Shown here piece after piece: positions 1-64,000 of a DNA stretch of 64,000 nt. The stretch's first letter is position 1, and each line of letters opens with the position of its first letter. This stretch comes from Ulota crispa. Taxonomy: Eukaryota; Streptophyta; Bryopsida; Orthotrichales; Orthotrichaceae. The notes below the pieces were generated by a model, which worked only from the letters and a program-made list of their open reading frames with translations, searched no databases and was not told the DNA's origin. Made by a program: the position numbers and the translations under genes. Where the stretch lies: assembly GCA_963920765.1 (NCBI GenBank), contig OY987242.1:3870789-3934788 (forward strand), in the 5' to 3' direction.

Positions 1-1595
1 ATCGGGAGAAAAATAAATTTTGTTAAATTTTTTATCAAACTGAGAAACTACCTTTTTTTTATTGTCATAATGAGTGCTTGGGAGTTGGGGCCATTCATGA
101 GGTCATCTACGCTGGAAGTTTGAATGAAACAGCCCAGGGTTTTCTTTTTGGTTTTTTGACCAATGGCTATGTGGCATTATTTAAAAATGGTTTGCTTGCT
201 GACTCCATCCCTATTTTAGTTGTAGTTGGAGTTGAAGGTGGCCCTTTTGTAGGATCATGGGATTTTTTTGTAGGCAAAACATGGTCACAGGCCTTTTTTT
301 TGTAAATATTTAAATAACCATTGACATTACTTAATTATTGCATAGAATTGGATTAGACAATACCTCAAATAAATTTAAAGTGATGGCATCAATTTTCAAT
401 TTGATGGGAACTTTATAAAAGCCTAGGATGCAACGCAATTTTCATAATTGCAATCTGACATTTTTTGAAATTTTTTCCCCCATTTTTTTCTATAGGCTTG
501 AAGCTCACCCTTTATTTTTGAGGCAATTGGCCCTTAAATTGCCCAAACAAGGCCTTTACACTAAGAGTTAAGGTCAAAACTTTAGAACATACTTTTATAG
601 TTAAGAGCCAATATTTTATATGGTTCCAATTTTAAGAATTGGGTCCTCCAAAAATGGGAAGCCAATTTTTGGCCCAAGGTCTATAATTAGATTTGATTGA
701 AATATGATTATTTGAATTTTTTTGAGATGAAATAATGATCTCAATACCTCTACTTGGTCTCTATTTAATCCTCTCTCCTAGAATTTTCAAAGTTTGCACT
801 AGTGGCCTCAACCTTTTGGCCTTGAGGCCTTTACACACAAAAGAATGACCCCTTTTATACTCAAAGAATGTTTGAGATTGTTCTTAACCCTTGAAGGCCC
901 GGTTGGTCACCATGACTAATTGATTGCCCCTCTATAATTGCTTTACATTGATCTACATTGGTGTGGCAAGTGCCCACACATTACAAATGTTGTTTCTAAA
1001 AATTGCAAAAGTTAACAATACATGCATTGCAAGAAGGGTAGCATGAAACCTAACGCCATGTCTTTGAATCTTCTCACAATTTTGGTTGCTTAAAAATAAG
1101 AGTACATTTAGTGAGGTGTTTTTTGCCTTCCATGATGCACCATGTATATATGATAATTTCTAAAAATTCCAGATGAAAAGCGGTTTTTTCTGACCTATAG
1201 AGTGTTTTTTTGATACCCAAGGGATAAAAAATTGTGCCCTTCTGCATATAGGGGTTAAGTAAGGCCGTTAGGGCTGAAAATTTGATCGAAGTGGCCCTAT
1301 AATATTCATGGCCGTGACTCCTACTGTAAAGAGGCCCTTAGACCCCCACAAACACATATGTGCAGTATACCAAGCCCAGTTAGTCTACCAAGTAAAAAGA
1401 ACCCAAGCATTTACACAGAAATCATTTGAGGTTTCCTGCCATTGAATTGGCACTACTTTACAAACGTTGGGGCAGTTTTCCGGTTGTTAAGTTATGGCAG
1501 CTTGATTTCAGCTTACTCTACGATCTCCAAAGATATGAGTTACTGTAGAAACTTGGCCCAGAGTACGACAGCATTCACGAGGTGTCGAGGCCATG
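1..1595. other. Non-coding AT-rich DNA, left edge
   Basis: I recognise no gene here. A 75-codon open frame at 78-305 has no recognisable domain and no splice partners. A possible weak TTAA-type element lies at 884-1258, starting TTAACCCTTGAAGG and ending with the inverse of TTAACCCCTATATG, but the arms diverge quickly, so I only mention it. The rest is AT-rich sequence with poly-T runs. Confidence 0.5.
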
Positions 1596-2320
1596 TTAAC
1601 CCCTAAAGGACCAAGCCCCCTTTTTGGGGACAAATGGGATTTCGGGCACGTATCTATGGCTAAACTATTTTGCGTGATTTTTTGAAACTTTTATGGGAGA
1701 TGGTGAATTCAAAGATCTGTGTGGGCATCTAATTTTTTCCTCATTCCAACATTTATTGAAGAAGTTCAAAATGAATTTATGAGAATTTTAGTTTGGCGGG
1801 CAGCCCAAAAGCTTCTTAAAAAATTGTATTTTTTTAAAATAAAAATTTGAGGTTAGTTCTTTAGACTTATGTACAAGTGGAATGCTTTGAATCATTGCAT
1901 TCTAATTAATGAGATGAAAGTTATGTGAAGTTTTAGTTTGCGTGGAGGCAGTGTTTTGAGATTCTCCACACCTACCTGCAAACTAAAACTTCTCATAACT
2001 TTCATCTCATCAATTAGAATTGAATGATTCAAAGCTTCCCACATGTATATAAGTCTAAAGAACTAACCTTGAATTTTTATTTTTTAAAAATGCAAATTTT
2101 AAAGAATTTTGGGCTGCCAACCGAACTAAAATTCTCATAAATTCATTTTTAACTTCTTCAATAAATGTCGGAATGAGGTAGAAATTAGATGCCCACAAAG
2201 ATCGTTGAATTCCCCATCTTCCATAAAAGTTTCAAAAAATTACACAAAATAGTTTAGTCATAAGTACATGCCCGAAATCCCAAAAGTCCCCCAAGGGGAC
2301 TTTGGTCCTTTAGGGGTTAA
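1596..2320. mobile_element. TTAA-flanked palindromic MITE (copy 1)
   Basis: The element is bounded by TTAA on both sides. The left end reads TTAACCCCTAAAGGACCAAG and the right end is its inverse for about 19 bases. The two halves are inverted copies of each other over most of the roughly 720 bp, folding around position 1960. This makes it a foldback-type non-autonomous DNA element. Relatives with matching interior blocks lie at 57011-57929 and 61995-62875. TTAA target duplications are known from the piggyBac, Kolobok and Sola3 superfamilies; which one applies is inference. There is no coding capacity. Confidence 0.8.
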
Positions 2321-4348
2321 AATAGTTCATAAGTTAGTAAGAATCCTGCTATGGAATATCCAGACAAGGTCTTGCTCACTTACTCTTGGTTGAAAAGGCC
2401 TACCTGATGCTGACTCCCTGTGGTGACTAGTGAGCAGGGTCCGGGAAATATTTGAGATTTTTCGGTAGATTTCCTTCAATTCTTGTATTGAGACGGTCTA
2501 TCAAGGAGCTCTTCCCATTACTTTCTCTATTTCATATTATAAGTGATTTTTTTAAAGACTTTTGACTGATTTTTTGCTGAAGTTTGTAAATTGCAAATTA
2601 TTTTTTCTCATTTCAATCGGCTAGCATTGAACTAGCGATCGGTTCTTCCAGGACCTTGCTGGTGAGTCCACCTCCCCTTTCTCAGTGTTTCTTTGCGATG
2701 CATGCTCATGGCAGAGAGACAGGAGAGCGAGAGAGCCAACTAAGTTACAGTCAACTGGCTCATTCACAAGCTCATTCACCATAAGTTACTGCAAACCCAT
2801 AAGCTTAGACCCACTTCTTAAAAAAGAGAAAAAAAGTTCGGGTCACATTTATCTAAACCCACTCTATTCATATGATTCTGGACTGTCCGTAAATTTCATT
2901 TAATCTTTAAACTGTACAAAATATCAAAACAAACTTGGGAGATCTACAGATGCTTTGCATGCATTTTTATAAATTCAGTTCTGATTCTGGACTGTAGAAT
3001 GAGGAAATTTTGTTAAAATATGGTATAAATGAAAATGCCATGGATGCTGAATTTTCCGTTGGGCAAAAACGAATGCATTGGATTTAGAACTTTGGATGTA
3101 CTGTAGTTGGTTTTTTATACTTTGCTCATGGTACTCGTCAGTAAAACGACAAAGTGAAAACGTGAATATTTTAACAGTTTTGTCCTTAACGCCACATTCA
3201 TTAAATTTGGAAGAAACCCTAATTTTGGGAATGAAGTAGGTTTAAGGGTAAGCACCTTTAAGAGAGCTCCAAATTTAAGGTGAAGTACAACTTGGGAATC
3301 TGGTTTTCCCAATTTAATAAATATGGCGTTGCTTATACATTCCAATTTTATACAAGATATAAGTTTAGATTCTTGCAATTTTTTTTCTAAATTACATCAA
3401 TTAGAAATTTTTATTTTAACTTTACATAAAAATAGTGAAGTTTACTTAAAGGTTGGGGTTGCAATATAGTTGTTTAGGGCCAATCCCAGAGGTGAAGGTA
3501 CTTTGACAAAATAGGTTGGTTATTGAACATAATTAAGGTATGTGCACCCACAAATGTCAAACTAAGGGTTTTGAACATGATGAGTATCAATAAACAACTA
3601 GTAAATATAGGATTCTATTAGGAACAGAAAAATAATGAGTTTGCACATTTGAATGTATTATTTGGATATTGTGAGAATAAGTTGTGAATTTTTAAAAAGC
3701 AAATTGCCATTGCACCCATAACCACTTTCAAGATTTCATGTTCACATGTTGTACATCCTTGTCATTACATCTATTCACTTCCACAGAGTTTCCAATATTT
3801 TAAAGGTGGCTGTTATGGGGACAGTGGTGTTTATGGTGTACATACCTTATAGGTATAACGTAAAATTGATGATTTCAACAAGCGTGGTATATTTCGGAAC
3901 GTAATGAAAGAATTGGGCCCCCAAAGGAGCCAGAGATGGCCCGCATTGAACTAGGGCAGAGGCAGGCAGATGGAGACCCAGCGACCTACATGAAGGAAGA
4001 CACTGCGGGGTAGGTAGCAGCGGCGGGCAGCGGCGGGCAGAGGATGAAGAAACCCGACGACATTCATCCACATCGACGTGCTTAACTACACAAGCAGAGG
4101 CAGAGAGAGAGCGAGGCAGAGCCCCAGAGGAGAGAAGAGTGCAGTCAAGGACTTCGGCAGTTGGTTCCACACCTCCACTGAAGTCCTTCTCTAAGCTCGC
4201 ATGCACTCGGAGCTCCTCCTCTCGTGCGCTCAGTTGCAGCGCTTGTTCACAACTTTTCCATTACACATTTCCTCTGCTCCACAATCCAACCTCCCGTTCT
4301 TTGCAAATTAAGTTCGGCTTCTTTATATTGACGTTACTTTCAATAATC
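2321..4348. other. Intergenic DNA and putative expansin promoter/5' leader
   Basis: No gene is recognised between the MITE and the expansin start codon. The last 450 bases are GC-richer, include a short GCGGCGGGCA direct repeat near 4018-4040, and probably contain the expansin promoter and 5' leader. I could not place a convincing TATA box. Confidence 0.4.
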
Positions 4349-6468
4349 ATGGTTGTCTATCAAGGTGCTACCGCTGCTGCTGCTCTGCTTCTTGTGGTGA
4401 TCATACATCTCGCCTCTTCCGTAGAGGCCTTTGCGCCTTCAAGCTGGAATACCGCGCATGCTACTTACTATGGCGGAGCTGACGCTTCCGGAACTCAAGG
4501 TGCGCGCGCGACTGGCTCACGTATTCAATTCGTAACGTTAGACGACGTGCTTAATGAGCACGTTGAGAGAGGTTGAGCGTGCATGATTGCGGTCCTTGTC
4601 GTCAATCGCCTTGTAGAATCGGCGTTATCGGTCGTAGGATCGGTCCTGTTGATGAGGTGAATTTATTGGCGCTTACTGTACAGCTGATGAATTCATTGTG
4701 TGCTGCGGTGCATTCTGCTTGAGCAATGTCAGATTGTATTCTTTTGTTGTATACGTACTGTTTTGCACGATGTTTCTCTCCATGCGATTGTTAACTCCGT
4801 GCTGCTCCCGCCTTGATTTGAACTTAGCCGCGCCAATTTCATCAAGCTGTTAGTTCTGTTCTTATTTGTGCTGATTTGCACAAAGCTTTTTGCTTAGTTG
4901 AACAAGTGCTGGTTTAAGTCAAGCTTTAACTCCGTGCTGCTCCTGCCTTGATTTGAACTTGACCGCGTAGAGGCTATGAACGCGCTTGAGCAATGTCTTG
5001 CATTCTTTTGTATACGTGTACTGTTTTGCACGATGTTTCTCTCCGTGCGAATGTTAACTCCGTGCTGCTCCCGCCTTGATTTGAACTTAGCTGCGCCGAT
5101 TTCATCAAGCTCTTAGTTCTGTGGTTATTCGTGCTGATTTGCACAATGTTTCTTGCTTAGTTGAACAAGTCCTGGTTTAAGTCAAGCTTTAACTCCGTGT
5201 TTGCTCCGCTTTGATTTGAACTTGACCGCGTAGAGGCTATGAATGCTTGTACTTCTGTGGTTGACTAAGTTTGTTAATTAGGAACGGATAATCGTTTAAA
5301 ATAGGCCAGGAGAATTCGATTTTCTAAGCGCCGTGATATCTCTTTTTGTTTGATTAGTTGCAGAAGGTATTCAGGAAGTTGAATTGGAAATTTCTGTGCT
5401 TTATTTCGGTGCTCATCTTTGAGCATTCTGTTTATAGCCGTGATGGACTTTGTGAGAAATAGCGCCATGCTTAGGCACTTGAAGAGGTGTGTGTGCATGT
5501 AAGTTTCTGTCCGTCGTCTCTGCCAGTGAGTTTGCTGATATCTGATTGTGTGTATTTGAATAGACAATGCATGATGTGTACTTGTGCAGGCGGAGCGTGC
5601 GGATACGGGAACCTCTACAGCACGGGCTATGGCACGAACACCGCAGCCCTCAGCCAAGCTCTCTTCAACTCCGGCCTCACCTGCGGCGCTTGCTATGAGC
5701 TCGCATGCGACTCCAGCGGCTCCCAGTACTGCATAGGCGCATCCTCTGTGATCGTCACTGCCACCAACTTCTGTCCTCCTGGCTCCGATGGAGGCTGGTG
5801 CGACTCGCCGAAGCAGCACTTCGACCTCGCCGTTCCCGTGTTCGACAAAATCGCCGATCACGGCGGCGGCGTCGTTCCTGTCAAGCACAGAAGGTACCGC
5901 TGTCTTGCTCAATTTATCAAATCCCGTGATCTTGCCACCCGAAACAGCAAACTTTTGTAAATTTCCCTGTCTCATTACAAGAAATCTTCACATTTTCCCC
6001 GTGAGTTGTTCAACATTTTTGTCTGTTTCTTCTATGATTTTTCCCTGTCTCACATTTCCCTGTTAAGACACACGGAAGCATATGCAAATCCTTTGACGAG
6101 AGTTTGCAGTGAATTAACGGCTGTGGCAGTTGATTGATCCGTGGCACTTGTCTTACAGAGTGCCGTGCGCAAAGACGGGAGGCATGCACTTCACCATGAA
6201 CGGAAATCCCTACTTCATTCTGGTTCTTGTGACGAACGTGGCAGGGGCCGGCGACGTGCAGCAGCTCTACATCAAGGGTGACGACACGGATTGGTACGGC
6301 ATGAAGCGCAACTGGGGGCAGCAGTGGGAGTTTTCGGGTAACAGCGACCTCGTGGGGCAAGCACTCTCTTTCAAAGTCGTCACGAGCGATGGCGCGACGT
6401 CGTTGTCCATGGGCGCCGCTCCTTCGAACTGGCAGTTCTCTCAGACTTTCGAAGGCGCCAATTTCTGA
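4349..6468 (+). CDS. Alpha-expansin (3 exons, 254 aa)
   Basis: Cell-wall loosening protein; expansins weaken cellulose-xyloglucan contacts without hydrolysis and act outside the cell. Exons are 4349-4499, 5590-5893 and 6159-6468, with GT-AG introns of 1090 and 265 nt and consistent phases. Residues 1-27 form a signal peptide ending SSVEA. The GH45-like domain follows, with GACGYGNLY at 52-60, paired cysteines (CGACYELAC, 82-90) and the HFD motif at 127-129. The C-terminal beta-sandwich (CBM63-like) domain includes WGQQWEFSG and ends [13 protein letters not shown]. Length and motifs match EXPA proteins (about 250 aa). The start was chosen because it gives the signal peptide; an in-frame upstream ATG at 4139 would add 70 residues of non-family sequence. 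Intron 1 carries a large tandem duplication. The subfamily is confident; the exact orthologue is not. Confidence 0.95.
4717..5250 (+). repeat. Tandem duplication in expansin intron 1 (2 x ~266 bp)
   Basis: Two adjacent units, 4717-4983 and 4984-5250, both start GCTTGAGCAATGTC and end with a GTAGAGGCTATGAA block. Each unit contains two versions of a 40-bp block beginning TTAACTCCGTG and running through CCTTGATTTGAACTT. The intron therefore carries an A-B-A-B arrangement with four related blocks. Spacing is well preserved, with scattered substitutions. Confidence 0.85.
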
Positions 6469-8328
6469 AACGGCCACCATGCCACGTCATTAGCAGCTCC
6501 CATCAATCGCACCTGTCTGTAGTAACGAGTCATGATCTCTTTGTCTTGAGACAGACTGTTATTGGTTAATGGAGTGCAAAGGTTGTCGAGGTGTTTCTGT
6601 ATCTATCACCCGCTCCTTGAGAATGTATTTTAGCTATGTCCTCATTCAGTTGAAAAAGTGCATGATAATGCTTAGTTCTGGAAAGCTATGATCAGTCTCA
6701 TTTTTTTTGAAAACTGTTTGTGATGTTCTCGTAAAAAGCTGAATTATAGTCTAGTGCAGAGGTGGATTGTGGATGCATTTGTGTCGACCACCCGCGCTGT
6801 GACCTCTCTTTCCAATAAAAATAATGAGCAGTGCGCGCACAAGCGCGCTGCTTTTCTACTTGCTTATTACGCTAAGCTTACTCCACTGGCTTTCTTTTTG
6901 TGCAGTACATCGGTTGTTCACATATCAACCCTGGGTTTGCTTCTAATCTATAAAAGTAAGAAGCGTAGATTTCGGCTAAGATGTCTGTCAATGCCATCAT
7001 TGTATTCGTTGTTTGACAGAATCTTCCATGGAGAAAATCCTTCACAGAAGAACCATATGTAACTTACAGAAAGGCATACTTCGCTGAAGTTAACATTTAC
7101 GGAACGCATACAAGGGAACATTGTCAACTTGGTCATTTTTTTTTGTCAAGGATAGGACATTTTTTTTGTTAATTAGGACACTTTTCTATCAATTTGTACA
7201 AATATAGTCAATTAGGAAGTGTCAATTTAGTCACTATTTCCTTTCATCATAAGGTAGAGCCTATTTTCAAGCCTTTGAATGCGTATTTTTTCTGTTTTTA
7301 AGATTAAGACAAATGAGGTCATGAAATGTGTCTCAAAAGAAAGTAAGAAGTACTGAGCAAGAAGTATCTTGGCTATGATCAAGGTTAGGAGAGTCTAGTG
7401 ATTGTGTATGGGTTCAAAACACTTTATACACTTCAAATTTTTTATAAAACTCAATTTTGCATGAAAAATTCTGAATTTTTTTGTATAACAATATTTTGTA
7501 TGAAGCCATCAAAGAAAAATTTGCACCGCATTATTGCTCTAATGTACTGTCTTGTAGGAGCTTAAATGTTTGGGTATGGGTGGTCCTACCTTGTGTTGAG
7601 CCGTTCACCCCGTAGCGCTCAGGGGTTTTTTTCCACTTGCGCAGATTCAAATGAACCAAAAAGTCCATAAGGTAGGTGCGCCCATAAGCGTGGAAACAAG
7701 GGTTTTGGAGTAGGTAAAACAATTGACTAACTTTGAAAAAAACATTGTATATTAGGAAGTAGAAACCAAAATTATTGGCATCAATTTCAAGGTTCCAATT
7801 GCAAGCATTTGTTCACAAAGATTTTTCAAAGTCCAAAATCACTGAAATTGTAAGAACCATGTGTAAGAGATGCTAATCACAAGACTTGTTGGTTCTTAAA
7901 TAGTGAGATGGGTACTCAAAACCTCATGCTAGTCACCCACAACCATCACTTCATCACCCATAACCATCACTTAGTCACCCAGAACCATTTATTTTTTTAT
8001 TGATTAGCCTTGCCTGCCACTGTCAAGTGACTGGCATAGGAACGCAAGGCTTATGGATGCTGCTACCTTATATCACGGAAACTGTGAAATCAGCCTTGAG
8101 GATCTCGAAGGACTCCCGCACCGTCGCGCAAAGTTTCACAAAATCCAATACTAACATTGCAATCTTGAGATTACAGATTTGGGGAATTGACCAAGTGTAT
8201 CCAAAGGAGCTGCTTGCAATGGAGTAGCAATTTTTGAACTCCGAAACTTTGCAATGTTTTACGCTATTCTCCTCCAAGAATATTTCAAAATTTTATTCAT
8301 ATGTTTTTATTTCAAGCCATGGTTTTAA
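6469..8328. other. Expansin 3' flank and non-coding DNA
   Basis: The first few hundred bases are presumably the expansin 3' UTR. Beyond that I see AT-rich DNA with no supported gene. A stretch at about 7300-7740 shares phrases (for example near-copies of TGTCTCAAAAGAAAGTAAG) with 31740-32040, which suggests a dispersed, diverged repeat of unknown class. Confidence 0.4.
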
Positions 8329-9106
8329 GGGAATTTTTTTATGGATATCCCCCAAGTTTGTCATATTTGTATAGATATCCCTAATTTCTCAAAAATTGCA
8401 CAAACACCTTTAAATCATAAATTTTAGACGTTTGTTTTGTTGTGTATGTCACTTCTTTCTCCCTTGTGCGCATGTTGTTTCTTTTTTGTTCTATTGCACT
8501 TCTTGCTTTAACCCTGAAGGGCCCAAAAGCCCATTGCAATTTATGTATGGCATATATACATACGTATTTGAGCTGCTCTGAGGGCTTTCCAAATTTTTTA
8601 TGCACCCACCATCATACAACCCTTCATTAATATGCATGGTTGTAACACTTAATTTCTAGCTGATTCAAACATTTGAATATTGATTGCGACTGTATTTGGT
8701 AATGTAGCTCCAGAGCCAAAGGACCCTTTAGGGGTTAACCCCTGAAAGTTTGAGCATGCCGTTGCAACCAATACAATACAAGGTGTTTTTCTTGTATTTG
8801 GAATAGATTCACCTTTACTATATTTGAGATCAACAAAGAAGTTGGAGAATAAATCAAAGCAATTCTAATGAGCTACTTGAGACCACAAGTTGAAACTACT
8901 TATTGGTAGCAAATGCCAATTATATGGCACCATATATATTATGCCCTATGGTCATTTAAGAGTTAACATTGGTTATGACGAAAGTAGTGTACACAACAAA
9001 ACAAATGCTTGAAAATCATGGTCCAAAGGTATTTGTGCAATTTGTGAAAATGCAAAGATAACCATACAAATATGACAAACTTCAACGATATCCATAAAAT
9101 TTTCCC
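8329..9106. mobile_element. Intron-family MITE with internal TTAA insertions (copy 1)
   Basis: The ends GGGAATTTTTTTATGGATATCC and the inverse ATCCATAAAATTTTCCC match the termini of the elements at 14862-15185 and 21851-22177. The interior also matches: GTTTTGTTGTGTATGTCACTT on the left arm and the CAACAAAACAAATGC inverse on the right. The 9 bases flanking each end (TGGTTTTAA and TACTTTTAA) agree at 7 of 9, consistent with an aged 8-9-bp duplication. It is about 450 bp longer than its relatives because TTAA-flanked sequence (8508-8966) sits in the middle. Confidence 0.65.
8508..8738. mobile_element. TTAA-flanked MITE inside another MITE
   Basis: It starts TTAACCCTGAAGGGCCC and ends with the inverse of TTAACCCCTAAAGGGTCC, lying in the middle of the 8329-9106 element. 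The TIR is short and degenerate. Its right-hand TTAA (8735-8738) is shared with a second possible element that continues to 8966 and ends with the inverse of TTAACTCTTAAATGACC. Confidence 0.5.
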
Positions 9107-11077
9107 TACTTTTAAATAGTTTTAACCACGTAAATTTCTCAAAAAATATGTACTTCTAGAATGGGATGCTGTCCCCTAATTATTTGATGTACCATTGTTA
9201 GCTCTTTTAATCTTCAATTGCATCATTGCAACCCGTGGTCACAATTTGTGTATAAGCTAATCTAGCTGCATAGTGGCAAACTCAACTATTGGACTTGTAA
9301 AATCAGTGGTGTACCAACTTAATCCTCGTTCAAGATTTGCACAAATTTCAAACATAATTGTGCCTACTTGATCTTGCTCCATCTAGCATTTTATCATTAT
9401 TCACCCATGTAAATGAGGTTTTTTGGTGGCCAATCTACTTAAGATTAGGTTAGAGTTTTTTGTTTCTATTTGTTAAAGTTGAGGGTTTGACAACTACAAA
9501 AATGTTTTACCTTCACTCATTTATTATGTGGAGGGTCTTGACTTCTTATGTGATCTCATACAATTTTATACTAGTGCAACCATAGATATCATGTTGGGCA
9601 AGTTAGAATTATAAAACTAAGCCTTTTGGAAGTGGAAAGTTGAACCATCCAATTTACACACTTGATACAATTGCATGTATTAGGGTTTTGAGTACAAAAA
9701 TATTCCTAAAATCTAGGAACACCCTAGAATATCTTAGATTATTCTCAAGTACTTTCATATGACTTGACATCAACAAAGTGGAAGTTGATTAGACAAGTCA
9801 CAAGTGTGTTAGATTCATGTCCAACATGATAACTAATTAACTGCAAGCACAACCAATCTTTTCTCATGTTTCATTATTTGTAGTAGTAATTCCAAGAATT
9901 TGGTTGGTGCTACCAAATTGCGGTGAAATCCCCAAGATAATATTGGTTTTTTTGATAGCAAGGTCATAGTTTGTGGCTATGTGTTTAACATTTATATTTT
10001 CATATTCAATGTTTATCAATGCTTATGGATTTAAGATAATGTTGAAACTTGATGATACTTTGCACAAAGAATGGATGTACAAGTTTATGCAATATCTTCC
10101 CACCAATGTAGCATTGAAGTTTGGAACAAAGCATGTAGTTCCATCTATCATGAAAAGAAAACTAAAACTTTGTCAATTAAGAGTGTTATTAGTCTCTAGT
10201 CAAGTATTAGGGCATGGAGATACTCTATTTAAAACTTGCTATCATATTGAATTTAACACGTTGCTAAAAAGAATGATTCATGTTTAAGAACAATAAATTA
10301 AAAATGTGAAAATACAATCTTATTATGAGGAATACCATGCCAAGTCAAGGAAGTGGGATGTGAGTGATTCCCATGATGAAAGTAGATTTTACAAGGTCAC
10401 AATAGCAATGGTACTTCTAGCTCAAAAAAAGGATAAAATTGGAACTCATTTTCATACAAATAACAAGCATCCATTACATAAAAAAAAGTAAGTTAGTAAA
10501 AACAACTCTTCATTATAAAAAATAACATCATGGTGTCTTTTCTAGATCCTTGATTGAACATGATCAAACAAAATCCAACCATAAAGCATAGAGATGCAAA
10601 AGTGGAAACAATACTCCCTCCTTGCTACTCAGGTTCACCACTTCCACACTTTGAAAGCGCCATAAGGTCTCACAAGAGCTAATATTGTTTTAGCATTAAT
10701 ACACACCAATATGTGTGGACAAGTGTGCACAAAATCATTTGAAGGAACCTTATATTTCCACATTTTTGTGAATGACGCTATATAGGAAATTTTCGAAAGC
10801 AAAATTTAAGACAAAAGAACAATAAAAACATTTATTTGGGGGGGATCTCAGTTAGCTACAGTATAGCAACTGAGGTCTCATATAAAATAAATATCGCTTA
10901 AATAGGTTGTTGGAATGATAAAAGGTATCCTTACGAATATTAAGTTAGTAAATACCATGCATTTCCTATGAGAAAAAAAATAAAAAACAAGGAAAAGAGA
11001 GTTTAAGAAAATAGATTTGATAGACAAAAACAGAGCAAAGGTTTGAGTTTTCCTTAAATAAATTTAAGTGGGTTCAA
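9107..11077. other. AT-rich intergenic DNA
   Basis: No gene is supported. Two neighbouring plus-strand open frames (9973-10287, 104 codons; 10306-10491, 61 codons) look like AT-biased protein-like sequence but contain no domain I recognise. They could be a remnant of a coding element. The last ~100 bases before 11078 are the 3' flank of the minus-strand desaturase-like gene. Confidence 0.35.
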
Positions 11078-14000
11078 TTATAGGAAGAAGTTGGAAACTG
11101 GAGTCTGACTGAAAATTCCTTTGGCCGCTTCGTTGATTCTTCGAAGGGCTAGAACGTGGGGTTCATCTGCATCCACTGGGATGATTTTTGCCAGCTTCCC
11201 TTCATCCAGTTGGTCCACCACTCTGTTGGCCGCTTCCAGTCCCGTCACAAAAGCTTTTTCCTGTCCCATCATCCCCGGTCAATCCGGCCTCATTACACTA
11301 ATTTCTCATGAGAAAACCCGAAAAAGTTGCACACCTGGGAAGGTGTAAAAAAGTTAAAAAATTATCTATTTTTCTTGAGTGCAGAAAACAAGACAAAAAA
11401 ACAACAAACAGTTATCCTTGAAACCACCGTGAGAAATCAAGATTTTTTTAATTTGAAAAGAGGCTCAAGGAAAAAAGAGATGTAACTTAGAACTGTATGA
11501 GAGTTTATAAAAACCTGTGGTATTTATGAGTAATTCTTTTGTACCTGAGACCATGAGCCGTGCCTATTCACAATCCAATCCCCTGCCATGAAAACATTCG
11601 GGAAGCTTGTCGTCCCACGCATCATATATTGATAGGACCCTGCAGTAGGAAAAAACCTAGATTCAGTAGGAAGAAGGTTATTATGCCATATTGTGTACAT
11701 CCCATAATATCTGTAGCATGAGTATTTAGTGCCAATTTATATTAGTGCCTAATTGTTTGTGCAAAGCACCAAAATGAACCAATGGGATTGCTATAAGCCT
11801 AGACTAGTAGAAATAAGGTCTTGGGGTACCAAAATACAACGTCAAAACTTGGAGCCTGAGGCCTGTTTGGTGTCCCAGGACCTTATTTTTGCTAGTGCTA
11901 TGATTGGGTCATCAATTCAATCCCAAAATGAGCAAGCCCACTTTACTCTAGTGATGACATGATCCTATATGCGACAATTGTTTAGTGCCAAAAGTTGAGC
12001 CACAAGCCAAAAAAATTGGGTCATCTCAAAGTAAAACTCACTTTAGAGAACTTGGGCCCAACTTGTTGATTTGAAATTTGGCCATCAATTGAGCCCAAGG
12101 ACTTCATTACAGCCCAATTATAAAGCCAATCTCAAAACTTTGACCTAATTGATGACCCAATGGATTGTGGATTGACACAAGGTTATTAATATAAAGTAGC
12201 CCCTTTTAGTTTTCTCACTGAAGACAAAAATAGAATTTAGATTATCCATTGTGCTGACCTGGCATTGTCTAAGGCATTGAAGGTGACAATAAAGTTCTAT
12301 CCAAAGTGTAGGATACCGTAGTGCATTTATGAAAACCAAAAGGCCAAATGAAATCAATCCTAAAGGACTTCCTCCCTGCTTTCTTTTCCTTCTTTTTAAT
12401 TTTTTTTTGTTCCTTCTTTTGGTTGTTTTTTGTTTGTTTTTATTTTGTGTCCATCAGCTTACCTGGGAAGAAGTGTGTTACAGCTTTTGGGAAACGACCA
12501 ACAGCTTGATCAACCACGTTGGCCTTGCCAAACTCTGGGATGCAAACAGCAAGGGCATCCTTGACCTTCCTTACGATCTGGTCATCACTCATGGGTAAGA
12601 ACTGGTTCGCATGATACTGCCACGCAAAAACAGTCACAAACAAAACCCATAATCAGTACAAACTCATCAAAACACAAGAAAAAACAAAGCTCAGAAAAAA
12701 AGAAAAAAAAAAGAAGAAAAGAAAGAACCATTTAAGAAACGTCGTGAAAAGTTATCTATTCTATGATGCATTTCAAAGTCATGAAAAAATCTTGGTCTAC
12801 TTCAGTACTTGCACTCATCTCCTTGAAGAAAGAAATTAACAAAGAGGAAAGAAACTATGAAAACAAAAAAAGGCAAGAGGGTTTTAAGGTTTAGCAAGGA
12901 AAAAGGCTTACAAAGTCTGCTTCAACCACAGTGCCAGGTTCGTCCTTGTACTCATCGTGTATTTCATTCAAGTTAAAAAACGTCCATCCTGTTGTAGTGT
13001 CAAATCCAAAGCATGCGTTGCTGGGCATAGGAATAGAAACCTGCTCCCAAAAAATACAAAATAAGCTCTTGCAATGCGACAGAAAAACAAAATAAACATG
13101 TGTACATATACACACATTCTCTTTCCTCTGATAATTTTTCGAAACTTAGCAAAGGTTAAAACTTAACACACACCAACTCCATACTTCTTTTGCAAATGTA
13201 TATTGTAGGACTTTTACAGAAAATTTCATACTTCTTCTTCCTCCACAAAGATCTGAAAGCTGAGTTTACTAAAAACTTAAAAGATAAACTTTCTATCATA
13301 TTAAAATATTGGTTTCCAAGCTTTTTCATTGTACTCTTAAGAAAGAGAGATATTTAATGTACCTTGCGATCAAGCCAGAGCCGCACAGCTAAAATGTCCA
13401 CAGCACCGAGGTTGGCGGTATTGACAAACTCTGGTCTAGTCCGCAAGACTTTACTGCAAAATAAATTTACAGGGGATCGGCACATTTAGTAACAAAATCA
13501 AAAAGCAAAAACTTGGTATATACACTTAAAGTGCTACAGTTCTACGACCTCTAGATATATGCATACAAAAAAATGAACTACGATAGACCGAGAACTGTTG
13601 TATTCAACTAATTACGGGTTATCCAAAGTCCAAGTCCATAAATATTAATCCAGAAGCAAACCTAATTGCATTGGTTTGCAAAACACACAAGGAAACATGC
13701 AAAATATTGGGAGATCTCTCCAGGTTCAATGACAAAGAAAGTTCACAATTACATGAATAGTTTATAATCAGTTAAATATAGTGCTATTTCCAAGCAACCA
13801 AAGTAACAAAAAAGCTGGAAAGTTCAAAGCAATGGCCCCAAACGTGTTTTTTCTGATTATCTCAAGTTACTAAAACCGTTGCGAAAAGTGGTAAAAATTC
13901 AAATTACACTAAGATGTTCACTTTCTCTTTTTTGTAGCAATGTACTCACTCTATTTTTTAACAAGTGACCCCAATAAAACCTCGTATTTTTTATTCCAAA

Positions 14001-17000
14001 TTCATTGATCATGTTGTAAAAAGACATCATATAAAAAGGGTCCAAATTTGATATCACCACAAATAATGATGAACACTGTATGTGTTTATTGCAACCTACT
14101 TAATATTGCGTCCAATAAGCCTCCATACGACGTACTGAAAACTACTGAAAACCAAAAAAGACACAAGTTTAATGGAAACTGAAAAAGACACAAGTCTCCA
14201 GTTGGCCATTTTTTTTGAGACAAAAGGAGTAATACTTTAGGTAGAAGTTTTGCAAAATGTAATGACATTTGCATACACTAGTGCAAAGGAGAGAGTTGCA
14301 GGATTGTTCTTTGTCAAAGTGAGCTACATTAAATACAAGCATTGGTGTAAAACAAAGGTTGTAGCAGATGGAGTGCAGTAACTTGGGTGAGGGCAACATT
14401 AAATTATTTGTTTACCTCTTTGGCACAATTTTCTGCATGGCAGAGATGCCAACGGAGAAAATGACGGCGTCGGCAGGGAAATGCTCGTCACCGCAAAGAA
14501 CTCCCGTGACGGAGCCTGAGGCTTCGTCAAGCACGAGGTCCGTCAAGCGTTTGTTGGAGAGAAAGCCACAGCCGTTGCCCTGCATGGCTTCTACCCAAGG
14601 CCGGAAGATCATCTCGCCCACCGTGCCACGGCACCACACGACGTCGAAATCTGGCTGCACATACTCTGCAGTTTACGGTGAAAATGGGGAAACTAAAAAA
14701 ATAAAAAATAAAAAAGTATCCCAATCTCACCAGAATCAATAAAGAGTATTCCATGTGTTAATCCAAAAAATGTTTCAAATACGCTCTCAAATTCAAGCTT
14801 TACCGGAGCAGGAGATTCTTTTTACACTTCATTGGATATACGTACAGCTATACAAAATAAAGGGAAAGTTTCATGGATACCCCTGAAGTTTGCAATATTT
14901 GCATAGATACCCCTGCTTTTTCAGAAATTGCACAAATACCCTTGGACCAAAATTTTCAGGCGTTTGTTTTGTTGTGCATGCCACTTCCCCTACTTCCTTT
15001 GTGCGCACATTGCTTCTTTTTTGTTTCATTACATTCCCTTCTTCAACATTAGTCATGAAGGAAGTACAAGCACAACAAATAAATGCCTAAGAATTATGGT
15101 CCAAGGGTCTTTGTGCAATTTCTGAAAAAGCTAGGGGTATCTATGCAAATATTCCAAACTTCAGGGGTATCCATGAAATTTTCCCAAAAATTAAACCTGC
15201 TAGAGAAAAAAAAAATTTAAGTTTAATCTATGGTGTTACTTGAGTTAATGAATGTCCTAATCTTTTGCAAACGGTATCAAAATCTTCGAAGTTTAATGAT
15301 TCTATTATCCATGGTAGTGCAAGAAGGCTTGGGAGTGAAATACAAGGAGAGGGAGGGTTTTGGATTGAGGACTGGCAAATGGTACAACTAGGTGGTTGGA
15401 TACACAAATGGGTCTCTATTTGTGTGAGTTCAAGTGCCTTAAAATGATTGTTGTTTAAAGTGTATAGAAAGATAAAATCGCCTTGTTGAGGGCTTTTCAT
15501 TGATAAAAAAAATGAAAAATAGATAATACTCTCTGTTGAAGAACTACGGAAAATTATCAAATTTGGAGAGAGAAATTCGCAATGACTTCAAAGATCTTAA
15601 CAAGGTAAAAAAAGACGCACCTGGTGGGCTAAGATAAAGTAATAGAGCATGCCCAAACACGCAGCAGCACTACAAAGCTCGCCCGGTGCAAAGAGCCCCA
15701 CTAATAGCATAGGGTTGAATGCATCCTTGTACACACGCTCGGAGCAGCCATACTCTCGGAACAGCTCCCGTGCACTTCCTGCCAGATTCCCACTACAATC
15801 TCTTCAAAATTGACACATCTCCGGTGCTTGCATACACTGAAAAAGATTGCAAAACGGAGCTAAACTAACCACAAAAACACTAAAAAACTTGGGAGTAGAA
15901 AGATTTGTACAGTACTTGAGTCATATTCTTCCCAAGCGCGGTTAGTGTTGTCGAAATCAACCACTGTCACACACCATAGCCACATGTCAAAAGCGTCCAA
16001 ACAGAGAATGTAGTTCACCACTAGAGCTCCATAAATCCTATAACAATGATAGAGCTTAACAAGCGTACTTAACTAATTTTAGACTATACAAGGTTCAGAA
16101 ATAATAATCCATATGCAAAACCTTGGGACATCTATGAAAAATATTCAGAAATCTATGTCTCTCAACATCAAAAGATCTCCCTGTGTTTAGAATTACATGG
16201 ATAGTCCATGTTTAGTTATTTATGGCATAGTATATTCAGACTGTTGATAATTTTAGCACAAGACTACGAAATCCAAGACTTTGTATCTTGTCACTCAGAT
16301 TTAGAACTACGGCGTCACCTGCATACATGAGACGTATGGCGGTCATGCGGTCCAAGAGCGGCAACCGCTTGAACTGCAATCACAAGCAAAGAATCAAAGG
16401 CTTATAAGAGAGAAGAAGAAACTGACAAAGATATTAGCTAACTAGAGGTGAGTTTTGTATAAAAGAAATTGGATGAGGTTGGATTACTAGGAGGTAGTAC
16501 CTGCGTGTAGACAAAAGTTCCCAGTGGGCTCGGTAAAGGAGGCATGTCTTGAAATATTGGTGATTCTACCTGCGGATGTGTACACAAGATACCACGACCA
16601 TCTTAAACCCTAAAAAATTAGAAGATCACAAAGATGATCAATCTAACAAGCACGAGAGCAAAGAATGGTATGTATATACAGTAGAACTTATCTATTAAAT
16701 ATGCTAGGACTAGAAGAAGTGTTCAATTTGTACAGGTTTTTGATTTAGATAAGTTGTACTGTAACGGCTTTAGAGTTGGGATACATTGTGTTGTTCACCT
16801 CTAAACCAGCAGGAGAGAATTGCGCAGACTTTGTCCATTTCGTGAAAGGTTGTAATCCCAATTCATCCACCAGAGCAAAGATGTTCTTGTATGGATACCA
16901 AAACCCTGCAAAAACAGGCAAAAGTTGCAAACACATGTAAAGTTGCAAAAACAGGCAAAAGTTGCAAATGCAAGCAAAAGTTGCAAAAAACAGGCAAAAG

Positions 17001-17718
17001 TTGCAAACACAGGCAAAAGTTGTAAATACAGGCAAAAGTTGCAAACATAGGCAAAGTTGCAAAAACAGGCAAAAGTTGCAAACACGGGAAAAAGTTGCAA
17101 AAACAGACAAACGTTGCAAAATCAGGCAAAAAAAGTTGTGTTCAAAACGGGAAAGAGGGGCTGCTGCTGCAGCTGTTGCATTGACAAGAGCATGAAGATG
17201 AAGTAGAGAGTGTTACCGTGAATGCCGACCTCGACAGAGCGACCTCCGGGGGTTTTCCATCCGGCAACAAGCCCTCCAGGCTGCGCTCCTGCCTCCAAGA
17301 GAGTCACGTCGAACCCCTGAAATCCATCAGAGGCTCAGGAAAGTTCAGCAAGGCTCAGGATTCAAGCTGCATCATCTCGCACAGAATCTCCAAACCCTAA
17401 AAGTTTGCGAAGCCAGCTGACCTGCTTGGTGAGATGGTGCGCAGCGCCCAAGCCTGCCCAGCCAGCGCCGACCACCACCACCTTCTTCTTCTTCTTCGTT
17501 TCCAGCTCCGGCGAAGACTCGACTCCTGTTGCGTCTGCTCTAATTGCCCTGCTGCTCCTGCTGCTCCTCCTTCCTCGTACTCCTGAGCTCAGTTTCAAAA
17601 AATTGGAGTACACCTCGTTGCTCGTCCGAAACAGGCCATGCTTGGAATTGCGCAATGTCGGTACGTGGTTGTACTGAAACTGCAACGCCAACGTTGTCGT
17701 TGTTGCTGCTCCGGCCAT
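11078..17718 (-). CDS. Phytoene/zeta-carotene desaturase-like FAD oxidoreductase (13 exons, 574 aa)
   Basis: Plastid-type flavoprotein of the amine oxidase/carotenoid desaturase superfamily. Minus-strand exons in gene order: 17422-17718, 17217-17316, 16799-16905, 16501-16569, 16319-16373, 15916-15963, 15621-15778, 14416-14654, 13363-13453, 12912-13040, 12463-12616, 11545-11639, 11078-11260. All phases agree. Residues 1 to about 65 are rich in Ser/Arg/Thr and look like a chloroplast transit peptide. VVVVGAGWAGLGAA (about 78-92) is the Rossmann dinucleotide-binding motif, followed by an acidic VTLLEAG strand and GGRSVEVGIHGFWYPY. The C-terminus has FPNVFMAGDW, the FAD-binding signature equivalent to the AGD(Y/W) motif of PDS and ZDS. 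The sequence differs from canonical PDS, ZDS and CRTISO as I know them, so the substrate is unassigned. At exon 8 an acceptor two codons upstream (adding Y-V-Q) is also possible. Introns carry a minisatellite, a MITE and a SINE-like insert. Confidence 0.9.
14862..15185. mobile_element. Intron-family MITE (copy 2), in desaturase-like intron
   Basis: 324-bp element between the exons at 14416-14654 and 15621-15778. It begins GGGAAAGTTTCATGGATACC and ends with the inverse. The arms are inverted repeats of roughly 100 bp that contain ATACCCC-like blocks every 30-35 bases. The interior matches the elements at 21851-22177, 28870-29190 (inverted) and 8329-9106. Flanking bases are A-rich and I cannot confirm a clean duplication. 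Confidence 0.8.
15228..15530 (+). mobile_element. Possible SINE-like insert in intron
   Basis: The 3' part (AAAATGATTGTTGTTTAAAG, then GTATAGAAAGATAAAATCGC and a GCTTTTCATTGATAAAAAAA tail) resembles the tail region of the insert at 32235-32515, in the same orientation. Tails of the type TTTCATTGATAAAA are seen in plant SINEs. I see no clear polymerase III promoter boxes at its 5' end, so it may be a truncated copy. Confidence 0.35.
16906..17140. repeat. Minisatellite in desaturase-like intron 2
   Basis: About ten or more copies of a unit close to AGGCAAAAGTTGCAAACAC (18-19 bp, plus strand) fill most of the 311-nt intron between exons 2 and 3. The array starts essentially at the 3' splice site of exon 3, so on the transcript the branch-point and polypyrimidine region is made of repeat units (GTTTGCAACTTTTGCCT on the sense strand). 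Copies vary by 1-3 bases. Confidence 0.9.
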
Positions 17719-18225
17719 AGCTACGAAAGGTTGCACACAATCAATGCTCCATTCATGAGATCCAAGCAATTCTCTCAAATTTTGAAATTTGCTCAGAGTG
17801 TTGATGATCTATGAATTGGGAAGAGCCTATGGTTGTGGAAGTAGTGAGTGGAGAAACAAACGAATGCGCATTTGGGGTATCTGCGCCGTGAAAGAGGAGG
17901 CGAGGATTGGAGAGACGACGAGGTGAATTCTCAGCAGTGGTCTGGGATTTTGGTCTCGTCTGTGAGGGATGATCGAGTCGTAGTGATTTGAGAGCAGTAG
18001 AGTAGCGGAAATTGAGGGAGAGAGCGTCGGGGGATGTGTGGCTCAGGAATTTGCACAAGAGCATCGTTGCGATGGCTCGCCGTCTCGCGACCAAGCGGGA
18101 GGCTCAGGGTGAGGCTGCCATGATTTGCAGCGGAGGTGCCGGGGAAGGAAGATTGAAAGCAGAGTGCCGCTTTTTCCCTGTCGCCTGTGTTCCCCGATTT
18201 CAGGAACTGTTCCTATGCTCGTGTT

Positions 18226-18625
18226 TCATGTATCTGGCAGGGGGTTTCATGTCCCTTGGAGGGGGTTTCATGTCCTTGGAGGGGGTTTCATGTCCCTTGG
18301 AGGGGGTTCATGTCCTTGGAGGGGGTTCATGTCCTTGGAGGGGGTTTCATGCCCTTTGGAGGGGGTTTCATGTAGCTGGGATTTGATGTAGCTTAGGGTA
18401 TGTTCACACTTGGTGCTATGAGGGGTATTAGCGGTGGAAAATTGGATGCATTTGGACACACCTCTAGATTGCATTCATATTGCTAATATCCCTCTTGACA
18501 TCAAGTGTGAACATACCCTTGGAGGGAGGTTTCATATATCTGAGAGGGGATTTGATGTATTTGGGAGGGAGTTTCATATATCTGGGAGGAGGTTTCATGT
18601 GTCTAGGAGGGGGTTTCATGTACAA
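18226..18625 (+). repeat. Minisatellite with unit ~GGGGGTTTCATGTCCTTGGA, interrupted
   Basis: Units of 19-21 bp (TTTCATGTCCCTTGGAGGGG and variants) repeat about seven times at 18226-18380 and about five more times, more diverged, at 18525-18625. The two halves are separated by a 123-bp palindromic element (18396-18518). Open frames across it simply read the repeat. Confidence 0.9.
18396..18518. mobile_element. 123-bp palindromic MITE inside the minisatellite
   Basis: It begins GGGTATGTTCACACTTG and ends with the exact inverse CAAGTGTGAACATACCC. An inner pair (GAGGGGTATTAGC / GCTAATATCCCTC) extends the palindrome. Minisatellite units lie on both sides, which supports insertion into the array. 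Flanking bases do not give a clear target duplication, so the superfamily is unassigned. Confidence 0.7.
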
Positions 18626-18633
18626 TAGCAGGA

Positions 18634-19033
18634 TTCATTCAACACAACAAGATTTGTGTAACACATGAGGATTCATCCAACACATGAAGATTCATCCAAC
18701 ATAGCATGATTCATCCAACATAGCATGATTCATCCAACATAACATGACATCATGATTCATCCAACACATTATGATTCATCCAACATAACATGATTCATCC
18801 AACACAGCAGGATTCATCCAATGCATCAAGATTTCATCCAACACAACAGAATTCATCCAACACAATAGGATTCATCCAACACAGCAGGATTCATCCAACA
18901 CAATATGATTTGTCCAACACAGCTTGATTCATCCAATGCATCAAGATTTCATCCAACACAACAAGATTCATCCAACACAGCAGGATTCATCCAACACAAT
19001 ATGATTTGTCCAACACAGCAGGATTCATCCAGT
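18634..19033 (+). repeat. Minisatellite with unit ~AGGATTCATCCAACACAAC
   Basis: About 20 copies of a 18-20-bp unit built on GATTCATCCAACACA run without interruption next to the previous array. Short higher-order similarity is visible: the stretch with ATGCATCAAGATTTCATCC occurs twice, near 18820 and 18940. Confidence 0.9.
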
Positions 19034-19593
19034 TGCCTGCATTCACCCGGCTCGGTTTACTAAACAGACGTGAGGTCAAGGTGGAAAGCTCCGATTGTTT
19101 CACTCGCCAAAACGTAATAACTTTGTTATAAATATTTACCATCACAAATCCGAATTACAAAATTTTGAATCCCCATTTGGATTCAAAAACCCTAATTTAG
19201 TCAAGAACCACGGAGAGAGAAGGATTACAACTGAACCAACGCCAAAAAAATGCACCTTTGTTTGTAACAAAAGCCAAGAATTCTTCCATCCTGGCCCCAC
19301 ATCGACGTTCATGCAAGCATCCGATCCCGTTCACCCGCTTCCAAGGCTCCAAGCACGTCATGAAACTTTTCCGGGACGCAAGCTACAGCAAGCAAAGCAA
19401 GCAAAGCAAATTATGCAAGCAAGCCATTCTCCGTAATCGATCCCAGTTTGCGGAAACGGGCGAACTCTGAACAAATCTTAACTCGTGAGCCCCTCAGTCA
19501 TTCACCACACTTCAATTCCCAACCATGTCTCTCTCTTTCCCCTTCAATAATCAGTACAACTTTCTGACCATTATCCAATTCTCTGGGGTTTGA

Positions 19594-25388
<5,795 letters not shown>

Positions 25389-26943
25389 TAACTTCGGATT
25401 TTTTTTGCTCTTTTATTTTTTGTTTTTTTCCCTTTATGGTTTTGGTAACACTTGGGTACATACTGTATATTGGTTCCTGTAGTGTGAGCTAATAATATCC
25501 CCACTCGGACCTTATTTCCTTGTTATTAGTGTTGGACGTTTCTTTTAGTCAGGTCAAGGCTCTTCCTTATGATAAATCCTGCCATCAGCCAGCAGGTAGG
25601 TAGCTGCAAATGAAAATGTAAACAATGTATGACTTTTGTTACGAAGACTCTTTTTGAGTCTTATTTTTAAGATTACTTTGTTTTTTGTTATTGAAAATTA
25701 CCAAGGTTAATATTCAGCATGAACTCTGTCTTTTTGGTAGGGAATTCATCAATACACCTTCGGTCTTGTTTTCTGTAGTTTCAAATTTTTAAAAGGAACC
25801 GAACCTAGCGATTCAGACGGAAAAGTAGATTTTTTGAATAAATTTGCTTTTTAACTTGAAATCAAGGGGAACAAGTTCATTTAGTCAAGATGCTGTCAAG
25901 TTGCTTGTAATCTAAACATTGCCAGACAGTGACTATTCTATGGTTCAAGTTGTGCTTAACAAAAATAAGGCGTATCTTTTTTTTTTCAAGTGTTACTTTG
26001 AAAGTTTGTAACTTTCGAATTGTGTATACATTCCCTTATCAAGGACTTTGCAATGAAACAAAGAACATCACATAGGTACCTATTCACAAATTATCAATGA
26101 TTTCAATGCTCTTTCTATCGATTAATGGATGCTAGAAAACAAAAATTTGAGACATAAATGTTTGAAAATCTAGCTCTCAATTTCACAAGGTCCCTTTAGC
26201 TATAGAAGGATTTCCTTGTTTTTGATGCAGAATCTTGTGAATCCAAGAAGTTCCATAATTCTCAAAAGAATTTGACACTCATGTTCACAAATCAATTATA
26301 CATGAAGGGATAAGGAAAGGTTCACACCACATCTTAAGTCCCACTAAAGTCTCAAAATCTGATTGACCAAGAGGTGAATACTGGGATCCATCCATTCACA
26401 TTATGTTTCACATCACAACTCACTCAGAAATTCCTACATGACAAAGACTTTTTGAAAGATTTGGTACCAAGAAGATGAGGCTATGCTCAAGTCACATCAA
26501 GCAAAAACAAAAAACCATCAACAAGCAAAACTCCCAAGAACTTTTTTTGCTTAAGTATTTCAATTTTGCTCTTTATAACTCAACCAAAGGTAAGATTTTG
26601 CACGGTATCTTGCACGGTATCTTGCACGGCGCTTGTGAAATGTTCCACAGGCTCGGATCACGAACCATGCAGGTCGAGCCTTTGATTCTACCATCGCCAA
26701 AACAAATCCATGCTCCTGCAATTTTCCATTCCGAAGATTTTTCCGTTTTGACACCGGCTCCATTGATGCACTAGAAGCTGCACTTGCAACGCCTTCAAGT
26801 GCCAGATGCAAGCATTGGAATAATCCCAAGGTATCCGCAACTCTATTTGAAAACTCTACACAGAGGCATGCATTTCAAAGACAAATTCAGGAAAAGAAAC
26901 AGTGAAAATCTCACAGGTAAGTTACAGTCGCTTGCATTCTCAC
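25389..26943. other. Convergent intergenic region (phytepsin / DHHC gene)
   Basis: The two genes end toward each other across about 1.55 kb, so both 3' UTRs are presumably here. A 13-bp unit (ATCTTGCACGGT) is repeated three times at about 26595-26632. Otherwise it is AT-rich DNA with no supported gene. Confidence 0.5.
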
Positions 26944-29900
26944 TCAAGCAGTTGCTTCAGAAAACCCTAAATTCTCTACGAGCTTTGTGATGCTCTTCTT
27001 GCCTACACTGAAGCTGTCCTTGAGCCTCTTGCTCGCCGAGCGTGGTATTGTGTTTAAAGGCAACGGAGAGTCTCTTGCCTCAGGAACTGGAGCTGCATTG
27101 ACAGTCGGTGTGATTTGCAGGGAGTCCTGAAGTGGAGTGTAGAAAGGTGAAGGGACGGAGCCATTGCTGTCATCTGGTGATACCGAAAGCTTGCCTCGTA
27201 GTTCTGGCCATTCCTTCGTCACGTGCTTGAGAATGTTGGCTTCTGCTCTGGATCCCGTGCTGGAGTCCGTGCGTCCTGCGTTCCAGGCCAGGTACGTTCA
27301 TCAGATACCTAAACCTTAAACCGCCTAAACCCTAAAGGAGCCAAGTGTTTCAAATTCATACTACTCCCTTTGTCCCTCTAAAAACGTCCAAATCTAACAC
27401 ATTTCTTGTACCTCTAAAAAGCTCATTTCAAACGCTGAGAAAGCGTTTATCATGTTCAATGATCTCATGGGGGCAAGTTAAGCAATTAGAGAGCATTCCT
27501 CTCCTAACAAGCTTGGCCTTGCCCATATGAGGTACCATTGTTGCTACTAATCTTTAAATCATCAATAATGAGGAGCTGGCAACATGCACAAATATGGTAC
27601 TTTTTGCATGGAATTTGGGTGCCAAAATGAGCGACATCAAAACTAGAGATTTTGAATTCATTTGGTAGATGGTATATTGATTCTAGAATGCATGTGTCAC
27701 TATCACAAAGACTAAAAACACAGTTAATCCTTCGCAAGGAAGTTTTTTGGACGTTTTTAGAGGGATAGAGGGAGTATTTTATAGACAGGAGATCGAAACC
27801 GTTGATCACGAGAAGCAATAGAGAGAACATTGCACACAAAACAAGCCTGGAAAGTGCCAAAAAAGCACACGTGACCTAATTAGGGTTACACGTTGAACTA
27901 CGTTTAGTTCGACCTTGTTGAAGTAACAATTCTCTACAAGTCTTACGGACGTGTTGGACAATACTGCAGAAGTGTAGCTGGCGCAAGTAGTGATCCGACA
28001 CAGCCAAGCAAAAAAATCAGGGGAATGGCAATGGAACTCACCTCCAGTGCTACCTCGAGAGCTTCGTGCACCAGACTTTGTGATTCGAGGTTTAGGGTTT
28101 ACTTGAGCACCGTCTTCCCAAAACACTTCGACTTTCTCATTCGGAGTGACAACGCTGGTGTCAAGCTTACTTTTGATGAGTGTTGGTTTGACCATGTGCT
28201 CGCCATATTCATCAGATGCATCAGACCTACTACTACTCCGTGACGTTTGCAGGTTTCCGGTTTCCTCGATTGATGTGGGAATCTCATCATGGAATGATGA
28301 TGATGCGTGGAGGATTTCAGGCGACGCTCGTTGACTGCAGGATTGATACGAACTGCCGGGACATGAGCTCGAAGTGCGCATCTCTCCAGAGAATCTGCTT
28401 GGACTGCATCGGAAGCCATTTCGTGCTTCCAAGGGTAAAGATAGCACCATGGGGATGCTCTTTTCTTTCATCAACATCCACTTCTCTTTCTCCGTGAGGC
28501 ACACGAGCTCATGCTTTCTGAGCTTTCCGGTTGTGGTGGTGATCTCGCCACTCACGTCACGAGAACTCTCCATGCTACTGTCTTCGGTTTGGTAGGATCC
28601 TGTAATAGGTCGTATGATAGTAGATGCTTCTCTGACTTGAGCCGCTACCTTGACAGCTTCTGTGGCATTCAGGCGTGCTAGTTTCCATGGGTTGATCCCC
28701 ACTGACGCCTTTTTCTGAGCTTGTTTTGTAACAGCCTTTGTCGGTGTTGCTGTTTTTGCAGCAGATGGCGTCGATTCCAAGTCTCCACTGAATGCCAACA
28801 CTTGCTGGTTCCACAGTTGCAAGTAAGCAGGCCAACCTTTTACAGGACTGTTGTGTGCAATAGAAAGAAGGGAAAATTTTCAAGCATGCTCCTGAAGTTT
28901 GCAATATGTACATAGATACCCCTGCTTTTTCAGAAATTACACAAATACCCTTGAACCAAAAAATATAGGTGTGCTTATTTGTTGTGCTTGTACTTCCTTC
29001 ATGACTAATGTTGAAGAAGGGAATTTAATAAAACAAAAAAGAAGCAACGTGTGCACAAAGGAAGAAGGGAAGTGGCATGCACAACAAAACAAAGGCCTGA
29101 ATTTTTTTTGGTCCAAGGGTATTTGTGTAATTTCTGAAAAAGCAGGGGTATCTATGTAAATATTGCAAACTTCAGGGAAGAATTTCGTACTCACTTAGCT
29201 ACCAAGATTCATAGTTCCATGTATTTTCCCTTGTTTTGGTTTTACAACAAAAAGTTAAGTATTTAAGTCAAGTATTTGTACCTGCTGATGCTCTACAAAC
29301 ATGCGAGGGGGAGTACAGAAGACACCGCTCCGCAGTGCCAGAGCCCCGGCGGAGCTGTATCCACTAATCCCCGTGGAATTTGAGCTTGCAGGCGATGATG
29401 TCAAGCTGTTGAACCCGTCCCCTTCCGCGGTATCATGCTCCAAGCCCTGTTCTCTTGTAGCCAGGATGTAATCGTATGTTGTGATTCCCTAATCCCAATG
29501 CACCACAAATTAGCCTAATAATAATAATAATTAAGGCCAACGTGGAAATATTCACATGCTGTTTTGAGTAGACTTGCCTTTTTACTGTGATAATGTTTTC
29601 TTATGTGAACTGTAGAAGCAGCATAAGGATTTGATGAATACAGAACCGGAAGGAAGATTCTGACTGACTCTCTCACCTTGTGGATTAGAATGAGGTGGAA
29701 GAAGAAAAGCTGACACAACGGGATTGTTGCCACCATAGCCAGCAGGGACAGCAACAACTGCAGCACAACATCCCAATCCCAATACAATATATGTAAATTA
29801 CATTTACTTTTGCATACTTTTGCATACGTTTGCATCGTTTCCATACTTTTCTGAAGTTCAAGTTTATGTAGAAAGAAAGGCAGATGGTGACGATGTGGAC

Positions 29901-32900
29901 AAAGCCTTTGGATGAAAGTTTCATACCACTACTATGATGTAAGGTACTCGAGAGAAGCTACTGCCAAGTCTGTGAAGTATCTCCTTCTCGAAGATTGCTC
30001 TCTGAGTGAAGCAGCGGACGAGGACACCAATTCCAGTGCTCCACACCATGATCAACTGCATCCATCAAAGCGTCAATTCAACCCAAAAAGTAACAAAAAA
30101 GGTACGTATAATAATACTAAACTTGAGGTCATCTCTTTCAATACACTGATTCTGCACGTGAGAGTAGGATGTAGGGTTTAAGATTTAGGGCTTAAGGTTT
30201 TTTTTCCAAAAGATAAAATTGAAGTTTCGGGGATAAAGCAAGCAAGCAAACAAGTAGCGCACCAACAAGAGACTCGCCACCATCAGGGTCACGAAGGTCC
30301 TGTAATTCCTCTTCCCAACGCAGTTGTTGAGCCACTGTGATCAAGGTATTACAAAAACAATTATTAGAAAAAAAAACACTTGACAAGAAAATTGAAGAGT
30401 TGGAAAAATATTGAAAACTTAAAACGAAAATACGTACTTCGGTATGAAGTGGTATTAGGGATTACCCGGCAGTGGTGGTCAAACTCGTGTACACACTTGT
30501 CACAAGCCTTGCAGTGCTTGCTGTTTCTGGATATCTGCCATTGCGCACGTTCTCCAAATGAGTTGGGCTCAAACGGATTTTCTCTACCCTAAATGCCAAT
30601 GTTTTTTTTAATTGATGGCCCAAATTTAGATTCACAAATTTAGCCCAAGTTCTTCAAATTGGTCTTTATACATGGTGACCCAGTTTTTTGACTTGGGCAC
30701 AGTTAGTGGCATCAAAAAATGGATGACCCACTTCAAGGTTTCAAGCAATCTTGCTGCTTCACCTTGGCGGTTTTTAATTGGACCAACAATTAGGCTCTGT
30801 TATAAAGTGCTTTGATACACATTTATATAAAATAAAAGCTAAACAAAAGCTAAACTTCAAAAAAAATCATTACAACGTAGAGTCTTCCCTCTAATAAGTT
30901 TTAGCCTTGGTGGACTAGGAGTTCCAAACCTTAGAAGGAGGTTAAAACTTACTCCAGGAAAACTTTTCGCAAAGAGGAGTGCACAAAAAACTCTTTACTT
31001 TTCCCCTCCACAAAGTTTGAAAATCTGAGTTTGGTTAAAACTTGCTACCTTATTAAAACCCTGGTTCTCAAGATTTTTCAAAACTTAGCAGAGAGGTTGA
31101 AATAAGTGTATTTATATGACTTTTTGTTTTTGGCAAAGACAAAGACAGAGCCGCACCTTAGCTTTGCAAATGCTGCAGTAAAGCAAGAGCTCTTCCACGT
31201 TGCACTTGGTGGAACAGTCCATTGCACAGCAAGCCCATGGGAAACTCAGCAACCCACGACCGCAACAGCTTGAACACCTTGCTGCTGCTGCTTTTAGGGT
31301 TAGGATTAGGGTTGCCGGAGTTCTCTGGGACTCGTCCTGGGAATGCTCCAAGGGGGTGTTGTGATTTGGGAGTGACAGCTTGGCCCTTGCAGCCCGTTTG
31401 GAATGGTGCACCCCTGGATCAGCTGGGTCGCACCCGGCACATACCATGTACAAAACAAACACTACCAACACCTGCAAAAACAACGAAAAAATAAATAATA
31501 AACAAACTCAATGTCAGCCCAAGACATATTAGGCCTTGTATCAAGAGACAGCAAAGGCTATCCTTTTTTGCTTTGAAGAAGCACATTGCTTGTGTAATTC
31601 TTAAGGTGGAAGCACCCATTGCCAACAACGTCTCGTACCCAACCAATAGGGTGTGCTAGTTCCAATATCAATAGGGATAAGTGCTTTGGAATACGTTTTT
31701 TTGTCCTTTCCAAGGTTAGGACCACTCAGGTCAAAACCATGTGTCCCAAAGTGAAGTAGGAATTATTGAGCAGAATGAAGTTTGGCTATTATCAAAATTG
31801 CATGAGTCCAAAGGATGGCAACGGGTCCAAAGCACTTTTTGACTCCCAAAATTCACAGTAACTTCAGTTTTACAAATAAAATTATGAAAAATTTACAATC
31901 CCAATATTTCTTATCTTCCTACATGGGAAAAGTATTTTTTGACTCAAACTCTTTGTAGCTTGTTGCAGAGTCGCTTAAATTATCGCGTATGGGTGCTTCG
32001 ACCTTATCTTGTCCTATTCAAACTCCATGCCGTCCACCTTTTATCATACCTAGCCTCAGTTAAACTAGAACAATATTGGCACCCTTTTGGCTGACAATCT
32101 AGTATTCAGCTTCTCAAGGTACTCCTTCACCATGTTTCTAGCTATTGCCTTTGCCATTCTTACGTTACACAGTAATTTGGCTATTTGGTTCATATTGAGA
32201 TGATAATGTTATTGCTTTCACCAGATACAGAGACATTTTAGCTCAGCGGATTGGTAAGTAAATGAGAACGTCAAAGTGATTATGTCTCTAATTGACAGCA
32301 TTTCTAACAACCTGGTGTTAAACCTACTTTGTGATTCTTTGTGGTAAAGCCAAAATGATAGGGATTGAGATACAAGCTATATTCTAGAAGCGTAGATTGA
32401 GGGTTGCTAGATGGGGTTCAACTAAGAGCCTTGAAATGATAGTTTTTAGCGTATGGAAAGATGCGCTTGGGTGAGAGCTTTCTATTAATATGGAAATCTC
32501 AAAACATACTATTTCTTACAGTATGCTTTAGTAGGATGGGATTCTTACCACCGGGGAGAAGATTGCATAAATGTGAAACTTCAGTACGCTGCTTCCAACA
32601 AAAGGTACGAAGAAGACGTAGAAGGATAACGAAATCCCTGAAAACAATGCCACCGCCACCGTCTGCCAATTGTCCCCACATATATTTAAAGTTAAGAACA
32701 GGAACAAAAGCCTCTTCATGAATTGCAATTGCGTCATATAAATAAAATCTCATTTTTCAATACCCATCGTCAGTATTTATTCAACAAATTAGTTTGCAAT
32801 GTAAATTGTTTGCTATTTTCGGGTTATTTGATTCCAAAACTAGCATGGAAGTTTGCTCTTAGTACCAAGACACTACTAGAGCGCATCACGATGAGAAGTT

Positions 32901-33467
32901 GCAAGAGAACATTGAACCCTCTTGTGTTGCATTAACGGAGGAAAAAACTTTCAGGTTGGCCATTTTGTAACTACACTAACCTGCACATTTGTCTCTTTTC
33001 TTACTAGGAGAGGCTCAACAAAAGTGATTCCAAACATCCCAAAAGATTCTAAAAATTCAACTCCTTGTCCCTCTTGGATTTTCAGAAAACGTATAAGAAG
33101 GATTTCTGAATGACGTGGTTGGTTACCCAAGATTTTAAACCTACTTTTGGAAACTTCACTATACGTCAATCTTCCATAGAAAATTTTAGTTATGACGCCC
33201 CCATATTTTGTGAAAGTGACACTGTGCATGGGATGGTTTAGAGTAAAACGTCCACGTTCCCGATAATCAGAAAAGCACACAAAAAAAAGCAAAAAAATTT
33301 ACATTAACAATTTTACATTACAAACTTGTTTGTCATTTCTGAGTTTTACTATTCCTAACCAGCATGGAAGTCTGCCTTTTTACCTCCGTGAGAGAGGCAG
33401 AGTGAGAGAGAAAGAGAATGTGTACCTGCAGAGGATGATACGGCAGCTCCCATCCATGGTTTCGCAT
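26944..33467 (-). CDS. DHHC-type protein S-acyltransferase (10 exons, 707 aa)
   Basis: Integral membrane palmitoyltransferase that attaches long-chain acyl groups to cysteines of cytosolic-side proteins. Minus-strand exons in gene order: 33426-33467, 32549-32662, 31157-31471, 30466-30534, 30263-30334, 29927-30055, 29677-29757, 29282-29488, 28042-28804, 26944-27275. The N-terminus MRNHGWELPYHPLQ is typical of one plant PAT clade. Membrane segments follow (residues about 15-37, 53-66, and two after the core). DPADPG precedes the cysteine-rich domain, CSICKAKISRNSKHCKAC, with DHHC at 176-179 (Cys179 catalytic) and WLNNCVGKRNYRTF. TTYDY after the fourth segment stands where many PATs have TTxE. 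The C-terminal tail of about 365 residues is Ser-rich and low in recognisable structure; residues 104-130 are an atypical insert partly encoded by telomere-like repeats. Exons 1-9 join in phase 0. The last two exons are less certain because they lack family motifs. Confidence 0.9.
27364..27774. mobile_element. Stowaway-like MITE in DHHC gene intron 9 (copy 2)
   Basis: Begins CTCCCTTTGTCCCTCTAAAA and ends with the inverse (TTTTTAGAGGGATAGAGGGAG), flanked by TA (27362-27363, 27775-27776). The interior (for example CACATTTCTTGTACC and ATTCTAGAATGCATGTGTCA) matches the copy at 20632-21061 closely and in the same orientation. The high similarity suggests fairly recent activity relative to the other MITEs here. 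Confidence 0.88.
28870..29190. mobile_element. Intron-family MITE (copy 4), inverted, in DHHC gene intron 8
   Basis: The left arm GGGAAAATTTTCAAGC...CATAGATACCCC and right arm GGGGTATCTATGTAAATATT match the 14862-15185 family, with the interior in the opposite orientation. The right terminus is diverged after CTTCAGGG, so that boundary is approximate. Confidence 0.75.
32235..32515 (+). mobile_element. tRNA-related SINE-like insert in DHHC gene intron 2
   Basis: TAGCTCAGCGGATTGG near 32240 fits the polymerase III A box (TRGCNNAGYNGG). About 80 bases later GGTGTTAAACCTAC loosely resembles a B box (GGTTCGANNCC). The 3' part, ending GAGAGCTTTCTATTAATATG, resembles the tail of the insert at 15228-15530. 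The head-tail layout and length fit a plant SINE, lying antisense to the host gene. No clean flanking duplication was found, so this is moderate evidence. Confidence 0.5.
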
Positions 33468-35579
33468 CGTGCCAGCAACACTGCCACTTACCAAACTTGG
33501 CAGTAACTTGAAAAATTCACATATTCCTCCACAAACACAAGAAGACTCTTCACTGCAATGCGCGTCTGAAACTCTCCAGCACGAGCTCAGCTCTCCCAAA
33601 GCAGCAAAAAGCCCGGCTATGGCGGTGTTCGACACGAGGATACTCCTGATCTTTACCAAGAACGGCGTCGATGCAAAACACGAGGTAAAAGCAAACTATG
33701 AACTACTGCATGGCAACCCTGATTTGCATTTCGTCACTTCTTTGCAAGCTGCAAGCGCCAGGACCGCCATAGATCACCGGTGTCAGCTCTCGTTTGCACT
33801 GCTGCCTGCCAGATTGCTCCATAGCTCCAACTTTCGATCGTCACAAACTGCAAGGCTACTGCTTTCTTTCTCTCCACACAGTCATACCCGATGTGACGGA
33901 ACTTCAGTGCAAACAGACGATGTAGTGAAGCTGCAAAGGAAGGAAGAGAGCTTGGTGTAGAGCGAAGGAAAGCTATGGAGTATGCATGGTGGACAAGCTG
34001 CGGAGTGCGTGGTGAGAGCGACGGTCACGACGACGCTCCAGCGTTGCTACTTAGTGAGCCTGGTTATGAGTGTCAGGGCGCTGCAGCTTTGGCCATTGAT
34101 TGAGATGCGTTGCGCCTGCGGGGGTGTTCAGTGGGGCAGACATGCGACGCACCATGGCTGCTGCTGCAGGAAGGGTGTCGCAATGCGCAGCTCCTCTTTC
34201 TCTCTCTTGCAAACAAGGTCGGCGAACTAGAGAAACAAAAGTTGAGGGAAAATGTGATGAGTTACTGCAGTGCTACTTTGAGGCTTTTGCAATGTTTGAG
34301 AAGTGTTTTGTTTGGGAATATTTGGGGGATGTCGAGTGCAGTGAGTGCAGAGGATTGATTCCCATGTTACCCCCTCCTCCCCGCTTTTTTTTCCATGATG
34401 CCTCTCTGCCAAAACTGACAGTGTTGCTGTCAAGGTGTTTGATTTGAGCTTTCAAGTGCCTTCTGTTCTTTTCCGGTGTCCTCGAAGATCCAACTGGCCT
34501 GGCCTGAGCCGCCTGACGACGGAACCATGCCTCGAACCGATCCTATAACCACGCCTGGAACCGAACCAAAACGAGCTTCGCCAGCGTTGCATTGTCAGAT
34601 GGTCTGACACACTTGAAGCATGGATGATAAGTGTTTTGGGGTCTCTCAAAGTATTTTCATCGCACTCCATCCTAAGATTAGTGTGTTAACATTTTAAAGA
34701 CCACACACATTTTCTCAAAACTCACTAGAAATTAGGGACAATAAATTTAGATGTGTAGTTTAATCAAATATGGATCCAATTTGAATGATCCAATTGTATA
34801 ATTGGAACAAACATATTGTTTATTGTAAAGTATCAAAATTTCAACCAAATTTACAATTGGAGGTGAAATAATATAATGATTGAGTAAGTTGTATGTGGAA
34901 AATTTTTAGTGTTTCATATTTGTGTAGTTTTGAATGTTAACACTTCATGCAAGCTTTACTTATTGTATTTTTAAAAAGCAAGATTTCCCACCTTTTCAAT
35001 AAGACCAATTTCACACAAAATGGATAAAAATAACAATCACAAGGGGTAGCTAAGTGAGAAAAAAGGGTCAAAATCCTGCTTTATTTGTCATCTTAAAGTG
35101 GTGCTACAAGAAATTTGATAAATGCCATGAAAAATCTGATTGATGAAAAAAATCAAGAATTGACCTTAAGTGTAAGGTGACAAATCTTAAAAATGAAATG
35201 ACAACACCATTTCAATAGATCTTCAAAAACTATGATTCTATTGCTACCACATACAAAAACAATACAAGCGTATTTCTCAAGCAATTAAAAAAAAAATAGG
35301 ACCACACAATTGAAATTTGACATTCTTCTTCAACATTTGATGTGTTATGTTGTTGCTATAATCCATACTTGACCAAAAATGGATACGTGTTTTGAAGTCA
35401 TGGTATATAAACACCATTATTTGTCAACTCACATACCTGATTTCATTATTGTTTTTTCAGATGGATGCAAAATTCTTGTGATCACATGCATCCTTCAAGA
35501 CCAAATTCCAAATTGTTGAGCAATTTTATTGTTTATGCCAGAAACCACTCTCTGCAACCACAATATGGTTGTGTGGTCC
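33468..35579. other. DHHC gene 5' flank and intergenic DNA
   Basis: The first several hundred bases are GC-richer and should hold the 5' leader and promoter of the minus-strand DHHC gene. Open frames here (33469-33960, 33982-34447) show no recognisable domains and I do not call them genes. From about 34.7 kb on, the DNA is AT-rich with no supported feature. Confidence 0.45.
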
Positions 35580-35647
35580 TTAACCCCTCAACGCCCTGGG
35601 TATCACAAAGTAGCCAAATTTCTGTTGCTGGGGCGTTGAGGGGTTAA
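35580..35647. mobile_element. 68-bp TTAA-flanked micro-MITE
   Basis: Begins TTAACCCCTCAACGCCCTGG and ends with the inverse of TTAACCCCTCAACGCCCCAG. At least 17 terminal bases pair without mismatch, leaving only about 30 bases of interior. The ends belong to the same TTAACCCCT family as the much longer elements at 1596, 57011, 59855 and 61995. Confidence 0.75.
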
Positions 35648-36598
35648 AGGGTTAAATAGAACACCTAGCTTTAAACTTCTGAGGGAGGGAAAACAACGTG
35701 TTGCAAATCATTTTTGGTATCTTTTGAAACATTTTTGTATGTCAATAAATAAAGACAAACATGAAGATGGTTGCACTCCTTTGAAGTGCTCAAGAATCAT
35801 ACGTATACGTATATATGGTCATTCCAAAGACATCTTGGATTGGACTCTATATCGGTAGAAACATATAAATGAAAGCCTAAAAATTTTGGTACACATGACA
35901 CAAACAAACATCACATCAATTGAGTGTTTATCCGTGTGTTTGATTGCCTAAATAAGAATCATAGATAAATTATGGCAAAAATCAAGTTGCAGGATACTTT
36001 TCATCGAAGTCCCACACGAGGATTATAAGGATCCTAGAAGACTCGACAAAATCATATAAGAGTTTCTTAAACAGTCATCAAAGATTCAGCATAGAAAATC
36101 ATCTAATATTGCTGTTCATGTGGAAAGCCAAAGAGATAGGAAATCAACTCATGAAATACTGGTCATTTCACATTAATGATACGCATACAGTAGCACAAAA
36201 GATATCCAAAAGAATTTTCTTACAGGCCATCTCGTTGCCAAGGTACTTCCCATACAAATGCAGATAAGTCGCTCCAAACATGGGTCGACCGCAATAATTT
36301 GCATCTGCACAGGATATCAAATTTCTAACTAACCCTTGAAGGTCGACCTAAAGGCAGATACAAGCAAAGGAGCACCAAATCTGACGAAGTGAGATGAATC
36401 TTCCCTTCTCTCGTGGTAATGGACCTTCCTAGGTTAATCCTGATGAGAGAACTGAGCTAAATTCTGAATTATGGTGTATCAATGAGTGCACAAAGTGTCT
36501 AATAAGTACAGATTCATACCTATTTGAAGCATGGTATGCCATTTACTGCCATTTGCAGATTGTAGGTAAAAATCACATTAAAAAGACTACAACAAGTT
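35648..36598. other. Intergenic DNA and V-ATPase c'' 3' flank
   Basis: No additional gene is recognised. The right-hand part presumably contains the 3' UTR of the minus-strand V-ATPase subunit gene that ends at 36599. Confidence 0.45.
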
Positions 36599-38181
36599 TC
36601 AAGCTAAAGCAGCAGCAGGCCATGTCGCCTGAGATGACATGATGATACCCACAATCACTCCGAAAAGACCTAGAGCACTCCCAAAGATTTCAATGACTAA
36701 AATCTTGACAAACAACGTCGAATTCTGAGCATCTGAGAGTGCACAGCTGCTGCCTATGATACCCACGCATAGCCTGCCATAAGAAAACGAACGAAAAGCT
36801 CAATTCACGTGCAGACTGCCTCCAACTCAATCTTTTTCAAGAGGCGAGAATAATTATTCACCACCATACACATATAAAACTTCGGCAGGTTCCCAACTCA
36901 ACAAACATGCAACACACAAAGAAATAACATAGGCCAATCTGTTGACACAGGACTGATCGCTCTTTCGTCACCTATTAGAATTTCTGAAATCAACACCTGC
37001 TCTTGTTAACCCATATGTACCCCAACGGCCAAAACTGACCATTTACGAATCTGTAGGAGTTCAACAATACATAGCAGATATATTCTGAAAGCTCTTGTCA
37101 CTGACTATTAGCATCCAAAAGTGGATAAATTTGGTACTTAAGTATTGAGACGCCTGACACTTAAAAGGAAGGGCGAGTTAGATGAATTCACAGCATGAAC
37201 CAAAATTAGGATTAAGAATGCTCACTCACCCGCAGAGAAGATTTGCAAAGCCAACGATGATCCCTGAAGCGAACAATGAGTAGCCAGCTCGCATGGAATC
37301 CGGATGAAACGGTTGCTTTGTTGCCTCCAGCTTGGTCTGCAGAATAATAGCTACAATCACTCCATAGATAGCCACTGCTTCGCAGAAAATCACACTGCAA
37401 AAAAGTTACAACGTTCAGTTAGTGTCGACAAGCTAAACCACCTGCTGATTCAGTAAGAATGGGAAACTCATGTCCAACACTTAAGGATCCTCAGTTCACC
37501 TGATTAGGTTCTTCGACGTGATTCGAGGAGCCTTAATTGCAGCACCTATAAGACTGCTCCCAGTTATGTAAATTCCCCTGTTCAAAATGCCACCTCAGAA
37601 ATAAGATACCATAGGAAGAATCCACTACTAAAAAAACAACACATAACAACATCCAAGTACTGAAGAAAGTCCGAAAGCGAGGTACAAGGTGCTAATCTGC
37701 CCCCTCGCGAATCTAGTACATGCGGTGATATGGATTTCTTCAATGAACAATTTAGAGCGGAGACGACACTAAGATTCAAAACTAGTGACTAACTCCGCCA
37801 GCGTCTCAAGGATACAAACCAAAGTAGACTTGGTTATCTTTAAAAAAACATTACTTGTTTGGAGGTGTCGAAAAGCCAGATCAGCATGCAATTTAGCGCC
37901 TGTACTGTCCTAGGATACTAGAACAGCATTGCGAGCGTCCATGACCATAAGAACAAGCTTGAATTGTTCTCAAGTCACATATCAAACCAAAACTATTGAT
38001 GGAGTTGAGAGTCTTGCGATTATAAAGAATTTATAGAGAGTGATCGGGGAGAGAAAAATTACCAGGATGCTCCGAGGACGGACACGCCAATTGAGACCGC
38101 AATTCCAATGGCAGAGAACACGTAGGGCGACATGTACAGCAACGCATGAGTCCACGCATACCACCACGCCACAAACCCCAT
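36599..38181 (-). CDS. VHA-c'': V-type H+-ATPase proteolipid subunit c'' (4 exons, 178 aa)
   Basis: Proteolipid of the membrane V0 ring that carries protons across the vacuolar/endosomal membrane. Minus-strand exons in gene order: 38063-38181, 37500-37577, 37230-37394, 36599-36773, with consistent phases. Four hydrophobic helices are visible. Family blocks are [32 protein letters not shown] (given here in part: [11 protein letters not shown]), [22 protein letters not shown] (in part: [12 protein letters not shown]) with the essential proton-carrying Glu71, [12 protein letters not shown], and [15 protein letters not shown] with a C-terminal [10 protein letters not shown]. The length equals that of plant c'' (about 180 aa) rather than c (about 165 aa), and the N-terminal [10 protein letters not shown] is shorter than in yeast Vma16. 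Both termini are well supported. Confidence 0.95.
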
Positions 38182-38421
38182 TTTGGCAGATTTACTACTG
38201 CAAAACGAGAGGCTCCTTTCTCCGCGCTCCTCTTGTTCTCTCTCACGCGAATCGAGCTGGCACCGCGTTACTGCCAAACTACGAAACCAGAGGAGCGTCC
38301 TACAGAGCTCGGGACCAAATTGTCACGGGCACAAAATCAAACCCTAAACGTGCTCTGTTTGATAATGCTACGACGAGAGAGACGACATCGGACTCTCGTA
38401 TCTTTTGCTCAGCGCAAAAGT

Positions 38422-38518
38422 TGATGGATGAATGGATATGCGGGTGTTTCGATAGATGAAATAAAAATTGGATGAATCATCGGATGAATGGATATATGAA
38501 TGAATGCATGGATGATAA
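38422..38518 (+). repeat. ATGGATGA-type short tandem repeat
   Basis: Imperfect repeats of ATGGATGA / GATGAATGGATA run up to the edge of the adjacent MITE. They lie about 250 bases upstream of the V-ATPase start codon, on the promoter side. Confidence 0.7.
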
Positions 38519-38524
38519 ATTAAA

Positions 38525-39859
38525 GGGAAAATTTTAAAAATACCCCTCAATTCTTTCAAAATGTCAAATATATCCCTATATTACTTGAAATATCAAAAAT
38601 ACCCCTGGCTTTATGTAGTAATATCAGTTATACCCCTAGTTAACTTTGAGAATATCATTAACCCCTGAGCGCCTAGGCTGATTTCACCAATATCAGGGTT
38701 TTTGGAAAATAGCAACTTTGATGCATTGTATCTTAGTCAATTGGATGATTCACAAAAACTAACCATTGAAAATAGTGGAGCACATACTTAGAAAAAGGCT
38801 TGCAAATTTCGGGAACAACAAACCGTGGGAGATGGGAGATTATAACATTTTGATCAAACAACATGTGATGACAAAATCTCATTTTTTGGTAGGTAATTGC
38901 TATTTGATAATTTTTACAAAATTATATAAGCCCTTGATTCATCTCAAATTTTATGAGCAGCAAGATTAGATGTAAATGCACACACTTGTAAATTATTGAA
39001 GATTGCACTTCTTTTTATGTCAAGTTTTAGGGCTTCAAATGGCCATTGCACGGAAAACAATAACCAGCATAGTTGGTGACGGTTGCTGTAATAAGAATCT
39101 AGAACATGCTTGAACCCTTGCCAACAACTTTCCCGCTACCACAAAGCTTACACAAAGAAGCTTGCAAGGGATATTGACCGGTTGCAGCTTGTAAAACACT
39201 ACTTGCCACCACGCCCATGTTGCCCTATACGGTGTTTCACCAAATCAAATCTCTTGCAACGCTTGTACAACAATTTGGCTTTCCTCACCATTACTCCATT
39301 GAGATGGACAACTTGAATGCCTTCATAATTGTAGTCTATAGCAAGACCAAAAAGTTAGATCCAACGCCTCAAAACAAGGCTTTAAATCAAGGGAGGCAAT
39401 ATATGGGGCGTTGTGGCACTCAAGGGTTAATACCCTTAGTTTTTTGTGCCTCTTTATTACAATTTTTTTTAAATATCAAAATGACAACAAAAATTACTAT
39501 GCAATCAATGCAATGGCTTTGACCAGAATAGACTTACATGCAAACACCCTATTTAGAGCTTAAAGAGCTTGCTTCCAAGATTTGGCTTGCTTTCAACTTA
39601 CATCTAGTTTTTGTAGTTTCTATTATCATCCAAGTATTTATAAAAACTTGCAAAAAGACGCACGAGAAAGTTAGGAATATATTTATAATTCAAAAAATAC
39701 AAGAGTATATTTGATGTTTCATAATAATTGAGGGTACCAAAGAATTAGAAGTATAATTGATATTACTACACAAAGCCACGGGTATTTTTGATATTTCAAA
39801 TAATATAGGGGCTTATTTGATATTTTGAAAGAATTGAGGGGTATTTTTGATATTTTTCC
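38525..39859. mobile_element. 1.3-kb element with repeated-block TIRs and 9-bp duplication
   Basis: Flanked by identical TAAATTAAA at 38516-38524 and 39860-39868. The ends are GGGAAAATTTTAAAAATACC and the inverse of GGAAAAATATCAAAAATACC. TIRs of at least 120 bp consist of AATATCAAAAATACCCCT-like blocks repeated about four times. A TTAA-flanked element (38658-39430) makes up most of the interior. A 9-bp duplication fits Mutator-like elements; 8-bp families are an alternative if one end base is misassigned. No transposase is recognised. Confidence 0.82.
38658..39430. mobile_element. TTAA-flanked element nested in the 38525-39859 element
   Basis: Starts TTAACCCCTGAGCGCCTAGG and ends with the inverse of TTAACCCTTGAGTGCCACAA, 14 of the first 16 bases agreeing. 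Outside it on each side the host TIR blocks continue. Two short open frames inside (39110-39316 and 39217-39522) overlap in different frames and show no recognised domain; they could be residual coding sequence. Confidence 0.6.
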
Positions 39860-39868
39860 TAAATTAAA

Positions 39869-42800
39869 GTAGATGACTGGAGTGAGTGTAAATTACAAAT
39901 GAATGGAACTCCAAGTTACCGGCTTATAAAATGCAGTGGAAATAAGGGCCGCTTTACACATAGAGGCCAGGCCAATTTGATATGTAAGAGTCCCAAAATC
40001 TTCATTTGTGATTGGATCAAAGGTTGAAATTGGCCCTAACCCCTTTATACCAAGAAGTCAAGCCAATTTTAAGCATCAAATGTTTTTTACCAAAAAGGTA
40101 ATTTCTAGCATAGCCCGAGTTTAATAAATTGAGTGCACCCAGAATGGGAGGCCAATTCTTGGCCTTGGAGCCAATGTCAAGTTTCATTTTTTTTTTAATC
40201 CATAAATTTTTTTTTTTTTAATCCATAAATTTTTTTTTTTTCTCAAATCAAATGCGTGGGGGTGTGGAAGGCGTGGGGGATTGTAGGAGGAGGGTCTTTC
40301 TTTTGCAAATCTCCAAGCAAATCTTTGATAGAAAAATTCATGAAATACAATAATGTCTCTCTAAGTAAGTATTATGCAAAACATTGTTGTCTTTAAGGTT
40401 TATGCGCGCAATCCTCAATTCCAAGAAAATTAGGAATTAGAAATTGGACCGGTGAGGTAACTCAAAGTTACAAACAAAGACCTTTGTAATGAACCACAAA
40501 ATTTGTAACAACTTAACCAAAAGAATCAAGATATAAACACTAAGATAAATATTGCATCAATTAAATATCAGGAACATAATAAATAAACAAAATTATAGTT
40601 ACATGCCAAAAAGTTCTTTAAAGACTATGAATCCAAATCTAATCAAAAATGCTTGATAGAGGCATGGAGCAGTCAACTTTTGCAGAATTTGAATGCAAGA
40701 GCTAAGTAACTCCATCATCATGCAAAAAATTATTGGCAAACCCAAATAAATCTCTAATAAATCCATGCTTCTTTCAAAACTAGGCTTGGAAATTTTGGAA
40801 ACTAGAAGGTTTTTAAAAGATCCGCAATGAGAAGATCATATCCAATTTTTACACCAACTACTTTGTGAATTGCTCAAATGCAAGTACCTTGATTCTGCAA
40901 TGAAAAACAACAAATTGAATTGATAAATAGACTAAACTCTATCAATAAAAATCTAAAAAGCATGAAAAATGTGAGGATTTTCCATGAATAATAAAAGCTA
41001 TCAAATCATCATATTTATTTGCAAACCGCTTGTGTTCATCATAATGCTGGTTTATGATAAAAGATGATTTGTAAAAAAAATTCATATACATGTGCAAACG
41101 ATGATCTATAGTGAGGAAACACTATTTGGATACGTTCTACAAGACTAAATGATGATAATTTGCAGCATCACAAAGGGCATAATTTGACATTTTTCTTTGA
41201 TGTGATTTTGCCATTGAACGTTTTTCAAAAAATCCTCAATTAAAGAATGTGTGTTTGGGATATCCACTTCTTAGCAATTGTTCTAAGACATATTTTGGTT
41301 TTTTTTCACTCATTGTTCCACAACAAGGGAGGCCTACTTTTTAACTTTTTAAATGGTTTTTTTTTACTAGCTCTAGCCTTTGGCTTGCCAAATCTTAGTG
41401 AAAGCTGTCTGCATTGCAACAATCAAGATAACGTTTTTTGCACTATGATTCAACATTTGCATTGTTTAAGTTTTGACGTATTGGTACCTAACACATCTTG
41501 AACAGAAGTACTATGCATTTTAAATAATACCCCCACTAGATTTCAATGCCAAATTCAAGATGCAAAATTTGATGTAGAACTAGTGGGCCCTAGACAAACG
41601 AGAAAGATGTCGATAGTTTGCATGATAAATCCAAATAGTAGTAACGTGAATACGCCCTTAAAATTCATAATAAGCATAACATTTGGTTATGTTTAAATCT
41701 ACTATCTTCAAGGTTTGCCATTACTTTTAGACTCACGTCTTTGCATCTTGCTACTTTTGGATTCATTTTCATCTAAAATGTAAAGAAGTGTGTATGTACA
41801 TTTTTGTTACATTTTCTTTCATAACTTCGGATGCTATGTATGTAATATATCTGCTCATGATACTAAAAAAATTGGTAGAATTGTCATTTATCTCAAGTTT
41901 ATGGCTTTATATATGGGGCTTTGGATTTTGGGATGAATGAAACAAAACCTAATTTATACCCAAGGTATATGAGTCCAAACTTCTTTTAAATTTGAAATGT
42001 GTTAATTGAACATTTTATCAATGGTTTTTTCTCAAATTGTTTCAAGATTCTATGAGTTATTTGATTGTACTATATGCCTTTATTTTGTCATTAAAATACA
42101 TATATAACTTATAAAAATTATAAGTATAATAATAAACAACCTTAAAGTATGTACGACAAAAATATTTAAGTAAAAAAATAATATTTAAACATGAAGCTAT
42201 ATACATATTTATATCATGCTAAACTAGTCTCTTTGCATGCTCATAGGTGCTCAATCAGTTCATCACAAAGACCATAATACAAGACAAAATCTTCCAACTC
42301 AACAGTAGATGACAATAACTCATCATACTCTATTCTAGAAAAATACAAAATTGCATTCAATTTTTTGAATTGAGAGATGCAATTGTTAGCACTTGATCAT
42401 ATAAATAATTAAAGACAAAAAAAAAACATATTCATTAAAATGGGAGAATGATAGCCTCTCAAAATAATACCATCTATTTATGGACTTTTAAAATTAATAA
42501 ATATTATCAAAATTTTCAAGCATTATACTAGAATATCATTAATTGCTATTTGCAATATTCATTAAAATGAGAGTTTAATATCATTTATGGCATTTGAATT
42601 GAGTATTGTTCAGGGTAATGATATTGATTTTTCATATAAATGAAAAATGTGTCTTCTTTTGGACACCATGTTATGAGTTGAATGGTTGATTGGAAGAAGC
42701 TATTCATATCACTTAAATGGTCTGAGTTTGATTTCCTTTGAATTAGTTTGAGCATCTATGTGATATACATAATTTGGTGATGCTCAGTGAATTTTGTATG

Positions 42801-45800
42801 CAGGAAATTTGAAACAATCAACCAACTTCATTTTAAAAAATTGTCACAAGTATGTAATGCATTAACAACTCAAAAAATGATCTTATCTTCTACTAATTTT
42901 TGATTATTGTTATAAAATCTAGAATCAAACTTACATAGTCAAATAAATTGAAAGTAATAAATGAATACCACAAGAACAAAATTAGAATATTAAAAAAGCA
43001 CATATTGATAAAAACATAATATTGTTTGTTTTGCAAAGCAAATATACATTTGATTTGTATTTTTCATAACAAATATTTAAAATCAAATCAAATCATATTT
43101 GTACATGTCATTTTTTAAACGATGCGCTATATAAAATTGCTAGCACTTCTAATTAAATATTTCTATGAAAATCAAACTCAACAACAACTACATAAATATA
43201 CTTCAACCATACAAAAAAACCTCTATCTTTCTTATATATCAATTAAAATTATATGAAATTAGACTTCCATTTATAGCATCAATTTGTGCGGATAAAATTT
43301 TCAAAATACAATCAATAGTATCTTTTTAAAATTATATTTCTAAGATGTCTTAACAAGTATTTTTTTCTAAAATCAGATTTTGAATCTCATCCACTCTCCA
43401 ACACAATTTTTTAACATGGTTCCATCTAGTATAATATTTTTGAACATTCATCTTTTGTACTGTAAGACACAAGCACTTAATCAACACACAAGTAAGATGC
43501 TATGGGTTAATGAAATGATTTGATAGAGTTTTAACAATCCACATAAGGCTGATATCATTGTTTATTTATCGAATTGCAAAAAAACAATTTAAATAAACAT
43601 TGCGTACCATACGGAATGACTAATATAAGAGATTGCATAGTGTGCCTTCATGAGTTTCATTTTTAGCAAATTATTCATAAATCTTACCATCTTCAAGTAT
43701 TTGGTTCCTTAAACAACGTTTCCAAACGAGTAGAATGTTAGAAGCCATTATTCAACAAAGTACACAATTTAATTGGTTTTTGCAAGTTTATTGTTACTAC
43801 TTGTTGGAAGAATATCAAATGGTTGTGGCGCCGCCAATACTCCATGTTGGTGTCTTCATTGTACAATACTTCCTAATAAATGAAAAATTTTAATAACCTT
43901 TTGAAAATATCTTCCACGCTATGTATGGTAAGATGGACAACAAGCAACGGCACACTATGTAATTTTAGGCTCCGACCATCAAAATCTTAACGCCATAATT
44001 TTATTTTATCATTTTCTTTCAGAAATCAATCATTACAAGTACAATACTTCTTGTATTCTATGACAAGATCATTAAAAAAGTCAACTAAAATTTGAATTAT
44101 TAGGCCTTGATATGGTGAACAAGTACTTCATCTATTTTCAAAATACAATACTTAATGAAGGTTTTGAAATTCGGCACGTCTTTAATATGATGTTGAATTG
44201 TTAATATATAATAAACACCCACAAAATGCCTCATGTTATATGAAATAGTTAAAAAATTATCTTTTCTCAATTGCATATTCTATTTTCTAAATAAAACATT
44301 AATGCCATTGTGTGCGTGCTTTACTAACATAAAATCCAAATATATCTTCCAAAAGATTTTTTACCAAAATGAAAGAAATAAAAAAATATAACAATTTATT
44401 TTTGTTGTATCTAGTGACGATACTCATTTGAACATTTAAAACTAGAGATAAAAAATTGCCCAAAATTGAGATTGTTGAATTTAGATGTAAAAACGTTTTG
44501 CAAATATCTTTGGCTTCTAATATAGCTTGAAAAAGAAATTTACAAACAATTTCTTTGGGAAATATTTTTGAGGCTATTGAAATCATGCAAAGCACTCACA
44601 CTTTGTTGCGTCTGCCGAGAGTGATACTATTATTACTTTTAATTCCATTAAATTCTTTCTCATTTGTTTTTCTTTAAAATAATTCTAATTTTTGTCCGAA
44701 ATCTTAAAATACATTTAAATTAGTTTAGGCTACGCTTTAGAGACTTTGAAATACACTTGTCCAAAAATTTCATTTTTTGATTTAGTTACAAGAGTTTTTA
44801 ACAGATTTAATTTATTCCATTGAAAGATTTGTCAACGAGTTAGACAATTTATCTGTCTTGCTGCTGTGGAAGCTATTTCTTGTCAATCAAATTTGTTTAG
44901 CAAATGATCCTACTGTGTAATTTAAATCATGAAAAAAGCTATTAAGACCATAATGCGCAAATTGAACGTCAGCATGTCTATGAACAATCATATCCGTTAC
45001 TGACATTGTCAACTTAAAGAGTCCGTTAAGTTACTTGCTTTTGTGTAAAAATGTTTGAAAAATTATTTCTACATAATTTATTTTATTGCGCATGATTTTT
45101 AATACTTTGTGAAGATATGCAGTAGATCAATATCAATTTTAATAATATGGATCAAAATATGACCAACCTATATCCAAGTGCTTGTTCAAAACTTTAGTTT
45201 CTTTTTGTTTCAATTGAATACTATCGATCTTTTGAAGATTTTGCAAATGATCAAACTTTGAACAGCAAGTAAAATTTTCTTTTACTTTTTGTATTAAAAT
45301 GTGAAATTCTTTTTTTTCTAATGTTGCTAATATTTAAAAGCAAAATATTTTTCAACCCAAATACAATATTTACTATAGCAATCTTAAGTATGATGTTCAT
45401 TTATTTAAATGTTGTCCCTAAAATCCTTAAATAACATTCTTTCCAAAAATTGTTGTACAACTTTTCAAAAACATAACTTCTGCAAATTTGTCTAGCTGTT
45501 TGCATCATTGCCCGTCCTGTGCTAGAGCATAAATATCAATTCCTGCTGTGCGTGAGTCCATGGAGCTTTGGATCTTGTACGCGGCGGACTGTAGTACAGA
45601 AGAGTATATAGCAACGATCATATCCATGCCTTTTTTTTTGAGCAAGTTTTGTTGTCACGTTAAACTATTGAAGCTGCTCAGTGACGTGCTCTTACTGCTT
45701 ATCCATCAATGTTTTATGTGCAACTACTTTTTTCACCTTGTGCTCTTGCAAATTAAAGATAAATACCAAGTATGTTGTGCAATTGACAATCTCCTCAATG

Positions 45801-48800
45801 ACCGCAAAGTCACCGACCTCTTTGTGTACTGGCTCAAAGATCGTAAGAGAATGATGGATTTTGTTGTAAAACTATTTGTTCTTCTTGTGGTATTTCAAGT
45901 TTTACACAAAATTAAAAATGCAGAACCATATATGCATACGCAAAAAAATGAAAAACATGAAAAATTAATATATTAGAGAAAAAATGGTTTAAAAACATTA
46001 AAAATTGAGATTGAAGAAACTTTTTGCCTGTAGAGTAATGAATCAATTGGCAAAAGTTTGTTTCATATTTATCATGATCAAGCGCTGGCGATGACATTCC
46101 AATATCTGATAACGCGCTTGTACCGCCGTCTTCTGCAAGTCAAGACTGGGGACCAAACCAATCTCATAAATAAAGACAGCTACACTAATAAATAACATCT
46201 AAAGCAGCGCTGCACGTTGTCCTGATGGAGATCCTTCCATTGTGTAGACACCCGTTATTTATTTATGTTTGTGTTGATTTCAATAAATCAATAGTCGAGG
46301 CAAAAGAAATGGTTGTGGTGTGAATCATGGTTTGATGACAGCACAATGGCCATATATTCCAGTGCGCTGTGTTGTCTTGTTACATGCACAGCTTATGGAG
46401 GTAGGTAGCAGGTTGGCTGGGTCAATTTTCTGCATCACTAGCTGCCAAGTCGTAGGCTGCCATCATCGCTCGATAAGTCCGATGAGTACAAACCTAGACT
46501 GACAAGCAATCAGAGACAACCGCTTCTCCAGTCAATCAAGTCCACGATTTGGCAACTGAAAACAAGCGTTTGACGCTATTATATGCTCGCAAGGGCACGT
46601 GATTACTTTACAGTGGTGTTTATTTTGTAATTGAATCATTTTTATATATTTATTTAGATGTTTTGGAAGGCTTAAATATTTTGCCTCTGTTTGAATAAAA
46701 AATACTAAAAATTTAGAAGTGAATGGGAAAGGTGTAAAAGGAAAAGCAATTTGGCATTTACGATTGGGTTAAAATGAAGAAAGGCATGAGCTGATGTGCC
46801 CCATCTCCTTACCTTGGATAGAGTTGAAATTAAAGAGGAGTAATTTCTTAGTATGTTGGAAATTAGTATATAAGTGTTGGTTGGTAGAGAAAAGAAATCA
46901 TGAAATTTTGAGGTATGAATTTTTTTTGTGTATACATGATTTTGAATTGAAATTAAAATTGGTTGTTTCTTCTGTGATTACCTTTCCAAAATGAGTTTAC
47001 AAGTTTAATTTGGAATTGTGATGCAAAAGTTATGAGTATTTAAATTTTGAAGTTAAAAAATCAAACTATGAAGAAAGGCTGAGACTACAACAAGTCATAG
47101 CTTATGATCTGTATATCATTTAACAACAATAATTAGAGAGAGTGTTTATTTTAGTCTTAGTTTTTTTAAAAATTCTTAAATTTAAAATTTGGAGATTGAA
47201 GGAAAAAGTTATGGAGGTGTGAAGGATTGGAGGTGGCTGTCCTTTTGTTGGAAGAAGGCCAAAACTTTGAAAAGCTACAACTTTTGGATACCATGAAATT
47301 TTCTTTTCAAATCTTTAAAATTGATAGTTTGTTATCATAGCTTTCCGAATTGTTGTTGGTCTTTGCATTTGAAGTCTTACTAAAGAAGTTATAGTATGTA
47401 GAAATTAGGGATTTTGGTACTCTCTAAAAAATTGAGATTCACACTTTGATTGATTAAGACTTTTCGATATAGTTTTATTTTGAAGTGAAATTTTTAGGAG
47501 TTGTAGCTAGTAATACCATCTTTTCATATTGATATTACGTTTTTATGAGTGATATGTGTAACAAAAGTTATAGAGGTTTATAGAGGCAGGATTTAGTTTA
47601 CAAGGAAGAAGAAGAGCCTCTTGTTTGAACCCGCATAACTTTTTGACAGTAGCTTAGATTGGGTTGAAATTTTGAAAAATGTTAAAAGATTAGAAGAGCT
47701 TTCCAAAATGCTATTACACTTAGCATTTAGATCTTTGAATCATCTGTGGCATTAGATAGAACGTTGCAATTTTTTTTGAACTTATTATTTGTGATTTTTC
47801 TCATTGTTTTTTTTAAAACACAAAGACTTGAAGACATGAAAACTTAAAAAACTGAAGATACGATGACTTTAAAAAAAATATTTTGGGTTTATATTTAATG
47901 TGTGTATATGATGTAGCTTTGTTATTCCTAGCCGATTTTGAAAGTTTGTTTGTCAATTTATTTCCATTCTATTTTGTAAACTTTGTTGCGAGCAGTTTAG
48001 GTTAAACCAAACTTAATCCCATTTATTGTCGTGGTAAAAAAGTGAAATTGATCATCCACATGGTCAAAACTTGTTCTGTTCTCATGATCTGGAATTTTAG
48101 CCAGCAGACCGTGAATTTAATTTTAGGATCCCATCATATGGACGGCAGCCTATGTTTACTATTCCGATCTATCCATCTCGTATCCAATGGGCTTTTATCC
48201 CTACTTTGACCCTTATACTTTTAGAGCCAGCCATAGGATAGGTCAACAGAAAATTAAATACTGAAGATTTGAAGAATGAAGATCAAGACCGACAACAATT
48301 CTCAGTCAGCGAACCACAATCGCAGCGAAACATCCTGCATGTTCCTACGGCGCACTCCTCTGAACCCGACAATGTAGTCCGGCATGCTCAAAAATAGTCC
48401 ATGTCATAACATAACATACATTTAAAAATAACAGTAACCTACAAAATATGTTCTTTAATTTTTTGCATTCTTAAATTGACACATGATTGAGCAAATCTTT
48501 CATTTCTAACAAACACTTGAAAAATGTAAAATGTAGACTTTAAAGCTCTTGAAATGAACCTTGAAGCTGTCTTGTACACACGGATTTCTTAAACATTAAT
48601 CACGGTCCTTCATTGATAGATACGGCAACTTGCCAATAAACATCTAACTTTATGTAGTATTGAAATTTGAAAGTCGTTTTTTTGTATATATACGTTCTCA
48701 AATTATTCGGTTCTTTTCTCTCAAAATTGGTTCTACACAGTTGTCAAAACAACAAACATTTTTAGAAATAATAGAAAATTCAAACCACATGATATCTATA

Positions 48801-51614
48801 TTTATTATTGCATTGATTTTATTTAAGAATAAATGAAAATGCAAACTATATTTTCAAACCTAAAGAGTATAAAATATCCAAAAAAAAATTCCAATTTAAA
48901 AAATAATATTATTATTATCATAAATTAAATGTTATTATTATTATTATTTTTAAAATATTTATGTTTAAATGTATGTTATATATGAATTTTAATCATAAAT
49001 GATTATTGTGATTTTTGTAGTTGCATTGAAAATAGATGATTTGGATATTGCCCAATGTACGAGTCATTAAACTTCAAAAATAAGAAAAAACTTATATTAT
49101 GCTAAAAACATCTTTAAAATCATGAATATTCCAAGCAACAACTTTTTGTTGTTGTAATACAAGAAAATTTTATAAGAATAAATTTCAAATGATTATCAAG
49201 GAGTAATATTTTCTAAGCATAAAACTTATATTAAAAAATACAATTATTACTAACTTTTTGCGCGTACTTAATTTTTTCATTGTATTAGATTTTACAAAAT
49301 CATTCACATCCACCTTATTGTTTATGTCATTTAAATGCGTAAAATAGATTTTTAATTTAAGAGCCCAAAACAAGTCTATCTTGTTTAAATATTTGGAATT
49401 TTTTAAAAATAAATCAAATTCTTCTACTATTGGTTCTAAATTATAAATTTTCTCATTTTCAATATAAAAGTTCATGAGCCAAATCGTTTACTATAAAGAG
49501 ATCTGCAATCAAAAAGTCAACAACGTTTTAAGACTTGAAATAAAATGATTTTGATGAACTCTAATATAGTAGAAAACATGTTTATCTTTTGTGAATGGGG
49601 TTTTTTTTCTTTATTAGAAATCAAACCCTCATTTTTCTTCATTTTTCTTTTCATCAAAATAAAGTATTAAAAAAATTACTTATTAAAAAATGCATAACCA
49701 TTTGGTTTCCAATAGAAAAACCAATAGTTTTGTTTATTTACTTTAATTACATTGGTAGTTTCTGTTAATACAATACGTTGACTTTTTTGTGTTACGTTAA
49801 AATTATTTTATCTTTATTTTAAAAACACAATAGATAGTATTCATTTTTCAGCTTATTTTTTTAAATAAGATTTTAAGCTAACATAGTTAATGAAACAATC
49901 TAGGTTCACAAACCTAATGAAGAAATTAAACTAAAAAAATATTATATATTAAAGTATTTGTAACTCAAATAGATTACAAATTTATAGTGAATTCAATAAA
50001 TTATATTAGAACAATCTACAACAAGTTTTTTTTCTGTATAAAATAATTTTAAGTTTTGGAAAAAAAATACTAATTTTTGTTGTTTATATTTTCAAATAAT
50101 AAGAAGCATCAAGATTAAAATCTGTAGAAAAACAAAACTTTTTAAAATCATATGTGACTTCTACAGTGAAAAATGTAAAATATTTGATGTCCATGTATTG
50201 GGTACATATTGTGAAGAAATTATGCATTTAGAAAAATTAAAAGAAAATAAAAAATACATTCAAACTTCATTTTTATAAAAACAAAAACCTGAAATTTAAT
50301 ATCTTATAAGTACAAAATTAATAATATAAAGTTCAAAAGGAAGTCAACATTATTTTTTTCAATAATAGGAGTAATATTGTTCTAAAAGCATTAATAAAAT
50401 CATTAAGTGCATTGAGACATGCGGAATGTCAATTTAGATATTTTAATATGGAATGCATCATACACAAAATTATATACACAATTGATTTTCTTATAAAAAA
50501 ACTATAGATGACATATATAACTTGTTTTGTGAGAACAAATAAAATAAATATATTGTCATATTATTATTTTTATCAAGTGCAATAAATATCTTATGCTTTA
50601 GCAGCTCGTTGTATGTTATGTTATAATTTTTACGCAGATGCAACCGACAAGCACTGCAAAATTAGCGAGACTATTGTCATTGAATAACTGAAAATATTAT
50701 ATTCTTAATTCAAGTTCAACTTAAAGCTCATTTTTTTCATGATACAACCTACTCGCTCAAATTTCAAAAACAACATGCTATCAATTCTAATATGGGTTTT
50801 TGGACATGTTTGGAATCCTCAACTATATGCATTACAAGTGGAAGAATTGCATAGTGGGTGGAGAAAAGATTTTGTAAACAAAAAAAGAATGAAATTCACC
50901 ATTTTAAAAGCAAAGGTTGATGAAGATTTGCACATTTGGCACATTTTTTTTGTTTTCCTGAATAAAATCTATGATTTAAATATTTTGTCTTATTTATTTT
51001 ATTCCAAACTTGTTTAGTAGCGAAGCCCAAATTATAGCATTTGTAGTAAATGCTTATAAGCATAATTGATATTATTTTTTTATAAATAGAATTTACTAAA
51101 TTTGGTCTTGTTTTATATAAAGCATCTATGTGTTCACAAATAAAAAATGATGTATTTTACATATAGATAAAGAACATGCTATAAAAATTTAGTATAGTGT
51201 TTTAAGGTTCTAAAGCCCAGGTTTGCTATTATTCAAAATCATAATCATTAGTAAAATATGGATTTTATTGTAAATATTAAGCTTACATGATGTATTTTTC
51301 ATAATATAATATTAAAAAATGGAAGACATGTAGAAAGATTAAATGATATATTAGAAGATTTAGAAGCAAATATTAAGCCTTTGAGAAAACTGTTGTATGA
51401 TTCATTACTGATAGATTGTGTCATTATTTCGAATGAAATTTTTAACTTTGAAATATAATAGATGTAGGTAACTCTGCCTTGCAAAACATAAAGACTCAAA
51501 ATTATACAGCATCTACTACTACAATTCTCAATTTCAAAATAAATATTGAAATTGGTAAATAAGTTTTGTTGCAATTATCATCCTTCTAAACATTAGCCTG
51601 AATTTCACCTCTTA

Positions 51615-51656
<42 letters not shown>

Positions 51657-53402
51657 GTATATGTATATATATGTATATACATATATGACAGTTGACTTTG
51701 TTTTCTAATTTTTAATTCAAATCTTGAATTTACAATCTTTGAACAAATCTATATGTGAAATAAGCAACTTATTGTTAATTAAGTTCAATATTTAAATATC
51801 ATTATAAAATAATGTTAATAAGGCTTAATAATTAAATTTCTATTTGCATAATTCAATTTGGATGATTTTATATGTTTTAATGATTAGTTCTTTAAATTTA
51901 AAATTAGTATAAATTTTAATGAAATACTGGAGTTTTGCATAATTTAATAATTAATAATCATTTTATTTTGTCTATTGCAGTCATGGACACAACAAAAAAG
52001 TTAATGCATTGACAACAAATAATTTGTATTTGTAATCAAGTAAAATTCATCAATTACTATTTTATACAAACAACTGTCATACTTTTGTTGATTTCATTAA
52101 TATATACATATAATATACTCTTTTATGATTTTAATTAGTTCATACATTTTTATTTATGCAAAAATAATTTAAATATTCACCACAAGACCTAGTTTTGTCC
52201 TACCACAAGTCTTGATTTTTTTTATTACATATAGGTTTTAAACTAAATTAAATTTTTTTGCAAATTTTTTTGAAGTAATCTATCTTCTTTTTAATTTAAT
52301 AGAAAAACTTGATTAATATTTGTTTTTAGTATAAAAAATTTATTTTTAAAATTAATTGATCAAAAATTTGAATTTAGGGTTCAAATTCTAAAAGTTTAAT
52401 TAATTTATAGAAAAAGTTTTATCTTTGAAGCTAGGTTAAAAAATTTGCAAATACTTTAATTGCTGTAATTTTGGTTTGACTTATTGTGAATAATTAGTAT
52501 TTATGTTTTATGATTTAGAATTTAATAATTATTTAATAGCATTTTATTTGTTTGATTTCAAAAATGCGTGTTAATGCCCATGTATACAAAAGAAGAAAAC
52601 AATTATGAATTTACATTGTAAAGATGACCTATAATAGCATGTGGTGAGACATTTGGTATTGTTGTAACTTGTAAATAATATCAATTACTTTAAAATACTA
52701 TTGAAATAACTATGTTGTTTTAATTTTTGAAAAAATAACCCAAAATTTATATACAACAAAAATTATTTTGTTTTATGTTATTATGATTTTATTAGAATTG
52801 GAAATAAAAACTTAATAATGATAGTGAGTACAATGCTCAATATTTGGTTCATTGATTTTATTGGGTTTTTTTCACCATCATCTGTACAAGAACTAATCTT
52901 CAACTACATGTTTTGAAATGTATGAAATGACCAATTGTTGTTTTTTAAATTAGTAATTTATACAAATTACACCATTTTTTTTGAAGATACTAGATTGTAC
53001 AAAACACGCTTGTATCATACTCAGGCATAGAGCTTAAATAATTGATTGTAATGATCTTTTAGATGGTACATTTGAGTTTATAGTTTGGAACATAGAATTT
53101 AGGTCTTTGAGAAAAGGGAGGGAACAATTTATGACTTGTCACAGTTTTTTTTGAATTTTGAATTTTATTCTTAAATTTACATGTACACAATTTATTTGAA
53201 TTAAATTCTATTTTAAACTTATACAAAAAATAATTAGCTTCACTTTGAAATTCAAATTGTTTTTAACTCAATGTTTATCAAAGAATTTTACAAAAAACAC
53301 TATAGTATTTAATGTGGTATTTTTAATAAATTAATTGTAAAAGTTGTGCAAGTATTTGAAATTCTTATATGGCATGCCATGTTGTAGTCAAGCATAATTT
53401 AT
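39869..53402. other. AT-rich gene desert, left part
   Basis: About 13.5 kb with no gene I can support. Composition is strongly AT-rich with many poly-A/T runs, for example a duplicated poly-T block with AATCCATAAA at 40185-40245. Slightly GC-richer islands occur at about 45.5-45.85, 46.1-46.6 and 48.1-48.4 kb. An open frame at 45548-45976 (142 codons) crosses the first island but has no recognised domain. A minus-strand frame at 44299-44595 (98 codons) is similarly unassigned. These may be remnants of coding elements or old genes. Confidence 0.4.
51616..51690. repeat. (AT)n microsatellite
   Basis: About 17 uninterrupted AT dinucleotides followed by interrupted GTATAT units. Confidence 0.95.
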
Positions 53403-54215
53403 GGGGAAATTACAAATGGGAATTGATATGCGTACCACACCTTCTTGACTATCCCACCACACCCCGAGGTAAATTTTAGATTTCTACCATCAAAAAACTA
53501 ATTTGAGAATTTGGAATTCAGATTTGGACTTAAAGACCATGATTTTGTTTAGAATCACAAAAAATTATAATTGAACAACACCCAATAAAAACGCTTATCT
53601 TTTTTATAAACAAAAGTAAAAATAATACTTTTCTCCCAAGCTAAGCTTTTTCATTGGGTGTTGTGCAATTATAACATGTTTTTATGGTTCTTGACAAAAT
53701 CACGGTCTATGAGTCCAAATTTGAATTTCAAATTCTTAAATTCAGGTTTTTGATGGTAGAAATCTAAAATTTACCCTAGGGTGTGGTGGGATAGTCAAGA
53801 AGGTGTGGTACGCATATGAATTCCCATTACAAATAGGGGCATGAAAATGTAAAATAATACAGAAAGAGGTGCATTTTCAAAATAATTACAAATGGAAGCA
53901 CAATTTCAAAAAAAATGTAATTTTTTGTAATTTTTTTTGGTTTGGACATTTGTTGATTTAGATACATCACACTAATTGTTAGCTAACTTCCAAAAAATTA
54001 AAAAGTTTCCAAAATTTGCCATACCTTTACTAAAATTTCTTTATTTAGGCTTGATTTGGAGAGACCTTCAAGTTTTTTGGAATGAGCTAAGATTTGTGAT
54101 ATATCTAAATCAACCAATATCTAAACCAGAATAATTACAAAAATTACAATTTTTTGAAATTGTGCCCCTGTTTTTAATATTTTACTTTGTTTATGGCCCT
54201 ATTTGTAATTTTCCC
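53403..54215. mobile_element. ATAGGGGCA-type MITE, interrupted by another MITE (copy 1)
   Basis: Ends GGGGAAATTACAAAT... and the inverse GCCCTATTTGTAATTTTCCC. Removing the insert at 53418-53825 and one copy of its 9-bp duplication leaves about 396 bp, close to the 404-bp intact relative at 58207-58610, and restores the family sequence ATTACAAATAGGGGCATGAA. Arms contain repeated ACAAATAGGGGCA-like blocks. No coding capacity. Confidence 0.85.
53418..53825. mobile_element. 408-bp MITE with 9-bp duplication, nested (copy 1)
   Basis: Starts GGGAATTGATATGCGTACCA and ends with the inverse; identical ATTACAAAT lies on both sides (53409-53417, 53826-53834). Almost the whole element is an inverted repeat, with arms of about 200 bp meeting near 53620. 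Relative at 60707-61120. Long TIRs with a 9-bp duplication fit Mutator-like MITEs; that class assignment is inference. Confidence 0.9.
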
Positions 54216-54610
54216 TCATTTATCTTACTTTATATTAACAACCTTTGTATTTCCTTTAACAAATTGCATTTACATTGCGTATTAAAAATAAGATATTTTT
54301 TAAATGATTTGGACCCAAAACCATATGAATTGACTTGCTTTGATAATCATGTGCAATGGCAATTTGGCCTAAATGTTTGATTGTAAGGATGTTGTTTTTT
54401 TTTACATGTTTTTGGTTTTGCAACAAAAGATACAAATATCTATAAATAAATAAAAAAACAATCTAGTTCATAATGATATAACTTGATCATAACTGACAAC
54501 AAGTCAGTTTGGTTATAGTTATGACTAAGCAAAATGAAATCTTTATGTAATTAATACAATAATGATAAAGGTCAAATTTGAATCACTTGCAAGTCGCAAT
54601 CAAACCCTAA

Positions 54611-55091
54611 GAGCATCTCCACCGGTTGGCCAGTAGAATGACACGCCATATGGCTCAACTCGGCCCCTTCATGGAGAATTAGCTCATTATATAATTCTTG
54701 TGTCCACCGGATTAAGAGGACGCGTTACAATGTTTGGAATTAAAAGCTATGCCAAGAATAGTTGCAATTTATGGATGCTCTAGGCATCTTTGCCATTGCA
54801 GCATGGGATGCTCTAGGCATTTTTGCTGGTCAATAGTTTAGACTGTAGAGAATTGATGGCAAATAAATTGAGGCCTCACCAATCATCAAGGCAATAAATA
54901 AAAGTGTCAAAGCCACAATTCAAGCACGCTACAAATGAAAATTACCACAACAGCTAAGAGTGCCTAGAGCCTTTTTTGACGTGGTTGGGCAAAAATTTGC
55001 CATCACTGTGTCAATGTTGGACACTCTAAAATCAGAAACAATGCTAAGGCCACGAAAAATGACAAGCCTGAGCCAACTGGTGGAAATGCTC
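54611..55091. mobile_element. Tourist/Harbinger-like MITE
   Basis: Begins GAGCATCTCCACCGGTTGGC and ends with the inverse (GCCAACTGGTGGAAATGCTC), flanked by TAA at 54608-54610 and 55092-55094. A TAA/TTA duplication with a GAGCATCTCCA terminus is what PIF/Harbinger-derived plant MITEs show. Length 481 bp, no coding capacity. Confidence 0.85.
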
Positions 55092-57010
55092 TAACATAAC
55101 TTATAGTGTATTTCCAAAAGCTCATTAACAGAATCATGTGTACGGTCAATTGTTTTATTTTAAATTGAAACAATCCTTATATATTTAATTAAAATAAATT
55201 CTACAAAACAGTTCATCAATGAATTGACATTTATGTAAAAGCAAATTAAATATTATCCACAATGCCAAATTTTGTCATGTAACAAGTATCAGCAACTTTT
55301 TTTTACACAGGTATTTTTTAAATACATGAAAAGTTTATATAAAATTATTGAAGTGTCCTACCTTCCATTAATTCTTAAGCGTTGCGGACTTGTGGGGGTC
55401 ACTATGAATATAAAGGCCCCCCGTGTATGAATGGGGACGTTTTTTGTCCTTGTGGTCCTTTAGGTATTCCTACAAGGGAAAATGTCCAAAAAGACAAAAA
55501 TATGTCCAAATCAACATGGCTAAATCTACAAAAATTATTTGATTTGATAGTCTTTTTGTCATTTTGAACACATTTAGTCAATTTGGACATGTTAGTTAGG
55601 ACGCAATTTCTTGTAACGCGCTTGATTACAAAGAAATCATGGTTGAATTTACAAAAAGGTTGACAAAATTTATGACCTAATCTAAAGTATACTGTAGATT
55701 AAGTCACAATCTTTATCAAATTTTCTGTAGATTCAACCATAGTTTCCTTGTTTAATTATCTTTATAAATTCAAAATTGTGTTTAATTATTTTCTCACACA
55801 TGGACAAACTTTAAATCATAGAACCTTTTAAAGTTTGAATAGTGAACTTAAAATTATCTAGATGTACATAGAAATTTACTATTCAAAGTTAGAATTTGAA
55901 ATGACTGATTGAGTATTTTTGATGGTTGGAAATCTAACGGTGAATTTAATGTCTTATACTAATGTGTAGATGATTAGATGTAGAACCTTTGATCGTTACA
56001 ATTTTATATTGAATTTTCATAAGAAATTATACTGAAAATTTTAAATTTTTTAAAATTTGAATTGTTTTAGAGCATTTTAATTTTTTGAAAGTTTGTTTTA
56101 GCATTGAAAAGTGTGTTTTAAGAAAGAAAATTTGACAAGTTAAAGAGTATGTAAGAAAGCCTTCATATAAAAAAATCCAAGGGTAATAAGTTGTTTAGAA
56201 AGTATGTAATAACAAGCTTTTCAGAAGGATTTGAAAGTTAAAGAATTGTTAGAAAGTAAGTTGTGTGTAAGGAGAGCAGGTCTTAACCCTTAAATTTTCT
56301 TGCAATCCAAAATGGGTTGCAGGATTTTTAGCGTGGCTATTTATGAACTTAGGAATGTCAAGAGTCACTTGAACTTTGGCTCATTTGAAAGAGAAACAAG
56401 TTAGCTATGTAGGGGTGTTTTTAAATTTAGAAGAAGAGTCACCATTGAATTTACAAAATTTTTCAAACCATGGGCGGTCTTGGAGTTGTAGTGTTAAATT
56501 TTGGCCCTAGATTTGTGAAAGTTTTCTATTTTACTCACAATTTTTGAAGTTTAAAGATGAAATGGCCACTATTGCAAGACCATATTCTCACTCATTTTTT
56601 ACCCTAAAAATATAAGATTTGTTTCTATGCATGTGGAACTTGATTATCTTGAGAATGAGAGTAAGATACCAACTTTTTAAAATGTTATGTGTCCAAAAGA
56701 GCCAATCAAAGCACAATTTCAACTACTCTAAAGATTGGTTTCCTTGTAGTATCCTTCACAATTTTGCTATAATCTTCCAAAATAACCCTTGGATTGAAAC
56801 CAAACTTTGTAGAGATGATAAGGACTTGGCTTTCTACAAGATCTTATAGTTACTTTGGCCTGAAAATGACTCATTGTTCTTTAAGCTTCACCTTTTCATA
56901 ACTTACAAAATTGAGGTCCAAAACACCTTCAAAATGGCTGAAAATTTTAAAGGTTAAAATGCAGTAAGTTAATTCTCCAACGTACTACTAAAGTGCAAGT
57001 GTTTTTATTT
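55092..57010. other. AT-rich intergenic DNA with a hairpin
   Basis: No gene is supported. An imperfect inverted repeat at about 55633-55752 pairs ATGGTTGAATTTACA-type sequence with its inverse (GTAGATTCAACCAT) around a GTATACTGTAGATTA centre; it could be a very short MITE. Dispersed GTCCAAAAAGACAAAA phrases near 55480-55560 resemble those at 7130-7200. Confidence 0.4.
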
Positions 57011-57929
57011 TTAACCCCTAAAGGACCAAGAAACGTTTTCACCAAAAACTCTTCAAAAATGCCATTTTTAGAGCATCAACCAAATTTGAAATCAAAAACA
57101 TTTTTATGCATATGTAACCATAGGATCCTATAGTAAGATAATTTTAAAATACTTGGAAAAAATTTCAATATTTTCCATTGCGTGGGTTGGAAGATACAAT
57201 GGTTTAGGTATTCAAAAACGCTTAGTGAAAATCGGGCAGCTACCCTTCAGAAGGTGAAATTCCTAAGGAAAAAGGCCGTGTCAGTGGTGCTTTTCTAGAT
57301 TACTTATCCCACCTAAGTAGGGTACATGTCAAAAAAGTTTCAAATCATTTGGAATTATACAACATAAGGGAAAAAATAGTAAGTGAAAAAAAGTATAGAA
57401 TGATTCAAAACACTAAGTTGTTGAGAATTTAATTATGGAAATGAAAATGCCAGTCCCAATGGTTGGAATGATATAATTAACAATTTGCATCCTTGGGCTC
57501 TATTTTTTTTTCCAAAATAATGAAAAATGAGTAAAATAAATGACTGCAAAGTTTATTTTAGAGTAGAGACTCCATACCTACCTGCAAACAAAAACTCCTC
57601 ATAATTTTTATTTCATTGATAAAACGAAATGATTCAAAGCTTTCCACATTCACATAAATCTCCTAAACCAATTTTAAATCTTAATTTTTTGAAAAAAGCA
57701 ATTTTTTTAAATTTGCCCAAGTTGCCCGCTAAGTGAAAAAAACAACACATTAGGCCATATCTTCTTGTTCATACTTTCAAATGCCATGAAATTTAGTGCA
57801 TATGAAAGGTAAACCTTATTCCCACATTCTATTTCAGCCTAACATATGAAAACCTCCAGTCACAGGTACCTGCCCAAAATTGCTATGTTGCTAAAAAAAA
57901 AAAAAGAGGCTTATTTCTTTAGGGGTTAA
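57011..57929. mobile_element. TTAA-flanked MITE (copy 2)
   Basis: Starts TTAACCCCTAAAGGACCAAG and ends with the inverse of TTAACCCCTAAAGAAATAAG. The right half shares blocks with the element at 1596-2320 (ACCTACCTGCAAAC, then ATGATTCAAAGCTTTCCACA). At 919 bp it is longer and less symmetrical. No recognised coding sequence. Confidence 0.75.
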
Positions 57930-58206
57930 TGAAGCTAATTTGATTACTTAAAATTCTATAATTTTTGAAGTATCAGAATGATACATTTTTAACTTTCAAG
58001 TCAAGTGTTGGTTCAATAATCAAAATATGAAATGGCTTTAGTACAAAAAGAATGTCACCTACAATTAATAGAGTTTGCACAATAGTTTGTGTTGAACACT
58101 TATCTAAAATGCTAAATGTGTTGCTTATTTAAATTTCTAAGTTTGAAATAAAGACATTCTATGTTTTTAATTATGATGTAAATTCTTTGTGTTAATTCAA
58201 AAAAAA

Positions 58207-58610
58207 GGGGAAATTACAAATAGGGGCATGAAAATGTAAAATATTACAGATAGGGGCACAATTTTTTTTTAAATTGTAAATTTTTGTAATTTTTTTTTTG
58301 GTTTAGATATTAATTGATTTATACACATCACACAAAATTTTAGCTCATTCCAAAAAAATTAAAGGTCTCTCCAAATCAAGCTTAAATAAAGAAATTTTAG
58401 TAAAAGGGATGACAGTTTTTGGAAACTTTTAATTATTTTGGAAGTTAGCTAACATTTAATGTGATGTATCTAAATCAACAATGTCCTAACCAAAAAAATT
58501 ACAAAAAATTACAATTTTTTTTAAAATTGTGCCCCCATTTGAATTTTTTTTGAAAATGCACCCCTATCTGTAATATTTTACGTTTTCATGCCCCTATTTG
58601 TAATTTCCCC
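58207..58610. mobile_element. ATAGGGGCA-type MITE (copy 2, uninterrupted)
   Basis: Starts GGGGAAATTACAAATAGGGG and ends with the inverse over about 50 bases. Each TIR holds two blocks, ATTACAAATAGGGGCA and ATTACAGATAGGGGCA. The flanks are A-rich, so the duplication cannot be read. It is the intact comparator for the nested element at 53403-54215. Confidence 0.88.
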
Positions 58611-59089
58611 AAAACAATTGTGCAATGACTTTGCCTATACCAAAATAACGCCTACACTAAATGGCGTTGACAAATTGATGTATATTATAAATTCTTTGAA
58701 GATGCTATTTATATTATGTATTTTGATTTGGTATTTTGAAATAAAGTCGTTGTGTATATTCAATCTAGATTTTATGTACGTATTTGGAGTATTAAATGTG
58801 AATTCAAATATGAAGATACTAGATGATACCAGTCGTTTCGATGGGATGGCAAACTCAAAGAAACGAACTTGAGAATTTTAAACAAACTCAAAAGTATGTG
58901 AATTTATCCATGATTGGGATTTTAAAATGTACATATGGAACTATTTGTTGCGTAAAATATGTATTCATCTGCAACACATCATGCAAAATTGAAGCTGACA
59001 TTCAAGTCTTTATTATGATATAAATGAAAGCCAATCATAACATTAACTTGAATAATTAATGTGTCAAATGACACAAATATTACTAAACA

Positions 59090-59338
59090 TTAATTCTTGA
59101 GCGCCTAGTCCATATTCATCAAAATTTAAACCCATTCACACTCAATTTAACTTAATTGTCATCACAAACAAGATTCACAAAATCTAACCGTATTGCATGG
59201 TAGGTGAGACAAGTTCCAAAGTATAAGGAAAAGGATAAATGGTTTGACCGTACCAATAGAAAGATTATAACAAGTCAAACAAGAAATTTTTCATTTCTGA
59301 GTGCCCCATTTTGAGGTCCTTGGGCGCTTAGGGGTTAA
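59090..59338. mobile_element. TTAA-flanked MITE (short, diverged)
   Basis: Starts TTAATTCTTGAGCGCCTAGT and ends with the inverse of TTAACCCCTAAGCGCCCAAG. The shared GCGCC block matches the nested element at 38658. 249 bp, no coding sequence. Confidence 0.6.
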
Positions 59339-59854
59339 GGGTGCCAATCAAGTATACCAAGAGTTTGATATGTGTTGGTTCCCTTACACAAACTATTCAA
59401 CTCTTCTAATGTCAAAAATGCACGCATCATTTCAGCTTCCTTGTTTTGAAGAGGTATTAATGGTGTCTCTCTAACTACCAAGTAGTAATAGTAAAAGTAA
59501 AAGGATTGCAGTAAAAGGATTGCCAATGAACCAAATCGTATTTTTTTTAAATAGATAGATATAATAGAATCGAACACTAGTAAAACCTCATTTACACTAA
59601 ATAGTGCTGATTAATTTGTGTTCAAGACACATTGAAAAGAACAAGTACTCTGCATATTCTAATTTAGTAATTCAAAATAAAGTCATTACATGTTTTCAAT
59701 TTGGAATCTAACAACTACTTATTTATTTAGGAATAAAAACACGTAAGGACTTTGAGACTACAAAAATGTCACCTACATTGAGTGGTGTTGGCAAGGGATG
59801 AATGTTAAAAACTCATTTAAAAGTTGCTTAGACATTGTGTTTTGTTTTGGTCTT

Positions 59855-60507
59855 TTAGCCCCTAAATGCCCAAGTGACCAAATTTGGGTGTTTATAAAAC
59901 TTTGAGGATGAATAAAACCTTGTCAAATCATTATTTTTTAAATTTTTTTTGTAATATAAGGATTTTTGAAGTCTATTTTCAACGTTAAAAATTTGATTTT
60001 GAAAATGAAAGTTGATGATTTTTAGACTCAAGATTTTGGACAAGGGTGTCCACTACAATCTTAAGTTTTCTACTGTTGGAAGAACTTGAAAATGAGCCTC
60101 AAATACACTAGAGCTTGGAGAAAAATCCACATTCAAAATCCATTTAAAAATAAATAAAGGAATAGATTTTGAAAGCCGTAAATTGATTAAATGTAGACAT
60201 GTAATGACCTTAAACCTCATATTTTTTTGGTCACCAACTTTTAAGATTTGACATGTGGAAAGAGGATTGGAAAACTTCAAGTCACTTTTACAACTTTAAC
60301 ACCCTCTTGTTCAAACATTATAATTTTTCAAACCATAAGTGATATTATTGTGATTTCTTTTGCAATGTGATTTCTAACATGTTTATTTTAGATTTGTATA
60401 GTTACAATTGAAAAAATCTTGATGAAATTTATGAAAAGGTTGGTTGATTGTTTAGTTTCATGGAAGTTCCAAGAAGCTCATAAAGGCCTTGGACATTTAG
60501 GGGTTGA
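59855..60507. mobile_element. TTAA-family MITE with altered target sites
   Basis: The ends CCCCTAAATGCCCAAG and the inverse of CCCCTAAATGTCCAAG are a near-perfect TIR. The flanking tetramers are TTAG and TTGA, each one change from TTAA. The interior arms are partly inverted (AAATTTGATTTTGAAAATGA and similar blocks). 653 bp. Confidence 0.65.
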
Positions 60508-60706
60508 AGAAGCACAACCTTTGCATAATTTCAATTTAAATCCTATGTACCATATATGTAGTTTTTCAAATATTTTTTTCTAATTTTAGAAATGCTTAAA
60601 ATAAAAATGATAAATTTGCATTGGCTTTTTTTAATGGTATATTGAAAAAAAAGCCAAAGAGTAGAAAGGGATCTAAAAAGCAATCAATATTGATAAGCAA
60701 TGATAA

Positions 60707-61120
60707 GGGGATTGATATGTCTACTACACACTTTCATCTATTCTACCACACCCTTGGGGTAAATTTTAGATTTCTACCATCAAATAGTTGAATTTGAGAA
60801 TTTAGAATTCAGATTTGGATTTAGAGACCTTGATATTGTCTAGAACCATACAAAAAAAGGTTGTAATTGAACAGCACCCAATGAAAATGCTTAGCTTGGG
60901 GGAAAATAATTACTTTTACTTTTGTTTATAAAAAAAAGATAAGATTTTTTATTGGGTATTGTTCAATTAGAACCTTTTTATGACTCTAAATTTAATCACG
61001 GTATTTAAATACAAATTTGAATTCCAAATTCTCAAATTCCGCTTTTGATGGTAGAAATCTAAAATTTACCCTAAAGGTGTGATAGAATAGCTGAAAGGGT
61101 GTGATAGACATATCAATCCC
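60707..61120. mobile_element. MITE with 9-bp duplication (copy 2)
   Basis: Starts GGGGATTGATATGTCTACTA and ends with the inverse ATCAATCCC. Flanks CAATGATAA and CAAAGATAA agree at 8 of 9. Arms share GGTAAATTTTAGATTTCTAC and the AACAGCACCCAATGAAAA block with 53418-53825. More diverged than copy 1. Confidence 0.82.
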
Positions 61121-61129
61121 CAAAGATAA

Positions 61130-61994
61130 TAATATGTTTAAAAATGATTTTGTTCATAACTTTAAAAAATTAGTGAAAACAAGCAAAGATGGTTTAACAT
61201 TTCAAAATTTATTGTAGTATATACATTAATTGTTTTTATTGGCCTAATCCCATGTAATTTTATCTTTTTGTGAAGTGTGAACTACGTGTGACACTTGAAA
61301 ATATAATACGAATGCATTGACTAACATTCATATGATTGTTTGTAGGAAGTTTTATTTTGGTGCTATGAGAAAAGAAGTAATATGAGAAGTACAATAAAGA
61401 AGGATATAGCTTTTGAAATTTTTCCTATTTTCAAAAACAATTCTCAAAGTTTAAAACCAAAAAAACTATCGATTGAAAAAAGTTTTGTGTAAGTTAGAAC
61501 ATGAAGTCGAGCATGGAATGCATATTGATGTTTTTAGATTTTTATGGAAGCTCACAAAGGTGGGATAATTATGTTTGTGATTTTGTTAATAATTGAAACA
61601 TACTTAACGAGAAGAAGTAATGAATTTCACAAACACATGAACATAATTTTCAAAGCACTTAAAGTCCAAACATGCAAGCTTATGTTTCGAGTATTCATGT
61701 TTTGGCGTATTTATAAATGGCTATGTTTCAATAGTTAAGATGTGTACGTGTGCATAGTAATAAATCTTGTGATTTGACAACACATATACAAGGAATTCAA
61801 TTATCAACCTATAAATGCACAACATGTGATAAGCATTAATTGCAAAGAATGTATCCACTTAACACATGGTGCTTTTAGTGCCAACACAAAGGCTTCAATA
61901 AGTTAGTATTATAAGCATATTCAAAGTTTGGGATAATTCATATCTTTACAATAAAAAAACATTGAATTGTGCAATAGTTTCAAAACCATTCTCT
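61130..61994. other. AT-rich spacer
   Basis: No gene or element recognised. A 64-codon open frame at 61544-61738 has no domain. Confidence 0.4.
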
Positions 61995-62875
61995 TTAACT
62001 TCTGAAGGACCAACTATCCCCCAAGGGGACAAATGGATTTTAGGCATGTACCTATAGCTAAAATACTTTGTGTTATTTTTTAAAACTTTTATTGAAAGTG
62101 GGGAATTCAAAAATCTACGTGGGCATTTAACTTTTTCTTCATTTGGACATTTGACAAAGAAGTTATCAAGAATTTTCCAAAATTAGGGAAGAAGGGGTAA
62201 TTTGGGCAAGGCCTCTTCTTTGTAAGTGGATATTGACTCCAAAGAGGTTGAGCCCTTCTAGGCACAAGGTGTGGACACTTGAGCAAAGGGGAGTGGAGTG
62301 CAAGGTAGCCATCTTGAGGGACTCCCAAACCTCCATTCCTTTTGCCCCTTGTAAAATTGGTGCTTTAATTTTTGAGCAGCTTGAGTAATTGTTTTTTGAT
62401 CCATTTTCTTTCAAGTTGTAGTAGATTAAGATTCCTTGGTTTTTACCGTTTGGATCAAAATAATTCAGATTTCTGAATTTTACACAAATCCTCCAATTTT
62501 GCCTAGTTTACTTGCAAAATTCATGACCTTGCATTCAAATTTTTTTTAAAGTATGCTACACACCTCCAATTCATTTGCAAATTCTCCAATACATACCCAA
62601 CTTGGTCTTCTACATGGAGAAACTAAACATCAACTTTGTGTAAAACAATTTTTTTGCTATAAGAGTGGTTAAAGGATTTTGAAATTTTTGGATAGGAAGA
62701 GAATTTTTTTTCTTCACTTTACATGTCAATACCTCACTCTTTTTTATCTAAAATAAGCTGAATTTTTCCCACAAGTACCTCCCAAAATCTAGGACAAGAC
62801 CTTATGGTTGGATTTTAGTTTAGTTTTTTTTTCCTACCTTTACAAAAAAAAAGGGCTTGGTCCTTTAGGGGTTAA
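61995..62875. mobile_element. TTAA-flanked MITE (copy 3)
   Basis: Starts TTAACTTCTGAAGGACCAAC and ends with the inverse of TTAACCCCTAAAGGACCAAG. The left arm matches 1596-2320 block by block (CCAAGGGGACAAATGG, GGGGAATTCAAAAATCTACG, GTGGGCAT, GACAAAGAAGTT). 881 bp; the right arm is less symmetrical. No recognised coding sequence. Confidence 0.75.
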
Positions 62876-63866
62876 GAGTTTCTACAATGTTAAGTGCAAG
62901 TTGTAATTGTGCTAAAGTCCAAAAGTACATCTTATTTCATACCTTAGTTTCTTGACGTTTTCTTCAGCTTTGGATTTCGTGCTTCAAACTTTCACGATTG
63001 CAATATAGAATTTAACCATCTAGGGAAAAAGCCAATATCCAATTCTTTCTCCAAGTTAATTATTACAATATGCATCTCGCTAGAATTTGAGTTCAATATT
63101 TTTGGGCAAACCTATTGATTCCTTTAGTATACATCAGGTTAGGAGATTGAATAGGGACCATAAGGGTATAAGTCCCAAACAATCACTTATATGGCATTCA
63201 AAGAACATCTAACATTCAAGAGTTGAAAAAATACAACTTTTCTCCAATACCATGTGAAAAGTAATTACATACACCTCACCATCACTGAACAACATTAATT
63301 GAAACCTTTCCCACAAAACAAGAAAAGGTCTCATATTAAAAACTGTACAACACATCCAAAGTTACATAACCCCTCTACATATCTTTTGTCACATCACCCT
63401 CTCTTGTCACTTTCATTGCCACATGTGGCATATGACGACTAGAAAAAGGGATAGTGATAAAGAGAGGGATAACACTTGAGAGTCATAACCTTCTCTTCCA
63501 CTCACTTTTTGGAAGTGAATTGTAATCGGATGGTCTTGATCTAGTTTGCTAGAGATGGTTATGTCCCATAATAGGCTTGCCGCTCTATGACTTGACCAGT
63601 TATGAACCACATAAACCTACTGTACAAAGACGTTCACTTCAATTCTTTGAAATGCAAGGTATGCTATGAAACACCTCCTACTCATAAACCATCAGTTCAA
63701 AAGCTCAACAGCTAATGGAGAATTTCGCCGCTTTACCTTGCAACACGGAGTAGCCAATCTGCAGCTCAAAATTTACAGAAGGCCGTATGTACTCATTTGA
63801 CTCAACGCTCAAATTTTTCGCATGCCAAGAAATAAGCTTGAGAATTAAAAACCTGAAAATTACTTG
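62876..63866. other. AT-rich spacer and possible 3' flank of edge gene
   Basis: No gene is supported. The right-hand few hundred bases may include the 3' UTR of the minus-strand gene whose last coding exon appears to end at 63867. Confidence 0.4.
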
Positions 63867-63904
63867 TCAATCCTCCTTGTCCAAGTCATCTTCGTCTTCT
63901 GAGT
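63867..63904 (-). CDS. Probable last coding exon of a gene cut by the right edge
   Basis: On the minus strand a TTATTTCCAG acceptor is followed by two bases and then codons for SEDEDDLDKED and a TGA stop. Short acidic C-terminal tails like this are common in chaperone, chromatin and translation proteins; the family cannot be named from 11 residues. The rest of the gene would lie beyond 64000, with intron sequence from 63905. The call rests on the splice consensus, the acidic codon pattern and GC content above the surroundings. Confidence 0.4.
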
Positions 63905-64000
63905 CTGGAAATAACAAAACACAATTGTGAAAAGCCATGTCTAAATGGGAAAGTTCTAAATCCCCCCAGTTATTTGCTAAAATGAACTCATTTGGGAAGA

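Follow-up and report, generated by a model that had tools for sequence, protein, structure and literature searches.

The TTAA-flanked repeats in the 64-kb stretch of Ulota crispa DNA that we analysed (the window) are real insertions. Judged by their ends, their target and the transposase genes of the same genome, they are very probably non-autonomous DNA transposons of the piggyBac superfamily. Their inverted ends take the form TTAA-CCCYTNANNGNCC and begin CCC(C/T)T next to TTAA, as in that superfamily: piggyBac of Trichoplusia ni and piggyBac-like elements have the same TTAA target, termini starting CCC(C/T) and a PF13843 transposase with a DDD triad. A resemblance to the piggyBac terminus had been noted in a reading of the window made from its sequence only (the sequence-only reading), and it is strengthened by the presence, in the same genome, of PF13843 genes bounded by ends of the same class.

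Paired termini and the elements they bound

The exact terminus motif TTAACCCCTNANNGNCC has 7 matches in the window, and 12 when up to one mismatch is allowed. At the latter threshold, Markov-shuffled windows gave 0 matches in nine runs and 1 match in one run. Genome-wide (274.8 Mb, 157 contigs), the pattern TTAACCCCTNAANGNCC occurs exactly 9,646 times on the forward strand and 9,624 times on the reverse strand, a total of 19,270, and its reversed-pattern control gave 1 + 0 = 1 match.

We assessed the pairing of termini in 264 kb, comprising the window and the first 200 kb of C1, the same contig. An inward-facing partner (up to three mismatches) lies within 1.6 kb of 48 of the 51 strong matches (up to one mismatch), as compared with an outward partner for 20/51 and a same-direction partner for 29/51; partners at three mismatches are partly due to chance, shuffled windows having 4-15 such matches against 34 in the real one. 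The orientations of next neighbours within 1.6 kb at up to two mismatches are likewise mostly inward (+- 29, -+ 11, ++ 5, -- 4), with a weaker inward excess at up to three mismatches (+- 37, -+ 22, ++ 20, -- 12). The sequence-only reading had described nine elements, seven of them with confidence, that begin and end with the motif in inverted orientation. The motif or a variant is present at all nine of the start coordinates it gave, and with this degree of inward pairing the motif is not single as often as paired, so that the description stands.

Eight of the nine elements are corroborated (Table 1). The exception is 59090-59338, which has a poor left end, shows poor end symmetry (9/20 bases) and has no relative that we could find in the 264-kb sample. 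The elements starting at 8508 and 8735 are both real, but they belong to two families, have one TTAA in common and each have a separate relative on C1. The first matches C1:87161-87392 (232 bp) at 81% over 187 bp, up to the terminus common to both, and the second is 79% identical to C1:138825-139066 over 168 internal bp; one of the two probably inserted at the TTAA adjoining the other. The overlooked element 34686-35655 has the ends TTAACATTTTAAAGACC (left) and TTAACCCTTTAAGGACC (right, nested copy left out), and without its nested copy it aligns with C1:49970-50881 at 78.7% identity; the 910 columns run from base 8 of both sequences through to their final base.

Table 1. Elements and other palindromes in the window
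Feature	Position	Strand	Remarks
Possible further element, 375 bp	884..1258	.	Motif pair; 76% identical to a C1 element over 133 bp
Palindromic (end-end) non-autonomous piggyBac-type element, 725 bp (probable class)	1596..2320	.	TTAA both sides; exact inverted ends
Non-autonomous element, 231 bp	8508..8738	.	Right TTAA in common with 8735..8966
Non-autonomous element, 232 bp, other family than 8508..8738	8735..8966	.	Back to back with 8508..8738
Element of 970 bp, 906 bp without nested copy	34686..35655	.	Overlooked in the sequence-only reading
Mini-element, 68 bp	35580..35647	.	17-bp perfect inverted ends; nested in right inverted repeat of 34686-35655
Non-autonomous element, 773 bp	38658..39430	.	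74% to C1:138155-139145, both ends coincide
Rearranged relative of ~940-bp family, 919 bp	57011..57929	.	Ends and internal block match C1:97023-97962
Uncertain element, 249 bp	59090..59338	.	Right end fits pattern; left end 4 mismatches
Non-autonomous element, ~650-bp family	59855..60507	.	CTAAATGCCC ends; 82-83% full length to two C1 copies
Deletion derivative of ~940-bp family, 881 bp	61995..62875	.	Blocks match C1:97023-97962
Other palindrome	14862-15185		Without TTAACCCC ends
Other palindrome	20144-20459		Without TTAACCCC ends
Other palindrome	21849-22179		Without TTAACCCC ends
Other palindrome	28891-29176		Without TTAACCCC ends
Other palindrome	53415-53828		Without TTAACCCC ends
Other palindrome	53879-54183		Without TTAACCCC ends
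Other palindrome	58207-58610		Without TTAACCCC ends
Other palindrome	60707-61121		Without TTAACCCC ends

Several families are represented. In the ~940-bp family, C1:97023-97962 and C1:77464-78408 are 82% identical over their full length, and the members of a second family of ~950 bp (C1:52018, 83265 and 123276) are 81-88% identical among themselves; the two families have their ends and short patches in common. Relative to C1:97023-97962, element 57011-57929 has 376 bp of its interior inverted (80% identity), and element 61995-62875 matches it over the left 199 bp (80%), an internal 257 bp (78%) and the last 29 bp (100%). The full-length relatives of 59855-60507 are C1:154087-154740 and C1:197940-198589. 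The view that the interiors are mostly unrelated therefore needs qualification: several unrelated interiors do go with one end design, but 57011, 61995 and 59855 are related to C1 copies. The elements do target TTAA and have inverted repeats, as proposed, but many copies, at 650-970 bp, are above the classic MITE length. Two composites of 1,512 bp, C1:177893-179404 and C1:193123-194634, lie in opposite orientation, and both join a member of the ~940-bp family to ~600 bp of the second ~950-bp family. Elsewhere in the window, open frames at 5475-5957, 19594-20076 and 23985-24503 encode domains typical of ordinary plant genes: expansin (DPBB, EXPB1), aspartic protease and saposin-like. These domains, and a LEAFY gene in the genome, agree with a land-plant source.

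piggyBac transposase genes and their ends

A genome-wide profile search with PF13843 (piggyBac transposase) gave at least 120 matches in ~116 places, with a best E of 1.3e-73, from the 116 scored of 528 candidates. Fourteen control genomes gave no matches, to which we attach little weight. Most of the listed copies have stops. Locus L019 (C2:34594948-34595949), however, has 334 aa of the domain uninterrupted by stops, and L041 has an open frame of 436 aa. The best solved match of L019 is piggyBat from Myotis (PDB 9c0f, 1.2e-21), with the three aspartates aligned; the hosts differ, and the two are likened by the transposase alone. L041 matches the solved moth piggyBac transposase (6x67, 3.6e-20). 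Of the 14 copies looked at, 7 retain the full set of three catalytic aspartates, namely the open copies L019 and L042 and five with stops in the domain (L009, L011, L013, L014 and L018). At least one is changed in L010, L016, L017 and L041 (the third is lost in L041), and not all were found by pattern in L012, L015 and L020. The loci on the minus strand are L012, L015, L019 and L020. In L042 (C1:1178600-1184599) the transposase gene consists of two open pieces of 134 + 302 aa, and upstream of it is a 196-aa open frame without a Pfam match; this locus is possibly an intron-bearing or domesticated piggyBac gene.

The boundaries of one transposase-bearing element could be placed by comparing two coding copies, C3:13130262-13135288 and C10:11524996-11530021, each extended to 10 kb. 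The copies are 90.455% identical over 5,029 columns (5.03 kb). Similarity starts at A 1976, with TTAACCCCTCATCGCC (TTCACCCCTCATTGCC in the other copy), and stops within one base of A 7002, with the inverted TTAACCCTTCATTGCC in both; the flanks are unrelated. Both copies are bounded, within one base, by inverted TTAACCCYTCATYGCC ends, and at the local terminus density the chance of both boundaries coinciding with termini is ~2e-7. At ~5.0 kb this element differs in length from moth piggyBac, given as 2.47 kb in passages of PMC10813416 and PMC10140906. Two further loci have comparable right-hand ends. At L014, TTAACCCTTCACCGCC lies 1.4 kb past the transposase domain and a relative of its last 180 bp, 79% identical, extends to this end too. 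At L041, TTAACCCTTTAGCGACC lies 1.8 kb past the domain, and a relative of this end, 70% identical, finishes at the corresponding base, 1.9 kb beyond the transposase C8:13755199-13756332. The relatives of both of these ends also stop at the terminal TTAA.

Across the 14 loci, an inward right-hand terminus is present in five (exact in L009, L014 and L018, at up to one mismatch in L041 and L042), where ~3 would be expected by chance at a density of 0.136 per kb per strand. Only L009 and L018 have a convincing terminus pair; the pair at 659/6360 in L041 is tentative, its left end being weak. Within 1.5 kb on each side of the other nine loci we found nothing better than two mismatches (L011, L020). 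When the 14 loci were compared by BLAST with the window and the C1 sample, 0 of 157 matches overlapped paired elements. Thus, nothing beyond the termini ties the transposase loci to the paired elements.

The ends fall into at least three subtypes: CTAAAGGACC and CTAAATGCCC, which are the commonest; CTCAYYGCC; and CTTTANNGACC. The end type of the 5-kb element (CTCATYGCC) recurs on the non-coding C1:61678-62331 (CTCACYGCC), and the L041-type end CTTTAGCGACC recurs on C1:79712-80126 and C1:49970-50881. Close copies are few: genome-wide, there are 3 matches to the 60 bp at the left end of the 5-kb element, and 3 and 2 matches to the final 180 bp at two other transposase loci. With at least three end subtypes, and few close copies of the transposase lineages looked at, the earlier proposal of one transposase family mobilising many partners is too simple. 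One check suggested for that proposal was to look for a full-length element with the same ends that encodes a transposase. The 5.03-kb PF13843 copies have ends of the same class, but none with the commonest ends was found, and among the 14 loci read there was no PF13843 gene between TTAACCCCTAAAGGACC ends.

In principle, then, the commonest families, those with AAAGGACC or ATGCCC ends, could have been moved by Kolobok or Sola3, leaving only the CTCAYYGCC and CTTTA ends to piggyBac. Such a division would agree with two negative results: in the loci read, neither AAAGGACC nor ATGCCC ends were found to bound a transposase gene, and no sequence is in common beyond the termini. We nevertheless consider it improbable, because the ends grade into one another along a single scaffold, TTAACCCYTNANNGNCC, because CCCTT and CCCTC are conserved terminus motifs of animal piggyBac according to a passage of PMC10813416, and because piggyBac transposases are plentiful in the genome (the profile searched being PF13843). 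From the shared scaffold and target, we infer that the commonest ends also use a piggyBac transposase.

The target site

Comparison with uninserted relatives bears on the status of the flanking TTAA. The region 8508-8966 sits within a high-copy palindromic repeat, and when its flanks were joined with one TTAA, 40/40 scored places (of 2,999 candidates) matched across the junction at 81-85%. In four local alignments at this site both elements are absent and the flanks are flush around the single tetramer TCAA. C1:138825-139066 (242 bp) is nested in C1:138155-139145, the relative of which at 38658-39430 in the window lacks the nested copy; there the uninserted site, in 38658-38889, reads TTGA. 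Two relatives of C1:52018-52972 without the insertion both have CCAA at the site. Lastly, removal of 64 bp from the nested element 35580-35647 gives GTGGTCC-TTAA-AGGG, and the relative C1:49970-50881 reads GTGGTCT-CTAA-AGGG.

Uninserted sites were counted in 7 of 17 junction-spanning rows (four for win_8508, two for c1_52018 and one for c1_138825). The rows for c1_177893, c1_193719 (two) and c1_194983 were rejected because they lie within related elements or merely duplicate terminal sequence of the elements themselves, those for win_38658 and win_59855 as poor alignments, three further win_8508 rows because they are gapped at the site, and c1_197940 because the match adjoins on the other strand.

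There is one tetramer at the site without the element and two with it. In the uninserted relatives the flanks are flush around one TTAA-like tetramer, which shows that this tetramer is part of the target, as the sequence-only reading had proposed. Sites that were never filled and sites that were precisely excised look alike in such comparisons. The counted empty sites never read exactly TTAA (TCAA, CCAA, TTGA, CTAA), the exact tetramer being seen only in the weak case at C1:197940; given that the relatives are 70-85% identical, this pattern would fit insertion only into copies that read TTAA at the time.

Around the elements themselves the tetramer is strongly conserved. For the exact 16-base end CCCCTAAAGGACCAAG, TTAA precedes the end at 3,038 places genome-wide, the first base is changed at 140 and the last base at 100. 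These counts bear on a second alternative, in which the elements would be Tc1/mariner-like, duplicating TA, having A as their own first base and preferring TTAA sites. A few termini do have ATAA or GTAA in place of TTAA, and if all sites were TTAA the duplication of TA and of TTAA would give the same letters, so that the four-base reading leans on the transposase link too. However, the outer T is kept in 3,038/3,178 cases and the inner A in 3,038/3,138. The outer base is therefore not free, as it would be with a target of TA only, and the transposase-bearing elements with such ends encode PF13843. A Tc1/mariner-like origin is thus very improbable. Least credible of all is that TTAACCCC is part of the elements themselves, with no target duplication: TTAA nearly always adjoins the inverted repeat, but the uninserted relatives keep one tetramer between flush flanks and the nested 68-bp case amounts to 64 bp plus one tetramer, and we set this idea aside unless each uninserted site is a four-base replacement.

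Our confidence in the piggyBac assignment, although high, stops short of certainty because the tetramers at the counted empty sites depart from TTAA and because no interior sequence is shared with the transposase loci.

Palindromic derivatives and the size of the population

Fold-back and palindromic transposon derivatives are a known kind of element, and two piggyBac-type copies resemble them in being palindromes over their whole length. Aligned end to end with its own reverse complement, element 1596-2320 shows 86% identity over 735 columns, and its predicted fold is one hairpin (z -40 against 20 shuffles). The second, C3:13128829-13129554 (726 bp), is 96% identical to its own reverse complement and 79% identical to the first. 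Each half of 1596-2320 matches the first ~370 bp of C1:97023-97962 at 74-75%, and the halves of C3:13128829-13129554 match the same ~370 bp. By these alignments, both palindromes are end-end derivatives from one end of a ~940-bp relative, and they differ from other fold-back derivatives in stemming from one end of a piggyBac-type family. The existence of two related copies that are 21% diverged suggests that the palindrome multiplied as such, although gene conversion between the arms could also account for arms that are alike. In the 200 kb sampled on C1, none of the paired elements proved to be such a palindrome of a TTAACCCC element.

The window also contains eight other near-complete palindromes of ~290-415 bp (Table 1), some of which open alike (GGGAATTGATATG-like or GGGAAAGTTTCATGGATAC-like). 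As these do not have TTAACCCC ends, they point to further palindromic element families in the genome. Separately, two inverted-repeat structures, C1:45782-46798 and C1:118748-119764 (L021-L040), lie 72,966 bp apart and have the same alignment figures, which suggests a recent duplication or an assembly repeat.

The 28 high-confidence elements account for 5.2% of the window's sequence and for 10.0% of the 200 kb sampled on C1, and coverage by homology is 7.1% and 12.3%, respectively. Exact termini number 24 in the 264 kb (~91 per Mb) as against 70 per Mb genome-wide, the two patterns differing by one position. By rough extrapolation, scaled from one chromosome end and the window, elements with piggyBac-type ends would make up ~7-9% of the genome, in ~20,000 copies.

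The population could have arisen as follows. Several lineages of piggyBac-type transposase would have bound the ends, cut the elements out and inserted them at TTAA sites, among them sites next to or within older insertions. Short, long and palindromic derivatives would have come from larger elements through internal deletion, rearrangement and duplication of ends, and would then have multiplied in trans. Excision would presumably leave a restored TTAA and no footprint, as in the moth element. That all of this amounts to a native system working now or until lately, free of footprints, with lineages matched to their own end subtypes, self-transposed palindromes and the genome share estimated above, is a possibility that we advance only tentatively and would not call likely.

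The sequence-only reading supposed that such families are rarely described in land plants, but piggyBac in plants is already in print. Passages of PMC4438587 place it among the superfamilies present in every group studied, land plants among them, a passage of PMC8086355 gives piggyBac-like elements in fungi, plants and metazoans, and PMC10004981 names PiggyBac, in passing, among seven angiosperm MITE superfamilies. An excerpt of PMC2528002 has only five other superfamilies described in plants as of 2008, and one of PMC10813416 mentions short TTAA-flanked non-autonomous piggyBac derivatives for animals. Among the literature matches listed, mostly outside subscription journals, there is no description of a moss or bryophyte piggyBac population of this kind; the excerpt from a Niphotrichum paper has only the word 'piggybacking'. 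In comparison with animal piggyBac, the population described here has a land-plant host, thousands of non-coding derivatives and transposase copies that are diverse and mostly decayed; in comparison with the piggyBac-related MITEs of angiosperms, the difference is that ends of the class can here be linked to transposase genes of the same genome. Three features are notable: the scale for a land plant, the tie between resident transposases and ends of the class, and the occurrence of palindromic derivatives.

According to a passage of PMC10905368, every DNA transposon found in plants leaves a footprint. The present elements show the extent to which a land-plant genome can be colonised by non-autonomous derivatives that have piggyBac-type ends, and the palindromic end-end derivatives bear on the need for both ends. 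PiggyBac transposition restores the donor site exactly. A native plant piggyBac population this large would therefore be a natural test of seamless excision in plants, and may be a source of plant-adapted ends.
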